From: Sandarakinorhabdus limnophila DSM 17366
GTDB taxonomy: Bacteria; Pseudomonadota; Alphaproteobacteria; Sphingomonadales; Sphingomonadaceae
DNA length: 64,000 nucleotides
Reading direction: 5' to 3'
NCBI RefSeq assembly: GCF_000420765.1
Contig: NZ_ATVO01000008.1
Coordinates: forward strand, 124,001-188,000
Below are positions 1-64,000 of this stretch, piece by piece. Position numbers and translations under genes: made by a program. The number at the start of each line of letters is the position of its first letter. Position 1 is the stretch's first letter. The notes under the pieces were generated by a model. The model was not told where the DNA came from and made no database searches. It worked only from the letters and a program-made list of their open reading frames with translations.

Positions 1-1
1 C

Positions 2-1804
2 GATCTGTGGGTGGCCGCCCTCGATGGCAGCATCACCCGCCTGACCCAGACGCCGGAAACCGAGACAGATGCCAAGCTGAGCCCCAAGGGCGGCTTTGCC
101 AGCTTCGTGCGCGACGGCCATTTGTTCGTGCAAGCCTTGGCCGGCGGCGACGCGCGCGAAGTGGCCGGGGAAAACACGCCGAAGGTGAGCTGGGGCGTTG
201 CCGAGTTCATCGCGCAGGAAGAGCTGGACCGGTTCGACGGTCACTGGTGGGCACCTGACGACAGCCGCATCGCCGTGGCGCGCGTCGACGAATCCCCGGT
301 GAAGCAGGTGACACGCGCTGCCATCGGTGCCGATGGCACCCGCCTGTTCACCCAGGCCTATCCGGCGGCCGGCACCGCCAATGCCGACGTATCGCTGTGG
401 CTGGTGAACCCGGATGGAACGGGCAAGACCAAGGTCGATCTTGGCCCGTCGACCGACATCTATGTCGCCCGTGTCGCCTGGGCCGTGGATGGCAAGACGC
501 TGTATGTCCAGCGCCTCACCCGCGATCAGCAGCGGCTCGATATCCTTGCCGTTGATCCGGTCACCGGTGCGTCGCGGGTGCTGGCCAGCGAGACCGCAAA
601 GACCTGGGTCAATGTCCACGACAATTTCCGCCCGCTGAAGGACGGCAGCATCCTGTGGGCCAGCGAGCGTGACGGTTATCGCCACCTCTATCGCCTTGCC
701 GGCGGCACAGCGCAGCAAGTGACCAGCGGGCGCTGGGTGATGGATGAATTGGTGGGCGTTGATGAAAAGCGCGGGCGCTTGTGGTTCACCGGCTTTGCCG
801 ATTCCACGCTGGAAAAACAGGTCTATGCGCTCGATTTCCGCAAGGCCGGCGCCAAACCGCAGCGACTGACGGCGCCGGGCGGCTGGCACGAAGCCGTGAT
901 GGATGATGCCGGTCAGCGCCTGATCTTCACCAGTTCCACCCCCAGCCAGCCAGCGCAGGTGTGGTTGGGTGACGGGGCCGGCAAGCGGCTGGCGTGGATC
1001 GAGGAAAACCGCCTCAATGCCAATCACCCCTATGCGCCCTATCTCGCCAGCCATGTGGTGCCGCAATTCGGCACGCTCACTGCCGCCGATGGCCAGGCGA
1101 TGGACTGGCGCCTGCTGAAACCCGCTGGCCCCGGCCCGTTCCCGGTGCTGATGCAGGTCTATGGCGGGCCCCATGCGCACAATGTCCACAAGCGCTTCAC
1201 TGCGCCGATCGAACAGTATCTGGTCGCCAAGGGCTGGGCGGTGTTCCAGCTCGACAATCGCGGCAGCAACAACCGCGGCATGGCGTTTGAGGCGCCGATC
1301 TTCCGCGCCATGGGCGGCGTCGAGGTGCAGGACCACGTGCAGGCGTTGCAATGGATCAAAGCGCAACCCTGGGCCGGCAAGGTGGCGGTCAATGGCTGGT
1401 CCTACGGCGGTTACATGGTGCTGAAGCTGCTGGAAGCCGCGCCGGGCGGGTTTGCGGCGGGCATCGCCGGCGCGCCGGTGACACGCTGGGAACTGTACGA
1501 CACCGCCTATACCGAGCGTTATCTCGGCAATCCGGTCACGGAACCTGCCGTCTATGCAAAATCAGGCGCGCTGGGTGATGCCGGCAAGATCAAGGACCCG
1601 CTGCTGCTGATCCACGGCATGGCGGATGACAACGTGGTGTTCGAGAATTCCACCGCGCTGATGACGGCACTGCAACGGGCGAAGACGCCGTTTGATCTGA
1701 TGGTCTATCCCGGTGCCACCCACGCCACGCCGGGCCTCGAAGTGCACACGTGGATCACGCGGCTGAAGTTCCTGGGGCGGACGGTGGCGCCGACAGGGTA
1801 TTGA
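2..1804 (+). CDS. S9 family prolyl oligopeptidase, dipeptidyl-peptidase-IV-like (5' end outside window)
   Basis: The open frame runs in from the left edge, so the N-terminus is missing. The GTG at position 11 is internal to the frame (D-L-W precedes it) and is unlikely to be the true start. The first two thirds read like the DPP-IV beta-propeller domain (an RFDGHWWAPDD stretch near the start, then WASERDGYRHLY). The last third is an alpha/beta hydrolase with the S9 nucleophile motif GWSYGGYM, the acid in HGMADDNVV and the histidine in YPGATHATPG, so the catalytic triad looks complete. Members remove X-Pro or X-Ala dipeptides from peptides, usually in the periplasm. A signal peptide cannot be checked here. 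Two small hairpins and a bidirectional terminator follow, facing rpoZ. Confidence 0.9.
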   Translation, partial: DLWVAALDGSITRLTQTPETETDAKLSPKGGFASFVRDGHLFVQALAGGDAREVAGENTPKVSWGVAEFIAQEELDRFDGHWWAPDDSRIAVARVDESPVKQVTRAAIGADGTRLFTQAYPAAGTANADVSLWLVNPDGTGKTKVDLGPSTDIYVARVAWAVDGKTLYVQRLTRDQQRLDILAVDPVTGASRVLASETAKTWVNVHDNFRPLKDGSILWASERDGYRHLYRLAGGTAQQVTSGRWVMDELVGVDEKRGRLWFTGFADSTLEKQVYALDFRKAGAKPQRLTAPGGWHEAVMDDAGQRLIFTSSTPSQPAQVWLGDGAGKRLAWIEENRLNANHPYAPYLASHVVPQFGTLTAADGQAMDWRLLKPAGPGPFPVLMQVYGGPHAHNVHKRFTAPIEQYLVAKGWAVFQLDNRGSNNRGMAFEAPIFRAMGGVEVQDHVQALQWIKAQPWAGKVAVNGWSYGGYMVLKLLEAAPGGFAAGIAGAPVTRWELYDTAYTERYLGNPVTEPAVYAKSGALGDAGKIKDPLLLIHGMADDNVVFENSTALMTALQRAKTPFDLMVYPGATHATPGLEVHTWITRLKFLGRTVAPTGY

Positions 1805-1822
1805 GGGAAGGAGGGCGCGGCC

Positions 1823-1888
1823 GGCGGCGGAGCCGCCGAGTCCGCTGAGGTGGAGGAGGAAGGACGAAAGAGCGTGGCGGAGCCACGC
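1823..1888. repeat. Pair of small GGA-loop hairpins downstream of the peptidase gene
   Basis: Two short perfect palindromes share a GGA loop: GGCGGC-GGA-GCCGCC at 1823-1837 and GCGTGGC-GGA-GCCACGC at 1872-1888. They lie in the 3' spacer just before the U-tract terminator. They resemble short REP-like or mRNA-stabilising hairpins. No function can be assigned from this window alone. Confidence 0.4.
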
Positions 1889-1904
1889 CGTCGGACGACA
1901 CACG

Positions 1905-1934
1905 AAAAAGGCGACCTACAAGGTCGCCTTTTTT
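1905..1934. terminator. Bidirectional intrinsic terminator between the S9 peptidase and rpoZ
   Basis: An 8-bp stem GGCGACCT / AGGTCGCC with a 3-nt loop is flanked by an A-run on the left and a T-run on the right. It can therefore end transcripts from both convergent genes. It is one of the clearest U-tract terminators in the window. Confidence 0.85.
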
Positions 1935-1993
1935 GGTCGCCGGCCAGAGTGCGGCGAGTCTGGAAATAGCGCAATATGCTATTTCCAGCCGCC

Positions 1994-2335
1994 TTACTCG
2001 TAATCGCCACCCATGTTCTGGTTCCGCGGCGGCTGCGCAGCGGTGATCCGCAAGGCTTCGGCCGACGCCGACAGCGAACCGATCACATCGGGCGTGTCAT
2101 CATCTTCAGCCTGCACACGCTGCATGCCCTGCACCATGGTTTCCTTCAGATCAGCCGGGCGGATCGTCTCTTCGGCGATCTCACGCAGGGCCACGACCGG
2201 GTTTTTGTCGCGGTCGCGATCAATGGTCAGCTCTGCGCCGGACGAGATGTTACGGGCGCGATGCGCGGCCAGCAGCACGAGGTCGAACCGGTTGGAAACC
2301 TTGTCGACGCAATCTTCAACAGTCACGCGTGCCAT
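1994..2335 (-). CDS. rpoZ: DNA-directed RNA polymerase omega subunit
   Basis: This 113-residue protein begins [13 protein letters not shown] and continues [14 protein letters not shown], the conserved RpoZ/RPB6 core that helps the beta' subunit fold and join the polymerase. The N-terminal 60 residues match the family well. The C-terminal tail is longer and acidic, as is common in alphaproteobacteria. The gene is divergent from rpsD with a 245-bp spacer and ends at the shared bidirectional terminator. Omega also contributes to ppGpp binding by RNA polymerase in proteobacteria, which fits having rel two genes away, although a functional link here is only inference. Confidence 0.95.
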
Positions 2336-2431
2336 GAAGTGGCTCCGGTTTTGAATTGGCGGGAATGGGTCCCCCTGACGATTCGGGGGCGCAAAGTCAA
2401 GGAAATTGGCCTTTCACGATGGTGGCGTGTC

Positions 2432-2460
2432 TTGACTCTGGGGGCGCCCCCCCCTAACGC
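2432..2460 (+). promoter_or_regulatory. Probable sigma-70-type promoter for rpsD
   Basis: A TTGACT hexamer at 2432-2437 and TAACGC at 2455-2460 are separated by exactly 17 bp. Transcription would start near 2467, leaving a leader of about 115 nt before the rpsD ATG. That leader contains a small GGGT/ACCC hairpin around 2533-2542. Confidence 0.55.
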
Positions 2461-2580
2461 ACCCGCTTCGCATCTGGCCCCGCACCCCGGTGAAGCGGCG
2501 GCCCACTCTGGCAACAGGCTTTTGTGGCGAGACCGGGTAGACCCGCCAATCCCGGCAGGTCGTCAAAGCTGAGGTGAACA

Positions 2581-3192
2581 ATGTCAAAGCGTAGCAACGC
2601 CAAGTACAAGCTCGATCGCCGCATGGGCGAGAATATCTGGGGCCGTCCGAAGAGCCCGGTCAACAAGCGTGAATATGGCCCCGGCCAGCACGGCCAGCGC
2701 CGCAAGGGCAAGGTCAGCGATTTCGGCATCCAGCTGCGCGCCAAGCAGAAGCTGAAGGGCTATTACGGCGACGTGACCGAAAAGCAGTTCCGCAAGGTCT
2801 ATGCCGAAGCCGTCCGCATGAAGGGCGATACCTCGCAGAACCTGATCGGCCTGCTCGAACAGCGCCTCGACATGGTGATCTATCGCGCCAAGTGGGCACC
2901 GACCGTGTTCGCCGCCCGCCAGATCGTCAACCATGGTCACATCTGGCTGAACGGCGTGCGCTGCAACATCGGTTCGGCTCGCGTGAAGCCGGGCGATGTG
3001 CTAGAACTGGGCCCGAAGGCTCGCGAAATGGCGCTGGTGCTGGAAGCCCAGAGCCTTTCGGAGCGTGACGTGCCGGAATATGTGTCGGTCGAAGGCAACA
3101 AGGCCAGCTATGTGCGCGTGCCGGCTCTGGACGAAGTGCCGTACCCGGTGAAGATGGAACCGAACCTGGTCGTCGAATTCTACAGCCGCTGA
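2581..3192 (+). CDS. rpsD: 30S ribosomal protein S4
   Basis: This 203-residue protein starts [20 protein letters not shown] and carries the [17 protein letters not shown] segment and an S4 RNA-binding domain around residues 93-155 ([17 protein letters not shown], then [13 protein letters not shown]). S4 is a primary 16S rRNA binder that nucleates small-subunit assembly. As in other alphaproteobacteria the gene stands alone rather than in the alpha operon. A sigma-70-like promoter lies upstream and an intrinsic terminator directly downstream, so it is probably a single-gene transcript. The leader is long enough for autoregulation, but I see no recognisable S4 pseudoknot. Confidence 0.98.
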
Positions 3193-3213
3193 TCGCTCAG
3201 CCGGCTTGCATGC

Positions 3214-3242
3214 AAAAGGGCGGCCCATCGGACCGCCCTTTT
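3214..3242 (+). terminator. Intrinsic terminator of rpsD
   Basis: AAAAGGGCGG (3214-3223) pairs with CCGCCCTTTT (3233-3242) around a 9-nt loop. It lies about 20 bp after the rpsD stop, with the T-run on the plus strand. Confidence 0.8.
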
Positions 3243-3320
3243 CATTTGCGCAGCAAAGTCCTGCACACAGCGCCCCTGCACCCTTGCCCTCACCCCCAAT
3301 CCCCCCCAAGATCATCGGCT

Positions 3321-5423
3321 ATGCTGCGCCAGTATGAATTGGTGGAACGGGTCAAGGCCTATGATCCCGACGCGGATGAGGACCTCCTCAACCGCGCCTA
3401 TGTGTTTTCGGTGAAAGCGCATGGCAGCCAGCTGCGCGCCAGTGGTGACCCCTATTTCAGCCACCCGGTCGAGGTGGCCGGCATCCTCACCGACCTGAAA
3501 CTGGACGACAAGACGATCGCCACCGCGATCCTGCACGACACCATCGAGGACACGGTGGCAACGCAGGAACAGATCGAACGGCTGTTCGGGGCAGATGTGG
3601 CCCGGCTGGTCGATGGCGTCACCAAGTTGTCGAAGATCGAAACGCAGACCGAAAGCGAGCGCCAAGCCGAAAATCTGCGCAAGTTCCTGCTGGCGATGTC
3701 CACCGATATCCGCGTGCTGCTGGTGAAACTGGCAGACCGGCTGCACAACATGCGCACGCTGCACCACATCGCCAAGGAAGAGAAGCGCCGCCGCATCGCC
3801 CGCGAAACGATGGACATCTATGCCCCGCTGGCCGAGCGGATCGGCATGTATGGCTTCATGGAGGAGATGCAGGAACTGGCCTTCAGCCATCTCGAGCCGG
3901 AAGCCAGCCAGATGATCAGCCAGCGCATGGCGCGGCTGCGCGACACCAGCGGCGCCAACGTCCACCGCATCACCGGGGCGCTGGAAAGGTTGCTGAAATC
4001 CAAGGGTATCGCCGCCAGCGTGAGCGGGCGTGAAAAGCGCCCATACAGCATCTGGCGCAAGATGGCGGCGCGGCAGATGAGCTTCGAACAGCTATCCGAC
4101 GTGATGGCGTTTCGGGTGATTCTGGATGATGAAAGCGACTGCTATCGCGCGCTCGGCATCGTTCACAGCCGCTGGCCGATGGTGCCGGGTCGCTTCAAGG
4201 ATTTCATCTCCACGCCCAAATCGAACGGCTATCGCAGCTTGCACACCTCGGTGCTGCTCGGCGGCGAGGCGGCGCGCATCGAGGTGCAGATCCGCACCCG
4301 CCTGATGCACGAGGAAGCCGAATATGGCGTTGCCGCGCACTGGGCTTACAAGCTGGGCGCCGATGGCGCTCCGGCGCGCGAGGCCTATCCGTGGATCGAA
4401 GATCTGCTCGACGTGCTGCAGGATGCGGCGAGCCCGGAAGAACTGCTGGAAAACGCTCGGCTGGCGATGTTCCAGGATCAGGTGTTCGTGTTCACGCCCA
4501 AGGGTGAGCTGTACCAACTGCCCGGCGATTCCACCCCAGTGGATTTCGCCTATGCGGTGCACAGCGATTTGGGGGACCGGTGCGTGGGGGCCAAGGTGAA
4601 TGGCCGCGCCGTGCCGCTGCGCACGAGGCTGGTGAACGGCGATCAGGTGGAGATCCTGAAGGGCAAGGTGAAATCGCCTGATCCGGCGTGGGAGGCATTT
4701 GTGGCCAGCGCCAAGGCCCGCGCCGCCATCCGCCGCCATGTGCGCCACAAACGCCGCGAGGAATTGCTGGCGATGGGGTCCAAGCTGCTGGACGCGGTGG
4801 CGGGCCGGCTGAACGTGACCTTGAACGACGAGATCACGGGGCCGGCTTTGGGCCGGCTGAAGCTGCATGATCGGCCCGCCCTGCAGCTGGCGATGGCGGA
4901 AAACCGGTTGTCCGACGATCAGGTCGCCGAAGCCCTGGTGCCTGGTGCCCGCCCCGGCCGGCCGCGCGGCGCCAGAGCCAAGGCGGCGGCGAGCATCTCC
5001 ATCGAAGGGTTGACCCCGGGTGTCGGTTTCCTGTTGTGCGATCATTGCCGGCCGGTGCCGGGCGATCGCATCGTTGGCGTGCGCGCGCCCGATGGGCCGA
5101 TTTCGGTGCATGTGATCGATTGCGACCATCTGGCCGATGAAAGCGGCGAGTGGCTGGATGTGAGATGGGGCGCCGAAACCGCCGGCGCCGCGGCGCGCAT
5201 TGCGGTTGTGGTGCACAACCAGCCGGGCGCGCTGGCCAGTCTGGCCGCCAGCATCGCGGCCCACAATGCCAATATCGTCGGGCTGGCACTGAAACACCGG
5301 GATCGCGAATTCCACACCGACATCGTTGATATCGAAGTTGAAAGCGTGGGCCATCTCGCCACCATCCTGGCCGCCCTGCGCCAAGTGAAGGCAGTGGTAT
5401 CGGCCGACAGGGTGCGGTTGTAA
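3321..5423 (+). CDS. rsh: Bifunctional (p)ppGpp synthetase/hydrolase (Rel/SpoT homologue, Rsh)
   Basis: The 700-residue product makes and degrades the stringent-response alarmone. An HD hydrolase domain is visible near the N-terminus (SHPVEVAGIL at about 47, catalytic HD at 72-73 followed by IED). The synthetase domain follows (REKRPYSIWRKM, then RFKDFISTPKSNGYRSLHTS). A TGS domain (VFVFTPKGELYQLPGDSTP), a cysteine-containing zinc-finger-like segment (CDHCRPVPGDRIVG) and a C-terminal ACT domain complete the long RSH layout. The HDxxED motif argues for active hydrolase. I chose the ATG at 3321, which starts MLRQYELVERV; the frame extends upstream into the rpsD terminator and that part looks non-coding. 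pyrE follows 57 bp downstream. Confidence 0.96.
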   Translation: MLRQYELVERVKAYDPDADEDLLNRAYVFSVKAHGSQLRASGDPYFSHPVEVAGILTDLKLDDKTIATAILHDTIEDTVATQEQIERLFGADVARLVDGVTKLSKIETQTESERQAENLRKFLLAMSTDIRVLLVKLADRLHNMRTLHHIAKEEKRRRIARETMDIYAPLAERIGMYGFMEEMQELAFSHLEPEASQMISQRMARLRDTSGANVHRITGALERLLKSKGIAASVSGREKRPYSIWRKMAARQMSFEQLSDVMAFRVILDDESDCYRALGIVHSRWPMVPGRFKDFISTPKSNGYRSLHTSVLLGGEAARIEVQIRTRLMHEEAEYGVAAHWAYKLGADGAPAREAYPWIEDLLDVLQDAASPEELLENARLAMFQDQVFVFTPKGELYQLPGDSTPVDFAYAVHSDLGDRCVGAKVNGRAVPLRTRLVNGDQVEILKGKVKSPDPAWEAFVASAKARAAIRRHVRHKRREELLAMGSKLLDAVAGRLNVTLNDEITGPALGRLKLHDRPALQLAMAENRLSDDQVAEALVPGARPGRPRGARAKAAASISIEGLTPGVGFLLCDHCRPVPGDRIVGVRAPDGPISVHVIDCDHLADESGEWLDVRWGAETAGAAARIAVVVHNQPGALASLAASIAAHNANIVGLALKHRDREFHTDIVDIEVESVGHLATILAALRQVKAVVSADRVRL

Positions 5424-5480
5424 GGCCGCTTGCGCCCGCATCGGCGCACTGCCAATGCGAGCGCGACTGGAGTGAAAACG

Positions 5481-6062
5481 ATGACTGATGATGACGTATT
5501 GGCCGAATTCCGTGCGGCCGAAGCGCTGCTGGAAGGGCATTTCATCCTGTCATCGGGCCTGCGCAGCTCGCGTTACCTGCAATGCGCGCGCGTGTTGATG
5601 AGCCCGGCGCGGGCCGAGCGGCTGGCGCAGGCACTAGCCGCGAAGATCCCGGCCGATGTGAAGGCCCGTATCACCGCCGTGATCGCCCCGGCCATGGGCG
5701 GCCTGATCTGCGGCTATGAACTGGCCCGCGCATTGGGCGTGGATTCAATGTTCGTCGAACGGCCGACCGGCACGTTCGAACTGCGTCGCGGGTTCCGGCT
5801 GGAGCCAGGGCAGCAGGTGCTGCTGATGGAAGATGTCGTCACCACCGGGCTGTCGAGCCGCGAGGCCATCGCTGCCATCACGGCCGCTGGTGGCGAGGTG
5901 ATCCATGCCGCCTCGCTGGTGGATCGTTCAAATGGCAAAGCCGATCTGGGCGTGCCGTTCACGCCGCTGATCCGGCTGGATGTGCCGAGCTACCAGCCCG
6001 ACGCGCTGCCGCCCGAGCTTGAGGCTATTCCCGCCATCAAGCCGGGCAGCCGCGCGGCATGA
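5481..6062 (+). CDS. pyrE: Orotate phosphoribosyltransferase
   Basis: This 193-residue enzyme converts orotate and PRPP to orotidine 5'-monophosphate in pyrimidine synthesis. The PRPP-binding loop is [17 protein letters not shown], and the family segment [18 protein letters not shown] precedes it. The ATG at 5481 is preceded by a GGAG at good spacing, so the longer in-frame extension is rejected. The stop overlaps the next start by ATGA, giving translational coupling to the serine hydrolase gene. The rel-pyrE-pdxJ-acpS-lepB order is familiar from sphingomonads. Confidence 0.95.
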
Positions 6063-7090
6063 TTCCGCTGATCGCCATGATCGCGGCCTTTTATGGACCA
6101 GAACCAGCCGGCCGGGTCGCCGAAACGGCGGATATGGCCAGTTTCGCCGGCATCGTGCTGCTTTCGGAAGGCGGCAAGGTCACGCTGGAAAAAGGCTTTG
6201 GCACCAAAGTGCCTCAGCGCATGGTTCGCGCCCGCACGCCATCGGACTTTCTGCCCGGCGACAGCTGGCGCTGGGCATCGGTGACCAAGCAGATCACCGC
6301 CACCATCGCGATGCAGGATGTCGCAGCCGGCCGGCTTGATCTGGATGCGCCGATCACCCGCTATCTGCCGGCCTTCAAGGGACCGACCGGCAAACGCATC
6401 ACGGTCGGTATGCTGCTGGGTCACACATCGGGCCTGCCTGACAGCAATGCCGGCGACGGCGCCGCCTTCCGCCCGGGCGCGCGCGTGCTGCCAAATGCCG
6501 TGTGCGCCGGCGCAGTGCGCGATCAGCCGGGCAAGAGCTTCAACTACGACAATTGCGATTACATCATCGCCGGCCGCGTGCTCGAAGTGGTGAACCGCAA
6601 GCCCTATGCGCAGTTGCTCACCGAACGCATCACGAAACCGCTGGGCATGACCAGCGTGCGCATCGCCGGGCCGCATGTCGCCGGGATGGGCGAAGCGCCG
6701 GTGAATCTGGCGGCCTATGGCGCGGCGGGCGCCATCACCGGCACCATCCGCGATTTGTGGCGCTTCGATCAGGCGCTGATCAATGGCAAGCTGCTGCCGG
6801 CCACTGCCCGCGCCAAGATGTGGGAGGGCCGCCCGCAATATGGCTACGCTGCGCTCGGCCAATGGGCTTATGATGTGAAGCTGCGCGGGTGCGACGCTTC
6901 GCAGCGCATCATCGAACGGCGGGGTGCCATTGGCGGCGTGCAGGTGCGTAACTATATCCTGCCCGAACGCAACATCGTGCTGATTGCCATGACCAACCGC
7001 GACAAGACTGACTTCGGCGAATTGTGGCAGAGCGCCGGCTTGGGCTATGAACTGCTCAGCGCGGCCGCCTGCAAGGCCGTCGACGCATGA
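6059..7090 (+). CDS. Beta-lactamase-family serine hydrolase (class C / PBP4-like fold)
   Basis: This 343-residue protein has the SxxK motif as S74-V-T-K77 (in [14 protein letters not shown]) and a YxN motif as Y163-D-N165. The HTSGLPD stretch between them is typical of serine beta-lactamase-like esterases and peptidases. The third motif is degenerate (RRGAIGG near residue 290), so the substrate is uncertain: D-amino peptides, esters or a beta-lactam are all possible. The short hydrophobic N-terminus ([11 protein letters not shown]) may be a weak signal peptide. It overlaps both pyrE and pdxJ by ATGA, so it is inserted inside a core biosynthetic operon and co-translated with it. Confidence 0.85.
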
Positions 7091-7836
7091 CAACCCACCT
7101 CCGCCCCAACCATCTGCGCCTTGGCGTCAACATCGATCATGTCGCCACCATCCGCAACGCGCGTGGCGGCCTGCATCCCTGCCCGCTGCGCGCCGCGGAC
7201 GTGGCGGCCGCGGCCGGTGCCGATGGCATCACAATCCATCTGCGCGAGGATCGCCGCCACATCACCGATGCTGATTTGATCCGGCTGAGCGGCGCCATCT
7301 CGTTGCCGATCAACCTCGAAATGGCGGCGACCGATGAAATGCTGGCCATCGCGCTGGCCCACAAGCCCCACGCCGCCTGCATCGTGCCGGAACGCCGCGC
7401 CGAACGCACGACCGAAGGCGGGCTGGATGCCGCCGGCCAGCACAACACACTGCAGCCGATCGTGGCGCGGCTGCAGGATGCCGGCATTCGCGTCTCGCTG
7501 TTCATCGCGCCCGATGCGCGTCAACTCGAAGCGGCTGCCCGGCTGGGCGTGCCGGTGGTGGAGCTGCACACCGGGCCTTATGCGCATGCGGAAACGCCAG
7601 ATGAGATCGAGCGCGAACTCGCCCGCCTGACCCGCGCGGCGGAAACCGGTGTGGCACTCGGCCTTGAGATGCACGCCGGCCATGGCCTCACCTATGACAA
7701 TGTCTTGCCCGTCGCGGCGCTGCCGCAGCTAGCCGAACTCAACATCGGCCATTTCCTGATCGGGGAAGCAGTGTTCGTTGGTCTTGATGCCGCCATCCGC
7801 CGGATGCGTGGCCTGATGGACGAGGCACGCGCTTGA
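7087..7836 (+). CDS. pdxJ: Pyridoxine 5'-phosphate synthase
   Basis: The 249-residue enzyme condenses 3-amino-1-hydroxyacetone phosphate with deoxyxylulose 5-phosphate to form pyridoxine 5'-phosphate in the DXP-dependent vitamin B6 pathway. Recognisable segments are [17 protein letters not shown] at the N-terminus, [15 protein letters not shown], the [13 protein letters not shown] phosphate-loop region and [13 protein letters not shown] near the end. Length is normal for the family. It is coupled by ATGA to the serine hydrolase upstream and by TTGA to acpS downstream. The pdxJ-acpS pairing is conserved in many proteobacteria. Confidence 0.97.
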
Positions 7837-8264
7837 GCGGCCTGATGGTGCCATCGGGATTGGCGCTGATCGGCCTGGGTTCCGATCTGTGCAATATCGA
7901 GCGCATCGCCAGCAGCATTGATCGCTTTGGCGACCGCTTCATCAACCGCATCTTCACCGATATCGAACAGGCCAAGGCCAACCGCCGCGAACTCACCCGC
8001 GCGGCCACTTTCGCAAAACGTTTTGCCGCCAAGGAAGCCTGTGCCAAGGCGCTGGGCACCGGCTTTCGCCAGGGCGTGTTCTGGCGGGACATGGGCGTCG
8101 TCAACCTGCCCAGCGGACAACCGACCCTGCAGCTTTCCGGCGGCGCGGCAGCGAGGCTGGCACAAATCACGCCCAGCGGGCATAAGGCGGCGATTCATCT
8201 GACGATGACTGACGACCATCCGTGGGCGCAGGCCATCGTGCTGATCACGATTGGTGTGGAATGA
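7833..8264 (+). CDS. acpS: Holo-[acyl-carrier-protein] synthase
   Basis: This 143-residue phosphopantetheinyl transferase moves 4'-phosphopantetheine from CoA to apo-ACP. The metal-binding aspartate is in [13 protein letters not shown] near residue 18, and the second acidic motif is [15 protein letters not shown] use the TTG at 7833 because it overlaps the pdxJ stop and has a GAGG 7 nt upstream. An ATG at 7845 (MVPSGLAL) is the alternative and would shorten the protein by four residues. The stop overlaps the lepB ATG. Confidence 0.94.
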
Positions 8265-9076
8265 GCGAAGCTGTGGCGACCAAGAAGAAGATCAACTGGG
8301 CGGAGGAAGCCTGGCAGCTGCTCCTGCTGGCGCTGGCCGTGCTCGCGGTCCACACCGCAGTGGCCAAGCCCTTCTACATCCCGTCCGGATCAATGCTGCC
8401 CGGCCTGCTGGTTGGCGATCGGCTGATCGTATCGAAATATCCCTATGGCTATTCCTATCTGTCGCCGTCGCTGAACGTGCTTCCCAAGATGGATGGCAGG
8501 CTGTTCGGCAGCCTGCCCGAACGCGGCGATATCGTGGTGCTGAAATCGCCCATTGCCCAGGATGACTGGATCAAGCGGGTGATCGGCCTGCCCGGCGATA
8601 CCGTGCAGATGAATGATGGCCAGTTGTGGCTGAACGGCGTGGCCGTGCCCAAGCTGAAGCTGGCCGATACGGTGATGAAGGTGACGCCCAACAGCGATTG
8701 CGCCACCATGATCGACGCGCAATATCGGGTGATCACGCCCGATGGCACCGCCGAATGCCACCTGCCCACCTATCGCGAGACCCTGCCGGGCGGCCGCACT
8801 TACACCGTGCTCGATCTCGCCAACCTGCCGCAGGACAACACCGAACCGGTGATCGTCCCAGAAGGCCATGTGTTCCTGATGGGCGACAATCGCGACAACA
8901 GCGAAGACAGCCGCTTCCCCGCCGAAGTGGGCGGGCTGGGCCTGTTGCCGGTGGAAAACATCGTTGGCCGCGCCGAATTCACCACCTTCAGCTTGGATGG
9001 TTCGACCAGCCTGAACCCGGTCACCTGGGTGACCGCCCTGCGTGACCGCTGGTTCCTGTCGCTGCGCGACAACTGA
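8261..9076 (+). CDS. lepB: Signal peptidase I
   Basis: This 271-residue inner-membrane protease cuts signal peptides from exported proteins. One N-terminal transmembrane helix (about 18-36) precedes the catalytic serine, S44 in YIPSGSMLP. The general-base lysine is K105 in [13 protein letters not shown], and the C-terminal box is [17 protein letters not shown]. The start at 8261 overlaps the acpS stop as ATGA; a longer in-frame start inside acpS is rejected. In many alphaproteobacteria rnc and era follow lepB. Here the operon ends instead at an inverted-repeat element and a convergent isomerase gene. Confidence 0.97.
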
Positions 9077-9099
9077 GCTTTGAACCGCTAGAAAAGAGG

Positions 9100-9223
9100 G
9101 CCTCCGGCGGGCAGGCCTGAGGCCTGCACCCGTTTGTTTTACGATCCAAATGCTCTGTGCTTGTCGCCAGACGCGCGCCAAACGAAAGTGGGTCCAGGGC
9201 CTCAGGCCCTCGCCGCCGGAGGC
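9100..9223. repeat. Intergenic inverted-repeat element, copy A
   Basis: The ends are inverted copies, GCCTCCGGCG (9100-9109) and CGCCGGAGGC (9214-9223). Just inside each end is a nested palindrome: GCAGGCC-TGA-GGCCTGC (9111-9127) on the left and AGGGCCT-C-AGGCCCT (9196-9210) on the right. The left arm continues ACCCGTTTGTTTT, matching the reverse complement of the right arm of copy B at 23136-23270. It lies between the convergent 3' ends of lepB and the FKBP gene, so it could act as a terminator or REP/MITE-like element. Confidence 0.7.
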
Positions 9224-9246
9224 ACGTCTAACTGATCCTGCGGACT

Positions 9247-9765
9247 TTACTGCGCCGGCTTTACCGCCAGCAGTTCGATATCGAATTCCAGCACTGCGCC
9301 CGGCGGAATCACGCCGCCGGCGCCCTGGCTGCCATAGGCAAGCTGCGGCGGCACCACGAAGTGATATTTGGAACCAACTGTCATCAGCTGCACGCCTTCG
9401 GTCCAGCCGGGGATGACCTGATCAAGCGGGAAGGCCGCCGGCTGACCGCGCTGGTAGCTCGAATCGAACACCGTGCCGTCAATCAGCTTGCCTTCATAAT
9501 GCACCAGCACCGTATCCTTGGCAGCCGGCTTTGGGCCCTGGCCAGCGCGAATCACCTGATATTGCAGGCCTGATGCGGTGGTGATCACGCCGGGCTTGCT
9601 CTTGTTGGCGGCCATATACTTCACATCGGCGGTGCGCACGGCGGCCACCTGGCTCTGCGTGCCGGTATAGACCAGCACGCCAACCACGGCGATCACGACG
9701 GCGCCCGCCGCCAGCCACTTGCCGATGCCGACACCACCGGCGTTATTGGTTGCCTGACCTGACAT
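9247..9765 (-). CDS. Membrane-anchored FKBP-type peptidyl-prolyl cis-trans isomerase
   Basis: This 172-residue protein has one N-terminal transmembrane helix (KWLAAGAVVIAVVGVLVYTG, about 16-35), a short linker, and a C-terminal FKBP domain from about residue 62. The domain carries VLVHYEGKLIDGTVFDSSY, PGWTEGVQLM and the terminal PPGAVLEFDIELL. It likely catalyses prolyl isomerisation during folding on the periplasmic side of the inner membrane. The ATG at 9765 (MSGQATNN) is preferred over a longer frame with a non-coding-looking N-terminus. It converges on lepB across repeat copy A. Confidence 0.92.
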   Translation of the reverse strand: MSGQATNNAGGVGIGKWLAAGAVVIAVVGVLVYTGTQSQVAAVRTADVKYMAANKSKPGVITTASGLQYQVIRAGQGPKPAAKDTVLVHYEGKLIDGTVFDSSYQRGQPAAFPLDQVIPGWTEGVQLMTVGSKYHFVVPPQLAYGSQGAGGVIPPGAVLEFDIELLAVKPAQ

Positions 9766-9834
9766 ATGTGCCTCGAAATCCGAAAATTGCTGGCGCCTGC
9801 ATAGCGCTTGCATGTGCGCAGCGCTTACATGGCG

Positions 9835-9868
9835 AGGGCCGGGCAGAGGGTCAACCCTGCCCGGCCCT
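9835..9868 (-). terminator. GC-rich hairpin after rpsU
   Basis: AGGGCCGGGCA and GGG on the left pair with CCC and TGCCCGGCCCT on the right around a TCAA loop. It sits 26 bp downstream of the rpsU stop on the minus strand. There is no U-tract, so it may stop polymerase weakly, protect the 3' end, or need Rho. Confidence 0.5.
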
Positions 9869-9893
9869 CAGCCGCGATTCACCGTGGGACGTC

Positions 9894-10100
9894 TTACTTG
9901 ACGCCGTCACGTTCCATGCGCTTGCGGTCCATCTTGCGGGCGCGGCGGACGGCGGCAGCCTTTTCACGGGCGCGCTTTTCCGACGGCTTCTCGTAATGCC
10001 GGCGCAGCTTCATTTCGCGATAAACGCCTTCGCGCTGCAGCTTCTTCTTCAGGGCGCGAAGGGCCTGATCGACGTTGTTATCGCGAACCAGAATTTGCAT
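9894..10100 (-). CDS. rpsU: 30S ribosomal protein S21
   Basis: This 68-residue basic protein begins [20 protein letters not shown], followed by [20 protein letters not shown], which is diagnostic of bS21. S21 binds late near the anti-Shine-Dalgarno end of 16S rRNA. The gene stands alone and is divergent from the COQ9-like gene. The 197-bp divergent spacer is relatively A+T-rich around 10150-10170 and probably holds the promoter, though I could not place clear -35 and -10 boxes. Confidence 0.97.
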
Positions 10101-10297
10101 GAGTTGCCGTCACTCCATTTCGTTCGGGGGCAGCGGCCCCATATTCGGGTTAATTCAAGAAATAAGGATGCACACCGAGTCGCCCCGATGACAGAGGCGT
10201 GGCCGATAGCAGATGCCCACCGGGGCTGCAAGCGGGGTGGCAAGCAGGGCGCTCCCCGCGACGCAATATCGACTGTGAAGCGCCGGCCGCGCGCGCT

Positions 10298-10948
10298 ATG
10301 AAGATCGCCATGACGCAGGACATCCCGCTGGCCGAACTGGCCCCCCGCCTGGTGCAGGCGATGCTGCCGCACGTGCCGTTCGACGGCTGGAGCCCGGCCG
10401 CACTGGCCGCAGCCGCCCGCGATATCGGAATCGATCCCGATATCGCCGCCATGGCCCTGCCCGATGCCGAAGCAATGCTCACCGCCTGGACCGCCACTGT
10501 GAATGCGAACATGGCCGAAGCCATGGCCGGTGCCCACAACCTGAAGATTCGGGACCGCATTCGCATGGCGCTGGTCACACGGCTTGAAACCGGGGATCGC
10601 GAAGTGACGCGCCGCGCGCTGAACCTGCTCGCCCAACCGCAACACGCCGCGCTTTCGGCCACGCTTTTGTGGCAGGCCGCCGATGCCATGTGGCGCGCCG
10701 CCGGCGACACCGCCACCGACTATAATCATTACACCAAGCGACTGATCCTTTCCGGCATCTATTCGGCCACCCTGTTGCACTGGACGCAGGATGATTCGGA
10801 GGATTTCGCCGCCACCCGGGCCTTCATCGATCGCCGCATCGATGGCGTGATGCGCTTTGAAAAGGCCAAGGCCAAGCTCACCGGCATGGCGGGCAAGCTG
10901 CCTGATCCGGCGCGCTTCCTCGGCCGCTTGCGCTACCCGGCGGTTTAA
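10298..10948 (+). CDS. COQ9-family ubiquinone biosynthesis protein
   Basis: This protein of about 216 residues matches the COQ9 family, an all-helical, TetR-derived fold that binds lipid and assists Coq7-type hydroxylation in ubiquinone synthesis. The family look is strongest in VPFDGWSPAALAAAARDIGID near the start and in the later LLWQAADAMWRAAGD and DYNHYTKRLILSGIYSATL stretches. Two starts are close together, ATG 10298 (MKIAMTQDI) and ATG 10310 (MTQDIPLAE), neither with a strong ribosome binding site. feoA follows after a Fur-box-containing spacer. Confidence 0.85.
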   Translation: MKIAMTQDIPLAELAPRLVQAMLPHVPFDGWSPAALAAAARDIGIDPDIAAMALPDAEAMLTAWTATVNANMAEAMAGAHNLKIRDRIRMALVTRLETGDREVTRRALNLLAQPQHAALSATLLWQAADAMWRAAGDTATDYNHYTKRLILSGIYSATLLHWTQDDSEDFAATRAFIDRRIDGVMRFEKAKAKLTGMAGKLPDPARFLGRLRYPAV

Positions 10949-10970
10949 CGCTGGCGCCCCGCGCGCAATA

Positions 10971-10987
10971 TTGATAACGGTTCGCAA
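10971..10987 (+). promoter_or_regulatory. Probable Fur operator upstream of feoAB
   Basis: TTGATAACGGTTCGCAA is an imperfect 8-1-8 palindrome ending 22 bp before the feoA start. The same sequence recurs with one change (TTGAGAACGGTTCGCAA) before the siderophore receptor gene at 17034. Both downstream targets are iron uptake genes, which supports a Fur-type iron-responsive operator. Confidence 0.7.
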
Positions 10988-11009
10988 CTTTCGCGACCGG
11001 ACCATCCGC

Positions 11010-11264
11010 TTGACCACTTCCGCCCTTCATCGCCCGATCGACGCGCTGGCCGTGGGCGAAGTGGCGTTGATTGCCGCCATCGATCGCGCCGGCCTGGATC
11101 CCGGCACGGCGCAGCGCCTGTGCGAACTTGGCTTTGATGAAGGCGTGGACGTGGAGATATTGCACCGCGCCCCGTTCGGCGGCGATCCGCTTGCGGTGCG
11201 GGTGGGCAACATGGTGGTGGCACTGCGCCGCGACATGGCCCGCCTGATCGAGGTGGAGCCATGA
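11010..11264 (+). CDS. feoA: Ferrous iron transport protein A
   Basis: This small protein of 84 residues has an SH3-like FeoA domain: VGEVALIAAID at the front, LCELGFDEGVDVEILHRAPFGGDPLAVRV in the middle, and MVVALRRDMARLIEV at the end. It is thought to modulate FeoB. The start is a TTG at 11010, placed 22 bp after the Fur-like box. The frame continues upstream into the COQ9 gene, but that part is not FeoA-like. The stop overlaps the feoB ATG by 4 bp, so the pair is an operon. Confidence 0.88.
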   Translation: MTTSALHRPIDALAVGEVALIAAIDRAGLDPGTAQRLCELGFDEGVDVEILHRAPFGGDPLAVRVGNMVVALRRDMARLIEVEP

Positions 11265-13126
11265 ACGCGCCCGTGTCCATCACGCGCCAGCCGGTGGTGG
11301 CGCTGGTCGGCAACCCCAATGCCGGCAAGACCAGCCTGTTCAACGCGCTCACCGGCAGCCGGCAGAAAGTGGGCAATTATCCCGGCGTCACCGTCGAACG
11401 CAAAGCCGGCCGCCTCGCCCTGCCCGATGGCCGCAGCGCCGAGTTGATCGATCTGCCCGGCACCTACAGCCTGTCCCCGCGCTCTCCCGACGAAGCCGTG
11501 ACCCGCGATGCCATCTTCGGCCGTATCGTCGGCGAACGGCCGCTGGATGCGATCGTGGCCGTGGTGGACGCCACCAATCTGCGCAACCATCTGCGTTTCG
11601 TGCTGGAACTGAAAGCGCTGGGCCTGCCGCTGGTGGTGGCGCTGAACATGATCGATCTCGCCACGCGCGACGGCATCGGCATCGATTCGGCCCGGCTGGG
11701 CGCGCTGCTCGATCTGCCGGTCGTGGAAACCGTTGCGGTGCGCCGCCTCGGCCTCGAAGCACTCGGCGCCGCGCTCGCGGCCCGCATCGGCGATACGCCG
11801 CCCGCCCTGCCGCAGGAGCGCCCCAGCGACGTGCGCGCCCTGCAGAAACAGGCGCGCACGCTCTCCGCCTCCGTCCAAACCAGCACCGGCAGCGCCAGGG
11901 CCTGGTCGCAGCGCATCGATGCCGTGGTACTGCATCCGCTGGCCGGCCCTTTGCTGCTGGCTGCCGTGCTGTTCTTCATGTTCCAAGCGGTGTTCAGCTG
12001 GGCCGAAGCGCCGATGGGCTGGATCGAAGCCGGGGTGGCCGCACTGCAGGCCAAACTTTCTACCGCCCTGCCCGAAGGCTGGCTGCTCTCCCTGCTCAAC
12101 GACGGCGTGCTCGCCGGCGTTGGCGCGGTGGTGGTGTTCCTGCCGCAGATCCTGATCCTTTTCCTGTTCATCATCACACTGGAACAGACCGGTTACATGA
12201 CCCGCGCCGCCTTTCTGATGGACCGGCTGATGGCGCGGGTTGGCCTCAACGGCCGCGCCTTCATCCCGCTGCTCTCCAGCTTTGCCTGCGCCGTGCCGGG
12301 CATCATGGCCACCCGCACCATCGATTCGCCGCGCGACCGGCTCACCACCATACTGATCGCCCCGCTGATGACCTGTTCGGCCCGCCTGCCGGTCTATGCC
12401 GTGGTGATCGGTGCCTTCATTCCCGCGCGCGATGTCGGCCCATTCGGCCTGCAAGGCTTGGTGCTGTTTGCGCTCTACCTCGCCGGCATCCTGGGGGCGC
12501 TGGTCGCCGCCTTTGCGCTCAGGCGCACAGTCACCAAGGGCGCGGCACCACCGTTCCTGATGGAGATGCCGAAATATCAGTGGCCGGCGCTGCGCGACGT
12601 TGGCCTGGGCCTTTATGGCCGCGCCACCGCCTTTCTGCAGCGGGCCGGCACCATCATCCTGGCTTCCACCGTCGTGCTGTGGGCCATGGCCAGTTGGCCG
12701 CAACCGCCGGTTGGGGGCACCAAGCCGCCGATCGAATACAGCCTCGCCGGCAAGATCGGGGCGGCGCTGGAACCGATCTTCGCCCCCATCGGCTTCAACA
12801 AGGAAATCGTCATCGCGCTGGTGCCCGGCATGGCGGCGCGCGAAGTGGCCGTCTCCGCGCTCGGCACCGTCTATGCCCTCAACGACGTGTCCGAAGACAA
12901 TGCCGGCAGCCTGATCGAGCGGCTGCGCAGCGCCTGGCCACTGCCCACCGCGCTGGCGTTCCTGGCGTGGTTCGTGTTCGCGCCGCAGTGCATTTCAACG
13001 CTGGCCATCACCCGGCGTGAAACCGCCAGCTGGCGCTGGCCGATCTTCATGTTCTCTTACCTGTTTGCCGCCGCTTATGTTGCGGCCGGCATCACTTACC
13101 ATCTGGCGGTTGCAGCGGGGCTTTGA
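11261..13126 (+). CDS. feoB: Ferrous iron transport protein B (GTPase permease)
   Basis: This 621-residue inner-membrane Fe2+ transporter has a cytosolic N-terminal G domain: G1 is GNPNAGKTS (18-26), G3 is DLPG (64-67) and G4 is NMID (129-132). A helical spacer follows, then a polytopic membrane region from about residue 225 with the Gate-motif-like PLLSSFACAVPGIMATRTI. The protein is on the short side for the family because the C-terminal cytosolic tail is minimal. It is coupled to feoA and downstream of a Fur box. Its last 35 bp overlap the end of the convergent permease gene. Confidence 0.96.
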   Translation: MNAPVSITRQPVVALVGNPNAGKTSLFNALTGSRQKVGNYPGVTVERKAGRLALPDGRSAELIDLPGTYSLSPRSPDEAVTRDAIFGRIVGERPLDAIVAVVDATNLRNHLRFVLELKALGLPLVVALNMIDLATRDGIGIDSARLGALLDLPVVETVAVRRLGLEALGAALAARIGDTPPALPQERPSDVRALQKQARTLSASVQTSTGSARAWSQRIDAVVLHPLAGPLLLAAVLFFMFQAVFSWAEAPMGWIEAGVAALQAKLSTALPEGWLLSLLNDGVLAGVGAVVVFLPQILILFLFIITLEQTGYMTRAAFLMDRLMARVGLNGRAFIPLLSSFACAVPGIMATRTIDSPRDRLTTILIAPLMTCSARLPVYAVVIGAFIPARDVGPFGLQGLVLFALYLAGILGALVAAFALRRTVTKGAAPPFLMEMPKYQWPALRDVGLGLYGRATAFLQRAGTIILASTVVLWAMASWPQPPVGGTKPPIEYSLAGKIGAALEPIFAPIGFNKEIVIALVPGMAAREVAVSALGTVYALNDVSEDNAGSLIERLRSAWPLPTALAFLAWFVFAPQCISTLAITRRETASWRWPIFMFSYLFAAAYVAAGITYHLAVAAGL

Positions 13127-14429
13127 GAGCGAAGCGCACGCCCAGCCCAAGGCCCAGCATCCCGAAACTGATCGCGCTGCCCGTCCAGCCGACATAGCGC
13201 AGCGAGCTTTGCAGCACGAACAGGCAGCCGCCGGTAAAGATCAGCGGCACCAGCGGGTAGAGTGGCACCTTGAAGGGTCGTTCAACTGCGGGCGCGCGGC
13301 GGCGCAGGGTGATCAGCGCCGGGCCGGTGAGGGAGAGGAACAGCCAGAACACCGGCGACAGGAAATCCACCATCTGGGCGAAGCCGGTGGAAAGCGACCC
13401 CCACGCCACCAGGCAGAGCGAGACGGCGCACTGCACCCAGATCGCCCGGCGCGGCACGCCGGCCACCTCGTCCCACGCGGCCAGCCGGCCCAGCGCCGGT
13501 TCATCGCCGGCCACGGCATAGAGAGTGCGGCCGCCAACGATCACCAGCGCGTTAACGATCGCCAGCGCCGCGATGCCGACGAAGATCACCATCGTCACCT
13601 GCCCGGCCTGCCCGAAGGCGATGGCCATCAGTTGCGCCGCTGGTGCCGCACTTGCCGCCAGGCCAGCGCCGCCCAGGCCGGTGAGATAGGCCCAATTGGC
13701 CAACAGGTAGAGCGCGGTGACCACGCCCATGCCGCCCACCATCGCCAGCGTCATGTCGCGCGGGCGGCGCACCTCGGCCGACAAGGTGGCGGCATCGTTG
13801 AAGCCGCCAAAGGCCAACATGACGAACACCATCGCCTGACCGAACGCCGCAGCGCCAAACGGCTGCGGCACCGGCGTGGGCGTGAGTGGCGGCGTGCCGG
13901 ACGCGATCAGGCTGGCCGCGGCCACGCCCAGCACCAGCAGCGCCAGCACATCGGCGCTGACCAGCACGATCTGGCCATTGGTCGATCGCTTGACCCCGGC
14001 AAGATTGAACCCGGTGAGCACGACAATCGCCAGCCCCGCCACCCCGCCGCGCGCCAGCCCCGAAAGCGGCACCAGTTCCGCCAGATAATCCGCCGCCACA
14101 AAGGCGAGCATCGCCGCAGAGGCGGAGAAGATCACCGCAAAACGCGACCAGGCGAAGAGGAAGCCCACCAGCGGGCCATAAGCGAGTTTCAGGAAGCGAT
14201 AATCACCGCCCGGATGCGGGAAGGCGTTGGACAATTCGGCATAGACCAGCGCGCCGCACAGCGCGAACAGCCCGCCCAGCGCCCATGCGGCCAGCACCAG
14301 CATGTCATTCTGCAGATTAGCCGCGACCAGGCTGGCCGAGCGGAAGATGCCCGCCCCGACCACCATGCCGACGACAACGGAGGCGGCGGCGAACGGCCCT
14401 AAGACACGGCGGGGAGCGGTGGAGGTCAT
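13092..14429 (-). CDS. APC-superfamily amino acid permease
   Basis: This 445-residue protein is predicted to have about 12 transmembrane segments. The first helix carries the APC substrate motif (VVVGMVVGAGIFRSA), and helix 6 has FGGFNDAATLSAEVRRPRDM, as in the LAT/YfnA-like branch. It probably imports an amino acid by proton symport; the substrate cannot be told. The ATG at 14429 is preferred over a longer frame with a non-hydrophobic prefix. tadA lies 52 bp upstream on the same strand. The 3' end overlaps feoB antisense by 35 bp. Confidence 0.88.
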   Translation of the reverse strand: MTSTAPRRVLGPFAAASVVVGMVVGAGIFRSASLVAANLQNDMLVLAAWALGGLFALCGALVYAELSNAFPHPGGDYRFLKLAYGPLVGFLFAWSRFAVIFSASAAMLAFVAADYLAELVPLSGLARGGVAGLAIVVLTGFNLAGVKRSTNGQIVLVSADVLALLVLGVAAASLIASGTPPLTPTPVPQPFGAAAFGQAMVFVMLAFGGFNDAATLSAEVRRPRDMTLAMVGGMGVVTALYLLANWAYLTGLGGAGLAASAAPAAQLMAIAFGQAGQVTMVIFVGIAALAIVNALVIVGGRTLYAVAGDEPALGRLAAWDEVAGVPRRAIWVQCAVSLCLVAWGSLSTGFAQMVDFLSPVFWLFLSLTGPALITLRRRAPAVERPFKVPLYPLVPLIFTGGCLFVLQSSLRYVGWTGSAISFGMLGLGLGVRFALKAPLQPPDGK

Positions 14430-14481
14430 GCCGGCAGCGTGGCCGGGCCGTTGGCTTGCGGCAAGGGGGCAGTTCGCCCCG

Positions 14482-14937
14482 TCAACGCCGCCCGGCAAAG
14501 AAGTCCTTCAGCAACGCCGCGCTTTCGGCTTCTGCCACGCCGGCCACCACTTCGGGCCGATGATGGGCCTGCGGGTGGCTGAACACCCGCGCGCCGTGCT
14601 CCACCCCGCCGGATTTCGGATCGGACGCGCCATAGACCACCCGTTCCAGCCGCGCCGCTGCGATGGCTGCCGCGCACATGGCGCACGGCTCCAGCGTAAC
14701 GGTAAGCGTGCAGCCCAGCAGCCGTTCGCTGCCCAGCGCCGCACAGGCGGCGCGGATCGCCAGCATCTCAGCATGAGCGGTCGGGTCGTTGAGCTCGCGG
14801 GTGCGATTGCCGGCCTGAGCCACCACCTGTCCCGCCGCGTCGGTGATCACTGCGCCCACCGGCACTTCGCCGCGCGCGGCGGCCGCGCGGGCTTCATCCA
14901 GCGCGCATGCCATCGCTTTGGAGGGGGGAAAGGCCAT
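14482..14937 (-). CDS. tadA: tRNA-specific adenosine-34 deaminase
   Basis: This 151-residue cytidine-deaminase-fold protein has the zinc and proton-shuttle motif H55-A-E57 (in PTAHAEMLAIR) and P84-C-A-M-C88. It converts A34 to inosine in tRNA-Arg(ACG), which is essential for decoding CGN codons. The length and the ASDPKSGG segment fit TadA better than a guanine or cytosine deaminase. The gene is divergent from acs across 46 bp and is followed by the APC permease. Confidence 0.9.
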   Translation of the reverse strand: MAFPPSKAMACALDEARAAAARGEVPVGAVITDAAGQVVAQAGNRTRELNDPTAHAEMLAIRAACAALGSERLLGCTLTVTLEPCAMCAAAIAAARLERVVYGASDPKSGGVEHGARVFSHPQAHHRPEVVAGVAEAESAALLKDFFAGRR

Positions 14938-14983
14938 GCACAGCCTCTAGCGGCAAGCGGCGCTGCGGCCTAGTCTAGCGCGC

Positions 14984-16936
14984 ATGAGCATGCACCGCGT
15001 CACCCCAGAGGCCCTCGCAATCACCCGCACCACGGCGGAGCAGTATCATGCGCTTTACGCGCAGAGCCTCGCCGATCCCGATGGCTTCTGGCGCAACCAG
15101 ATCGGGCGGCTCGATTGGTACAAGGCGCCCACCATCATGGGCAACTGGTCGTGGGACCCGGTCGACATCAAGTGGTTCGAAGATGGCGTCATCAACGCCA
15201 GCTGGAACTGCCTCGATCGCTGGGCCGAAGCTGACCCCAAGCGCACTGCCATCATCTGGGAAGCCGACGATCCCAAGGCTGAAGGCCGCCGCATCAGCTA
15301 TGGCGAGTTGCGCGAAGAGGTGGCGCGCATGGCCAATGCACTGGTGGCGCTGGGTGTCGACAAGGGCGACTGCGTCACCATCTACATGCCGATGATCCCC
15401 GAAGCCGCGATGGCGATGCTGGCCTGTGCGCGCATCGGTGCCGTGCATTCGGTGGTGTTCGGCGGCTTCTCTGCCGAAAGCCTGGCCGGGCGCATCGAAG
15501 ACGCGCAAAGCCGCTTCATCATCACCGCCGACGAAGGCCGGCGTGGCGGCAAGCCCATTCCCTTGAAAGCCATCGCCGACCAAGCCTGCGATAAGGCCGA
15601 AGTCGCCGGCGTCAACGTCGAAGCCATGCTGGTCATCCGCCACACCGGCGGCCGAATCGCCATGGTGGAAGACCGCGACCATTGGTGGCACGACATCCGG
15701 ACCGACGTACCGGATAGCTGCACACCGGAGCCGATGAACGCCGAAGATCCGCTGTTCATCCTCTACACCAGCGGCTCCACCGGCAAGCCCAAGGGCGTGC
15801 TCCATTCCACCGCCGGCTATCTCCTGTGGGCCAATCTCACTTTTGAAACCGTGTTCGATTATCGCGCCGGCGAAACCTTCTGGTGCACGGCCGATGTCGG
15901 CTGGGTCACCGGCCACAGTTACATCGTCTATGGCCCGCTGTCCGCCGGCGCCACCGTGCTGATGTTCGAAGGCGTGCCGAGCTTCCCGGCCAACGACCGG
16001 TTCTGGCAGGTGATCGACAAGCATAAGGTCAACATCTTCTATACCGCCCCAACCGCCCTGCGCGCCATCATGCGCGACGGAGATGAACCGGTGAACCGTC
16101 ACGACCTGTCCAGCTTGCGGCTGCTCGGCACGGTTGGCGAACCGATCAATCCGGAGGCGTGGAACTGGTATCACCGCGTCGTCGGCAAGGGGAAGCTGCC
16201 GATCGTCGATACGTGGTGGCAGACCGAAACCGGCGGCGCGCTGATCACACCCCTGCCCGGCGCGACGCCGCTGAAGGCCGGCAGCGCGTCGTGGCCCTTC
16301 TTCGGGATCGAGCCGGCGCTGGTGGAGGCCGATGGCACCATCATCGCGTGGCAACCCGGCCAGGAAATCAGCGGCAACCTCGTGTTGCTGCGCAGTTGGC
16401 CCGGCCAGGCGCGCACGGTGTTCGGCGATCATGAACGCTTCACCCAAACCTATTTCACCACCTATCGCGGCCGCTATTTCACCGGCGACGGCGCGCGGCG
16501 CGATGCCGATGGCTATTGGTGGATCACCGGCCGCGTGGACGATGTGATCAATGTTTCCGGCCACCGCATGGGCACGGCCGAAGTCGAATCAGCGCTGGTT
16601 GCACACCCACACGTGGCCGAAGCAGCCGTGGTCGGTTTCCCGCACGACGTGAAGGGCCAGGGCATTTATGCCTATGTGACGCTCAACCTCGGCGTGGAAG
16701 CCAGCCCAGACCTGGTGGCCGCCCTGAAAGCCACTGTGCGCGCCGAGATCGGCGGCATCGCGATCCCCGACCATATCCACCTGACGCCGGCCCTGCCCAA
16801 GACCCGCAGCGGCAAGATCATGCGCCGCATCCTGCGCAAGATCGCCGAAAACGAGCATGGCAGCCTGGGCGACACCAGCACGCTGGCCGATCCGTCGGTC
16901 GTGGAAGCGCTGGTCGAAGGCCGCCTCAACCGCTGA
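14984..16936 (+). CDS. acs: Acetyl-CoA synthetase (AMP-forming)
   Basis: This 650-residue enzyme activates acetate to acetyl-CoA through acetyl-AMP. The P-loop is [13 protein letters not shown], the adenylation core is [11 protein letters not shown], and the C-terminal hinge and catalytic lysine sit in [15 protein letters not shown]. That lysine is the usual site of Pat/CobB acetylation control. The length and the Trp in the acetate pocket motif fit acetyl- rather than propionyl-CoA synthetase. It is divergent from tadA; the short 46-bp spacer leaves little room for both promoters. Confidence 0.95.
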
Positions 16937-16945
16937 CCGGATATA

Positions 16946-16962
16946 TTGAGAACGGTTCGCAA
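16946..16962 (+). promoter_or_regulatory. Probable Fur operator upstream of siderophore receptor
   Basis: TTGAGAACGGTTCGCAA is nearly identical to the site before feoA and forms an 8-1-8 palindrome with one mismatched pair. It ends 71 bp before the receptor ATG and starts 10 bp after the acs stop. Confidence 0.7.
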
Positions 16963-16978
16963 GTTTCCGCTTGCTATC

Positions 16979-17024
16979 CTGCGAATGCGTCGCAATAAGG
17001 GGCGCAATTGATAGTCATTCGCAG
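16979..17024 (+). promoter_or_regulatory. Two further Fur-like half-palindromic sites
   Basis: TGCGAATGCGTCGCAA at about 16980-16995 and TTGATAGTCATTCGCAG at 17008-17024 resemble the stronger box at 16946. The latter shares 12 of 17 positions with the feoA site. The second ends 9 bp before the receptor start, overlapping the ribosome binding region. Together they may form a tandem Fur-bound array. Confidence 0.4.
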
Positions 17025-17033
17025 GAATAACAC

Positions 17034-19124
17034 ATGCGTTGCGCGTTGCTGCTGTCGTCGGCCCTATTGCTTGCCCTGCCCGTCGCAACGCAGGCCGAAA
17101 CGCTGGATGATGACGCCGGCACCATTGTGGTCACCGGCCAGCGGGAAGCCCCGTATCGTGCCGGCAGCATCAGTTCCGCCACCCGCACCGACACGCCGCT
17201 GCTCGATGTGCCGCAGGCCGTCACCGTGCTCACGAAGCAGCGGCTGGACGATCAGGCGATTCTGTCCGTGCAGGAGGCGCTGCGCTTCGTGCCGGGTGCT
17301 GTCGGCGCACAGGGCGAAGGCAATCGCGATCAGATCGTGCTGCGCGGCAACAACAGCACCGCCGATTTCTTCGTCGATGGTGTGCGCGACGACGTCCAGT
17401 ATTTCCGCGATTTCTACAATCTGGACCGGCTGGAGATCCTGCGCGGTGCCAACGCCATGATCTTCGGGCGCGGTGGTGGCGGCGGCGTCATCAACCGCGT
17501 CACCAAGACGCCCGATCTTGCCGCCCAGCTGATTGCCGCCGATGCCGCGGTCGATACGTGGGGCAGCTGGCGCGTCGCCGCCGATCTCAACCAGCCGCTG
17601 GCCACCGGCATCGCCGCCCGCCTCAATGGCTTTTATGAAGAAGCCAGCAATCACCGTGATTTCTATGGCCTGACGCGCTGGGCAGTGAACCCCACGCTCG
17701 GCCTTGATCTGGGCGGTCGCGGCAATCTGGTGCTGGGCTATGAACATGCCGCGGATGATCGCACGGCCGATCGCGGCATCCCCTCGCAGGCTGGCCGGCC
17801 GGCGCCGGTCTCGCGCAATCTCTTCGTGGGCGATCCGGCGCTCAATCGCAGCCGTGTGGATGTCGATGCGCTGTCGCTGGCCGCCGATTACCGCTTGGCC
17901 GACAGCCTCACCCTGCGCCACCGCACGCGCTGGGCCGATTACGACAAGGTCTACAGCAACGTCTATGCGGCCACGCCGCTGGCCGCCGATGGCCGCATCG
18001 GGGTGGATGCCTATGCCGACCCCACGCGCCGCCACAATCTGTTCAGCCAGACCGATTTGAACTGGAAGACCGCGATTGCCGGCACCCAGCACAATATCCT
18101 TGCCGGCTTCGAGCTCGGCCGCCAGGTGACGCGCAACCAGCGCATCAACGGCTTCTTCGATGGCATCATTCCGGGCGCCACGCGCGCCTTCGTCACCCTG
18201 GCCGACAGTGCCCGCCCGCCGCTGGCAACCTTCCGCGCCGGGCCGGGCAACCGCTCCATCCGCGCCCAGGCCGAGGTGGCCGCGCTGTTCGTGCAGGATC
18301 AGGTGAAGATCGGTGATCATGTCGAGCTGCTCGGCGGCCTGCGTTATGACCGTTTCGAACTTGCCGTGGACAATCTGTTCTCCGGCGCGCGCTTTGCCCG
18401 CGTTGATCACCTGTGGTCGCCCCGCTTGGGCCTGGTGGTAAAGCCGATGGCCACCGCCTCGCTCTATGCCAGCTTCAGCCGCTCGTACTTGCCGCAATCA
18501 GGCGACCAGTTCACCAGCCTTGATGCCAGCCTGGCCGCGCTGGAGCCTGAAGGCTTCCTCAACCGCGAAATCGGCGCCAAGTGGGACATCACGCCAACGC
18601 TCAACATCAACATCGCCGCCTATGTGCTCGAACGCACCAACACGCGCGCGCCCGGCGCCGTGGCCGGCACGGTCGAGCTTACCGGCCGCCAGCGCAGCCG
18701 CGGCATCGAGCTTGGCCTGGATGGCCAGATTGCCAAATGGTGGCAGGTGCAGGCCGGCCTTGCTGTGCAAAACGCCCGCATCACCAGCACCACCACCGCC
18801 GCACCCGCCGGCCGCCATGTGCCGCTGGTGCCGGAATTCCAGGCCAGCCTGTGGCAGCGCTTCCAGATAGCCGAGCCGGTGGCACTGGGCGTCGGCATCC
18901 TGCACCAGGGCGCCAGCTTCACCAGCATCAGCAACGCGGTGCGGTTGCCGGCCTATACGCGGGTGGATGGCGCCGTGTTCGTGACGCTGGCCAAGGGCGT
19001 CAGCGCGCAGCTCAATGTCGAAAACATCTTCAACAAAGGCTATTTCCCGACCGCGCACACCGACAACAATATCAGCACCGGTACACCGCGCACCGCCCGG
19101 CTGACGATCAGGACGAACTTCTGA
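17034..19124 (+). CDS. TonB-dependent siderophore receptor (outer membrane)
   Basis: This 696-residue protein has a signal peptide (about 1-21, ending ATQA), a TonB-box-like stretch (GTIVVTGQRE), a plug domain (DVPQAVTVLTKQRLDD, then DNRDQ-like segment NRDQIVLRGNNSTADFFVDG) and a 22-strand barrel ending in the aromatic RTNF. The plug is of the siderophore class (FhuA/Fiu-like), probably for a catecholate or hydroxamate. Fur-like operators upstream support iron regulation. The last 17 bp overlap a convergent acetyltransferase gene. Confidence 0.92.
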   Translation: MRCALLLSSALLLALPVATQAETLDDDAGTIVVTGQREAPYRAGSISSATRTDTPLLDVPQAVTVLTKQRLDDQAILSVQEALRFVPGAVGAQGEGNRDQIVLRGNNSTADFFVDGVRDDVQYFRDFYNLDRLEILRGANAMIFGRGGGGGVINRVTKTPDLAAQLIAADAAVDTWGSWRVAADLNQPLATGIAARLNGFYEEASNHRDFYGLTRWAVNPTLGLDLGGRGNLVLGYEHAADDRTADRGIPSQAGRPAPVSRNLFVGDPALNRSRVDVDALSLAADYRLADSLTLRHRTRWADYDKVYSNVYAATPLAADGRIGVDAYADPTRRHNLFSQTDLNWKTAIAGTQHNILAGFELGRQVTRNQRINGFFDGIIPGATRAFVTLADSARPPLATFRAGPGNRSIRAQAEVAALFVQDQVKIGDHVELLGGLRYDRFELAVDNLFSGARFARVDHLWSPRLGLVVKPMATASLYASFSRSYLPQSGDQFTSLDASLAALEPEGFLNREIGAKWDITPTLNINIAAYVLERTNTRAPGAVAGTVELTGRQRSRGIELGLDGQIAKWWQVQAGLAVQNARITSTTTAAPAGRHVPLVPEFQASLWQRFQIAEPVALGVGILHQGASFTSISNAVRLPAYTRVDGAVFVTLAKGVSAQLNVENIFNKGYFPTAHTDNNISTGTPRTARLTIRTNF

Positions 19125-19632
19125 GGCGTTCCCACAGGCCCACTGGTTCGGCCTTGTAGGTGGCTTCGCCAAAGATGCTGAAGCCGCAGCGGCGAGCGAC
19201 TGAGATGCTGGTGGCGTTGGCCGGGTTGATCATGGCGACAGTGCGATCGAAGCGCGTGTCGGCCCATTCCAGCGCACAAGCCACGGCCTCGCTGGCATAG
19301 CCTTGTCCCTGCGCTTCGGGATGAAAGGCCCAGGCCGCTTCCGGGCAACCAAAGGGTTCCACCCCGGTGCGCTCAGCGTGCAGGAAGCCGACATCGCCAA
19401 GGTGAATATCTTCCCCCGGCCGCGTGACGGCCCACATGCCATAACCCATCAACTGCCAGTGGCCGGCATAGCGCAGCAGGCGGTTCCAGCTGTCTTCCCG
19501 GTTGAACGGCTTGCCGCCAAAATGCGTCACCACCACCGGGTGCGACCACAGTGAGACCAGACGATCGAAATCCGCCATCCGGTGTGGACGCAGCAGCAGC
19601 CGTTCAGACGAGAGGACGGGACGTTCGGTCAT
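19108..19632 (-). CDS. GNAT N-acetyltransferase, RimJ/RimL-like
   Basis: This 174-residue protein has the GNAT layout of the Acetyltransf_3 branch: SERLLLRPHRMADFDRLVSLW at the start, HLGDVGFL, AWAFHPEAQGQGYASEAV (acetyl-CoA loop, Q/RxxGxG/A-like QGQGYA) and MINPANATSISVARRCGF. Such enzymes acetylate protein N-termini or small amines; the substrate is unknown. The start at 19632 (MTERPVLS) is preferred; two upstream methionines extend the frame. It overlaps the 3' end of the siderophore receptor by 17 bp. Confidence 0.85.
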   Translation of the reverse strand: MTERPVLSSERLLLRPHRMADFDRLVSLWSHPVVVTHFGGKPFNREDSWNRLLRYAGHWQLMGYGMWAVTRPGEDIHLGDVGFLHAERTGVEPFGCPEAAWAFHPEAQGQGYASEAVACALEWADTRFDRTVAMINPANATSISVARRCGFSIFGEATYKAEPVGLWERLRSSS

Positions 19633-19725
19633 GGCGCTTAGCATAGGCACAGGCCATGCCAACTTCCAGTAACCGCTTTATGACAGGCTGTTGCAGGCGG
19701 GGGCCAGCGTGATAGCCAATACAAC

Positions 19726-20229
19726 GTGATCCGCCTTGCCCGCCCCACCGATCTGCCGCTGCTGCCTGCCATCGAAGCCTCGGCGGCGACGCTGTTTGCC
19801 GGCACCGCCATGGCGCATGTGGTGGATGGGCCGACGACGCCGGCAAAGGCGCTGGCAGCGGGTTTGAAAGAGCGCAGCCTGTGGGTGGCGACAGCGCCCC
19901 AGCCCTGCGGCTTCCTGCTGGCCGCTGCCACTGCGGGTTGGCTGCACATCCAGGAATTGTCGGTGGCGCGCGATGCTCAGGATCGCGGGCTGGGCGCAGC
20001 CCTGCTCCAGGCCGCGATTGCGGCCGCGCCCGCACTCCGCTGCGCGCGGCTGTCACTCACCACCGATCGCTGGCTGGCGTGGAACGCGCCCTTTTATGCC
20101 CGGCACGGCTTTGCCGAAGTGGCAGCCCACGATCCGGCCGTGCCCGAATGGCTGGCGGGACTGCCGGCGCACGCCGCTGCCGGCGGGCTTGATCCAGCGC
20201 GGCGCTGCATCATGGTGCGCAGCGCATGA
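19726..20229 (+). CDS. GNAT N-acetyltransferase
   Basis: This 167-residue protein starts at a GTG with IRLARPTDLPLLPAIEASAA and carries the acetyl-CoA-binding motif ARDAQDRGLGAALLQAA and a C-terminal NAPFYARHGF. The fold is clear but the substrate is not. The stop overlaps the next ATG by 4 bp, so it begins an operon with a phosphotransferase-family kinase and an acyl-CoA dehydrogenase. Confidence 0.85.
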   Translation: MIRLARPTDLPLLPAIEASAATLFAGTAMAHVVDGPTTPAKALAAGLKERSLWVATAPQPCGFLLAAATAGWLHIQELSVARDAQDRGLGAALLQAAIAAAPALRCARLSLTTDRWLAWNAPFYARHGFAEVAAHDPAVPEWLAGLPAHAAAGGLDPARRCIMVRSA

Positions 20230-21239
20230 CCGATCTGGAACATCTTGCCCTGTGGCTGCCGGCGCAGGGCCTCGCACTGGCACCCGGCGCGCGGCTGGAG
20301 CGACTGGGCGGCGGCATCGCCAACCGCAACGAAGGCGTGACATTGACCACCGGACGAGCTGTGTTGCGTCGGCCGCCGCCGGGACAACTGGCCGCCGGCG
20401 CCAGCGACATGGCCCGCGAAGCCAAGGTGCTGGCCGCACTCGCCCCCGTTTTCCCGTTGGTGCCGCGCCTGATCGCCTTTTGCGCTGACGAAGCGGTGCT
20501 GGGCACGAAATTCCAGCTGATCGAGCGGCGCGATGGCATGGCGATTGCCGGCACGTTGCCGCCGGAAGCCGGCGACGGCCTGGCGCTGGTGGAAACCACG
20601 TTGCTGGCCATGGCAGCGCTGCACGCGCTCGATCCGGCGGGGATCGGGCTGGGCGATCTCGGCAAGCCGGAAGGATTCTACGCCCGCCAGTTGAAGGGCT
20701 GGACCAGCCGTGCCGAGGCGGTGTGGCCCGATGGTTTGCCGGCCCACGTGGCCGCACTCATCACCGCACTGGCCGCCGCCGTCCCGCCCGAAGCCGGTAC
20801 GCCCGTCCTGCTGCACATGGATCTGAAGCCCGACAATCTGCTCGTCGATCCCGCCACCTGCCAGGCGCGCGCCATGATCGATTGGGACATGGCCACCCGC
20901 GGGCCCAGGGCTTTCGATCTTGCCGTGCTGCTGTCCTACTGGATCGAACCGGGTGATCCGGGTGACGTGAAGCCGCTGATGGCGGTGCCCTCGCTCACCC
21001 CTGGTTGGCCGGGCCGCACGGCGGTGGCATCACGCTATGCCGGCGTCAGCGGCCATGATGTGGGCGATCTCGTGTGGCCAACGGCCCTCGCCCGATTGCG
21101 GCTGGCGGTGGCTTGGATGCAGCTTTACCGAAAATGGCAGCGCGGCGAGATGGACGGCACGCGCTATGCAGACTTCGAGACACTGGCGCTGGCGATCATC
21201 GCCCACGCCGCAGACCAGTACCAGAAAGGCGCCTTGTGA
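20226..21239 (+). CDS. Phosphotransferase-family kinase (APH fold), ACAD10/11-kinase-like
   Basis: This 337-residue aminoglycoside-phosphotransferase-fold protein has the Brenner catalytic motif HMDLKPDNLLVD and the metal-binding IDWDMATRGPRAFDLAVLL. In human ACAD10/ACAD11 and in bacterial pairs such as LvaA with LvaC, an APH domain of this class phosphorylates a 4-hydroxyacyl-CoA. A partner acyl-CoA dehydrogenase then acts on the product. Here the dehydrogenase gene follows directly with a GTGA overlap, so the same role is likely. Antibiotic resistance is unlikely from context. Confidence 0.85.
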   Translation: MTDLEHLALWLPAQGLALAPGARLERLGGGIANRNEGVTLTTGRAVLRRPPPGQLAAGASDMAREAKVLAALAPVFPLVPRLIAFCADEAVLGTKFQLIERRDGMAIAGTLPPEAGDGLALVETTLLAMAALHALDPAGIGLGDLGKPEGFYARQLKGWTSRAEAVWPDGLPAHVAALITALAAAVPPEAGTPVLLHMDLKPDNLLVDPATCQARAMIDWDMATRGPRAFDLAVLLSYWIEPGDPGDVKPLMAVPSLTPGWPGRTAVASRYAGVSGHDVGDLVWPTALARLRLAVAWMQLYRKWQRGEMDGTRYADFETLALAIIAHAADQYQKGAL

Positions 21240-22438
21240 CCGATTTCACCCTGCCCGAAGCCACCAAGGCGCTGGCCCGCCGCACCCGCCAGTTCGTGAT
21301 CGACAAGATCATCCCGTTCGAACGCGATCCGCGCCTGACGCAGCACGGCCCCACCGACGATCTGCGCGCCGAACTGGTGGCGCTGGCCAAGGCCGAGGGC
21401 CTGCTCACCCCTCAAGCGCCGACCGAACTGGGCGGCATGGGCTTTGATCACGCGACGCAAGCCGCGGTGTTCGAAGCCGCCGGCTGGTCCACGCTTGGCC
21501 CGGTTGCGATGAACTGCGCCGCGCCGGACGAGGGCAACATGTATCTCCTCTCCCGCATCGCCCGGCCCGATCAGGTGAAGCAGTTCCTCGCCCCCATGGT
21601 CAGCGGCGAGCGCCGCAGCGTCTTCGCCATGACCGAGCCCGATGGCGCCGGCAGCGATCCCGGTCAGCTCAAGACCAAGGCGGTGTTCAACGGCAATGAT
21701 TACGAGATTTCCGGCCTGAAATGGCTGATCACCGGGGCAAACGGCGCCAAGACTTGGATCATCATGGCCAATGTCGAGCCCAACGCCCACGGGGCGCACG
21801 GCCCCACCCTGTTCCTGTGCGAAGGCGACACGCCCGGCATCCAGATCGAACGCGTGATGGATTCGATGGACCGCAACTATGTCGAAGGCCATTGCGTCGT
21901 GCGCTTCGAAGGGCTGCGCCTTGGCCCGTCGCACCTGTTGGGTGAGATCGGCTCGGCCTTCCGCTATGCCCAGATGCGCCTCGCGCCGGCGCGGCTCACC
22001 CACTGCATGCGCTGGCTGGGTGCGGCGGCGCGCTGCCAGCATATCGCGCTGGAACATGCCCGGGTGCGCACTGCCTTTGGCAAGCCGCTGCTCGCCCACC
22101 AGGGCGTCAATTTCATGCTGGCCGACAATGAAATCGCCCTGCACCAGGCCCGCCTCGCCATCCGCCACGTCGCCTGGCTGCTCGATAACGGCGTGCGCGC
22201 CCGCCATGAAAGCAGCATCGTGAAGGCCAGCGTGTCCGAAGACCTGTTCAAGGTCGCCGATCGCTGCGTGCAGATATTGGGCGGCATCGGCGTCACTTCG
22301 GAAACCGTCGTCGAAATGATCTTCCGCGACATGCGACCGTTCCGCCTCTACGACGGCCCGACCGAAGTGCACAAATTCGCCATCGCCACCCAGTTGGAAC
22401 GGCAGGGCAGCGCCTTCACCGATCCAGTGGGCTGGTGA
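21236..22438 (+). CDS. Acyl-CoA dehydrogenase, ACAD10/11-like
   Basis: This 400-residue FAD flavoenzyme starts at a GTG overlapping the kinase stop. Visible motifs are FAMTEPDGAGSDPGQLKTKA, WLITGANGAKTWIIMA, ARVRTAFGKPLLAHQGVN and QILGGIGVTSETVVEMIFRDMRPFRLYDGPTEVHK. The AMTEPDGAGSDP and RLYDGPTEVH forms are close to the ACAD10/11 group. Coupling to an APH-fold kinase suggests action on (phospho)4-hydroxyacyl-CoA rather than ordinary beta-oxidation substrates. Its stop abuts the HAD gene stop with no gap. Confidence 0.9.
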   Translation: MTDFTLPEATKALARRTRQFVIDKIIPFERDPRLTQHGPTDDLRAELVALAKAEGLLTPQAPTELGGMGFDHATQAAVFEAAGWSTLGPVAMNCAAPDEGNMYLLSRIARPDQVKQFLAPMVSGERRSVFAMTEPDGAGSDPGQLKTKAVFNGNDYEISGLKWLITGANGAKTWIIMANVEPNAHGAHGPTLFLCEGDTPGIQIERVMDSMDRNYVEGHCVVRFEGLRLGPSHLLGEIGSAFRYAQMRLAPARLTHCMRWLGAAARCQHIALEHARVRTAFGKPLLAHQGVNFMLADNEIALHQARLAIRHVAWLLDNGVRARHESSIVKASVSEDLFKVADRCVQILGGIGVTSETVVEMIFRDMRPFRLYDGPTEVHKFAIATQLERQGSAFTDPVGW

Positions 22439-23062
22439 TCAGAAGCGCAGGCCGGTCGCTGCCGCCAGATCGGCCAAGGCCTGCGCCTCACCCGTCACCT
22501 TGATCGCCGTCATGCCCAGCGCGGCGGCCGGCTTGCAGTTGATGCCGAGATCATCAAGGTAAACGCAGGCCGCCGGCGCCACGCCCAGCGCCTCGCACAT
22601 CATCAGGTAGATGCGCGGATCGGGCTTGCGCAGGCCAACCTTGGCACTCTCGATGACGTGGTGAAACTCGCCGAGGATATGCTTCACGCTCGGCCCCCAG
22701 CCGATATCCTCCTCGCTCGCCACATTGTTGGTGATGCAGCCGATCTTGAACGCCGCCTTGCACGCCCGCAGCGCCGCCACCATCCCCGGCCGCACATCGC
22801 CCGCCAGCAACGGCAGCACATCACCGCCCGGCACATCATGGCCCAGACTGATCGCTTCCGCCCGGAACGCCGCATCAAATTCGCCGGTGCTGATCTCGCT
22901 GCGCTCCAGCCGCGCCCAGGCGTTGGTATCGGGATTGGTGGCATTCACCGTGCGGATGAAGCCAGTCGGCAGGCCCCGTTGTGCCTCATAGAGCGCAAAC
23001 GCCTCGAACGGTGACGAGGTGATCACCCCGCCAAAATCGAAAATCACCGCCTGTATCGCCAT
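22439..23062 (-). CDS. HAD-IA family hydrolase, ACAD10 N-terminal-domain-like
   Basis: This 207-residue HAD hydrolase has motif I variant VIFDFGGVI (first Asp kept, second replaced by Gly), motif II ITNN, motif III in VGLRKPDPRIY and motif IV VYLDDLGIN. Because the second motif-I Asp is Gly, general-acid catalysis may be altered; this is the pattern of epoxide-hydrolase-N/ACAD10-like HADs. The ATG at 23062 follows an AAGGA box; the upstream ATG is rejected. The gene converges on the acyl-CoA dehydrogenase, supplying the third ACAD10 module in trans. Confidence 0.88.
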   Translation of the reverse strand: MAIQAVIFDFGGVITSSPFEAFALYEAQRGLPTGFIRTVNATNPDTNAWARLERSEISTGEFDAAFRAEAISLGHDVPGGDVLPLLAGDVRPGMVAALRACKAAFKIGCITNNVASEEDIGWGPSVKHILGEFHHVIESAKVGLRKPDPRIYLMMCEALGVAPAACVYLDDLGINCKPAAALGMTAIKVTGEAQALADLAAATGLRF

Positions 23063-23135
23063 TTGCGCTTCCTTGTTGCCCTGCAATCCTTACGCGCGGC
23101 GACGACGGACTTCACCCGAGAAAACAACAAGGGGG

Positions 23136-23270
23136 GCCTCCGGCGGGCAGGGTCGCAAACCCTACACCCGCCAGTTGGATTTGCCCATTTGCCGTTGAAG
23201 GCCGGCTTGCTTGTCGTGCGCTGTCCGAAAACAAACGGGTGCAGGGTCTGCGACCCTGCCCGCCGGAGGC
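23136..23270. repeat. Intergenic inverted-repeat element, copy B
   Basis: The outer arms are GCCTCCGGCGGGCAGGGT (from 23136) and ACCCTGCCCGCCGGAGGC (to 23270). The right arm contains GCAGGGTC-TGC-GACCCTGC (23241-23259) preceded by AAACAAACGGGT. The reverse complement of that arm matches the left arm of copy A, except in the nested hairpin where both stem strands have changed together. It lies between the HAD gene start and the erpA 3' end. Confidence 0.7.
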
Positions 23271-23286
23271 AATCCTGCCTTGAACC

Positions 23287-23619
23287 TTAAATCGAGAAGC
23301 TCGACCCACACCCGCAGCCCGACGCCGCCTGTGGGTTCTTCACTTCGAACGCCGCCGCGCCGATCTTCTCGACATAATCGACTTCGGCGCCGGCGACGAA
23401 CGGCAACGAATCGGGATCGACCAGCATGGTGACGCCGTCGGTTTCGACCAGCGTATCACCATCGGCCGGGGCGGATTCGAGGCCGAAGCGATATTGGAAG
23501 CCCGCGCAGCCACCGCCATCGACGGCGAGGCGCAGCATCATGCCGGGTTTGCCCTGACGTTCAGCGATAACAGCAACGCGTTTGGCGGCGGCGGGGGAGA
23601 GGCGGGGCAGCGTTTCCAT
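23287..23619 (-). CDS. erpA: A-type iron-sulfur carrier, ErpA/IscA family
   Basis: This 110-residue protein has the three A-type carrier cysteines C38 (in DGGGCAGFQYRF), C102 and C104 (SGCGCGSSF). It would receive Fe-S clusters from the assembly machinery and pass them to apo-targets. The C-terminal NPQAASGCGCGSSFS form is typical of ErpA in alphaproteobacteria. The gene stands alone, 47 bp after the M23 peptidase stop in opposite reading order, with repeat copy B just beyond its own 3' end. Confidence 0.9.
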   Translation of the reverse strand: METLPRLSPAAAKRVAVIAERQGKPGMMLRLAVDGGGCAGFQYRFGLESAPADGDTLVETDGVTMLVDPDSLPFVAGAEVDYVEKIGAAAFEVKNPQAASGCGCGSSFSI

Positions 23620-23666
23620 GACGCCAATGTAAGCGCAGGGCAGGCCGGCTGCAACCGGCGCCGCAA

Positions 23667-24659
23667 TCAGCGGCCGGTGCGGACCTTCCAGGCGCGGCCG
23701 CCTGCCATCACCATGTCGTCGCTGGCCAGCGGTGCGAAGGGTTCGTCGCTGGCGATATCCACCGGGGCAATCACGGTGACGCGGCTGCGGGCCGGGGCAT
23801 CGACACCGAAGTTGGCGAGATCAAGGAAAGGCTGCGGATCGAGGGCGCGGCCATCGAGGCGGACTTCGAAGTGCAGGTGGGTGCCGGTCGAACGGCCGGT
23901 AGAGCCCATGCCGCCGACGACCTGGCCCTGGCGGATCACATCACCTTCCTTCACGTGGAAGCGGGTCATGTGGCCATAGCGGGTTTCGAGGCCATTGCCG
24001 TGATCGACCACGACCACCTTGCCATAGCCCGCCCACCAACCGGCGCGGACAACGACACCATCGGCCGCAGCGTGGATGGCGTCGCCGGTCTTGCCGGTCA
24101 TGTCGATGCCGGCGTGGAAGGCGCCGCCGCCGTGGAACGGATCGGAACGGTAACCAAAATCCGACGACGGATCGTAATGGTTCACCGGCAGGAAGGCCGG
24201 GATGCGAGCGAAGGTGGCAGCGATGGCGGCCTGGCGCGCGGCGCTGGCCTGCAGATCGCGCACTTGCGGATCATTGGCGGCAATGAACGGGCCGCCGGCG
24301 TTGCCGAGGAAACGATCGGGGTTGAGGCCAAGGCGGCGCAGCACAGCTTCGGCGCGCGGGGTGCCGGCGGGGGCAGCACCAATCAGCGCGGCAACCGGCT
24401 GACCGGCGCGCGGCAGCATGCGGGCCAGGGTGGCGGCATCGGTGCGTTCGTTGGCCAGCGCGGCAAGGAAGGCGCGGCGGGATTCGGCCATGCTGCTGGA
24501 CTTGTTGGTGGCGCTGTCGTCCAGCGTCATGGCGGACACGGCGGCGACGGCGGAAATGGGGGCGATTTGGGTGGCATCTTCGGCGGCGGCCGGAGCGGCT
24601 GCCACCAAGCCGAACAGGCCCAGCGCCGCCATCACCATCTTGCCGCTCAGAAATTGCAT
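23667..24659 (-). CDS. Secreted M23 family metallopeptidase (peptidoglycan endopeptidase)
   Basis: This 330-residue protein has a signal peptide (about 1-26, ending PAAAE) and a C-terminal LytM/M23 domain from about 165. The zinc ligands and catalytic histidines are H182 and D186 (FHAGIDMTG), H230 (RYGHM) and H261/H263 (THLHFEVR), so it looks active. It would cleave peptide crosslinks in the periplasm. The middle region (60-150) is alanine-rich and helical. It lies upstream of erpA on the same strand, 47 bp apart. A 446-bp gene-free stretch sits before its start. Confidence 0.92.
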   Translation of the reverse strand: MQFLSGKMVMAALGLFGLVAAAPAAAEDATQIAPISAVAAVSAMTLDDSATNKSSSMAESRRAFLAALANERTDAATLARMLPRAGQPVAALIGAAPAGTPRAEAVLRRLGLNPDRFLGNAGGPFIAANDPQVRDLQASAARQAAIAATFARIPAFLPVNHYDPSSDFGYRSDPFHGGGAFHAGIDMTGKTGDAIHAAADGVVVRAGWWAGYGKVVVVDHGNGLETRYGHMTRFHVKEGDVIRQGQVVGGMGSTGRSTGTHLHFEVRLDGRALDPQPFLDLANFGVDAPARSRVTVIAPVDIASDEPFAPLASDDMVMAGGRAWKVRTGR

Positions 24660-24924
24660 GACTTAGTGCGACCCTTCATCAGGCTGGGAACCCGGACAAG
24701 CGGAGAGCATTCACCGGAATCAGCTTCCAGCGCCTTTACCCCGCAAGACCATTGCCCCTTTGCCGCCGGTGAACCCGGCTGACATTGGTTACAGAGCAGC
24801 CCCGGTGACGCTGAACAACCGGTCAATTGCCGGGGAGCGGTCAACCGTTCGGCGCAGACGACGAATTGTGACCTTTTCGTGCCAGAAGCGCGAAACTCTG
24901 GCCGTCGGCGGCCGTAGATACACT

Positions 24925-25049
24925 CATGGCAGCAGTTAGATCCGTCGGATGGGCCCCGGCTGGAGCGCTGGTGCGCGAGGGTGCCGGCGGCGAATCAGCA
25001 TCGAAAGGGGGGTCCCCTCCCCGAGATGATGCGGTCGCCGCCGGTTTTT
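24925..25049 (+). ncRNA. Candidate small structured RNA, unknown family
   Basis: An intrinsic terminator at 24984-25049 points along the plus strand, but no plus-strand gene lies upstream; both neighbours are on the minus strand. Just 5' are further small hairpins (ATCC-GTC-GGAT near 24942-24952, GCGC-TGGT-GCGC near 24965-24976). TAGATA at 24915 could be a -10 element, but I find no good -35. The start is a guess. I could not match it to tmRNA, SRP RNA, RNase P or 6S RNA by eye. Confidence 0.4.
24984..25049 (+). terminator. Branched intrinsic terminator with no upstream gene on its strand
   Basis: CCGGCGGCGA (24984-24993) pairs perfectly with TCGCCGCCGG (25035-25044), followed by TTTTT. Inside, GCATC (24998-25002) pairs with GATGC (25028-25032), and G-rich 25007-25012 can pair with the CCCC runs after it. 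Read on the minus strand there is no T-run, so it is not the bcp terminator. Confidence 0.65.
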
Positions 25050-25105
25050 CTCCCTCAGTGTTTGTACAAGTGGCGTAGCGTAGAAATCCTCAGGGCGTCT
25101 TCAGT

Positions 25106-25570
25106 TCAGGCCAGCGCTTGGGCAGCGGCCAGCACGGCTTCGGCATGGCCGGGCACCTTCACCTTGCCCCACACTTCGGCGATTTTGCCGTCGCGGCCGA
25201 TCAAGAAGGTGGCGCGCTCGATCCCCATATACTTCTTGCCGTACATGGATTTTTCCACCCACGTGCCATAAGCCTCCGTCACGTCGCCGGGGTCGCTGCC
25301 CAGCAGCACGGTCAGGCCGTGCTTGGCGCGAAACTTGGCGTGGCTGGCAACGCTGTCGCGCGACACGCCCACCACCACCGTATCGGCAGCGTCAAAGTCG
25401 GCCTTCAGCGCCGAAAACGCCTTGCCTTCGTTGGTGCAGCCCGGCGTGTCGTCCTTGGGATAGAAATAGAGCACCAACTTCTTGCCGGCGAATTCGCCAA
25501 GGCTGATCGGGCCCGTGTCGCCGTCCATCGTAAAGGCCGGGGCAGCGGTTCCGGGGGTGGGCATGGTCAT
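25106..25570 (-). CDS. bcp: Thioredoxin-dependent thiol peroxidase (PrxQ/Bcp type)
   Basis: This 154-residue peroxiredoxin reduces hydroperoxides. The peroxidatic cysteine is C45 in YPKDDTPGCTNEGKAF, with the family motif FLIGRDGKIAEVW later. E. coli Bcp has a resolving cysteine five residues after the peroxidatic one. Here that position is not cysteine and no other cysteine is present, so this is a 1-Cys form that needs an external thiol. The start overlaps the glnE stop by 4 bp, so the two are co-translated. Confidence 0.93.
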   Translation of the reverse strand: MTMPTPGTAAPAFTMDGDTGPISLGEFAGKKLVLYFYPKDDTPGCTNEGKAFSALKADFDAADTVVVGVSRDSVASHAKFRAKHGLTVLLGSDPGDVTEAYGTWVEKSMYGKKYMGIERATFLIGRDGKIAEVWGKVKVPGHAEAVLAAAQALA

Positions 25571-28314
25571 TTCTCATCTCCTTGGCTGAACACCTCTGCC
25601 CATGCCATGCGCACGGCCTGTCTGGCGATGGCCAGTTGCTCGGTGAAGCCGGTGAAATTTGCCGCAGCCAGCGCCCGCGCCAATATCGCCTGCACCGGTT
25701 CGGGCAGCGTATCGGGCACCCGGGCGCCGGCAAACAGCAGCCGCAGCCAGATCAGCGTACGCGCCAGGAAATCATGCGCAGGCTTCAGATCGGCCGGCAG
25801 CAATCCAGCGGCGATAAGCTCATCCAGCGCCACCGGCAGCTCCGGCGACAAGCCCTGCCCGCTGGCGAGCTGCCGGAAATGCACGATGAATTCCAGATCA
25901 ACCATGCCGCCCGCGGCCAGCTTCACGTCGAACCGGCCCTGCGGCGGCTTGGCGGCGGCCATGTCTGCCCGCATCGCCAGCACAGCCTTGCGCAAGGTTG
26001 GTACATCGCGCGGGGCGGCCAGCACGTCGGCAATCACCGCCTGCGCCGCCGCCACCGGCCCGGCCACCACGCGAGCGCGGGTCAGGGCCATATGCTCCCA
26101 GCTTTCCGCCTCCTCGCGCTGATAGCGGGCGAAACTGTCGATGGAGAGCGCCAGATTGCCCTTCGCTCCCCATGGTCGCAGCCGCGTGTCCACCTCATAC
26201 AGCGCGCCGGCAGCGGTCGGCACCGAAAGCGCCGTCACCAGCCGCGCCGCCAGCCGGTTGAAATAGGTGGCAGCCGGCAGCGGCTTGGTCCCATCCGAAA
26301 GCGTTTCGTGGTGGCCGGTGAACAGGAACACCAGATCAAGATCGCTGGCGTGCGTCATCGCCCGGCCGCCGTGCCGGCCCAGCGCCAGCACCACCAGTTC
26401 GCCGCCCGGCACGCGGCCATGGCTGCGAGCGAACTCCTCTGCCACCGCCGGCGCCAGATTCTGCACGGCGGCATCGGCGAGATCCGCCAGGCTGCGCCCC
26501 ACGGCGAGCGCGCCGGCATGGCCTTCGATCAGTTGTGCGCCCAGCTGGAACCGCACTTCCGCCGTCCAGCGCCGCACCCGGTCCAGCCGCTCTTCCAGCC
26601 CGGCGTCGCGGCACAGGCTGGCGAGTTCCGCGGCCAGTTGCGTCGCATCAGGCAACGGTGCGAAGGCATCGGGGGACAGCATCACATCGAACAGCGCCGG
26701 ATCACGGGCCAGTGCTTCGGCCAGCACCGGCGTGATGCCCACCAGATTGCCGAGCAGGCCAACCAGGCGCGGATTGGCGCGCAGCAGCGCAAAGAATTGG
26801 GCGCCGGCCGGCAATCCCGCCAGCAAGCCATCCAGACGGTGCGCCGCCGTGGCCGGATCGGCCGCCGCCGCCAGCCGGGCCAGCAACAAGGGCAGCACCG
26901 CTTCGAAATCGGCACGGGCCGATTCACTTTTCAGCGCGCGATATTTGCCCTGCCGCCAATTGGCGATCAGCGGCGCAAGCAACTTGGCGAGGCCGGGGTG
27001 ATGCTGCTTCAGCCACGGCTTGGGATCGGCCGGTACCGCCGTTGCGTCCGGCGTGGCGGCGCGGATCAGCCGGTCATAGGATGTGGCAACCGGATCGGTG
27101 ATCGCGCTCAATCGGGCTTCCAGCGCCTTGGCATCCTTGCAGCCGCACAGGCGGGCCACGGCGTGGCGATCGGCGATCAGGCGCGGGATGGCGTGGGTCT
27201 GCTCATCGCGGCGCATCTGCAGCCGATGTTCCAGCGTGCGCAGCGCCCGGTAGCTGGTGGCCAGCCGCGCCGCTTCCGCCTCTGGCACATGGCCGGCAGC
27301 GGCCAGCGCGGCGAGACCATCAAGCGTCGCCGGGCAGCGCAATTCAGGGTCGCGCCCGCCCCAGATCAGCTGGTTGATCTGGGCGAAGAATTCCACTTCG
27401 CGGATGCCCCCGCGCCCACGCTTCAGATCAAAGCCCGGGCCAATGGCCTGCCCGCCTTCGAAATGATCGCGGATGCGCAAGCTCACCGACTGGATGTCGC
27501 GCACCGCCGTGTAATCCAGACTGCGCCGCCACACGAAGGGCCGGATGCGGGCAAGGAATTCCGCGCCCATGGCCACGTCGCCCCCCACGGCGCGGGCGCG
27601 AATGAAGGCGACCCGTTCCCAGGTCAGCGCTTCGGATTGGTAATAATGTTCGGCCGCCGCCAGGCTGATCGACATCGGCGTGATCTCGCTCGCCGGGCGC
27701 AGCCGCAGATCAATCCGGGCGACATAGCCATCAGGCGTCAGATCATTCAGGATCGCCACCGCCCGCCGCACGATGCGCACGGCGGCCTCGCCGGGATCTT
27801 CGCTGCCCCGGCACGGCACCAATTCGGGATCGTGCAGGAAGATCAGATCGGCATCGCTGCTGTAGTTCAGTTCACGGCTGCCCAGCTTGCCCAGCGCCAG
27901 CGCCACCACCCCGCGATTGGGCGCACCGCGTTCGGCCAGTGCGGCGGCGATGGCGGCATCGATGGCGCGATCGTTAAAGTCCGAAAGCGCCGCCGTCACC
28001 TGCTCCAGCGGCCACAGCCCGGCCAGATCGGCCAGCGCAACCACCAGCGCCACATCGCGCCGGGCGGTGCGCAGGCGCGGCATGATCGGCTGCGCATCGT
28101 CTGCCGCCAGCGCCAGCGCGGCGGCGAGGGCCGCGTCCAGCCCGGCAGCAGCGAGCGTTGCCAGCGTTGCTTGCCGGCCGCGGATCAACCCCTTCAGAAA
28201 CGGCGCATCGGCCCAGGCGGCAACCGCTGCGTTGGTGAGCGCGGGCGACAGACCAGCCGGCAGCAGCGGTGCCAGATCAGGCGGCGACACAGTTGCAGGC
28301 AAGGCAAACTCCAT
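25567..28314 (-). CDS. glnE: Bifunctional glutamine synthetase adenylyltransferase / adenylyl-removing enzyme
   Basis: This 915-residue protein adds or removes AMP on glutamine synthetase in response to nitrogen status through PII. It carries two nucleotidyltransferase domains: the N-terminal one with NYSSDADLIFLHD (around 155) and the C-terminal one with THASDLDLVFLFTGHHE (around 665). The acidic pairs are intact in both, so both activities are plausible. The length is typical. bcp is translationally coupled downstream. The 70-bp spacer to the divergent entericidin-like gene should hold promoters for both. Confidence 0.96.
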   Translation of the reverse strand: MEFALPATVSPPDLAPLLPAGLSPALTNAAVAAWADAPFLKGLIRGRQATLATLAAAGLDAALAAALALAADDAQPIMPRLRTARRDVALVVALADLAGLWPLEQVTAALSDFNDRAIDAAIAAALAERGAPNRGVVALALGKLGSRELNYSSDADLIFLHDPELVPCRGSEDPGEAAVRIVRRAVAILNDLTPDGYVARIDLRLRPASEITPMSISLAAAEHYYQSEALTWERVAFIRARAVGGDVAMGAEFLARIRPFVWRRSLDYTAVRDIQSVSLRIRDHFEGGQAIGPGFDLKRGRGGIREVEFFAQINQLIWGGRDPELRCPATLDGLAALAAAGHVPEAEAARLATSYRALRTLEHRLQMRRDEQTHAIPRLIADRHAVARLCGCKDAKALEARLSAITDPVATSYDRLIRAATPDATAVPADPKPWLKQHHPGLAKLLAPLIANWRQGKYRALKSESARADFEAVLPLLLARLAAAADPATAAHRLDGLLAGLPAGAQFFALLRANPRLVGLLGNLVGITPVLAEALARDPALFDVMLSPDAFAPLPDATQLAAELASLCRDAGLEERLDRVRRWTAEVRFQLGAQLIEGHAGALAVGRSLADLADAAVQNLAPAVAEEFARSHGRVPGGELVVLALGRHGGRAMTHASDLDLVFLFTGHHETLSDGTKPLPAATYFNRLAARLVTALSVPTAAGALYEVDTRLRPWGAKGNLALSIDSFARYQREEAESWEHMALTRARVVAGPVAAAQAVIADVLAAPRDVPTLRKAVLAMRADMAAAKPPQGRFDVKLAAGGMVDLEFIVHFRQLASGQGLSPELPVALDELIAAGLLPADLKPAHDFLARTLIWLRLLFAGARVPDTLPEPVQAILARALAAANFTGFTEQLAIARQAVRMAWAEVFSQGDEK

Positions 28315-28384
28315 GTCACCCTGATGCCAGTGCGTTCAGCCGCCAGCAAGCCGCGTCGCGGCATGCGGGGCCAACAGGAGAGCC

Positions 28385-28519
28385 ATGATGAATTTGCGTT
28401 TGGGATTGCTGGCAGCACTGATGCTGCTCACCGCCTGCAACACCATTCAGGGCGCCGGCCGCGACATCAAGAGCGTGGGCCAGGTGATCGACAAGTCGGC
28501 CGGCGCCGCCAAGGATTAA
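28385..28519 (+). CDS. Entericidin A/B-family small lipoprotein
   Basis: This 44-codon gene encodes a basic, hydrophobic N-terminus and a lipobox ending L-T-A-C18, followed by NTIQGAGRDIKSVGQVIDKS and an alanine-rich end. The N-T-x-x-G-x-G-x-D-I after the lipid cysteine is the entericidin signature. These are small envelope lipoproteins, in E. coli a toxin/antidote pair; here only one copy is seen. AGGAG at 28376-28380 gives better spacing to the second ATG at 28388. The TAA stop shares a TTAA palindrome with the convergent tatC stop. Confidence 0.85.
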   Translation: MMNLRLGLLAALMLLTACNTIQGAGRDIKSVGQVIDKSAGAAKD

Positions 28520-29322
28520 GCGGCGCTTTCGCTCGACTGTTCAGCCGCGGCCACCTTGGCCCGGCGCTTTTCGGTGAACCAGATGCCGATGATCGAGATT
28601 TCGTAGAGCAACATCAGCGGGATCGCCAGCGCGACCTGGCTCCACAGATCGGGCGGGGTGAGCACGGCGGCCACCACGAAACTCGCCACCACGGCATAGC
28701 GGCGGCCGGCAATCAGCTGCTTGCGGTTGATGATGCCCGCCCGTTCAAGCAGCATGAGCAGCACCGGCAACAGGAAGGCCACGCCAAAGGCGAGGATCAT
28801 GCTCATCACCAGATCGAGATATTCACCCATCGCCGGCAGCGCTTCGCGGTTGATACCGTTCACCCCCCCCAGCTGCTGGAAGCCCAGGAAGAAGCGGAAA
28901 GCCGCCGGCATCACGCCATAATAGGCCAGCGCCGCGCCGCAGGTGAACAGGACCGGCGTTGCAGCCAGAAAGGGCAGCAGCGCCCGCTGTTCCTTCTTGT
29001 AGAGGCCGGGCGCCACGAAGCGCCACAGTTCGTTGGCAATCAACGGAAAGGCGATGCAGATGCCGGCAAAGGCCGCCACACGGATCTCGACGAAGAACGC
29101 CTCATACAGCTTGGTGTAAATCAAACGCGCGCCGCTGCCCGAGGCATCGACCAGCGGCTGCACCAGGAAATCGAAGATGCGCCCGGCCTGGCTGAAACAC
29201 GCTGCAAAGGCGATGACGAAATAGACGACACAGCGCAGCAGGCGGCCGCGCAATTCGATGAGATGATCGAGCAGCGGCGCCTTGCTGGCGTCGATATCGC
29301 TGCGGTCAACCTCGTCTGTCAT
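28516..29322 (-). CDS. tatC: Twin-arginine translocase subunit TatC
   Basis: This 268-residue inner-membrane protein has six predicted transmembrane segments. It carries the N-terminal LLDHLIELRGRLLRC motif that binds Tat signal peptides and the loop FAGICIAFPLIANELWRFVAPGLYKKE. TatC with TatB forms the receptor for folded, RR-signal proteins. It overlaps tatB by ATGA. Its stop shares TTAA with the convergent entericidin-like gene. Confidence 0.97.
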   Translation of the reverse strand: MTDEVDRSDIDASKAPLLDHLIELRGRLLRCVVYFVIAFAACFSQAGRIFDFLVQPLVDASGSGARLIYTKLYEAFFVEIRVAAFAGICIAFPLIANELWRFVAPGLYKKEQRALLPFLAATPVLFTCGAALAYYGVMPAAFRFFLGFQQLGGVNGINREALPAMGEYLDLVMSMILAFGVAFLLPVLLMLLERAGIINRKQLIAGRRYAVVASFVVAAVLTPPDLWSQVALAIPLMLLYEISIIGIWFTEKRRAKVAAAEQSSESAA

Positions 29323-29738
29323 GCCGCTTCGCCCGTGGCGGCCGGCTTCTTGGCGCGCGGCTTGCGGGGCTTCTTCACGGGCGGCGCGGCTTCGGCAGCA
29401 GGCGGGGTTTCAACCGTGGCTTCGGGCGGTGCCACCGGCCACGGATCATAGCTCGGCTCTGCGGGCACCGGCCCGGACAGATCGGGCAGCATGTTTTCCG
29501 GCAGCGCCGTGGCCTTCATGATCGCGTCGTTCTGCTGCGCCCACAATTTCTGCATCTCTTCCAGTTCGGCTTCGCGCATCATCGCATCGAAACCGCTGCG
29601 CATGTGGCGGCTCATGGCGCGGGCCTTGCCCACCCATTGGCCAACCCAGCGCATGGCCCTGGGCAGGTCTTTCGGGCCGATGACCAGCAGGGCCACCAGC
29701 GCAATGAGCATCAGCTCGGAAGAATCAATGCCAAACAT
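29319..29738 (-). CDS. tatB: Sec-independent protein translocase TatB
   Basis: This 139-residue protein has an N-terminal membrane helix (MFGIDSSELMLIALVALLV), the hinge IGPKDLPRAMRWVG, an amphipathic helix to about residue 75, and a variable proline/lysine-rich tail. The acidic residue in the membrane helix (E8) is the TatB hallmark. It lies between tatA and tatC in the standard order. Confidence 0.95.
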   Translation of the reverse strand: MFGIDSSELMLIALVALLVIGPKDLPRAMRWVGQWVGKARAMSRHMRSGFDAMMREAELEEMQKLWAQQNDAIMKATALPENMLPDLSGPVPAEPSYDPWPVAPPEATVETPPAAEAAPPVKKPRKPRAKKPAATGEAA

Positions 29739-29787
29739 CGTGTGACTTTGCGGGTCTTTGGGCGGGCCTCAGCCCCGTATCGTCGGG

Positions 29788-30018
29788 TCAGCCGCGGGCG
29801 TCTTCAACCGGGGATTTTGCCGGAGCCTGGCTGTTCTGCGTCACCTGCGGCGGCGGCGCGGCCGGGCTGCCGGGCGCGGCTTCATCGTTCAGCCCCTTCT
29901 TGAAGCTGTTGATACCCTTGGCGAAATCACCCATCAGATCGGAAATGCGGCCACGGCCGAACAACAGCACGATGACCAGGATGACCACCAGCCAATGCGT
30001 GAGGCTGAACGAACCCAT
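29788..30018 (-). CDS. tatA: Twin-arginine translocase subunit TatA
   Basis: This 76-residue protein has the membrane helix [16 protein letters not shown], the conserved F-G hinge, and an amphipathic helix ([14 protein letters not shown]). TatA oligomers form the Tat pore. It is the first gene of tatABC, with 49 bp to tatB. The MDR oxidoreductase gene lies upstream, on the same strand beyond an 87-bp spacer. Confidence 0.95.
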
Positions 30019-30105
30019 GATGTGTAACCCTTAACGTTGTGCGGGATGAACCCGTTTCCTTTACGCCTAGGCGCGCGGCTTTGCCAGTGTTTGCACGTGC
30101 GCCTG

Positions 30106-31116
30106 TCAGACGCGGATCAGCCGCCGCCCAAAACTCTGGCCGGTGAACAGCCCGCTGAACGCCGCCGGCAGGCTGGCCAGCCCGTCGAAAATCTCCTCGC
30201 GATACTTCACCTGGCCAGCGAGGATCATCCCGGCCAATTCGGCCTGCGCGGCGGGGAAGCCCGGCATGTCATCAAACACCACCATGCCTTCCATGCGCAG
30301 CCGCTTGCCGATGAATTCGCGCGTGTTGTGGATGCCCGGCGCTTCCTGCGGCGTCAGGTTGTAGTCCGCCACCTGGCCCGAAATCACGATCCGCCCCTTC
30401 ATGCGCATCACCGGCAACGCACGGTCCACACTGGCGTTGCCGACATTGTCGAACAGCACATCCCAGCCATCGGCACTTGCGGCGGCGAACTGCGCGTCGA
30501 AATCGGCCGCCTTGTAGTCCAGCGCCGCATCGAACCCGCATTCCTCCACCAACCAGCGGCATTTCTCCGCGCCGCCGGCAATGCCCGTGACATTGGATGC
30601 ACCCCAGATCTTCGCCAACTGCCCCGCCGTCGCGCCCACCGGTCCGGCGGCGCTCGTCACCAGCACCCGCTCTCCGGCCTGCAACTGCGCCACGCGCTTC
30701 AGGCCAAACCACGCCGTCATCCCCGGCACACCCAAGATGCCGTTCCACAGGCTGAGCGGCACATCCAGATCCGGCACCTTGGCCAGATAACCGCGCCCGT
30801 TCGACACCATGTGCGTCGCCCAACCGGTGCCCATCACCTTTTCACCAGCCGCAAACTTCGGATGGCGGCTCTCGATCACCTCCCCCACCGCAAAGCCGTC
30901 GACCATCTGCCCCGGCTGCAACGGCGGCGCATAGGAAGCCCCGGGCGACAACCGCGACCGCGTGCCCGGATCGCAGCTGATGAAGCGGTTGGCGATCAAC
31001 AACTGGCCTTCCGCCAGTTCCGGGATCGGCAGCGTTTCGATCCGGAAATCCTCCGAGCTGGGTGCGCCCACAATATGCCGCGCCAACACGATGCGTTCCA
31101 TTTGCCCCGTCGTCAT
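30106..31116 (-). CDS. NADP-dependent MDR-family oxidoreductase (2-alkenal reductase/CurA-like)
   Basis: This 336-residue zinc-free medium-chain dehydrogenase/reductase begins with RIETLPIPELAEGQLLIANRFISCDPGTRSR and carries the coenzyme motif VLVTSAAGPVGATAGQLAKIWGA. The leukotriene B4 dehydrogenase/CurA features are the DPGTRSRL stretch, GIPGM-like GVPGMTAWFGL, and ISGQVADYN with the later RMEGMVVFD. It likely reduces alpha,beta-unsaturated carbonyls. It is divergent from the VOC gene across 32 bp. Confidence 0.88.
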   Translation of the reverse strand: MTTGQMERIVLARHIVGAPSSEDFRIETLPIPELAEGQLLIANRFISCDPGTRSRLSPGASYAPPLQPGQMVDGFAVGEVIESRHPKFAAGEKVMGTGWATHMVSNGRGYLAKVPDLDVPLSLWNGILGVPGMTAWFGLKRVAQLQAGERVLVTSAAGPVGATAGQLAKIWGASNVTGIAGGAEKCRWLVEECGFDAALDYKAADFDAQFAAASADGWDVLFDNVGNASVDRALPVMRMKGRIVISGQVADYNLTPQEAPGIHNTREFIGKRLRMEGMVVFDDMPGFPAAQAELAGMILAGQVKYREEIFDGLASLPAAFSGLFTGQSFGRRLIRV

Positions 31117-31148
31117 GCCAGTCTCATCCCCATCAACAGGAGCCCATC

Positions 31149-31574
31149 ATGGACCAACGCATCAGCATCGTCACCCTCGGAACCGACGATCTCCCCCGCG
31201 CCGTCGCCTTCTGGGAAGCCATGGGCTGGCCACGCAAGGCCCGCAAATTCGACGCCATCGCCATGTTCCAATGCGGCGGCCTCGCCTTCGCGATCTACCC
31301 GTTCGACAAACTAGCCGAAGATTGCGGGATGACCGATCGTGGCCCCGGCTTCGGCGGCTTCACTCTCGCCCACAATGTCAGCAGCAAAGCCGAAGTGGAC
31401 GCCCTCCTCGCCCGCGCCGTCGCCAATGGAGCGTCCCTGCAAAAGCCCGCCCACGACGCCTTCTGGGGCGGCTACTCCGGCTATTTCTGCGATCCCGACG
31501 GCCATCCGTGGGAAGTCGTCTACAACCCTTACATGCTGCCCGGCCCAGATGGGGCGGTGACGTTGGCCGACTAG
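31149..31574 (+). CDS. VOC (glyoxalase/bleomycin-resistance fold) family protein
   Basis: This 141-residue protein has the paired beta-alpha-beta-beta-beta motifs of the VOC superfamily: SIVTLGTDDLPRAVAFWEAMGW at the start, and GGYSGYFCDPDGHPWEVVYNPYM near the end. The terminal E of WEVVYNP is a likely metal ligand. Members include isomerases, dioxygenases and resistance proteins; nothing here narrows it. AGGAG precedes the ATG at 31149 by six bases. The TAG stop shares a CTAG with the convergent cinA-type gene. Confidence 0.85.
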   Translation: MDQRISIVTLGTDDLPRAVAFWEAMGWPRKARKFDAIAMFQCGGLAFAIYPFDKLAEDCGMTDRGPGFGGFTLAHNVSSKAEVDALLARAVANGASLQKPAHDAFWGGYSGYFCDPDGHPWEVVYNPYMLPGPDGAVTLAD

Positions 31575-32056
31575 GCCAACTGCTCCCCCAGCAATTCCAG
31601 CGCCGCCATCGCAAACGCCACCATATTGGCCTGTCGGTCACTTGAGCCCGTCGCGATTGTGCGGGCCGCTTGCACGGGCCCGCTCACCGCTAGCACGTCG
31701 TGCCCGGCGGCATGGCCATAGGGATTTCCGTTCGGCCCGGCCGCGCCGGTCTCGCCAATGCCCCAGGTGACGCTGTGCTGTTTGCGGATGGTTTCGGCCA
31801 TGAGCAGCGCGAAGGGTTCGGTGGCGGACATGAAGCCGCGCACATCCTCCCGCCGCAGGCCGAGCAGGCGGTGGCGGGCGCGCGGGGTGTAGACGACCGC
31901 GCCGGCGATATAGAAGGCCGACGCCCCCGGCACAGCCAGCAACGCGGCCGAAATCAGGCCGCCGGCGGCGGATTCGGCCACGGCCACGGTTTCGCCGCGG
32001 GCTTTGAGTTGTGCGCCTACGTGGGCGGCGGTGGCGAACAGCGTATCCAGGCTCAT
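31571..32056 (-). CDS. CinA-family protein (nicotinamide-nucleotide amidohydrolase domain)
   Basis: This 161-residue single-domain CinA C-terminal (PncC-type) protein has the signature VAVAESAAGGLISAALLAVPGASAFYIAG and later GIGETGAAGPNG. PncC hydrolyses NMN to nicotinate mononucleotide and ammonia. The start at 32056 overlaps the methyltransferase stop by ATGA, settling it over a longer frame. It is the last gene of the same-strand run starting at imuA, so it may be SOS co-transcribed. Confidence 0.88.
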   Translation of the reverse strand: MSLDTLFATAAHVGAQLKARGETVAVAESAAGGLISAALLAVPGASAFYIAGAVVYTPRARHRLLGLRREDVRGFMSATEPFALLMAETIRKQHSVTWGIGETGAAGPNGNPYGHAAGHDVLAVSGPVQAARTIATGSSDRQANMVAFAMAALELLGEQLA

Positions 32057-32916
32057 GGCTTTTGCCAGAGGGTGAAACCGAAATGCCATTGCCCCTGCGC
32101 CAATGCAGCGCGATCGGCGGCGACCAGTGCGGCAATGGCCAAGTGATCATCCGGGAAGGCCGGTACGACGACGCCGCCCAATATGTTCATCACCAGCCCG
32201 CCCACTGGGGTAACCGCCGCGCCGAGATGGCGGCGAATCGCGTCGGCAATCTTCTCGCTGTGCGGCGCTTCCGATGGGTCGCGGTGGCGCATGCGCAGAC
32301 GGGTGAGAATGTTCGAATGGCGCACCCGGCGCAGCTTTGTGCCGTGCACGCGATCAATGTCATCGAGCACCCGGTTGCACAGTTCCACCTCGTCGCGCCG
32401 CCATTGCAGGCGGTTGGGGCCGAAATAATCGTTGATCATCAGCCAGCCGCCAGGATTGAGCCGCTCAACACTCCACGCCAGCGCCTGATCGATATCGGGC
32501 ATGTGGTGCAGGCTGTGATCCCAGGTGACAAGATCGAAGCTGCCGGTTTCCTCCACAAAGGCATTGCCGATGCGCGCTTCAAGCCGGTCGCCCACGCTAT
32601 CGGCAGCGGCGCGGCGGCGGGCTTCCGCGGCGCGGGCTTCGGAAAGTTCCCACAGCCGCATTTCGTCCACGATGCCATCGAGCAGCAGCGCGCGTTCCTT
32701 GTCACCCGCGCCGGCGCCCACCGACACGCCGCGGCCCAGCGGCCGACCCGCCGCAGCCGCCAGCGCGATGCGGCAGCCGCGCGAGTTGCCCGGCACGGCC
32801 TGGCCACAGACCTGCCCGTTATAGGTCGCCGTGCAGGCGTCGCTCGACCACCAGTTCACCCGGTCGTTGAGGTCACGCACATGCTTATCCCAGAACTGGC
32901 CCGCGGTGGTTGCCAT
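32053..32916 (-). CDS. Class I SAM-dependent methyltransferase
   Basis: This 287-residue protein has a Rossmann methyltransferase core: a motif-I-like VSVGAGAGDKERALLL, an acidic region around GDRLEARIGNAF, the post-motif VTWDHSLHHMPDIDQAL, and LNPGGWLMINDYFG. The HSLHH stretch is typical of Methyltransf_11/25-type small-molecule enzymes. The substrate is unknown. It follows dnaE2 by 33 bp and overlaps the cinA-type gene by ATGA. Confidence 0.8.
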   Translation of the reverse strand: MATTAGQFWDKHVRDLNDRVNWWSSDACTATYNGQVCGQAVPGNSRGCRIALAAAAGRPLGRGVSVGAGAGDKERALLLDGIVDEMRLWELSEARAAEARRRAAADSVGDRLEARIGNAFVEETGSFDLVTWDHSLHHMPDIDQALAWSVERLNPGGWLMINDYFGPNRLQWRRDEVELCNRVLDDIDRVHGTKLRRVRHSNILTRLRMRHRDPSEAPHSEKIADAIRRHLGAAVTPVGGLVMNILGGVVVPAFPDDHLAIAALVAADRAALAQGQWHFGFTLWQKP

Positions 32917-32949
32917 CTCATCCTCCGGGGCAAAGTGGTGGCACAGCGC

Positions 32950-35900
32950 TCAATGAAAATCACGGCTTTTCGGAATGATGCGCACATCGCGGGGATGGCG
33001 GCCTCTTGGCGGTGGCGGCTTGCGGTTCGATGGCCCGTGCACCAGATCCTCACTGGCGCGAGCCAGCGGCGTGGTCGCGTCATGCGCGTCCGACAGGCGA
33101 TCCAGCACAGCGCTGCGATCAACAATGCGCGTCGCCATCAGGTGCATCACGCCTTCCGGGCTCCTTTGCAGCTCGCCTTCCACCTGCATCAGCCGGCTGG
33201 CCATGATCGCCCGGCGATAGGTTTCGAACAATCGCGCCCACACCACCACGTTCACCACACCGGTTTCATCCTCCAGCGTGATGAAGATGGCGTTGCCGCC
33301 GCCCGGCCGCTGCCGCACCAGCACGACACCGGCCACAGTCGCGCGCCGGCCATTCTTGGCCACATTGAGCTGCGCGGCGCTGAGCACGCCGGGGAACCAG
33401 CGCCGCAGCAGCGCCAGCGGGTGGGCGCGCAGTGAGAGGCGCAGCACCTGGTAATCGGCGGCGACCTCCTCGCCCGGCGCCATCAGCGGCAGATCATGCG
33501 CATCCTCATTCCCCAACTCACTGGCCGCCGCGGCGGCGAACAAGGGCAGGCTGTCAGTCGGCGTGCGCAGCGCCTGCCAGCCGGCATCGCGGCGATTGAG
33601 GTTCAACGATGCGCAGGCATCGGCATCAGCGAGCAGTTTCAGCGCGCGCGCTGGGAGCCCGGCGCGGGCGAGATTTTCGAGCGAATGGATCGGCCGGGCG
33701 GCGGCGATGCGTTCGGCCCACTCCTCACGAAACCCGGCGATCTGGCGCAGACCGAGACGCAGGGCCAAAGCTGCATCAGCCCTGCCATCGCCCGCAGGCC
33801 GGCATGGCTCCAACGTGCAATCCCACGCACTGTGGTTCACATCCACCGGCCGCACGACCACGCCATGCTCGGCCGCATCCCGCACGATCTGGGCCGGTGC
33901 ATAAAAGCCCATCGGCTGCGCGTTCAGCAGTGCAGCAGCAAACACCGCCGGGTATCGGCACTTGAGGTACGCCGACACCCACACCAGCCGGGCAAAGGCA
34001 ATCGCGTGGCTTTCGGGAAAGCCGTAACTGCCGAACCCCTTGATCTGGTTGAAGCAGCGCCGCGCGAACTCTTCCTCATACCCCCGCGCCACCATGCCAT
34101 CGACCAGCTTGCTTTCGAAATATTCCATGCCGCCATTGCTGCGGAACGTGGCCATGGACCGGCGCAGGCGGTTGGCTTCGGCCGGCGTGAAATTGGCCGC
34201 GGTAATGGCCAGCTTCATCGCCTGTTCCTGGAACAGCGGCACCCCCAGCGTCTTGCCGAGCACGTTCTTCAGCTCATCGGGGTCGTGCGGCGGCTTGGGG
34301 CTGGGGAAGCTCACCGCCTCCCGCCCCTGCCGGCGCCGCAGATAGGGATGGACCATGTCGCCCTGGATCGGGCCGGGCCGCACGATGGCGACCTGGATGA
34401 CCAGATCATAGAACTCCGCCGGCTTCAGGCGCGGCAGCATGTTCATCTGCGCCCGGCTTTCGACCTGGAACACGCCGATACTGTCGCCCTTCTGCAGCAT
34501 CCGGTACACATCCGGCGCCTCACCCGGCACATTGTCCAACGTGCAGGCATGCCCCAACTGCGTCTCGATAGACTCGAACGCCCGCCGGATGCAGCTGAGC
34601 ATCCCCAGCGCCAGCACATCCACCTTCATCAGGCCGAGCGCGTCGATATCGTCCTTGTCCCACTCGATGAAGGTGCGATCGGCCATGGCGGCATTGTGGA
34701 TCGGCACCAGCTCATCCAGCCGCGTCTGCGTCAGCACGAAACCGCCGACATGCTGCGAAAGATGGCGCGGCATGCCCATGATCTGGTTCACCAGTTCGCC
34801 CAGCCGCACGATTTCGGGGCTGTCGGGATCAAGGCCGCTTTCAGCAAAACGCGCGCGCTCCATCTGCGACGAAAAACTGCCCCACACCGTGCTGGTCAAC
34901 CGCGTGGTCAGATCCTCGCTCATGCCCAGCACCTTGCCCACTTCGCGCACCGCACTGCGCGGGCGATAATGGATCACGGTGGCGGCAATGCCGGCGCGTT
35001 CGCGGCCATAGCGTTCGTAAATCCACTGCATCACCTCCTCGCGGCGCTCGTGCTCGAAATCGACATCGATATCGGGCGGCTCCTTGCGCTCTTCGGAAAT
35101 GAAGCGGGAAAACAGCAAATTGTGCTTCGACGGATCAACTGCGGTGATGCCCAACACGAAACACACCGCGCTGTTGGCGGCGCTGCCGCGGCCCTGGCAC
35201 AAGATGCCCCGGCCTTGCGCGAACGCCACAATGTCGTGGACGGTGAGGAAATAGGGCGCATAGCCGGCCTTGGCGATGATGCGGAATTCGTCGGCGAGCA
35301 GCGCCATCAGCCTGGGCGGCACCCCATCCGGCCAACGCTCACGCGCCTTTTGCAGGGTCAGCGTTTCCAGCCAGCCTTGGGCGCTGTAACCGGCCGGCAC
35401 CGGTTCGTTGGGATATTCATACCGCAGCTGATCGAGACTGAAATCGACCCGGGCCAGCAGGCGGGCCGGCGCCTGCAACGCCTGGGGGTGATCACGGAAC
35501 AGGCGGGCCATGTCCGCAGCGCTTTTCAGGTGGCGTTCGGCATTAGCGGCCAGCCGTGTGCCGGCGGCGGCCAGCGTTTCGCCCATGCCGATGCACCGGA
35601 TCACGTCGTGCAGCGGGCGTTGCTGCGGCGTCGCATAGAGTGGGGCGTTGAGTGCCAGCAGCGGCACGCCGGCCGCATCGGCCACCGCACTGAGTGCGGC
35701 CAGCCGCCGGCGATCACTGCCGCCATGATGCAGCATCACACCCTGCCACAGCCGATCCGGGCAAGCACGCGCCAGTTCGGCGAGGCGACCATGCTGGGCA
35801 CCTGTTGGCGGCAGCGCAATCAGCAGCAGGCCATCGGCATGTTCGATCAGATCGGAGAGGTGGAGGATGCAGTCCCCCTTTTCCGCCCGCCGGTTGCCGG

Positions 35901-36234
35901 TGGTGAGCAGGCGCGCCAATCGCCCCCAACCGTGGCGGTGCGCCGGATAAGCGATCACATCAGGCGTGCCATCGGCAAACACCAGCCGCGCGCCCACGGC
36001 GAGCTTGAACGGGGGCAGTTCGCTGCCGGCCTCCTTGGCGGCTTCGGCCAGTTCGCGCACCGCCACATGAGCGCGCACCACGCCGGCGACTGTGTTCTTG
36101 TCCGCGATGCCGATGCCGCAATGGCCCAGCGCCAGCGCCGTCTCCACCATCGCCGCCGGGCTCGACGCGCCTTCCAGGAAGGAGAAATGCGTAGCCGCGC
36201 CGAGTTCGGCGAAACCGCTGGGTGTCGCCATCAT
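32950..36234 (-). CDS. dnaE2: Error-prone DNA polymerase III alpha-like subunit
   Basis: This 1094-residue C-family polymerase starts with a PHP domain (FAELGAATHFSFLEGASSP) and has the palm motifs PPDIDVDFEHERREEVMQW (catalytic aspartates) and QNMP-like MLPRLKPAEFYDL. A C-terminal OB domain is present, but the DnaE1-type tail is lacking. DnaE2 does damage-induced mutagenic synthesis with ImuA and ImuB. Its ATG overlaps the imuB stop by 4 bp, so it follows the LexA-controlled imuAB genes in one transcript. Confidence 0.96.
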   Translation of the reverse strand: MMATPSGFAELGAATHFSFLEGASSPAAMVETALALGHCGIGIADKNTVAGVVRAHVAVRELAEAAKEAGSELPPFKLAVGARLVFADGTPDVIAYPAHRHGWGRLARLLTTGNRRAEKGDCILHLSDLIEHADGLLLIALPPTGAQHGRLAELARACPDRLWQGVMLHHGGSDRRRLAALSAVADAAGVPLLALNAPLYATPQQRPLHDVIRCIGMGETLAAAGTRLAANAERHLKSAADMARLFRDHPQALQAPARLLARVDFSLDQLRYEYPNEPVPAGYSAQGWLETLTLQKARERWPDGVPPRLMALLADEFRIIAKAGYAPYFLTVHDIVAFAQGRGILCQGRGSAANSAVCFVLGITAVDPSKHNLLFSRFISEERKEPPDIDVDFEHERREEVMQWIYERYGRERAGIAATVIHYRPRSAVREVGKVLGMSEDLTTRLTSTVWGSFSSQMERARFAESGLDPDSPEIVRLGELVNQIMGMPRHLSQHVGGFVLTQTRLDELVPIHNAAMADRTFIEWDKDDIDALGLMKVDVLALGMLSCIRRAFESIETQLGHACTLDNVPGEAPDVYRMLQKGDSIGVFQVESRAQMNMLPRLKPAEFYDLVIQVAIVRPGPIQGDMVHPYLRRRQGREAVSFPSPKPPHDPDELKNVLGKTLGVPLFQEQAMKLAITAANFTPAEANRLRRSMATFRSNGGMEYFESKLVDGMVARGYEEEFARRCFNQIKGFGSYGFPESHAIAFARLVWVSAYLKCRYPAVFAAALLNAQPMGFYAPAQIVRDAAEHGVVVRPVDVNHSAWDCTLEPCRPAGDGRADAALALRLGLRQIAGFREEWAERIAAARPIHSLENLARAGLPARALKLLADADACASLNLNRRDAGWQALRTPTDSLPLFAAAAASELGNEDAHDLPLMAPGEEVAADYQVLRLSLRAHPLALLRRWFPGVLSAAQLNVAKNGRRATVAGVVLVRQRPGGGNAIFITLEDETGVVNVVVWARLFETYRRAIMASRLMQVEGELQRSPEGVMHLMATRIVDRSAVLDRLSDAHDATTPLARASEDLVHGPSNRKPPPPRGRHPRDVRIIPKSRDFH

Positions 36235-37718
36235 GCGAACAGGCCATGCAGATACCAGCGCGGCGGGCCGGGTTCGCGATCATACAGGCCGTGGCGGAAC
36301 AGCCAGAACCGCCGGCCATCGGCGGCCTCGACACGCCAGTAATCGCGCGTGAGGCCCGCACCGTCCTTGCGGCGCCACCATTCCGCAGCGATGCGTTCGG
36401 GGCCTTCATGCGCGGTGACATCGTGGACCTGACGGCGCCAGCGGAAGCGGCGCGGCGGGCCATCGGGCACTTCGGCCAGCACCTCGATCGGCTGTGGCGG
36501 ATCGAACAGGCGGATGGGACGGGCCGGCGGCTCGCCGGGGGCGGGGCGAGGCCAGTTCATTGCTGCACTGGCGGCAAACGGCAGGTCAAAACTCGCCTGT
36601 TCGGGGATGTGCGTGTCGGCCCGGACCAGCCGGCGGATGCGCCCGCGCCCCAATCGGGCGGTGAGGCGATCGACCAGTTCGGCCAATTGGGTTTCGGCGA
36701 GCTGGCCGCCCTCCAGCCCCAATTGCGTCTCATCGAGCGCGTGGGTGACCGGCACAGCGAGGCGCACCAGATCATAGCCGAAGCCTGGATCAAGCGGATC
36801 ATTGAGCGCGGCGATGCGTTCATCGAACAGGCGCAGCAGCACGGCAGAATCGCGTTGCGGTTCCGCGGTTTCCACCGCGACATGCGCGACATGGCCATCG
36901 GCGCGATAGAGCGCGAGCGCAAACAGCCGCCCGCCGACCCCGCGCGCGCCCATCTGAACGGCGCAGCGCAGCAGCAGCTTCTCCAGCGTGGCGCGCACCG
37001 CATCGGTGGTGGCGATGGGCTGGGCGAAGCGCTGCTGGGCGACGATCTCGGCCACCGGCAGACGTGGATCAAGCGGTTGCGGCGCGGCCTCGGTCAGCGC
37101 ATCGAGCGCGGCCAGCAGCGCCTCGCCAAAACGGGCGGCGACGGCGGCGCGGGGCAGCTTCGCCACCTCACCCACACGCTTCAGCCCGGCCCGGCGCAGC
37201 GCGATCTGCACCGGCTCCTGATCGGACAGCGCAGCCAGCGGCAGATCCGCAACGCGCGCCTGACCGAACCGGGCCAGTGCCACGGCGGCAGCCGCAGTGG
37301 CGGCCAGTGCATGGCTGGCGGTGAAGCCCAAACGGTGCAGCCGCGTCAGCACATCGGCGACCAAGCTGGCCTCCCCGCCGAACAGATGCGCGCAGCCGCT
37401 GATGTCGATCAGCAAGCCGTGCGGCGGGGCGGCAGCGACCATGGGGGACCAACGGGTGGCGCCATCCGCCAGCCAATCGAGGCAGGCCGCATCACCCGCC
37501 GGATCATGCGGCGCCACCCGCACGCCCGGCAGAACGGCGCGCGCATCGGCCAGCGCCAGACCGGGGTGCAGGCCTTCTGCCGCCGCCGCCGGGCAGCAGG
37601 CGCGGATGATCTGGCGGCCACGATCATTGGCCACCAGGACGAGTGGTTCAGGCTGCGCGGATTTCTGTTGCCGGGCGAGGCGTTCGGCGGGCAGCCACGG
37701 CAGGCACACGGCCAACAT
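36231..37718 (-). CDS. imuB: ImuB, Y-family polymerase-like mutagenesis factor
   Basis: This 495-residue protein starts MLAVCLPWLPAERLAR, as ImuB proteins do. It has the Y-family core in VAAAPPHGLLIDISGCAHLFGGE and ARFGEALLAALDAL, and an extended C-terminal region including SFDLPFAA, possibly a beta-clamp-binding motif. ImuB proteins lack polymerase active-site acids and act as a hub between clamp, DnaE2 and ImuA. A GTG nine bases upstream is an alternative start. The 5' end overlaps imuA by 71 bp. Confidence 0.92.
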   Translation of the reverse strand: MLAVCLPWLPAERLARQQKSAQPEPLVLVANDRGRQIIRACCPAAAAEGLHPGLALADARAVLPGVRVAPHDPAGDAACLDWLADGATRWSPMVAAAPPHGLLIDISGCAHLFGGEASLVADVLTRLHRLGFTASHALAATAAAAVALARFGQARVADLPLAALSDQEPVQIALRRAGLKRVGEVAKLPRAAVAARFGEALLAALDALTEAAPQPLDPRLPVAEIVAQQRFAQPIATTDAVRATLEKLLLRCAVQMGARGVGGRLFALALYRADGHVAHVAVETAEPQRDSAVLLRLFDERIAALNDPLDPGFGYDLVRLAVPVTHALDETQLGLEGGQLAETQLAELVDRLTARLGRGRIRRLVRADTHIPEQASFDLPFAASAAMNWPRPAPGEPPARPIRLFDPPQPIEVLAEVPDGPPRRFRWRRQVHDVTAHEGPERIAAEWWRRKDGAGLTRDYWRVEAADGRRFWLFRHGLYDREPGPPRWYLHGLFA

Positions 37719-38430
37719 CCGCCGCACGCCGGCCAAAGGCAGCGCCGATGGGGATGGCAGGCTGGGCGATCGTATTGGCGGGCAGGAAACGGCGGCGATC
37801 ACGATCCCACTCCAGTTCAAGATAAAGGTCAGCTGGCCCGCCGCGCTGCCGCTCAAGGGTGAGCGCCAGCCGCGGCGGGCCGGGGGCGTTGCCCGCCAAC
37901 CGCCGCGCTGGCGCCGCGCGCGCCTGCCAACGGGTGAGTGCGGCGGACGGCTTGGGCGGGCCGGCACGCAGCAGCAGGGTGAACACGCCGGACGCCGCCG
38001 CCGCCAGTTGCAGCCGGCGCGTGACGGTCAGGTCCACCGCCGCCGCGCTGCCGGCCTCGATCACCAGGCAGGCCAGCGCCGCACAGCGCTGCGCTTCTGC
38101 CGCCGCCCTCAGCATCGGCAATGCCGCGCCCGCCGCCACCAGCCACAACCGCCCCGGATCGCCCCCAAGTTCGGCAAGGCCCGCGCCATACAACCGGCCA
38201 TCGTCGCCCCGCGGATCGGCCAGCCACAGGATCGGGCCACTGCGCGCGCTGGCCAGCGCCAGCATCAGCGCCAAAGCAGTGGCCGCCGGCCCGTAGATTT
38301 CGTGACACCCCGCCAGCGCCAAACCGCCGCCCAAAGCTGCATCGACACGGCCGCCATCAAGCGCCACCCGCCCGGCAGCAGCCGGAACACGAGCGGACAC
38401 GGGCGGCACCAGGCGGGCAACAGACGGCAA
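37648..38430 (-). CDS. imuA: ImuA, RecA-like mutagenesis factor
   Basis: This 260-residue protein carries a RecA/SulA-like core, GGRVDAALGGGLALAGCHEIYG followed by LADPRGDDGRLYGAGLAELGGDP, as seen in ImuA, with the Walker A motif eroded. ImuA modulates translesion synthesis by ImuB and DnaE2. A stop codon lies just upstream in frame, so the TTG at 38430 is the first usable start. It is 26 bp downstream of a LexA box. The 3' end overlaps imuB by 71 bp in another frame. Confidence 0.88.
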   Translation of the reverse strand: MPSVARLVPPVSARVPAAAGRVALDGGRVDAALGGGLALAGCHEIYGPAATALALMLALASARSGPILWLADPRGDDGRLYGAGLAELGGDPGRLWLVAAGAALPMLRAAAEAQRCAALACLVIEAGSAAAVDLTVTRRLQLAAAASGVFTLLLRAGPPKPSAALTRWQARAAPARRLAGNAPGPPRLALTLERQRGGPADLYLELEWDRDRRRFLPANTIAQPAIPIGAAFGRRAADVGRVPAVAARRTPRPATEIRAA

Positions 38431-38455
38431 CAGAACGACTCACTTATGGCAATTT

Positions 38456-38470
38456 GTTCTTTCTTTGTTC
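38456..38470 (-). promoter_or_regulatory. LexA operator (alphaproteobacterial SOS box)
   Basis: GTTC-TTTCTTT-GTTC matches the alphaproteobacterial LexA direct repeat GTTC-N7-GTTC exactly. It lies 26-40 bp upstream of the imuA start, overlapping the expected promoter. The flanking GGCAATTT and CAATTGCC are also partly dyadic. Confidence 0.9.
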
Positions 38471-38527
38471 CAATTGCCTTTAGCCGCCCTGCAGTGTCAA
38501 GCGAGCGGCATTCTATCGCGCCCCATC

Positions 38528-39136
38528 CTACCGGGCTTTTGCCGCCGCCTCGCGCACGAGCAGGATGCGATCCTGCCCGAAATACATGTCGTCGCCGCCC
38601 ACATAGAAGGTCGGGCTGCCAAAGCCGCCGCGCGCGATCAGTTCGTCGGTGTTGGCGCGCAGCTTGGCCTTCAGTTCCGGCGCGTCCGCCCGTTCCAGCG
38701 CGGCTGCATCCAGCCCGCCGGCCGCCGCAGCCTCGGCCAGCACATCTGCTTGAGAAATATCGCGATCTTCGCCCCAATAAAGCTGGAAAACGCGCCGCGC
38801 GACGGCCTCGCACTGGCCCGTTTCATCGGCCACCAGACACAGCCGCATGGCGCGCGCGCTGTTCACCGGGAAGATGCTGGGCGTCCATTTGATCGACAGG
38901 CCGGAACGCCGGATCCAGTCCTGCATATCCTTGGTGAAGTATCGCGCCTTGGGCACCACCGGCTTGGAGCGCATCTCATAAACGCTGGGGTTCACCGTGT
39001 TGAACACCCCGCCCACCAGGAACGGCCGCCAAATGATGCCGAACCCGTCCTCCTCGGCCGCCTTCACCAGCGCCTCGAACCCCAGATAAGTCCACGGGCT
39101 GGAACAATCGAAGAAGAATTCCACCTGTGCCGTCAT
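38528..39136 (-). CDS. DsbA-fold 2-hydroxychromene-2-carboxylate isomerase-like protein
   Basis: This 202-residue thioredoxin-fold protein begins VEFFFDCSSPWTYLGFEAL, where the DsbA CXXC is replaced by a serine-containing C-S-S-P, as in HCCA isomerase and kappa-class GST. The C-terminal GGFGSPTFYVGGDDMYFGQDR strongly matches that group. HCCA isomerase works in naphthalene catabolism using glutathione; many homologues have other glutathione-linked roles. It is divergent from the unknown repeat protein at 39178, with 41 bp between them. Confidence 0.85.
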   Translation of the reverse strand: MTAQVEFFFDCSSPWTYLGFEALVKAAEEDGFGIIWRPFLVGGVFNTVNPSVYEMRSKPVVPKARYFTKDMQDWIRRSGLSIKWTPSIFPVNSARAMRLCLVADETGQCEAVARRVFQLYWGEDRDISQADVLAEAAAAGGLDAAALERADAPELKAKLRANTDELIARGGFGSPTFYVGGDDMYFGQDRILLVREAAAKAR

Positions 39137-39177
39137 GACCCTCTCCCCAAATGCTGCTTTGCGGTTACTGTGGGGCC

Positions 39178-40671
39178 ATGATGCAGCGTTTCAAACCGAT
39201 CTTTTTGCTGGCACCCTTGGCCGCCCTGCTCATCGCGGCGGCACCATCAGCCATGCCCGGAGCAACCCCAGACCGGGCTGACCGGCTGGCGCAGGCCGCC
39301 GCGCTGGTGGACAATGGCAAGCCGGCCGACGCCCTTGCCATCCTCGATCCCCTCCTGGCCGAATCCGATCTGCCGGCCGACAAGGGCCAGGTGGAAGGCC
39401 TGCGCAGCTTTGCGCTGGCCCGGATCGGCAAGTTCGCCGAAGCCCGCGCCGCCATCGAACTAGCGGTGGACTCAGCGCTCAATCCCACGCCGCTGCTGCT
39501 GCGCCAATTGTTCGTGCTGCGCGCCATCACCGGCGATGTGAATGGCGCGGCGCAAACGCTGCAGTTGGTCGCCGAATCCAATCCGAAATGGCTGGCCGAA
39601 CTGCCGCACGAACTGATCGCCGATGTGCAGCGCACCACCGCCAGCGACGAACAGCGCAGCTTTGATCTGGCCTATACGCTGGTCGCCGCTGGCTACACGC
39701 CGCCCGACGAGACGGTGAGCGACAGCGACGGCCTGCGCCTCGCCGTGATTGCCGGGCTGGCCAAGCGTGAGCGGCTGGAGGATGCCAAGCCGATCATCGC
39801 CGCGCTGATCAACACTGCCAACATCGCCCGCCTGGCCATCGATCGCCGATACCAATCGCTGTGGCCAGCACTGGAAGCCCGGCTCGGCCCCAGTGCCGAT
39901 ACCGCCGATGCTGCCTTCATCGCCGCCGCCGAGCAGAAACTCGCCGCCAGATCGCAATCCATCGTGGCCCGCGCCGGCGTGGCCGAAGCGCTGAACATCG
40001 CCAGCAAGGAACCGGAAGCGCTGGAGCGCATCAAGGACATCGGCGCCAGCCCCGAGGCGCTGGCCAAGATGACCAACCGTGAGCTGTGGACATTGAACCT
40101 GAAGGCCGCGCTGCTCAACGATGCCGGCCGCACCGATGAAGCACTGGCCGTGCTCGATGCCGTCGCCAGCCTCCCCGCCGAAGGCCGGCCCAACACCCTG
40201 GCCTTCCGCATCATCGCGGCCGACATGGCGGAAGAAGCCAGCCGACATGCCGATGCACTGACGCGGGTGGCCGCGGCCGACAGCGCCGATCTGAACGACT
40301 ATGGCAAGCAGGCGCTGGCCGGCATCCGGGTATGCGCGCTGGCGCGATCCGGAAAGCTGGCCGAAGCGCAGAAGATCGCCCTGCTCGCCGGCTGGACGAA
40401 AGAGGGCAACAACCGCGCCCTGCAGGCGGCTTTTGCCTGCCTGGGCCGGCTCGACGCGGCCGCCGCCGTGCTGATCAAACGGCTGGACGACGAAAGCAGC
40501 CGCGACGATGCGCTGTTCGAACTTCAGCCCTTCCTGATCAACGACCGCCCGAACGCACCCGACAAGCTGACCAAGGCTGTCTTGCGCGCCCTGAAGGCCC
40601 GGCCCGACGTGAAGGCCGCCTTCCTGAAACATGGCCGCGATCTGCCGGCCGCGATCGCCCCTCCGCGTTAA
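39178..40671 (+). CDS. Secreted alpha-helical repeat protein of unknown function
   Basis: This 497-residue protein has an N-terminal signal peptide (RFKPIFLLAPLAALLIAAAPSA) and then repeated short helix pairs rich in alanine and leucine. Examples are RLAQAAALVDNGKPADALAILDPLL, LAKRERLEDAKPIIAALI and LLNDAGRTDEALAVLDAVA. These look like degenerate TPR/SEL1-type repeats, so a periplasmic protein-binding role is likely. I do not recognise a specific family. The stop shares a TTAA with the convergent acyl-CoA ligase. Confidence 0.75.
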   Translation: MMQRFKPIFLLAPLAALLIAAAPSAMPGATPDRADRLAQAAALVDNGKPADALAILDPLLAESDLPADKGQVEGLRSFALARIGKFAEARAAIELAVDSALNPTPLLLRQLFVLRAITGDVNGAAQTLQLVAESNPKWLAELPHELIADVQRTTASDEQRSFDLAYTLVAAGYTPPDETVSDSDGLRLAVIAGLAKRERLEDAKPIIAALINTANIARLAIDRRYQSLWPALEARLGPSADTADAAFIAAAEQKLAARSQSIVARAGVAEALNIASKEPEALERIKDIGASPEALAKMTNRELWTLNLKAALLNDAGRTDEALAVLDAVASLPAEGRPNTLAFRIIAADMAEEASRHADALTRVAAADSADLNDYGKQALAGIRVCALARSGKLAEAQKIALLAGWTKEGNNRALQAAFACLGRLDAAAAVLIKRLDDESSRDDALFELQPFLINDRPNAPDKLTKAVLRALKARPDVKAAFLKHGRDLPAAIAPPR

Positions 40672-42197
40672 CGCTTGAATCGATCGCGCAGTTCGAACTT
40701 CAGCACCTTGCCAGCCGGGTTGCGCGGCAGGGCGGTGACGATTTCCAGGCGGGTCGGCAGCTTGTAGCGGGCCAGACGCTCCGTCGCCCAGGCGCGCAGG
40801 GTTTCGAGATCGAGGCTGGTGCCAGGCTTCAGCGCGGCCACCGCGGTGACGCTTTCGCCCCATTTTTCATTGGGTTCGCCGAAGATCGCCACTTCAGCGA
40901 CGGCCGGGTGATCATAGAGCACGGCTTCCACCTCGGCGGGGTAGATGTTCTCGCCGCCGCTGATGATCATGTCTTTCAGTCGGTCGCAGATATAGAGGAA
41001 GCCGTCCTCATCCAGATAGCCGATGTCGCCGGAATGGAACCAGCCTTCGGCATCGATGGCCGCTGCGGTGGCTTCCGGCTTGTTCCAGTAACCGCGCATG
41101 ATGTTGGGGCCGCGCATGATGACTTCGCCGCGCTCGTTCGGTCCCAGCGGCGTGCGGCCATCCTCGGCCACGACACGCAGATCGACGAAGAACATCGGCT
41201 TGCCGGCCGAACCCAGCTTGGCCAACGCGAAATCAGGCCCAAGATAGGTACCCGACGGCGCGGTTTCGGTGAGGCCATAGCCCTGGTTCATCGGAATGCC
41301 GCGCGCGTTGTACAGCCGCAGCAACGGTTCGGGCACCGGCGCGCCGCCGCACATGATGACGCGCAAGGACGACAGATCGGCCGCTTCGAAATCCGGTTGC
41401 TGGGCGACAAACAGCAGCATCGCCGGCACCGCGAAGGTGGTGGTGACGCGGTACTCGCGCACATCAGCGATGAAGCGCGCCGGATCGAAGGCACGGTGCA
41501 GCACGACATGCCCGCCCTTCTGCCAGCAGCTCAAGGGTGTGACGTTGAGGCCGCCGATATGGAACAGCGGCGCCATCACCAGGCTCACGTCCTTTTCGGA
41601 CACATCGGCGCCCAGTGCGCCATTGATGTTGGCCCACCAGAAATTGCCGTGGGTGAGCATGGCGCCCTTGGGCCGGCCGGTGGTGCCCGATGTGTACATG
41701 ATCACCGCCACGTCATCCTCGGCGGTTTCCACCCGATCGGCTAGCGGGGCGGCATCGCCCACAAACTCCGTGATCGGCTGCCAACCATCGGCCGGCCCGT
41801 CGGCCGACAGGAAGCGCCGGCAACACAGGCGATCCCGTACGCTGTCGATCACCGGCCGGTGCGGGCCATCGACCACCAGCGTGTGCACGCCGGCATCGTT
41901 GATGATGTAATCAAGCTCCGGGCCCGTCAGGCGAAAGTTCAGCGGCACGAAGATGGCGCCAAGCCGCGCGGCGGCAAACAACAGATCGAAATAGAGCGGG
42001 TTGTTGAGGCCCAGATAGCCCACCCGGTCACCCCGGCAGATGCCGCCGGTCTTCAGCGCCGTGGCCAGCCGGTTCACGGCATCGCCCATCTCGCGATAGC
42101 TGCGGGTCGTGCCTTCGAAGGTGAGCGCCGGCCGGTCCGGCGTTTGCTGCACCCGCCGGCTGAACCAGCTGTTCAATCCGATATCGGCCTTGGTCAT
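40668..42197 (-). CDS. AMP-forming acyl-CoA ligase (fatty-acid/aryl type)
   Basis: This 509-residue ANL-superfamily enzyme has the P-loop VIMYTSGTTGRPKGAMLTHGN, the GYGLTETAP motif and the C-terminal lysine motif LPRNPAGKVLKFELR. It activates a carboxylate with ATP and CoA; medium/long-chain fatty acid or aromatic acid are both possible. The ATG at 42197 is chosen over a longer frame that lacks the usual N-terminus. Its stop shares TTAA with the helical-repeat gene. The adenine-deaminase-like gene is 50 bp upstream. Confidence 0.88.
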   Translation of the reverse strand: MTKADIGLNSWFSRRVQQTPDRPALTFEGTTRSYREMGDAVNRLATALKTGGICRGDRVGYLGLNNPLYFDLLFAAARLGAIFVPLNFRLTGPELDYIINDAGVHTLVVDGPHRPVIDSVRDRLCCRRFLSADGPADGWQPITEFVGDAAPLADRVETAEDDVAVIMYTSGTTGRPKGAMLTHGNFWWANINGALGADVSEKDVSLVMAPLFHIGGLNVTPLSCWQKGGHVVLHRAFDPARFIADVREYRVTTTFAVPAMLLFVAQQPDFEAADLSSLRVIMCGGAPVPEPLLRLYNARGIPMNQGYGLTETAPSGTYLGPDFALAKLGSAGKPMFFVDLRVVAEDGRTPLGPNERGEVIMRGPNIMRGYWNKPEATAAAIDAEGWFHSGDIGYLDEDGFLYICDRLKDMIISGGENIYPAEVEAVLYDHPAVAEVAIFGEPNEKWGESVTAVAALKPGTSLDLETLRAWATERLARYKLPTRLEIVTALPRNPAGKVLKFELRDRFKR

Positions 42198-42247
42198 GTT
42201 CGCTCCCCCGAGAGTTGGGCTGTTGATGCTGGCTGCGCCGCGCCTGG

Positions 42248-43276
42248 TCAATATGTGGCTACAAAGCTGTCGATGGCGGCCAGATGCACGGCCTGCTCTG
42301 CCGGCGGCAGGAAACTGCCGGTGAAGCTGTTGCGGGCGAGCGTGATGATCTCGTCCCGCGTCAGGTTGAGCGCATCGGCCACGGCGACGAAGTTGGCGTT
42401 CACATAACCGCCAAAATACGCCGGATCATCGCTGTTCACCGTCGCCCGCAACCCGGCCGCGAGCATGCGACGCAGCGGGTGTTGGGCAAGATCGTCGACC
42501 ACGCACAGCTTCAGATTGGACAGCGGGCAAACGGTGAGCGTGAGCCCGTCGCTGACAATGCGCTGCACCAGCGCGGCATCTTCCAGCGCGCGGTTGCCAT
42601 GGTCGATCCGGTCCACCTGCAGCACGTCCAGCGCCTGCCAGACATAATCGGGCGGCCCTTCCTCGCCGGCATGGGCGACAATCTTGAGGCCGAGGCTGCG
42701 GGCGCGGGCAAAGACGCGGGCGAACTTTTCCGGCGGGTGGCCAACTTCGCTCGAATCAAGGCCAACGCCGTGGATCAGCGACAGAAAGGGCAATGCCGCA
42801 TCCAGCGTGGCCTCGGCGTCGGCTTCGGGCAGGTGGCGCAGGAAACACATGATCAGCTGAGACGTGATCCCGCGCTCCTCCGCCTCGGTCAGGGCGCGGG
42901 CGATGCCGCCGACCACGTTGGCCATCGGCACGCCGCGCGCCGTGTGGCCCTGGGGATCAAAGAAAATCTCGACATGGCGCACGCCATCGGTGGCGGCGCG
43001 GTCGAGATAGGCTGTCGTCAGATCGAAGAAATCCTGCTCCGCCTGCAGCACCGCCATGCCCTGATAGTAGATGTCGAGGAAATCCTGCAGGTTGGAGAAA
43101 TCATAGGCGGCACGGATCGCTTCCACGCTCTCAAACACGAGACTGACGCCATTGCGCTGCGCCAGCGAAAACATCATCTCCGGTTCCAGGCTGCCTTCAA
43201 TGTGCAGGTGCAGCTCGGCCTTGGGCAGGCCGGCGATGAAGGCGGCACGGGCCTCGCGCGAAGCAAATCCGGTCAC
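42248..43276 (-). CDS. Adenine/adenosine deaminase family, adenine deaminase-like
   Basis: This 342-residue amidohydrolase-fold zinc enzyme has the ligands H23/H25 in PKAELHLHIEGSLEPE, HAGEEGPPDYVWQAL, and the NSDDPAYFGGYV aspartate. The HIEGSLEPE, HAGEEGPP and SNLKLCVV forms match the adenine deaminase branch (Aah1-like) rather than true adenosine deaminase, which usually reads HLDGSLR. It likely converts adenine to hypoxanthine. The start overlaps the stop of a phosphoribosyltransferase gene by ATGA, forming a salvage pair. Confidence 0.85.
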   Translation of the reverse strand: MTGFASREARAAFIAGLPKAELHLHIEGSLEPEMMFSLAQRNGVSLVFESVEAIRAAYDFSNLQDFLDIYYQGMAVLQAEQDFFDLTTAYLDRAATDGVRHVEIFFDPQGHTARGVPMANVVGGIARALTEAEERGITSQLIMCFLRHLPEADAEATLDAALPFLSLIHGVGLDSSEVGHPPEKFARVFARARSLGLKIVAHAGEEGPPDYVWQALDVLQVDRIDHGNRALEDAALVQRIVSDGLTLTVCPLSNLKLCVVDDLAQHPLRRMLAAGLRATVNSDDPAYFGGYVNANFVAVADALNLTRDEIITLARNSFTGSFLPPAEQAVHLAAIDSFVATY

Positions 43277-43851
43277 TTTTTCAGTCCTTCGATCGGCGCC
43301 AGTATCACGTCGGCCGCTGGCTTGTGGGCGCGGATTTCCTCAGTCGTCAGCCCGTCGATTTCATGCGGGAACACCAGCCACTCGTTGCTTTCGTGGATGA
43401 AATAATCCGGTTTCAGCGCCGTCTGGTTGCGCGCCGGCTTGTACCAGACGGTGGCGATGCGGATATCGGCTGGCATGTTGGCGCGACAGCGCGCCTTGAG
43501 TTCGGTCAGCACCGCCTCGATGCTGCGGCCGGAATCGAACACGTCATCGATCACCAGCAGCCGGTCGTCGGCGTTCAGCGTGTCGATCAGATAGCCCAGC
43601 GCATAGACCTTCACCATCTTCGATTGCTTGTCGATCCCGGTATAGCTCGCGGTGCGGATGGCAATGTGATCGCATTCGACCCCATGCACATCGAAGAATT
43701 CCTGCACGGCGATGCCGATCGGCGCGCCGCCGCGCCAGATGCCGACCAGATGTGTCGGCCGGAAACCGCTCTCCAGCACAGCGCGAGCCAGCCGGAAACT
43801 GTCGCCCAGCAGCTCATCGGCGGTCAGCCAGATTTTCTTTACGTCACTCAT
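43273..43851 (-). CDS. Purine phosphoribosyltransferase
   Basis: This 192-residue type I phosphoribosyltransferase has the PRPP loop LLVIDDVFDSGRS (about 98-110) and the hood segment VGIWRGGAPIGIAVQE. The form resembles hypoxanthine/xanthine/guanine-type enzymes of the XGPRT group. Paired by ATGA with the adenine-deaminase-like gene, it would turn the hypoxanthine formed there into IMP. The exact base preference cannot be read from sequence. Confidence 0.85.
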   Translation of the reverse strand: MSDVKKIWLTADELLGDSFRLARAVLESGFRPTHLVGIWRGGAPIGIAVQEFFDVHGVECDHIAIRTASYTGIDKQSKMVKVYALGYLIDTLNADDRLLVIDDVFDSGRSIEAVLTELKARCRANMPADIRIATVWYKPARNQTALKPDYFIHESNEWLVFPHEIDGLTTEEIRAHKPAADVILAPIEGLKK

Positions 43852-43962
43852 GCAAGTACCCCGGCCAAGGCTGGCGCGGGGGTTTCCGGATCAGGCCTCA
43901 TGCCTGGCAGGGTGACATTTTTCTTGCGTGCAGGACAGGGCCGAGAACGCCAGCCAGGATCC

Positions 43963-44268
43963 CTACTTGCCGCTGGCGAGATCGGCAGCGACCGCTTCCA
44001 GCATGGAATCGGTGAGCTGGCCGCCAGCCATCGACTGCAGCTGCTTCAGGCTCATCGCTTTGAACTGGTCGAGCATCGGATGGCTGGTCAGGCCCGGCAC
44101 ACGGGCATCGAGGATGGCCTTGGTCTTTTCAGCCGCGATCAGCACTTCAATCGGCGTGTCGAGCGTGACGGCCGCAGCTGCCGGCGCCGCCGAGGTTTCG
44201 GTCGCGGTTTGCGCCAGAGCAGCAGCCGGCAGAGCGGCAAGAATAAGGGCAAGCAGCAGGTTCATCAT
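43963..44268 (-). CDS. Small secreted protein of unknown function
   Basis: This 101-residue protein (from the ATG at 44268) has a signal peptide ending ALAQT, an alanine/threonine-rich linker, and a short C-terminal helical part (LDTPIEVLIAAEKTKAILDARVPGLTSHPMLDQFKAMSLKQLQ). It has no cysteines in the mature part. No family is recognised. It lies 30 bp downstream of purB on the same strand, so it is probably co-transcribed. Confidence 0.7.
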   Translation of the reverse strand: MMNLLLALILAALPAAALAQTATETSAAPAAAAVTLDTPIEVLIAAEKTKAILDARVPGLTSHPMLDQFKAMSLKQLQSMAGGQLTDSMLEAVAADLASGK

Positions 44269-44298
44269 GCAGACTCCAGTGGGCTGGGTGATCAAAGT

Positions 44299-45609
<1,311 letters not shown>

Positions 45610-45671
45610 GCACAGGCCTCTTTGATGTGCGGCGCGCCTAGCATGTGATGCGGCGATTGCCTATCTGTCGG

Positions 45672-47849
45672 ATGGTGACTTCGCCCCTATCTCGTGTCCG
45701 CGTCATCCCTTTCCAGCATGGGCTGGGGGCGCTGGATTATGCTGTACCGGCCGGCATGGTGCTGCAACCGGGTGACGCGGTGGAAGTGCCGCTTGGACCC
45801 CGTCGCATCATCGGAGTGGTGTGGGATGCCGATCGGCTGGCCGCGCCAGAGGTGCCAGCAAGCAAATTGCGCCCAGTGGCGGCGCGGCTCGACCTGCCGC
45901 CGCTGGCCGAGCCGCTGCGCCGCCTGATCGAATGGACCGCCGATTATTATGTCGCGTCGCTGCAATCGGTGGTGCGCATGGCGTGGCCGTCGGTGGCGTT
46001 CCTGAGTCCGAGGGAGTTCACCGAATACCGGCTGGGCGGCGCGGTGCCGAAGCGGCTGACCCCGGAACGCGCCAAGGCGCTGGAGCGGCTGGAGGGGCGG
46101 CAGGGCACGGCGCGCGATCTGGCCCGCATGGCCGGCGTTTCGGACGCTGTGATTCGCGGGCTCGTCACCGCCGGCACGCTGATTGCAACCCGCGTGGCCG
46201 GCGATGCCACCCCGCCCGAACCGGACCCGGCGTTTGCACCGCCCGCGTTGTCCGCCGATCAGCAGGCGGTGGCCGATGAACTGGTCGCCGCTGTGGATGC
46301 GGGCGAATTCGCGCCGATCCTGCTGGAAGGCGTGACCGGGTCCGGCAAGACCGAAGTCTATTTCGAAGCCGTCGCGCAGGCGATCCGGCAGGGCGGCCAG
46401 GCGCTTGTGATGGTGCCGGAAATCGCGCTCACCGCGCCGTGGCTGGCGCGATTTGCCGCCCGCTTCGGCTGCCAGCCGCTCTCGTGGCATTCGGATCTGA
46501 AAACCAGCGAGCGCCGCGCCGCCTGGGCCGCGATTGCCGATGGCCGCGCCAAGGTGGTGGTGGGCGCGCGGTCGGCGCTGTTCCTGCCCTATGCCAACCT
46601 CAAAACCATCATCGTCGATGAAGCCCACGAAGCCAGCTTCAAGCAGGAAGAGGGCGTGCATTATCACGCCCGCGACGTGGCGGTAATGCGCGGGCGGATG
46701 GAGGGCCTGCCCATCATCCTCGCCACCGCCACCCCGGCCATTGAAACGCAGGTGCTGGCCAGCCGCGGCACCTATCGCCATCTGGTGCTGCCCAGCCGTT
46801 TTGGCGGGGCGGAACTGCCCGCCGTGACATTGGTGGACATGACCCGCCATCCGCCGGCGCGCGGCACTTGGCTGTCACCGGTGCTGGTCGCTGCTATCAC
46901 CGACACGCTGGCCAAGGGCGAACAGTCGCTGCTGTTCCTCAACCGCCGCGGCTATGCCCCGCTCACCCTGTGCCGGGCCTGCGGCAACCGCATCCAGTGC
47001 CCCAATTGCACGGCGTGGATGGTCGAACACCGCCTGTCGCGCCGGCTGGCCTGCCATCATTGTGGCCACCAGATGCCGGTGCCCGAACAATGCCCGGAGT
47101 GCGGCGAGGCCGATCACCTGGTCGCCTGTGGCCCCGGCGTGGAGCGCATCGCCGAGGAAGTGCGCCGCACCTGGCCAGAGGCGCGCCCCGCCGTGGTGAC
47201 CAGCGACACCATCACCAGCCCCGCCCGCGCTGCCGCGCTGGTCGCCGCCGTGGAAGGGCGCGAGGTGGACGTGATCATCGGCACCCAGATGGTGACCAAG
47301 GGCTATCACTTCCCCGATCTCACCCTGGTGGGCGTGGTCGATGCCGATCTCGGCCTGTCGGGCGGCGATCTGCGCGCGGGCGAGCGGACCTGGCAACAGA
47401 TCATGCAAGCCGCCGGCCGCGCCGGGCGCGGGGTGAAGCCGGGCCGCGTGCTGATCCAGACGCACCAGCCGAAGGCGCCGATCATGCAGGCGCTGGGCAA
47501 GGGCGATGCGGCGGCGTTCTTCGCTGCCGAAATCGCAGCGCGGCGCGATCTCGGCCTGCCACCGTTCGGGCGGCTGGCGGCGCTTATCGTGTCATCCGAA
47601 GACTCCGCCGCCGCGAAATCTGCCGCCGATATGCTGGGCGCCGCCGCCCCCCAGCGCGAGGGCCTGATGGTGCTGGGCCCCGCCCCCGCCCCGCTGTCTA
47701 TGCTCCGCGGGCGGCACCGCCACCGGCTGCTGGTGCAGGCGAGGCGTGACTTGCCGCTGCCGGCGATATTGCGCGAATGGGTGGGCGGCGCCGCGCTGCC
47801 ATCCAGCGTGCGCGTAGTAATTGATGTTGATCCCTACAGTTTTGTCTAG
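45672..47849 (+). CDS. priA: Primosomal replication restart helicase PriA
   Basis: This 725-residue superfamily-2 helicase has Walker A LEGVTGSGKTEVYFEA and the DEAH box VDEAHEASFKQEEG. Its zinc cluster (CRACGNRIQCPNCTAWM, CHHCGHQMPVPEQCPECG) has the paired cysteines, and GTQMVTKGYHFP is motif V. It restarts stalled forks by loading DnaB. The ATG at 45672 (MVTSPLSRVRV) has a weak ribosome binding site; a longer in-frame start at 45645 is possible. The stop shares CTAG with the convergent flavoenzyme. Confidence 0.95.
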   Translation: MVTSPLSRVRVIPFQHGLGALDYAVPAGMVLQPGDAVEVPLGPRRIIGVVWDADRLAAPEVPASKLRPVAARLDLPPLAEPLRRLIEWTADYYVASLQSVVRMAWPSVAFLSPREFTEYRLGGAVPKRLTPERAKALERLEGRQGTARDLARMAGVSDAVIRGLVTAGTLIATRVAGDATPPEPDPAFAPPALSADQQAVADELVAAVDAGEFAPILLEGVTGSGKTEVYFEAVAQAIRQGGQALVMVPEIALTAPWLARFAARFGCQPLSWHSDLKTSERRAAWAAIADGRAKVVVGARSALFLPYANLKTIIVDEAHEASFKQEEGVHYHARDVAVMRGRMEGLPIILATATPAIETQVLASRGTYRHLVLPSRFGGAELPAVTLVDMTRHPPARGTWLSPVLVAAITDTLAKGEQSLLFLNRRGYAPLTLCRACGNRIQCPNCTAWMVEHRLSRRLACHHCGHQMPVPEQCPECGEADHLVACGPGVERIAEEVRRTWPEARPAVVTSDTITSPARAAALVAAVEGREVDVIIGTQMVTKGYHFPDLTLVGVVDADLGLSGGDLRAGERTWQQIMQAAGRAGRGVKPGRVLIQTHQPKAPIMQALGKGDAAAFFAAEIAARRDLGLPPFGRLAALIVSSEDSAAAKSAADMLGAAAPQREGLMVLGPAPAPLSMLRGRHRHRLLVQARRDLPLPAILREWVGGAALPSSVRVVIDVDPYSFV

Positions 47850-48982
47850 AGCATCGACGCATCCGCCGGCAGTCCCAGCAGCACGCGGCCGGCCAGTTCC
47901 AGCGTCGGCGGCGCAACCATCACATGCTGGGTCGCCACATGGGCATCGCGGAAGCGGCGGTTCAGCGGGTGGCTGGCATAGACCGAGGTGCCACCGGCAA
48001 GTTCGTGCATCTTGGCGGCCACCCGCGCCGAGACCTGGGTGAGGCGCGTCGCCGCCAACCGCAACCGGGCACGCGCTGAAAGCTCAAGCGCATCGCCGGC
48101 GACGACGCGATCCCACGCAGTTGCGATTTCGGCGTGGACGAGCGCGCGGGCGGCATCGAGATCGGCCTGCGCCACGGCGAAATCCGCCTGCACGACGCCG
48201 CGTTCGGCGAGGCTGCGGCTACTGCCCTGCCCCTTCTTGGCCACCGCCAGCGCCTTCAGATCATCAAGCGCACCCAGCGCATTGCCGCTGGCCACCGCCG
48301 CGATGCCGAGTGCCAGCAGGCCGAAGGGGGCGAAGCGATATAGCGGGCCAGCCTCACGCGGCGTGTCGGTGATGAAGGACACGCTGCGGCTCTGCGGCAC
48401 GCGCACATCCTTGGCGGCCAGATCGCCCGAGCCAGTGCCGCGCATGCCCAGCGCATCCCAGGTGTCGATCAGCTCAACCTCCGCGCGGCGCATCACCATC
48501 ATGCGATGATCGGGCGCGCCGCTGGGCAGGCGGCGCATCTCGCCACCGTCCATGATCACGGCGCCGCCGAGCAGCCACGAACAATTGGCGCTGCCCGATC
48601 CCCAGGCCCAGCGGCCGCTGACCAGATAATCGCCACCCTCCACCGCCGCCCGCCCCATCGGCGCGAACACGCCGCCAGTGATGACGTTCGGATCGAACCA
48701 GATTTCCCGCGCGTGTTCCATGGGCAGCCATGCCGAAATCAGCGCCGTGGTGCCGCCGATCATCACGCACCAGCCGGTGGCGGCATCGGCACGGCCCAGT
48801 TGTTCAAGGCTGGTGAACAGGGTGGTGACATCCACCTCCGCCCCGCCCAGCGATTGCGGCACCAGCATGCGGAACAAGCTGGCCTGCGCCAGTTCCGCCG
48901 CCAGATCGGCAGGCAGCCGGCGCTGCGATTCGGTATCGGCAGCGCGGGCGGCGACCGCTTTCAGCAGGGATTGTGCGATCAT
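47846..48982 (-). CDS. Acyl-CoA dehydrogenase-fold flavoprotein, group D monooxygenase-like
   Basis: This 378-residue protein has the acyl-CoA dehydrogenase fold, but its C-terminus reads GGTSVYASHPLNRRFRDAHVATQHVMVAPPTLELAG, the DszC/HsaA-type flavin-dependent monooxygenase pattern. The usual acyl-CoA dehydrogenase glutamate motif is missing. It probably uses reduced FMN/FAD on an unknown small molecule. I chose the ATG at 48982, which shares TGATG with the upstream acyl-CoA dehydrogenase stop, over a longer start at 48994. Confidence 0.8.
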   Translation of the reverse strand: MIAQSLLKAVAARAADTESQRRLPADLAAELAQASLFRMLVPQSLGGAEVDVTTLFTSLEQLGRADAATGWCVMIGGTTALISAWLPMEHAREIWFDPNVITGGVFAPMGRAAVEGGDYLVSGRWAWGSGSANCSWLLGGAVIMDGGEMRRLPSGAPDHRMMVMRRAEVELIDTWDALGMRGTGSGDLAAKDVRVPQSRSVSFITDTPREAGPLYRFAPFGLLALGIAAVASGNALGALDDLKALAVAKKGQGSSRSLAERGVVQADFAVAQADLDAARALVHAEIATAWDRVVAGDALELSARARLRLAATRLTQVSARVAAKMHELAGGTSVYASHPLNRRFRDAHVATQHVMVAPPTLELAGRVLLGLPADASML

Positions 48983-50163
48983 CACAGCTTCCAAAGGCTG
49001 GCGAGATTGTTCTTCTGCATGTCGGACGATCCGCCCACGATCGGCATGCCGAGCAGATCGCGCACATGCCGTTCAATGTCGAACGCGTCCGACAGCGCAT
49101 AGGAACCGATCACCTGCTGACAGGCGAGCGCGATTTCCACTCCGACATCGGCCACGAACAATTTCGCCATGCTGGTTTCAGCACTGCAAGGCCGGCCCTC
49201 GTTTGCCAGCCACGCTGCGTGATAGAGCATATGCCGCGCCGCCTGCAGTTTCGTGCGCGCCACCACCAGCTTGTGGCGGATGGCCTGGTGCTGACTGATC
49301 GCCTTGCCGAATTGCACACGTTGCTGGGCGTAATCCCACGCTTCGTCCAGCGCGGCGCGGGCGATGCCGAAGGCGACGGCAGTGATTTCCAGCTTCTCCA
49401 CGTCAAGCGCGCGGCCGGCTAGCAGCTTCCAGCCCTGGTTCCACATCGCCGGCCCGCCGACAATGTTGACGGCCGGCACCCGCACGCTATCGAAATACAC
49501 ATCCTGGCTCGCCGTGTAGCGCAGGTTGGCGTGGTGGATGTCTTGCATCCGCACGCCCGGCGCGTTGGTGGGGATCAGCACGAAACTCAGGTTGCGATAG
49601 CGGTCTTCCGCGGGGCCGGAGCGCACCAGAGTATAGATGTAATTGCTCCAGTCTGCCCCCGTGCACCAGCGCTTGACGCCGTCGATGATCACCTCATCAC
49701 CCTCCAGCCGCGCGCGGGTGGTGACACTGGCGAGATCGCCGCCCACATCGGGTTCTGACAGGCCATAGGCAAAGAACAGTTCGCCTTTCGCCAGCCGGGG
49801 GAGAAATTCCGCCTTCTGCTCGGCGCTGCCGTTTTCCGAAAGGTTCATACCGCCATAGAAAGCGGTGTGGATATAGGGGCCGGCGAGGCAGGGCCCGACC
49901 TGCGCCAATTCCTCGATCACCGCGATGGCGGCGACCAGATCCTGCCCGGCCCCACCATAGGCCTCGGGCACGGTGAGCGCAGTCAGGCCCAGCTTGTTCA
50001 GCTCGGGATAGACGTCGCGCGGCCAGCGGTGATCGCGATCCCACTGGATGCGGGCGTCGCGCGGGGCGTGTTGCGCCACGAAACGGCGGATGGTGTCGCG
50101 CAACTGGCCGATATGTTCCGGCTCATCTGTGAAGGTGACGGGGGGCAGCGGCGGGGCCATCAT
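48982..50163 (-). CDS. Acyl-CoA dehydrogenase
   Basis: This 393-residue flavoenzyme has YGLSEPDVGGDLASVTTRA, the QRVQFGKAISQHQAIRHKL motif and an expected helical C-domain. The terminal VGGSSDMQKNNLASL is typical of CaiA/FadE-type enzymes. It introduces a trans-2,3 double bond into an acyl-CoA; the chain is unknown. It overlaps the enoyl-CoA hydratase gene by ATGA and the monooxygenase-like gene by one base, so the three form one operon. Confidence 0.9.
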   Translation of the reverse strand: MMAPPLPPVTFTDEPEHIGQLRDTIRRFVAQHAPRDARIQWDRDHRWPRDVYPELNKLGLTALTVPEAYGGAGQDLVAAIAVIEELAQVGPCLAGPYIHTAFYGGMNLSENGSAEQKAEFLPRLAKGELFFAYGLSEPDVGGDLASVTTRARLEGDEVIIDGVKRWCTGADWSNYIYTLVRSGPAEDRYRNLSFVLIPTNAPGVRMQDIHHANLRYTASQDVYFDSVRVPAVNIVGGPAMWNQGWKLLAGRALDVEKLEITAVAFGIARAALDEAWDYAQQRVQFGKAISQHQAIRHKLVVARTKLQAARHMLYHAAWLANEGRPCSAETSMAKLFVADVGVEIALACQQVIGSYALSDAFDIERHVRDLLGMPIVGGSSDMQKNNLASLWKL

Positions 50164-50969
50164 TCACCCGTCAAGTTTGGCGACCGGCGTTCGCGGAAGG
50201 CACGCACGGCCTCGGCCCGGTCGGCAGCGAGGTTGGAGAGCGTTTCATAGGGGATGGAGGCATCCATCAACTGCTGCGCCAGCACCCGCAGCGGCTGGTT
50301 GGCCACCACCTTGGACCAGCGCACGGCATACTTGGGGTTGTTCATCAGCTTGCCCACCAGCTCGGTCACCTTGGCATCGAGCTGATCGGTCGGCACGGCG
50401 TAGTTGATCAGGCCCATCGCTTCGGCACGTGGCGCCTTGATCAGATCGCCGGTCATCAGGAACTCCTTGGCGCGGGCATAGCCAATCAGCTGCGGCCAGA
50501 TCACCGCGCCGCCATCGCCGGCCACCAGCCCGACCTTCACATGCGGATCACCGATCACGGCGTTTTCGTCGGCGATGATGATATCGCAGAGCAGCGCGAT
50601 AGTGGCGCCCAGCCCGGCGGCGGCGCCGTTCATGCGGCAGATCACCGGCTTTTCGATGTCGAGCAGGCTGGTGACGATGCGCTTGGCGTCCCAGCCGATA
50701 TCGCGGAACTGGTTGGGGTGGGCGATCTGTTCTTCAAACCAGTCGAAATCGCCGCCAGCGCAAAAGGCGCGGCCAGCGCCGGTGAGCACGACGATGTCGC
50801 TGCCCTTGTCCTGCTGCAATTCGGTGAACACGCGGGCGAGTTCCTCGTGCATCGCCTCGTCAACGCCGTTCACCGGGTTGTTGCCGGTGATGATGGCGGT
50901 CAGCACCCGCTCATGGCCGAAATGGCCGCGGGTGAAGGTGAAGCGTTGATAGCCTTCAAGCAGCGCCAT
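50160..50969 (-). CDS. Enoyl-CoA hydratase/isomerase family protein
   Basis: This 269-residue crotonase-fold protein has the oxyanion-hole pair GRAFCAGGDFDWF and NGAAAGLGATIALLCD, and a catalytic region DPHVKVGLVAGDGGA. The usual catalytic Glu positions appear substituted, so its reaction may not be simple hydration. The first gene of the operon here, it is followed by an acyl-CoA dehydrogenase and a monooxygenase-like flavoprotein. It sits 64 bp from the phytase stop. Confidence 0.88.
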   Translation of the reverse strand: MALLEGYQRFTFTRGHFGHERVLTAIITGNNPVNGVDEAMHEELARVFTELQQDKGSDIVVLTGAGRAFCAGGDFDWFEEQIAHPNQFRDIGWDAKRIVTSLLDIEKPVICRMNGAAAGLGATIALLCDIIIADENAVIGDPHVKVGLVAGDGGAVIWPQLIGYARAKEFLMTGDLIKAPRAEAMGLINYAVPTDQLDAKVTELVGKLMNNPKYAVRWSKVVANQPLRVLAQQLMDASIPYETLSNLAADRAEAVRAFRERRSPNLTGE

Positions 50970-51033
50970 GGCGCGGTCTCCCCGGTAATTTGCGCCACGG
51001 TGGCGCAGCCGGGGCCTGCGGTCAAACTGGCTT

Positions 51034-52053
51034 TCAGCGCAGCTTTAGCGCCGCCTTGATCTTGCCCCAGCCCACCAGCTTGAAATTCTGCGCCGGGCTG
51101 TTCTCGCCATCCTGCGCCACCATCAGGCCCTGTGGAAAGGCCGGGCCGAAATCGCCGGTCATCGCCGCGATGCCGTCGGTTTCCTGAGTGCTGCCCAGCC
51201 GACCTTCGGCAATGCGGAAGCGGCCGGCAAAACGCTCATCGGCGAGGCGATACACAGAATAGGCGTTGTCGCCTTGGCTTGATGCCACCAGCCAGCCGCC
51301 ACTGCCGGCACCTTCGGCGGCAATCGCCAGGCCTTCGACATCGGCGACCAGCCGCTTGCCGTCCACGCCGGCCAGCTTCACCGCTGTGGTGCTGCCACTG
51401 GCACGCGCATCGAAGCGCCAGATGCCCACGTCTTCCTCCGCCGCATAGAGCCGGGCGGTGCGGGCATCGACAACGCAGCCTTCACTTTGGGTGGAGAGCT
51501 TCAGGCTGCGCACGATGCGGCCGCTGGCCTTGGCGGTGTCCAGTTCGATCTGGCGGATGGCGCCATCCTTGATGACGATGAACGCCGTCAAGGCACGGGG
51601 CGTTGCCCACAGGCACATTCCATAGGCTTCGCCTGCTCCCGCCGGCACTCGGCCAATCGGTTCCAGCCGCGCGGTCGTGGTGTTCAGCCGGAACAGCGCG
51701 ATCTGGGCTTTCGCTTCGTCGCTGCGATCGCTGGCGGCAACGATGACGCCAGCGGGAGTCTCGACCAGATCGACATTGTTGACCCGGCCGGCATTGTTGA
51801 AATCGCGCACCTGGCCATCAAGGCCATAAACGTACAGGCCGGCCTGCTTGTCCGTGCCCACGATCAGGCTGGCGGCGGGATTAGCGGCATTGCGCCAGAT
51901 CGCCGGATCATCCGCAGCGTCGTCGCCGCTCTTTACCGCCACCGTTTCGGCATCGGCGGTCACGCTGGCCGTTTGCACAACCGGCACGACGGCCGGCGGC
52001 GCGCAGGCGGCCAGCAACAGCAGAAAGGGCAAAGCAGCGCGCATCGGCCTCAT
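51034..52053 (-). CDS. Beta-propeller phytase, lipoprotein
   Basis: This 339-residue protein has a lipoprotein signal (ALPFLLLLAACAPP), so it is probably an envelope-anchored phytase. The six-bladed fold shows the calcium/phosphate signature DDPAIWRNAANPAASLIVGTDK, AGLYVYGLDGQVRDFN and GRVNNVD. BPP enzymes release phosphate from calcium-bound phytate. The ATG at 52053 overlaps the PHP gene stop by ATGA, which settles the start. It is the last gene of the TonB receptor-PHP-phytase operon. Confidence 0.93.
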   Translation of the reverse strand: MRPMRAALPFLLLLAACAPPAVVPVVQTASVTADAETVAVKSGDDAADDPAIWRNAANPAASLIVGTDKQAGLYVYGLDGQVRDFNNAGRVNNVDLVETPAGVIVAASDRSDEAKAQIALFRLNTTTARLEPIGRVPAGAGEAYGMCLWATPRALTAFIVIKDGAIRQIELDTAKASGRIVRSLKLSTQSEGCVVDARTARLYAAEEDVGIWRFDARASGSTTAVKLAGVDGKRLVADVEGLAIAAEGAGSGGWLVASSQGDNAYSVYRLADERFAGRFRIAEGRLGSTQETDGIAAMTGDFGPAFPQGLMVAQDGENSPAQNFKLVGWGKIKAALKLR

Positions 52054-53534
52054 TTCACGGTGACGAAGATCGGGTTGGCATAGAACCATAGATCAGACCA
52101 CGGATCTTCGCCCTTGGGATCGGCCGTCGGCTCCAGCTCATCGCTGCTGGTCCCGCGCACCCGCAGATAGAGCGGGCCGGTCACCGCCGGGATGCTGTGG
52201 GTCATGGTCAGCACCTCGCCCTCCCGGCGCCAATCGGCGGCGGTAAAGCGGTGGGTGACGGTGGTGGCCGGCGCGCGTGCCGCGGTGCGATCCGCAACCG
52301 GGCCCGTCACAGGCCCCATGATGAGATCAACCCGCGCCACGCCCGGCGTGCGGCCGCCGGCATTGGCCGCCGCCGGATCGCTCAGGCGGATGGTGACGGT
52401 CACAGGCTGGCCTGTGCGCGCGGCCAGCGTACCGCCAATGCCGGCACTGCTGTGGCCACTGCTGACGATCACATCCAGTTCCGATACCAGGTCGCCGGTG
52501 GTGACGAAGATGCGGCCCGAACGCAGGCCGTCAACGATGTCGCCATGGTCAGGGCGGGCCTGCACATAGGTTTTCGAATACTCGCCGGGCCAGAAATCAT
52601 TGCCGCCATCGCGCCAATTGTTGTGGCTGTCAGACGTCGCCGTGATGAACCAGCGCCGACCTTCGGCCAGCATCGAATCCCAGAAACCGCCCAGCGTCGC
52701 CGTCATCTGGTCAAAGCCGCCCAGCGTGGGCGCCCGGCCATAGCCGCCGCGGTTGCCTGTGGGATCGGGGCTGCCATCGGGTTTCAAAGCGCCGGCCTGG
52801 TGGCCGGGCGCGCCTTCCATGCCGACGGCAACGCGCGGCGCGGTGTCGTTCCAGTTGCGGAATTCTGACGGGGTATAGAGGCCCCAGGCAAAGGGCGCGG
52901 TGGCGGAGCGGCTGGGGTGATTGGCGATCAGCACCGGCGGCGCCTTCTGGTCGCGCATCATTTTCAGCGCGTCGATCATGCGGCCTTCGCTGTCCCACGC
53001 CTTGTCGGCCGGCCACGGCTCACGCTTGGAAAAGCCGGATTCGATGGTGCGCAGCTGATTGCGCTCGTCGCCGGTGAAGGGGATGATCAGACTTGAATGA
53101 TCGCCGGCCGGGGTATCGAATTCCATGCCATAGAAAATCAGCATCTCCGGCACGGCGGCCCGCGCCTTGTTCACTTCCGGCCAGGCCTGTTCGTAATTCA
53201 GCTTGCTGTGGTTGGGGCCGCCATGATCAGTGCTCACCATCCAGCGCAGGCCGAACTGGCGCGCCATCTGGGCGTTCTTGCTGATCGAATAACGCCCATC
53301 CTTGCCGAGCAGCGGGATCGGCGCCGTCTGCGGGCTGGCCGGGTTGGCTTCGTAATCGGCGCTGAATTCACTGTGGATATGATGGTCGCCGGGCAGCCAC
53401 AGCCGGCCCTTCGCGGGCACGGCGCCGGCGGTGGGCTTGTTCTGGTGCCGTTCGGCCAGGCCGCCATGGTCGCCGTGGGCGAAGGCGGGGGAAACGCAAA
53501 GAGCGGCCCATGCCGCAAGAGTGATCAAGCGCAT
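52050..53534 (-). CDS. Secreted PHP-domain metal-dependent phosphoesterase-like protein
   Basis: This 494-residue protein has a signal peptide (to about ALCVSPAFA) and a PHP-like metal-binding set: GDHHIHSEFSADYE, STDHGGPNHS and SDSHNNWRDGGNDFW. The histidines and aspartates of these motifs can bind two or three metals for phosphate-ester hydrolysis. It would act in the periplasm or outside. AGGAG precedes the ATG at 53534. It lies between the TonB receptor and phytase genes, suggesting a shared organophosphate role. Confidence 0.85.
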   Translation of the reverse strand: MRLITLAAWAALCVSPAFAHGDHGGLAERHQNKPTAGAVPAKGRLWLPGDHHIHSEFSADYEANPASPQTAPIPLLGKDGRYSISKNAQMARQFGLRWMVSTDHGGPNHSKLNYEQAWPEVNKARAAVPEMLIFYGMEFDTPAGDHSSLIIPFTGDERNQLRTIESGFSKREPWPADKAWDSEGRMIDALKMMRDQKAPPVLIANHPSRSATAPFAWGLYTPSEFRNWNDTAPRVAVGMEGAPGHQAGALKPDGSPDPTGNRGGYGRAPTLGGFDQMTATLGGFWDSMLAEGRRWFITATSDSHNNWRDGGNDFWPGEYSKTYVQARPDHGDIVDGLRSGRIFVTTGDLVSELDVIVSSGHSSAGIGGTLAARTGQPVTVTIRLSDPAAANAGGRTPGVARVDLIMGPVTGPVADRTAARAPATTVTHRFTAADWRREGEVLTMTHSIPAVTGPLYLRVRGTSSDELEPTADPKGEDPWSDLWFYANPIFVTVK

Positions 53535-53551
53535 GGAACCGCTCCTGTGCG

Positions 53552-53584
53552 AGCCCTGCCGCAGCGCAGGGCTGCGGCAGGGCT
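53552..53584 (-). terminator. Perfect intercistronic hairpin
   Basis: AGCCCTGCCGCAG (53552-53564) and CTGCGGCAGGGCT (53572-53584) form a perfect 13-bp stem with a 7-nt loop, between the TonB receptor stop and the PHP gene start. There is no U-tract. It may attenuate transcription or stabilise the receptor mRNA, letting the receptor be expressed above the enzymes. Confidence 0.7.
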
Positions 53585-53592
53585 GAGGTGGA

Positions 53593-56442
53593 TCAATAGG
53601 TGACGCGGATGCCGCCGGTGTAACGCCGGCCGAAGGTTTCACGCTCAATCGTCCGCACATCGGTGCCGACAAAGCGGCGGCCGGGGCCATTCAGCAGGTT
53701 GGACAAATCGGCATAGACTTCGATGTTCCGGGTGATGGCATAACGCGCCGACACATCGAGCTCGCCATCCTGGGCCCAATAAAAATCACCGCCCACACCC
53801 GGTTCACCCAGGCCATCGATCCAGCTGGAGCGATACTGGTAGGACACGCGGGCCGAGAAACCATACTTCTCGTAATACGGACCGATGTTCATCACGAAGT
53901 CGGAGGTACCGGGGAAGCGCACTTTGCTGCCGTCGGGAGTGGTGGCGTCGCCGCGGTTCACCGTCACGTTGGTCTGGATACCGAAGCCACCAATCCAGCT
54001 GTCCGACGCAAGGAAATTGTCCAGCTGCAGCTGGGCAGCAGCTTCAAAGCCGTAGACCTTGCCCTTGCCGCCGTTCAACGTGGTGGAGAAATTATAGACC
54101 GACCGGTCGACGCCGCCAGAGTTCAGGACGTCCGAACCGAACTGGCGGGTGAAACCGAACAGCACGTCGCGCACGTCCTTGTAAAAGGCGCCGAGCATGA
54201 AGAAGCCACCGCGGCTGGGGTAATATTCCCAGTACAGATCGACACCGCGGGTCTTCTCTGGGGTAGCATCGGGGTTGCCGCCGGAAACGGTCAAGTTTGC
54301 ATCGTTGAAGGTGAAGTTCGGGCGCAGCACCGGGTAATCCGGCCGCGCCGCGCCGGTATTGAACGACAGACGCACCTTCATGTCGGGCGCGGCGTTCCAG
54401 TTGAAGTGCACGCTGGGATACACTTGGGTGAAGCTGCGATCGATGGTGGCCAGCACGGAGTTCGTCGCGGTGACCGCGCCGGGCGTGAGGGCACGGAACG
54501 CCGAGGCCTGGTTGTTCACCTGTTCGAAGCGCGCACCATAAACGATGCTGCCCCAATCCAGCTTGGTGACGGCCATCGCATAGCCGGACAAGACCTCTTC
54601 ACGCACTTCGTAGAAGTTCGCAGTTTCGAATACATAAGGCGCAAAAGGCTGCACCTTATTGACCACGTCAATAATGTTCTGCTTGCCATGATAGGGGAAG
54701 GTGTAGCCCAACGGCAGTTGGCCCTGATAATTGCCGGGAACGGCCACCCCCTGCAGGGTGGTCGGCACCCCAGCCGCGGTGAAGATGTTATTACCATTGA
54801 AGGTTGATGTGGCGCTGATGTCGAGCAGGCTCGAGTCAACTTTCTTGGCGCGATTGTCATATTGCAGGCCAACACTGAACTTGGTGTTGCCGAACAGCTC
54901 GGTTTCGCGGCTCACGTCGATGCGGCCAGTGTAGGCGTTGGTGGTATCCACCGCCCGCAGGGAGCGGATCCGGTTGAGCGGCGCCGCGAAATCGGTGATC
55001 GCCTGCACGCGATCACCGCGCGATAACGTGCCATTGGCGGCGCGCAGCGTGCGATACAGTTCCACTTTTGACAGCTGCGGATCGGTAAGGTCGTAAAACA
55101 CTGTCGGGCGGCCGGTGGCGGTGACGCCATTGGTGCCGAACGCCGGGCTTTCATAGTTCAACTGCGACGGGAAGCTGCGATCATCCTTGGACTGGGTGTA
55201 GTTGCCGCGCCAGCTGACCGTCCAGGCATCGAACTTGTGATCGCCGCCGATGGTATTGATGAACACCGATTGCAAAAACTCGCGGCTCAGCACGTTCGCA
55301 TTGATGTCGATGCCGTAGACCGTGCCCTTAAACGGCGTGTTCACGCAAGCATCGGCATAGCCGGTGGTGTTGGGGGCCAGCACGTTGTTGGCGCAGGCAG
55401 TTGCCGCGTTGGGCGTGACGGACTCGCGGTCATCCAAGTCAAAGATGAAGTTGCTGCGCAGTTCGTTGTCGGTGAAGGCTGAATAGATCGACGTGACAAA
55501 CAGCTTGTTGTCACTGTCCGGCGCCCATTCCAGCCGGCCAGAGACGCTGTAGTTCTTGCGGGTCAGGCGATACAGCTTGTTTTCGGTTTCACGCGCCCAC
55601 ACGCGGCGGTTGGTACCGCCAATGTTGATCAGGCCATTGGGGTCTTCGTTCGAACCGACCGGGCGCAGATCGCGGCTGACCGTTTCGAAATCGGTTTCGA
55701 AATTGTCGGTGGCCATCGTGCGCTCATAGTAGCTGCCCGAGATGACCGCACCGATCTCACCGATCCCGGTTTCCCAGCGATCAGAGATCACGCCGGTGGC
55801 TTCATATTCCTTGCCACCGCCCAGATCGACATAGCCGATGCCGCCGCGCGCCGCGACGTGCAAGCCCTTGTAGTCGAAGGCGGAGCGGGTGATGACGTTG
55901 ATGTTGCCGGCGATCGTCTCGGCGGTCATGTCCGGCGTCACCGCCTTGCGCACGATCACCTGGGTAGCAATCGCCGACGGGATCGAGTCAAAGCGCGCAT
56001 CGCGGCCTTCCGGCGAGATGACGTTGATGCCGTCGAACGACAGGGTGGTCCAGTTCAGCGGCGAACCGCGCAGGTTGATGTAACGGGCCTGACCCTGGTC
56101 GCGCTGCACAGCAATGCCGGGCAGGCGGGACACGGCCTGGGCGATGTTCTGGTCGGGCAGACGGCCCACGGAGTCAGCCGACAGCACGCTGACCAGCTGG
56201 TCGCTGTTCTTCTGCACCAGCAGTGCGGCACGTTCCGATTCGCGGATCGGGCGCTCACCCGAAACGACGATCTCGCCATCGGCGGTGGTGGTGGTTTCAC
56301 CGGCGCGGGCGCGGGCGGCCTGATCGCCGCCAGCCTGATCGGCAGCTGCCATCACCTGCGCCATGGCGGGCGAGCCGGCCAGGCTGGCCAGCAGAGCAAG
56401 ACGAAGCGCGGCGGTGCCGCGGGCAGACAGGTTGAAGTTCAT
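53593..56442 (-). CDS. TonB-dependent outer-membrane receptor, phytase-operon type
   Basis: This 949-residue receptor has a signal peptide, a TonB-box-like DGEIVVSGERP, and a plug (LPDQNIAQAVSRLPGIAVQRDQG) of the large alphaproteobacterial TBDR class. A long barrel ends in IRVTY. Its size, plug type and neighbours suggest import of phosphorylated or calcium-phytate-derived compounds rather than iron. The ATG at 56442 is chosen over a longer start. It is the first gene of the operon, with a candidate Pho box about 70 bp upstream. Confidence 0.9.
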   Translation of the reverse strand: MNFNLSARGTAALRLALLASLAGSPAMAQVMAAADQAGGDQAARARAGETTTTADGEIVVSGERPIRESERAALLVQKNSDQLVSVLSADSVGRLPDQNIAQAVSRLPGIAVQRDQGQARYINLRGSPLNWTTLSFDGINVISPEGRDARFDSIPSAIATQVIVRKAVTPDMTAETIAGNINVITRSAFDYKGLHVAARGGIGYVDLGGGKEYEATGVISDRWETGIGEIGAVISGSYYERTMATDNFETDFETVSRDLRPVGSNEDPNGLINIGGTNRRVWARETENKLYRLTRKNYSVSGRLEWAPDSDNKLFVTSIYSAFTDNELRSNFIFDLDDRESVTPNAATACANNVLAPNTTGYADACVNTPFKGTVYGIDINANVLSREFLQSVFINTIGGDHKFDAWTVSWRGNYTQSKDDRSFPSQLNYESPAFGTNGVTATGRPTVFYDLTDPQLSKVELYRTLRAANGTLSRGDRVQAITDFAAPLNRIRSLRAVDTTNAYTGRIDVSRETELFGNTKFSVGLQYDNRAKKVDSSLLDISATSTFNGNNIFTAAGVPTTLQGVAVPGNYQGQLPLGYTFPYHGKQNIIDVVNKVQPFAPYVFETANFYEVREEVLSGYAMAVTKLDWGSIVYGARFEQVNNQASAFRALTPGAVTATNSVLATIDRSFTQVYPSVHFNWNAAPDMKVRLSFNTGAARPDYPVLRPNFTFNDANLTVSGGNPDATPEKTRGVDLYWEYYPSRGGFFMLGAFYKDVRDVLFGFTRQFGSDVLNSGGVDRSVYNFSTTLNGGKGKVYGFEAAAQLQLDNFLASDSWIGGFGIQTNVTVNRGDATTPDGSKVRFPGTSDFVMNIGPYYEKYGFSARVSYQYRSSWIDGLGEPGVGGDFYWAQDGELDVSARYAITRNIEVYADLSNLLNGPGRRFVGTDVRTIERETFGRRYTGGIRVTY

Positions 56443-56513
56443 GACAAGGCCCCACTGCGCCAAACCCGGTGTTCGACAGACTTGGAGGTCGCTAACCAGC
56501 CCAGGTTACGGAA

Positions 56514-56531
56514 TGGTGACTTTCAGATGAC
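56514..56531 (-). promoter_or_regulatory. Candidate Pho box upstream of TonB receptor
   Basis: On the minus strand GTCAT and GTCAC lie 11 bp apart (start to start), the spacing of PhoB direct repeats (CTGTCAT-N4-CTGTCAT). The outer CT bases of both halves are not conserved. It is 72-89 bp before the receptor start, at a sensible distance for activation. Confidence 0.35.
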
Positions 56532-56593
56532 GTTTGGGTGGCTGTGATATGTCGAATTCATGACGAGGCATCCGGGCAACAGGCCGAACCCCG

Positions 56594-56897
56594 TCAGGGC
56601 AGCGGCAAAAAGCGCCAGGCCCACACGGCCATGCCGCCCGCAATGCCGACGGCATAGGGCAGATCGGCGCCCACCTGCACCAGCCGCGGTGCATTGTCGC
56701 CGGTGACGCCGGCCACAGCCAGCCCGCGGCGCAGCAGCATCAGCGCCAGCACGCCGCCGGCAATTGCGATCAGCGCCGCCAGCGTGCCCAGAGCTGCCTA
56801 GCAGGCCGAACGCAAAGAAGTCTCCGCCTTCCGCCCAGTCAAAGCCAGGCGTGCCCAGGCCGAACAACACGGCGCCGCGCTTTGGTGGTGCCAACAT
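56594..56897 (-). pseudogene. Degenerate prepilin-peptidase-like (CpaA/A24) C-terminal fragment
   Basis: From the ATG at 56897 one frame gives VLFGLG, then GGDFFAFGLLGS. A one-base shift near 56790 gives GTLAALIAIAGGVLALMLLRRGLAVAG and LPYAVGIAGGMAVWAWRF to a stop at 56594. Together they resemble the last 100 residues of CpaA-type prepilin peptidases, but the GxGDxK catalytic motif is damaged and the N-terminal half is absent. No pilus genes are nearby. A sequencing error could also explain the frame change. Confidence 0.4.
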
Positions 56898-56954
56898 CGC
56901 TCCCGACCGTCATGGCGTAGACATAACGAGCCGCATCACGCCTGCCGAAGGCTC

Positions 56955-57848
56955 TTATTGCGCCAGTGTCTTCACGGCCGCAGCGGCTGCCGAGGCGCGA
57001 TTTTCAATCCCCATCTTTTCGAAAACCTGTTCGAGATGCTTGTTCACGGTGCGCGGAGAGATGCCCAAGATCTCGGAAATCTCACGGTTGGCCTTGCCGC
57101 GGCTGATCCACAGCAGCACTTCGGCTTCGCGCTCGGTCAGGCCATGGCGCTGGGCCAGCAGTTTCTCATCGGCACCTTTCAGCGTTTCGGTAAGACGGAA
57201 ATGCCGCTCTTCGCCCTTGGTGGCCACGGCGGCAAACTCCACCCGGCCGTCGGCAAAATCCTGCTTCACCCGCGCCTCGCCCTGGGCCAGCCGCTGCAAC
57301 TGGCCGGCCAGTGCCAGTGGCAGCTGCCCGCCTACCGCCACGCCAAAGCGGCGATCAAGAATCGCAGCGCTCTTAGGCGTCGTCCACAACACCCGCCCTT
57401 CCCCATCCAAAGCCAGCAGCGGCCGGTTACTGGCATCCAGCGCGCCCTGCGCGCCAGCGGCAATGCGGGCATTTCCCAAATGCACTTTCAGCCGCGCCAG
57501 CAGTTCGGCCAACACGATGGGCTTTTTCACATAGTCCACGCCGCCGGCCGCCAGGCCATCGAGCACATTTTCGGTTTCAGTCAGCCCGGTCATGAAGATC
57601 ACCGGCACGGATGCCAGTGCCGGATCGGCCTTGATGCGCCGCGTCGTCTCGAACCCGTCGATGCCCGGCATCACCGCATCCATCAGCACCAGATCGGGCA
57701 ATTCCGCAGCCAGGCTGGCGAGTGCGGCGTGGCCATCCCGGGCAATGCGCACGCCATAGCCTTCGCCTTCCAGCGTGTCGGTGAGGAAGCGCAGCGAATC
57801 CGGCGCGTCGTCCACCACCAATATGGTGGTGTGATGGGTTTCGGTCAT
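56955..57848 (-). CDS. Response regulator with LuxR-type DNA-binding domain
   Basis: This 297-residue protein has an N-terminal receiver domain (acidic D13/D14, phospho-acceptor D57 in LVLMDAVMPG, lysine in YVKKPI), a middle linker region (about 125-225) of unknown role, and a C-terminal LuxR helix-turn-helix (LTEREAEVLLWISRGKANRE, then ISPRTVNKHLEQVF). It overlaps the hybrid kinase by ATGA and is its likely partner. Its targets probably include the divergent amidase gene and its own operon. Confidence 0.93.
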   Translation of the reverse strand: MTETHHTTILVVDDAPDSLRFLTDTLEGEGYGVRIARDGHAALASLAAELPDLVLMDAVMPGIDGFETTRRIKADPALASVPVIFMTGLTETENVLDGLAAGGVDYVKKPIVLAELLARLKVHLGNARIAAGAQGALDASNRPLLALDGEGRVLWTTPKSAAILDRRFGVAVGGQLPLALAGQLQRLAQGEARVKQDFADGRVEFAAVATKGEERHFRLTETLKGADEKLLAQRHGLTEREAEVLLWISRGKANREISEILGISPRTVNKHLEQVFEKMGIENRASAAAAAVKTLAQ

Positions 57849-59302
57849 GGCGTCTTCTCCCCGTTCGCGACCTCAGGCTGCTGTTCTGCCAGCAACTTCT
57901 GAAAGGCAGCAAGATCAAACGCATCCAACGCCGCGGTCAAGCGCGCAACCAGCGGGCCAGCGGCGGGCACGGCTTCGGCCAAGGCAACCAGCGCCGCCGA
58001 CAGCCCGCGCACATGGCCGGTGCGCGCCAGCCGCGCCAGTTCGGCCAGATGGGCGCGTGCCGCATCGGGCAGCGCAGCAACCGGGGCCACATCCGGGACG
58101 CTGCCTTCGTAAACCCAGATCAGGCCAAGCTGGCGGCCCAGCATGCCAAACAACAGTTGCTGGTCCACCGGCTTCAGCACAAAGCCATCATGATCGCCGG
58201 TGCCGACCACGCCCACCAGTTCACTGGCATTGCCCGACACCATCAATATGCCGATCTCGCGGCCAAAGCGTTCCCGCAGGCGGCGCGCCACTTCCCAGCC
58301 GCCCAGCCCCGGCATCGACACATCGAGCAGCACCAGATCGGGCCGGCCGAGTTCCGCCAGCGACAGCCCGGCACCGCCCGATCCGGCCACAAACAGGTTG
58401 AAACCGATCGGGCGCAGCAATTCCTGCCACAGCGCCAACTGGCCGGGATCATCATCAATGGCCAATATGGTGCGGCGGCGGCCTTCATAGGCGATCGGCA
58501 GGCCGCGCGCCTGATCATCGGGCGGGACGGCATTGGGCTGCGGCAGCAACAGGCGCAGCAGGAAACGGCTGCCGGCGCCAGGCTCACTCTTCACGCCGAT
58601 CTCGCCACCCATGATCTGTGCCAGCATGCGCGACAGCGACAGACCCAGCCCAATGCCCGGCGCCACGCCGGATGCGCGGCCGCCGCCACGATCAAACGGC
58701 TGGAAAATGCGTTCCATATCCTCGGGCGCTATGCCGATGCCGGTATCGGCCACGTCGAATTCCGCCACCATCGACCGATAGCGCACCGATAGGGTAACGC
58801 TGCCGGTTTCGGTATATTTGATCGCGTTGGAAAGCAGGTTGATCAGCACCTGGCGCAGCCGTCGCTCATCGGCCAGCACCCAGGTCGGCAGGTTGGGCGG
58901 CAGGCTGAAGACAAATTCCAGGCCCTTGTTCTGCGCTTCGATGCGGAACATGGCGGCGACCTGCTCCACCAGCGCCCGCAACGCCACCGTCTCGCGGTTC
59001 AGCTTCATCACGCCGGATTCGATGCGGCTGATATCGAGCAGGCCTTCGACCAGATCGGCCAGATGTTCGGATGAGCGGCGGATGATGCGCCCGGCTTCGG
59101 TGGGGGTGATGGCGGCGCCGCGCTCCAGCAGCTGGGCATAGCCGTGAATGGCGTTCAACGGCGTGCGGATTTCGTGGGACAGGCCCATCAGAAACTGCGT
59201 CTTGGCCTGGTTGGCGGCTTCGGCCACGGCGCGCGCCTGTTCCAGCGCCGCGATGCGGGCGGCGGGATCGGTGTCAGCCGGATGCGGGCCGGGCACGTTC
59301 AT
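57845..59302 (-). CDS. Soluble hybrid sensor histidine kinase with receiver domain
   Basis: This 485-residue protein has no transmembrane segment or PAS/GAF sensor. A short coiled coil leads to the HisKA domain with H43 (MGLSHEIRTPLNAIHGYAQL), an HATPase with N-box VLINLLSNAIKY and G1 DTGIGIAPED, then a receiver (ILAIDDDPGQ, phospho-acceptor in LVLLDVSMPG) and a C-terminal helical stretch. Input is probably cytosolic or from a partner. It is coupled to the LuxR regulator. The start at 59302 is the first sensible ATG. Confidence 0.9.
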   Translation of the reverse strand: MNVPGPHPADTDPAARIAALEQARAVAEAANQAKTQFLMGLSHEIRTPLNAIHGYAQLLERGAAITPTEAGRIIRRSSEHLADLVEGLLDISRIESGVMKLNRETVALRALVEQVAAMFRIEAQNKGLEFVFSLPPNLPTWVLADERRLRQVLINLLSNAIKYTETGSVTLSVRYRSMVAEFDVADTGIGIAPEDMERIFQPFDRGGGRASGVAPGIGLGLSLSRMLAQIMGGEIGVKSEPGAGSRFLLRLLLPQPNAVPPDDQARGLPIAYEGRRRTILAIDDDPGQLALWQELLRPIGFNLFVAGSGGAGLSLAELGRPDLVLLDVSMPGLGGWEVARRLRERFGREIGILMVSGNASELVGVVGTGDHDGFVLKPVDQQLLFGMLGRQLGLIWVYEGSVPDVAPVAALPDAARAHLAELARLARTGHVRGLSAALVALAEAVPAAGPLVARLTAALDAFDLAAFQKLLAEQQPEVANGEKTP

Positions 59303-59399
59303 CGCCCTGCCTCCACCCCAGTTATCGTGCCGTCTGATCGCAACCCCATGATCCTGTTTGTTCGCAACTGCAGCAAACAGCCTAAACCGATGTGCCAAA

Positions 59400-59450
59400 G
59401 TTGCAAATCATGCCACGGCAGGCAAAGTCTGCGCGCTACTCATTTGCAAC
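59400..59450. promoter_or_regulatory. Inverted repeat in kinase/amidase divergent spacer
   Basis: GTTGCAAAT (59400-59408) and ATTTGCAAC (59442-59450) are perfect inverted 9-mers whose starts lie 42 bp apart, about four helical turns. A related TTCGCAAC is at 59371-59378. The right copy ends just before the amidase ribosome binding site. This could be the operator for the neighbouring response regulator. Confidence 0.5.
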
Positions 59451-59461
59451 AGGGGATAGAT

Positions 59462-61003
59462 ATGCGGAAACAGGCGGCGATGCTGGTGGCGGGTGCATTG
59501 GCAGTGCAAACAGCGATGGCCAGCGCCCAACCGGTGGGTGTGGCCGAAGCCAACACCGCCGCCGCCATCACCCGCATCAAGGCGCTGAATCCCAAGCTGA
59601 ACGCGGTGATCGCGGTTGATCCCACCGCGCTTGATCAGGCGCGCGCGCTTGATCGCCAGCGCAAGGCGCGTGGGCTGTTGCATGGCCTGCCGATCCTGGT
59701 GAAGGACAATGTCGACATGGCCGGGCCCTTGCCCACCACCGCCGGCAGCCTGGCCCTGAAAGACAATGTGACCGGCCGCGATGCGCCGTTCCTGGCCCGC
59801 CTGCGCGGTGCCGGTGCCGTACTGCTGGGCAAGACCAACTTGTCCGAATGGGCGAATATCCGCGCCGATGCCTCGATCTCGGGCTGGAGTGCGGTTGGCG
59901 GCCAGACCCGCAATCCGCACGCACTTTCGCGCAACACCTGCGGATCATCATCGGGCAGCGGCGCGGCGGTCGCAGCGCAGATGGTCGATGCCGCGATCGG
60001 CACTGAAACCGATGGCAGCGTCACCTGCCCGGCGGCGATGAACGGCATCGTGGGCATCAAGCCCACGGTCGGCCTGGTCAGCCGCACGCATGTCGTGCCG
60101 ATCAGCCACAGCCAGGATACAGCCGGGCCGATGACCCGCGACGTGACGCTGGCGGCGCGCTTGCTCACCGTTATGGCCGGCAGCGACCCGGCCGATCCGG
60201 CAACGAAGGAAGCTGACGCACGCAAAACCGATTATGTCGCCGCCTTGAAGCCCGACGCGCTGAAGGGTGCCCGCATCGGCGTGCTGCGCTGGGCAACCGG
60301 CTGGCACACGGGTGTCGATGCCCGCTTCGAGGCTGCACTTGGCGTGCTGAAGGCGCAGGGCGCCGTGCTGGTCGACATCACCACCGCCCCCAATCGCCGG
60401 GAGATTGGGCCCAACGAATTCACCGTGCTTCTGACCGAGCTGAAGGCCGACATGGCGGCGTATCTGGTCACCACGCCGGCCAATGTGAAGCCGCGCACGC
60501 TGGCTGACCTCATCGCCTTCAACAAGGCCAATGCGGCGGCAGAAATGGGCCTGTTCGGGCAGGACGCGTTTGAAAAGGCCGAAGCCACAAAGGGGTTGAC
60601 TGATCCGGCCTATCTGAAGGCCCGCGAAACCTCGCTGCGGCTGGCCGGCAAGGAAGGCATCGACAAGATGCTGGCCGATGCCAAGGTGGAGGTGTTGGTT
60701 GCCCCCACCACCGCGCCGGCCTGGTTCATCGATTCGGTCAATGCCGATCAGTCACCTGGCGGCGGCGCCGGCGGGCTGGCTGCAGTGGCCGGTTACCCGC
60801 ACCTCACCGTGCCGATGGGCGGCGTGCGCGGCCTGCCGGTGGGGCTGAGCTTCATCGGCCCAGCGTGGAGCGACGCCCGGCTGTTGGCGCTTGGCTATGC
60901 CTTCGAACAGGCGGCCCCTGCTATGAAGCTGACGCCGGCCATGGTGCAGACAGTGGAGGAGAGCCCTGAAGTGCAGAAGCTGTTTGCGCCCTCCGTCCGG
61001 TAG
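59462..61003 (+). CDS. Secreted amidase-signature family hydrolase
   Basis: This 513-residue protein has a signal peptide (ending MASAQP) and the amidase signature Ser-cis-Ser-Lys triad: lysine in LPILVKDNVDMAG, and serines in SSSGSGAAVAAQM and GTETDGSVTCPAAM. It would hydrolyse an amide in the periplasm. The class includes peptide amidases such as that of Stenotrophomonas. AGGGGAT precedes the ATG; the longer frame through the kinase spacer is rejected. The divergent two-component pair may control it. Confidence 0.9.
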   Translation: MRKQAAMLVAGALAVQTAMASAQPVGVAEANTAAAITRIKALNPKLNAVIAVDPTALDQARALDRQRKARGLLHGLPILVKDNVDMAGPLPTTAGSLALKDNVTGRDAPFLARLRGAGAVLLGKTNLSEWANIRADASISGWSAVGGQTRNPHALSRNTCGSSSGSGAAVAAQMVDAAIGTETDGSVTCPAAMNGIVGIKPTVGLVSRTHVVPISHSQDTAGPMTRDVTLAARLLTVMAGSDPADPATKEADARKTDYVAALKPDALKGARIGVLRWATGWHTGVDARFEAALGVLKAQGAVLVDITTAPNRREIGPNEFTVLLTELKADMAAYLVTTPANVKPRTLADLIAFNKANAAAEMGLFGQDAFEKAEATKGLTDPAYLKARETSLRLAGKEGIDKMLADAKVEVLVAPTTAPAWFIDSVNADQSPGGGAGGLAAVAGYPHLTVPMGGVRGLPVGLSFIGPAWSDARLLALGYAFEQAAPAMKLTPAMVQTVEESPEVQKLFAPSVR

Positions 61004-61319
61004 AAAGCGTAAGGGTTCCAGGCCGCGGCGGAGCATGGCGGATCCCTAAACCCGCAACCCAAACCGGGATGGGCCAGGGCAATCGGGATGGATCTAGGCT
61101 GTTGGGTCACTACTCGCTGCGGATCCACCTGGCACACGTCACCACCAAACCACTAACAGGTTTCGCGACAGGGCGCTGGCGTATTAGCACAACAGCCACA
61201 ACACCCCTGTTGCCGATGATTTTGAAGCTGTGACTTTCCACCTCGATCCTTAGCGGGATCGAGCCGGGCCAAGTTATCCGGCACGGGCGACCCCGGCTGT
61301 CAGCTTGCTGGCGCTGTTT
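61004..61319. other. 316-bp intergenic region between amidase and cyclase genes
   Basis: This spacer lies between two convergent genes. It contains one clear hairpin, CTCGATCC (61242-61249) pairing with GGATCGAG (61256-61263), and no T-run. I see no gene or RNA here. Base composition looks more A+T-rich than the neighbouring regions. Confidence 0.6.
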
Positions 61320-63614
61320 TCACTTGCTCTTCATCACCCACACGCCATCCCATGCCTCCGTCGGCGGGCTTGCCAAGAGAGCCTGACAACGATCGATATA
61401 GGTTTGTGAAAGGCTATCGCTCGGATTGAGCTGTAGGCAACGTTCAAAGCGCTGAATGGCGCGATCGAACTTGCCTCCACGATAATCCACCATGGCTTCG
61501 CCGAAATGGTTGACCACGTCCATAAGGTTCGGGAAGCTTTGGGTGTCATGAAAGTCGAGGATTTCGAACACCCGGACCGGCTGCGTCTTGCCTTTGACGA
61601 CAACCAGGTCGATGTCGCGAAGGCGATACGTTCCGCGCAGCTTAGACACTGTGGATTCACTCGCAAGAATTCGCGCCGAATAAGCCTTACAGGCGCTCTC
61701 CAAACGTGAAGCCAGGTTCACACCGTCTCCAATAACTGTATAGTCCATACGTTTGGGGCTACCGATATTGCCGGACACCACATTATCGGTGTTGAGACCG
61801 ATACCCATGTCAACGGTTTTCAGACCCTGCGCCTTGCGCACGATGTTCCATTCCCAAAGTTCCTGGATCATTGTAATCGCGGCGCGCACGGCGCGATCAG
61901 GATCGTCACCTTGGGCGACCGGCAGACCAAAGCAGGCCATGATCGCGTCGCCAATGAACTTGTCCAGCATCCCACCTTCGCGGGTAATGCAATCAACCAT
62001 CATCGTGAAATACTGATTGAGGAACTGTACGGTACCCTGCGCCCCAGATTCCTCTGTAATAGCCGTAAAACCGCGCACGTCGGTGAACATGATGGTTGCT
62101 TCGGCACTGACGCCACCAAGAAGATCAAGTCCGTCGTTCTCCAGCATCTTTGCAGCGATTACAGGATCCATATAGCGTGACATCGTCGATTTCATACGTT
62201 TTTCACTGCTGATATCTTCGAACATCAGCATCGAGCCGAGCGACTTATCATCTGCTGCACGCAATGGCATGAACGTGATGTTGACCGATTTTTCCTGGGC
62301 GCCCACCGAAAGGGTGGTGTCAGGGTAGAAGCTGCTCTCTTGGCTGGCCCGGGTGTGTTCGAGTTGGTCCAGGACCCACTGGCCATTTTCGCCCAGCATG
62401 TCGGCCAGCGGTTTGCCAATGAGTTCCGTTTCAGATGCGGCCCATATGCGTGCTCCGGCGGCGTTGCTGGTTACGATTATGTTGTTGGCGTCAAGCGTGA
62501 GGACGCCGTTAGACATGCTTTGCAACATGCTTTCATTGTAGTTTTTCATCCGTTGCACATCATCGAAAAGCTTCGAGTTTTCGAGCGCAATCGCGATCTG
62601 CGCGGTAAACGCCTTCAAGCGTTGCTCATCCTCGTCGGAGAAGCTACCGCCTTTCTTGTTGAGCACCTGCGCCACGCCGATCGCGCGATTTTCCTTGTTG
62701 ATGATGGGAACGCACAAGATCGATCGTGTGAAGAAGCCGGTCTGCCTGTCGAAGGCAGGGTTGAACCGCAAGTCTGCATAGGCATGCGGAATGTTCATTG
62801 TCTGGCCAGCGGTGAAAACGGCACCAGCGATACCTATATTTGCCGGAAAGCGAATTTCCGAGATATCGCCGCCGGTGCTCACCCGTGAAAACAATGTGCC
62901 AGTTGCGGTATCGTGCAGGAATATCGTCGCACGTTCAGCGCCCAGCATCTTCGTTGTCTCGCTGACTGCACGCTGCAAAAGGCGGGAAAGGTCGAATTCT
63001 GAATTGATGTCCGAGACAAGTTCCAGAAACGCCATTTCCTTACCGCGGATGCGTTCAATCTCTTCCAGATATTGCATGCTCTGAAGGATGGTACAGGCTT
63101 GGTTGGTGATATCCTGCAGAAGATCGAGATCTGTGTCTGTAAATGCGCCATCTCGGCGATTTAGGCTTTGAATTACCCCGATAATTTCACCCGAGGCGGC
63201 ATAAAGCGGTACGCAGATGACATTGCGTGTCACAAAGCCCGTGCGATCATCAACCGATTGATTGAAGCGAGGGTCATCGTATGGGTTGTCACTGCGCACG
63301 GATTCGCCCGATCGGAACACGTGACCGGCGATACCACTGCTGTTGAGTATGCGAATTTCGCGGGTGAGATTTCCCTCTGCGACGCGGGAATAAAGCTCGC
63401 CTGTCTTGGGGTCGTTTAGAAACAGGGTGCCGCGCTCGCAGTCCAGCTCACGCGAAGTTAGATGCACCAGTTCGGCAAGCACGGAGTTCAGATCGGTGAG
63501 GCTGGCGCAACGGCGGGTGACTTCCAGCAGCACATTCGCGCGGCGCAAAGCCTCGTCGCGGCGGGTGCGGCGCGCGACCGAGCGGCTGATACCGGTCGGA
63601 TTTTCGGCGTTCAT
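61320..63614 (-). CDS. GAF-GAF-PAS adenylate/guanylate cyclase (class III)
   Basis: This 764-residue protein has two GAF domains (about 30-180 and 210-350), a PAS-like domain (about 365-480), a class III cyclase domain (about 500-690) and a C-terminal TPR-like tail. The catalytic domain has TIMFTDVRGFTAITEES, FIGDAIMACFG and YTVIGDGVNLASRLE. The layout resembles cyanobacterial CyaB, where GAF domains bind cAMP. It overlaps the coiled-coil gene by ATGA. Confidence 0.9.
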   Translation of the reverse strand: MNAENPTGISRSVARRTRRDEALRRANVLLEVTRRCASLTDLNSVLAELVHLTSRELDCERGTLFLNDPKTGELYSRVAEGNLTREIRILNSSGIAGHVFRSGESVRSDNPYDDPRFNQSVDDRTGFVTRNVICVPLYAASGEIIGVIQSLNRRDGAFTDTDLDLLQDITNQACTILQSMQYLEEIERIRGKEMAFLELVSDINSEFDLSRLLQRAVSETTKMLGAERATIFLHDTATGTLFSRVSTGGDISEIRFPANIGIAGAVFTAGQTMNIPHAYADLRFNPAFDRQTGFFTRSILCVPIINKENRAIGVAQVLNKKGGSFSDEDEQRLKAFTAQIAIALENSKLFDDVQRMKNYNESMLQSMSNGVLTLDANNIIVTSNAAGARIWAASETELIGKPLADMLGENGQWVLDQLEHTRASQESSFYPDTTLSVGAQEKSVNITFMPLRAADDKSLGSMLMFEDISSEKRMKSTMSRYMDPVIAAKMLENDGLDLLGGVSAEATIMFTDVRGFTAITEESGAQGTVQFLNQYFTMMVDCITREGGMLDKFIGDAIMACFGLPVAQGDDPDRAVRAAITMIQELWEWNIVRKAQGLKTVDMGIGLNTDNVVSGNIGSPKRMDYTVIGDGVNLASRLESACKAYSARILASESTVSKLRGTYRLRDIDLVVVKGKTQPVRVFEILDFHDTQSFPNLMDVVNHFGEAMVDYRGGKFDRAIQRFERCLQLNPSDSLSQTYIDRCQALLASPPTEAWDGVWVMKSK

Positions 63615-64000
63615 GCGTTAGTTTCCAGTTGGATGCGGAGCAATTTGATATGTTCCTTGAGAACTTCCTGATCGCGATGGGCCTGCGCCTCTTGCGACCG
63701 AAGTGATTGGGCGGCATCGGCATTGGCGCTGTCCAGTTGAAGACGAAGCGCATTGACCGCCGAACGAAGCTGATCGGTTTCTGCCGCATGCGCTGCACGC
63801 AGCGCCTGCAATGCGGCCTCCGAAGCAATTGCCTGGCTATCCAGCCCATCCCGCAATGCCTGAACGGTATCCTTTAGGTCAGCAATGTCTTGGGCCATGG
63901 CAGCCCGCGCGCTTTGCACTTCGGTTTGGGTTTGTGCGGCGGCCACTTCCAGCGCGTTGCGTAGCTGGCCTATTGTCGAATGCAACTGCAGGTTTTGCGC
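63611..64000 (-). CDS. Coiled-coil protein (5' end outside window)
   Basis: The frame continues past the right edge, so only the C-terminal 129 residues are visible. They are nearly all heptad-like helix (QLRNALEVAAAQTQTEVQ, then DLKDTVQALRDGLDSQAI) with no cysteines or membrane segment. The apparent TTG at 63985 is not the real start because the frame stays open beyond it. The stop overlaps the cyclase ATG, so the two are probably translated together. No family can be named. Confidence 0.7.
   Translation of the reverse strand, partial: AQNLQLHSTIGQLRNALEVAAAQTQTEVQSARAAMAQDIADLKDTVQALRDGLDSQAIASEAALQALRAAHAAETDQLRSAVNALRLQLDSANADAAQSLRSQEAQAHRDQEVLKEHIKLLRIQLETNA

Follow-up and report, generated by a model that had tools for sequence, protein, structure and literature searches.

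The window analysed here, a stretch of 64,000 nucleotides from Sandarakinorhabdus limnophila DSM 17366, contains a kinase gene and an acyl-CoA dehydrogenase gene that probably constitute a two-gene operon bringing 4-hydroxy acids into beta-oxidation, in which an LvaC-type dehydrogenase would be served, without LvaB, by a kinase of a separate lineage, named K here. The pair resembles a known pathway in variant form, the kinase being of different descent. Its genes, active-site residues, clades and recurrent pairing are observed directly. The chemistry and the substrate class proposed for it would be those of the lva operon of Pseudomonas putida (LvaA/B/C) and of ACAD10/11, from which both are carried over by analogy, and hydroxyl-bearing fatty acids would probably be burned by the cell through phosphate tagging followed by removal of the hydroxyl.

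Gene calls and family profiles confirmed as real the four genes that a sequence-only reading had placed at this locus (Table 1), together with the GTGA overlap by which it had coupled the kinase and dehydrogenase genes and the HAD gene that it saw abutting the dehydrogenase from the other strand; the stop codon of this convergent gene starts one base past the dehydrogenase stop. The first GNAT gene is joined to the kinase gene by an ATGA overlap, and its start lies 93 bases from that of a second, divergent GNAT gene. Scans of the locus gave no promoter-like site and one terminator-like site, against 3.3 expected. No LvaA-, LvaB-, LvaD-, histidine phosphatase- or NUDIX-like gene was matched within the 64 kb at E 1e-3. 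Two AMP-binding synthetases, one of the acetyl-CoA synthetase type (14984-16936) and the other 32% identical to LvaE (40683-42170), are distant from the kinase-dehydrogenase pair and uncoupled from it.

Table 1. Genes of the locus, with positions in the window and family evidence.
Feature	Position	Strand	Details
Second GNAT (Acetyltransf_3), divergent	19108-19632	-	PF13302, 3.9e-28
GNAT acetyltransferase	19726-20229	+	GTG start; PF00583, 2.2e-10
APH-fold kinase, K lineage	20226-21239	+	PF01636 APH, 6.4e-42
Acyl-CoA dehydrogenase, LvaC clade	21236-22438	+	GTG start; PF00441, PF02770, PF02771, best 1.9e-37
HAD-family protein, TIGR02247	22439-23062	-	218.6 bits vs cut-off 125.4

The dehydrogenase is 56.6% identical (215/380) to its counterpart in an lva operon, annotated as including lvaB, on a P. 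aeruginosa plasmid, and 36% identical to mouse ACAD11. In the dehydrogenase tree, it lies inside an LvaC clade of 41 rows (support 100/98), and the ACAD10/11 clade is separate (10 rows, support 100/100). By descent, the protein thus appears to be of the LvaC type and not of the ACAD10/11 type, although the AU test leaves a joining of its subclade to ACAD10/11 formally unrejected (p 0.0546). In mouse ACAD11, R626, H634 and R637 are described as a phosphate-binding cluster and D753 as the catalytic residue (PMC12440821), and equivalents of all four are present in the window dehydrogenase as R248, H256, R259 and D373, which are invariant across 21 aligned LvaC-type proteins. The same Arg/His/Arg/Asp set is kept in all 41 rows of the LvaC clade and all 10 of the ACAD10/11 clade, and in none of four ordinary dehydrogenases of the same genome. 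These residues point to an enzyme that would release phosphate from 4-phosphoacyl-CoA and yield 2-enoyl-CoA.

The kinase carries the catalytic H/D/N/D residues and shows 31% identity to LvaA over 226 aligned residues. In the kinase tree, the K clade (23 rows) and the LvaA clade (12 rows) are distinct, both with support 100/100, and the AU test rejected their union as a single clade (p 0.009) as well as a joining of K to the ACAD10/11 kinases (p 0.008), for which the mammalian reference was ACAD11 and not ACAD10. The phylogeny therefore supports a kinase lineage that is of neither the LvaA nor the ACAD10/11 type. Moreover, the kinase contains an RE and an RQ arginine matched to the CoA-contacting arginines of ACAD11, with R176 fitting at an offset of one and the second matched through the published description, where it is numbered 86 and not 83 as in our own count; these arginines are missing from 12/12 LvaA-type kinases. 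Such a protein could act as a 4-hydroxyacyl-CoA kinase working without LvaB.

The same two-step chemistry might instead dehydrate another alcohol, such as branched, isoprenoid or steroid-derived hydroxyacyl-CoAs, a reading that seems possible but rather less than probable. When the AlphaFold2 model of the kinase (pLDDT 94.2) was searched with Foldseek, 25-hydroxysteroid kinase (25-HSK; PDB 9fsg, 9ft5) ranked second to fourth, with TM scores of 0.74-0.75 by query length and 0.67-0.69 by target; the 50 matches listed contained neither ACAD11 (8v3u/8v3v) nor 9o56, the PDB chain closest in sequence. The 25-HSK of anaerobic cholesterol degraders is reported to drive dehydration with ATP through a phosphate ester, its substrate being a steroid alcohol and not an acyl-CoA (PMC8449060). 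It shares the APH-type fold with the window kinase, but an identity of 18-19% is a fold-level likeness only. Genes for a CaiB-type CoA-transferase, an SDR and an AMP-binding protein, which occur in some K-lineage loci, would also suit another alcohol, and so would the switching of kinase lineages beside a constant dehydrogenase (see below), which fits an altered substrate range. Against this reading, the kinase has both arginines matched to the CoA contacts of ACAD11, and the 4-phosphate-binding residues are conserved in the dehydrogenase.

The pairing of this kinase with this dehydrogenase goes far beyond chance. Of the 24 genus genomes, 23 contain it, and so does one genome in each of three further genera; for G002, one of the 23, the count rests on a dehydrogenase fragment lying at the end of a contig. 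Pairs of a K-lineage kinase and an LvaC-type dehydrogenase extend to Actinomycetota and other Pseudomonadota, and in 20 of 80 named LvaC-type loci a K-lineage kinase lies directly upstream of the dehydrogenase. LvaB (DUF6285) was found beside the kinase in none of these 20 loci, as against six of seven LvaA loci. An APH-type kinase occurs in the locus DNA examined of 43 of the 80 loci, and no kinase was found in that of the other 37, including 21/21 from Nocardia, and therefore the dehydrogenase can exist away from a linked kinase. A literature search, judged from titles and the beginnings of abstracts, found no paper on the K-lineage pairing. Recurrent pairing is difficult to reconcile with the view that the kinase is a small-molecule resistance enzyme or an unrelated APH phosphotransferase, by chance beside an ordinary acyl-CoA dehydrogenase. 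The Pfam label is no finer than APH and the kinase has weak similarity to aminoglycoside kinases, but the NCBIfam resistance models score far under their cut-offs (25.4 vs 520; 20.5 vs 450) and the Asp and R/H/R cluster of the dehydrogenase is not the ordinary set, so that this view is scarcely credible.

On the dehydrogenase tree, parsimony requires at least five switches of kinase lineage, a count that is approximate because it rests on a single tree, in which several forks have weak support, and on chosen rows (32/56 labelled, loci without a linked kinase being excluded). Such switches suggest that one type of dehydrogenase has acquired kinases of more than one origin, and so speak for a common reaction path. 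The LvaA/B/C and ACAD10/11 routes thus appear to be parts of a wider family with a stable phosphate-eliminating dehydrogenase and a repeatedly exchanged kinase. LvaB is reported to be needed by P. putida for growth on levulinate (PMC6692424); K-lineage kinases, which occur without it, would therefore be suited to probing its role and to simpler engineered pathways for levulinate and lactones.

In the proposed mechanism, the kinase would transfer the gamma phosphate of ATP to the 4-hydroxyl of 4-hydroxyacyl-CoA. In the dehydrogenase, R248, H256 and R259 would hold the 4-phosphate while D373 abstracts the alpha proton, the FAD would serve as a transient electron store, and phosphate would be expelled with release of 2-enoyl-CoA. 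The proposal of the sequence-only reading that 4-hydroxyacyl-CoA is phosphorylated and isomerised by the pair thus stands as a predicted function, in that anatomy and active-site residues match the 4-hydroxyacyl-CoA kinase and phosphate-eliminating dehydrogenase of LvaA/LvaC and ACAD10/11. With the lva operon, the locus shares an LvaC-clade dehydrogenase, its active-site residues and an adjacent kinase gene, but the kinase is not LvaA and no LvaE adjoins. With ACAD10/11, it shares domain types, the catalytic cluster of the dehydrogenase and the RE and RQ arginines of the kinase, but the kinase and dehydrogenase are encoded by two genes and do not form one chain.

The reading of the locus as a split ACAD10/11 module was not supported. 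In its stricter form, the kinase, dehydrogenase and HAD would be cooperating orthologues of the three ACAD10 domains, with the HAD restraining the kinase. All three domain types do lie side by side, but in the clade comparison with ACAD10/11 set beforehand both enzymes fell outside, with the AU values given above: the dehydrogenase grouped with LvaC and the kinase belonged to a third lineage. Parts nearer to the ACAD10/11 type lie on other contigs of the same genome. The HAD itself has D9-F-G11 as motif I, and its nearest solved relatives are soluble epoxide hydrolases. We take the HAD domain of ACAD10 to be a member of the TIGR02247 model, to which the window protein also belongs. Compared with the TIGR02247 phosphatases, such as the N-terminal domain of soluble epoxide hydrolase and the ACAD10 domain, the window HAD is free-standing and has Gly in place of the second Asp of DxD. 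Only the first Asp of this motif is reported to be kept in ACAD10 as well (PMC11342911), a likeness that favours an orthologous HAD. Residues D9, G11, T111, K146, D170 and D171 are invariant in 22 sequences from seven genera.

The occurrence of the HAD follows that of the pair, in 24/26 pair-bearing genomes and 4/122 others (Fisher p 2e-21 over 148 genomes, a value inflated by shared ancestry). Counted by genus, it is present in 3/4 pair genera and 7/94 overall (hypergeometric 0.001), and outside the genus in 2/3 pair genera and 6/93 (hypergeometric 0.01), kinship being ignored in both cases; one genus dominates the genome counts. However, the HAD gene adjoins the dehydrogenase, on the opposite strand, in only 9/24 genus genomes; it lies 2.5 kb off in one (G017) and elsewhere in twelve, where draft assemblies in some cases place it on another contig, while two genomes gave no match. 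No match was found in the locus DNA examined of 75 named loci (L133-L207), and the surroundings of unlinked HAD genes are diverse. The HAD was therefore rejected as a conserved module member: the suggested ACAD10-like part is borne out by its family and its single Asp, but not by any conserved set. Taken together with the clades of the two enzymes, this makes a true split ACAD10 quite improbable.

In 11 other genus genomes and in three further genera (G026, G052, G060), a NUDIX gene lies 3' of the dehydrogenase, which also argues against a split ACAD10; the half of the genus to which the window belongs, 12 genomes, gave no NUDIX match at E 1e-15. A functional replacement of NUDIX by HAD is suggestive but is not claimed here, as NUDIX homologues also occur in relatives without the pair (e.g., G006, G025) and the HAD is not adjacent in three of the 12 NUDIX-less genomes (G008, G009, G015). 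The HAD, a lineage-specific neighbour, is a possible phosphatase or regulator, and may clear phosphate esters that have stalled, a role already suggested for a histidine phosphatase in another lva cluster. Its incomplete DxD motif and its co-occurrence with the pair, also where the genes are unlinked, would fit a trans-acting counterpart of the regulatory HAD domain of ACAD10, but this is doubtful; such a protein would keep 4-phosphoacyl-CoA low, either by holding back the kinase or by removing what the kinase makes, and would have come to adjoin the pair in most genomes of the NUDIX-less half of the genus.

Other putative parts of 4-hydroxy-acid metabolism are found in the same genome. Dehydrogenases nearer to ACAD11 lie at C6:264829 (63%) and C10:115479 (53%), an ACAD11-type kinase at C4:58193, and the sole DUF6285 match of the genome at C3:307707, adjoining another kinase that is distantly LvaA-like. 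Judged by homology, the genome carries three sets, namely the LvaC-type pair, ACAD10/11-type parts, and a distant LvaA-like kinase with DUF6285, so that one small genome offers a good place to ask how such sets split substrates.

The GNAT genes, like the HAD, are local neighbours in part of one genus and not a conserved set. The first GNAT, which had been counted as the leading member of a four-gene set, precedes the kinase in 12/21 evaluable genus loci and 1/3 loci of other genera and was rejected as a conserved member. The full four-gene order, for which the sequence-only reading had proposed a survey of sphingomonads, occurs in 6/24 genus genomes, two more being cut off by contig ends and so not judgeable, and is thus not conserved. 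The divergent second GNAT is present in 21/21 evaluable genus loci but 0/3 in other genera, and therefore reflects genus synteny.

The kinase and dehydrogenase of the window are a variant pair of the Lva/ACAD10/11 kind, in which an LvaC-type acyl-CoA dehydrogenase follows a kinase other than LvaA, without LvaB, the DUF6285 protein of the lva operon. The sequence-only reading had proposed a split ACAD10/ACAD11 module; its attribution to this general kind and its gene coordinates for all four genes stand, as do the GTGA coupling of kinase and dehydrogenase and the HAD gene abutting the dehydrogenase stop from the other strand, whereas the dehydrogenase is of LvaC type and the kinase lies outside the ACAD11 clade. 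The divergent GNAT separates the pair from the AMP-binding and TonB-dependent receptor genes upstream. LvaE-like genes in the window are limited to distant AMP-binding synthetases (14984-16936 and 40683-42170).

Genes of the window and of compared loci (C3, contig of the same 2.6 Mb Sandarakinorhabdus genome; L104 and L130, fetched loci)
Feature	Position	Strand	Remarks
AMP-binding gene, acetyl-CoA synthetase type	14984-16936	as pair	upstream of pair
TonB-dependent receptor	17034-19124	as pair	upstream of pair
Second GNAT	19108-19632		divergent from operon; most constant kinase neighbour in genus
GNAT	19726-20229	+	Pfam/NCBIfam; ATGA overlap with kinase
APH kinase	20226-21239	+	Pfam/NCBIfam; GTGA overlap with dehydrogenase
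Three-domain acyl-CoA dehydrogenase	21236-22438	+	Pfam/NCBIfam
TIGR02247 HAD	22439-23062	-	Pfam/NCBIfam; stop touches dehydrogenase stop
Second acyl-CoA dehydrogenase match, ordinary type	48997-50121	-	
DUF6285 gene (LvaB-like)	C3:307707; L104 8669-9043		PF19802; overlaps kinase end
Distant LvaA-like kinase	L104 9040-~10030		beside DUF6285; pair spans C3:307707-309.0 kb
NUDIX hydrolase	L130 7181-7723		overlaps or closely follows dehydrogenase; likewise in 10 further genus genomes and in G026, G052, G060

In a tree of 56 proteins, the window dehydrogenase falls inside an LvaC clade of 41 (support 100/98), within a subclade of 14 (100/100) that includes Actinomycetota proteins, while mouse and human ACAD11 fall in a clade of 10 (100/100) that also holds the two ACAD10/11-type proteins encoded on contigs C6 and C10 of the same genome (63% and 53% identical to mouse ACAD11, respectively). 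Membership in ACAD10/11, as first proposed, is thus strongly excluded by the tree but not formally by the AU test, since a constraint uniting that subclade with ACAD10/11 lowers the log-likelihood by 41.7 units at p 0.0546. Identities are 96% to the S. oryzae dehydrogenase, 56.6% to the dehydrogenase of a Pseudomonas aeruginosa plasmid and 36.1% to mouse ACAD11. That plasmid is among the 40 matches listed for the window dehydrogenase in a plasmid search, whose identities range from 70% to about 50%. In its lva operon an annotated lvaB separates an APH kinase from the dehydrogenase, and SDR and acyl-CoA synthetase genes come next; the 40 matches listed for the mouse ACAD11 domain run from 62% down to 57%, and the best plasmid places of the two queries differ. 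The plasmid LvaC is 39.2% identical to mouse ACAD11, at odds with the 62% and 56% identity to LvaC stated for the ACAD10/11 dehydrogenase domains in the excerpted text of PMC11342911; the comparison here uses the plasmid protein in place of the KT2440 one.

According to the excerpted text of PMC12440821, mouse ACAD11 uses R626, H634, R637 and D753 (625, 633, 636 and 752 on the printed chain, an offset of one), which align with R248, H256, R259 and D373 of the window dehydrogenase. Every row of the LvaC clade (41) and of the ACAD10/11 clade (10) has this set, against none of four ordinary dehydrogenases of the window's genome; a further distant protein of that genome, on contig C4, has RHHD at these positions. 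With such good residue support, the pair would be expected to perform chemistry of the Lva/ACAD10/11 kind.

The kinase, also ascribed to ACAD10/11 by the sequence-only reading, belongs to a separate clade, here named K (23 rows, 100/100), in a tree of 56 kinases that also resolves LvaA (12 rows, 100/100), the ACAD11 type (7 rows, 100/99, including a kinase at C4:58193) and a lineage named M (8 rows, 100/98), half of whose members come from Mycobacterium or Mycolicibacterium. Joining K with the ACAD11 type was rejected (p 0.008), as was joining it with LvaA (p 0.009). Nevertheless, K kinases retain an arginine next to the alpha-C Glu and another in an RQ motif. Both match residues that are modelled as holding CoA in ACAD11, and both are absent from all 12 LvaA-type rows; one of them was matched by the description in the ACAD11 paper, since the residue number printed there does not agree with the numbering obtained here. 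In a Foldseek search, the AF2 model of the window kinase (pLDDT 94.2) comes closest to 3dxp, followed by 25-hydroxysteroid kinase and Rv3168.

A profile search with the dehydrogenase alignment gave at least 594 stretches (586 relatives), from which the best 80 were taken, a sample that leans to near relatives. At these loci, K kinases occur in 20 (five being the genus and near kin, L128-L132), M kinases in 14 (one weak, one 3.2 kb away), LvaA kinases in seven and ACAD10-type kinases in two. In the locus DNA, LvaB was found with six of the seven LvaA kinases and at none of the other 73 loci. Each of the 20 K kinases is encoded upstream of the dehydrogenase and either overlaps it or stops no more than 152 bases before its start. 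With 32 rows labelled, the dehydrogenase tree requires a minimum of five switches of kinase lineage. The remaining 37 loci have no kinase in the locus DNA; these comprise all 21 Nocardia loci (L133-L139, L141-L146, L148-L150, L152, L156, L160, L172, L173), so that in Nocardia either the partner must be encoded elsewhere or the dehydrogenase has a different role. The 21 Nocardia dehydrogenases are close relatives (65-72%).

The window's genome also encodes, on C3, a kinase that groups with LvaA on a long branch (30% over 308 residues) beside a DUF6285 gene, both on the - strand of L104. The 18 kb retrieved there contains no LvaC-type match; by eye, genes resembling those for cytochrome P450 and alpha/beta hydrolases lie nearby. 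DUF6285 matches occur in all 24 genus genomes, including G006, which lacks the window's pair. The ACAD11-type kinase at C4:58193 adjoins a phosphoribosylglycinamide synthetase gene.

The proposed four-gene set does not hold as a shared unit, its full order being found in six of 24 genus genomes (G000, G010, G011, G014, G020, G022), with G001 and G002 not judgeable because their contigs end. The leading GNAT is present at 12 of the 21 genus loci that can be evaluated and at one of three loci of other genera, and the divergent GNAT at 21 of 21 and none of three. Among 148 relatives, 28 have HAD homologues, 26 the K-pair (G002 counted from a fragment) and 24 both. Within the genus, the HAD gene adjoins the dehydrogenase in nine of 24 genomes (the six with the full order plus G001, G002 and G004), with a gap of about 150 bases in G010 and about 10 or fewer in the other eight; it lies 2.5 kb off in one genome and at some other place in twelve, while two genomes lack a match, as does the locus DNA of named loci L133-L207. 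In 11 genomes of the genus, as well as in G026, G052 and G060, a NUDIX hydrolase gene (PF00293, 8e-12) comes next after the dehydrogenase. None of the 12 genomes that make up the window's half of the genus has a match to it at E 1e-15.

The HAD site is kept, since D9, G11, T111, K146, D170 and D171 do not vary across 22 sequences from seven genera, with Gly replacing the second Asp of the DxD motif. This motif does not settle activity, since certain DxG relatives, YihX for example, are active phosphatases. The ACAD10 HAD shows the same loss and, as described in the excerpted PMC11342911, has negligible phosphatase activity and restrains the kinase. A phosphatase near such kinases recurs, as a histidine phosphatase gene within the module, in Stutzerimonas and Azoarcus lva clusters, at loci L189, L195 and L200, and in a Deinococcus ACAD10/11-type module; for the one in P. 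citronellolis, the excerpted text of PMC6692424 suggests that it may remove phosphate from an intermediate.
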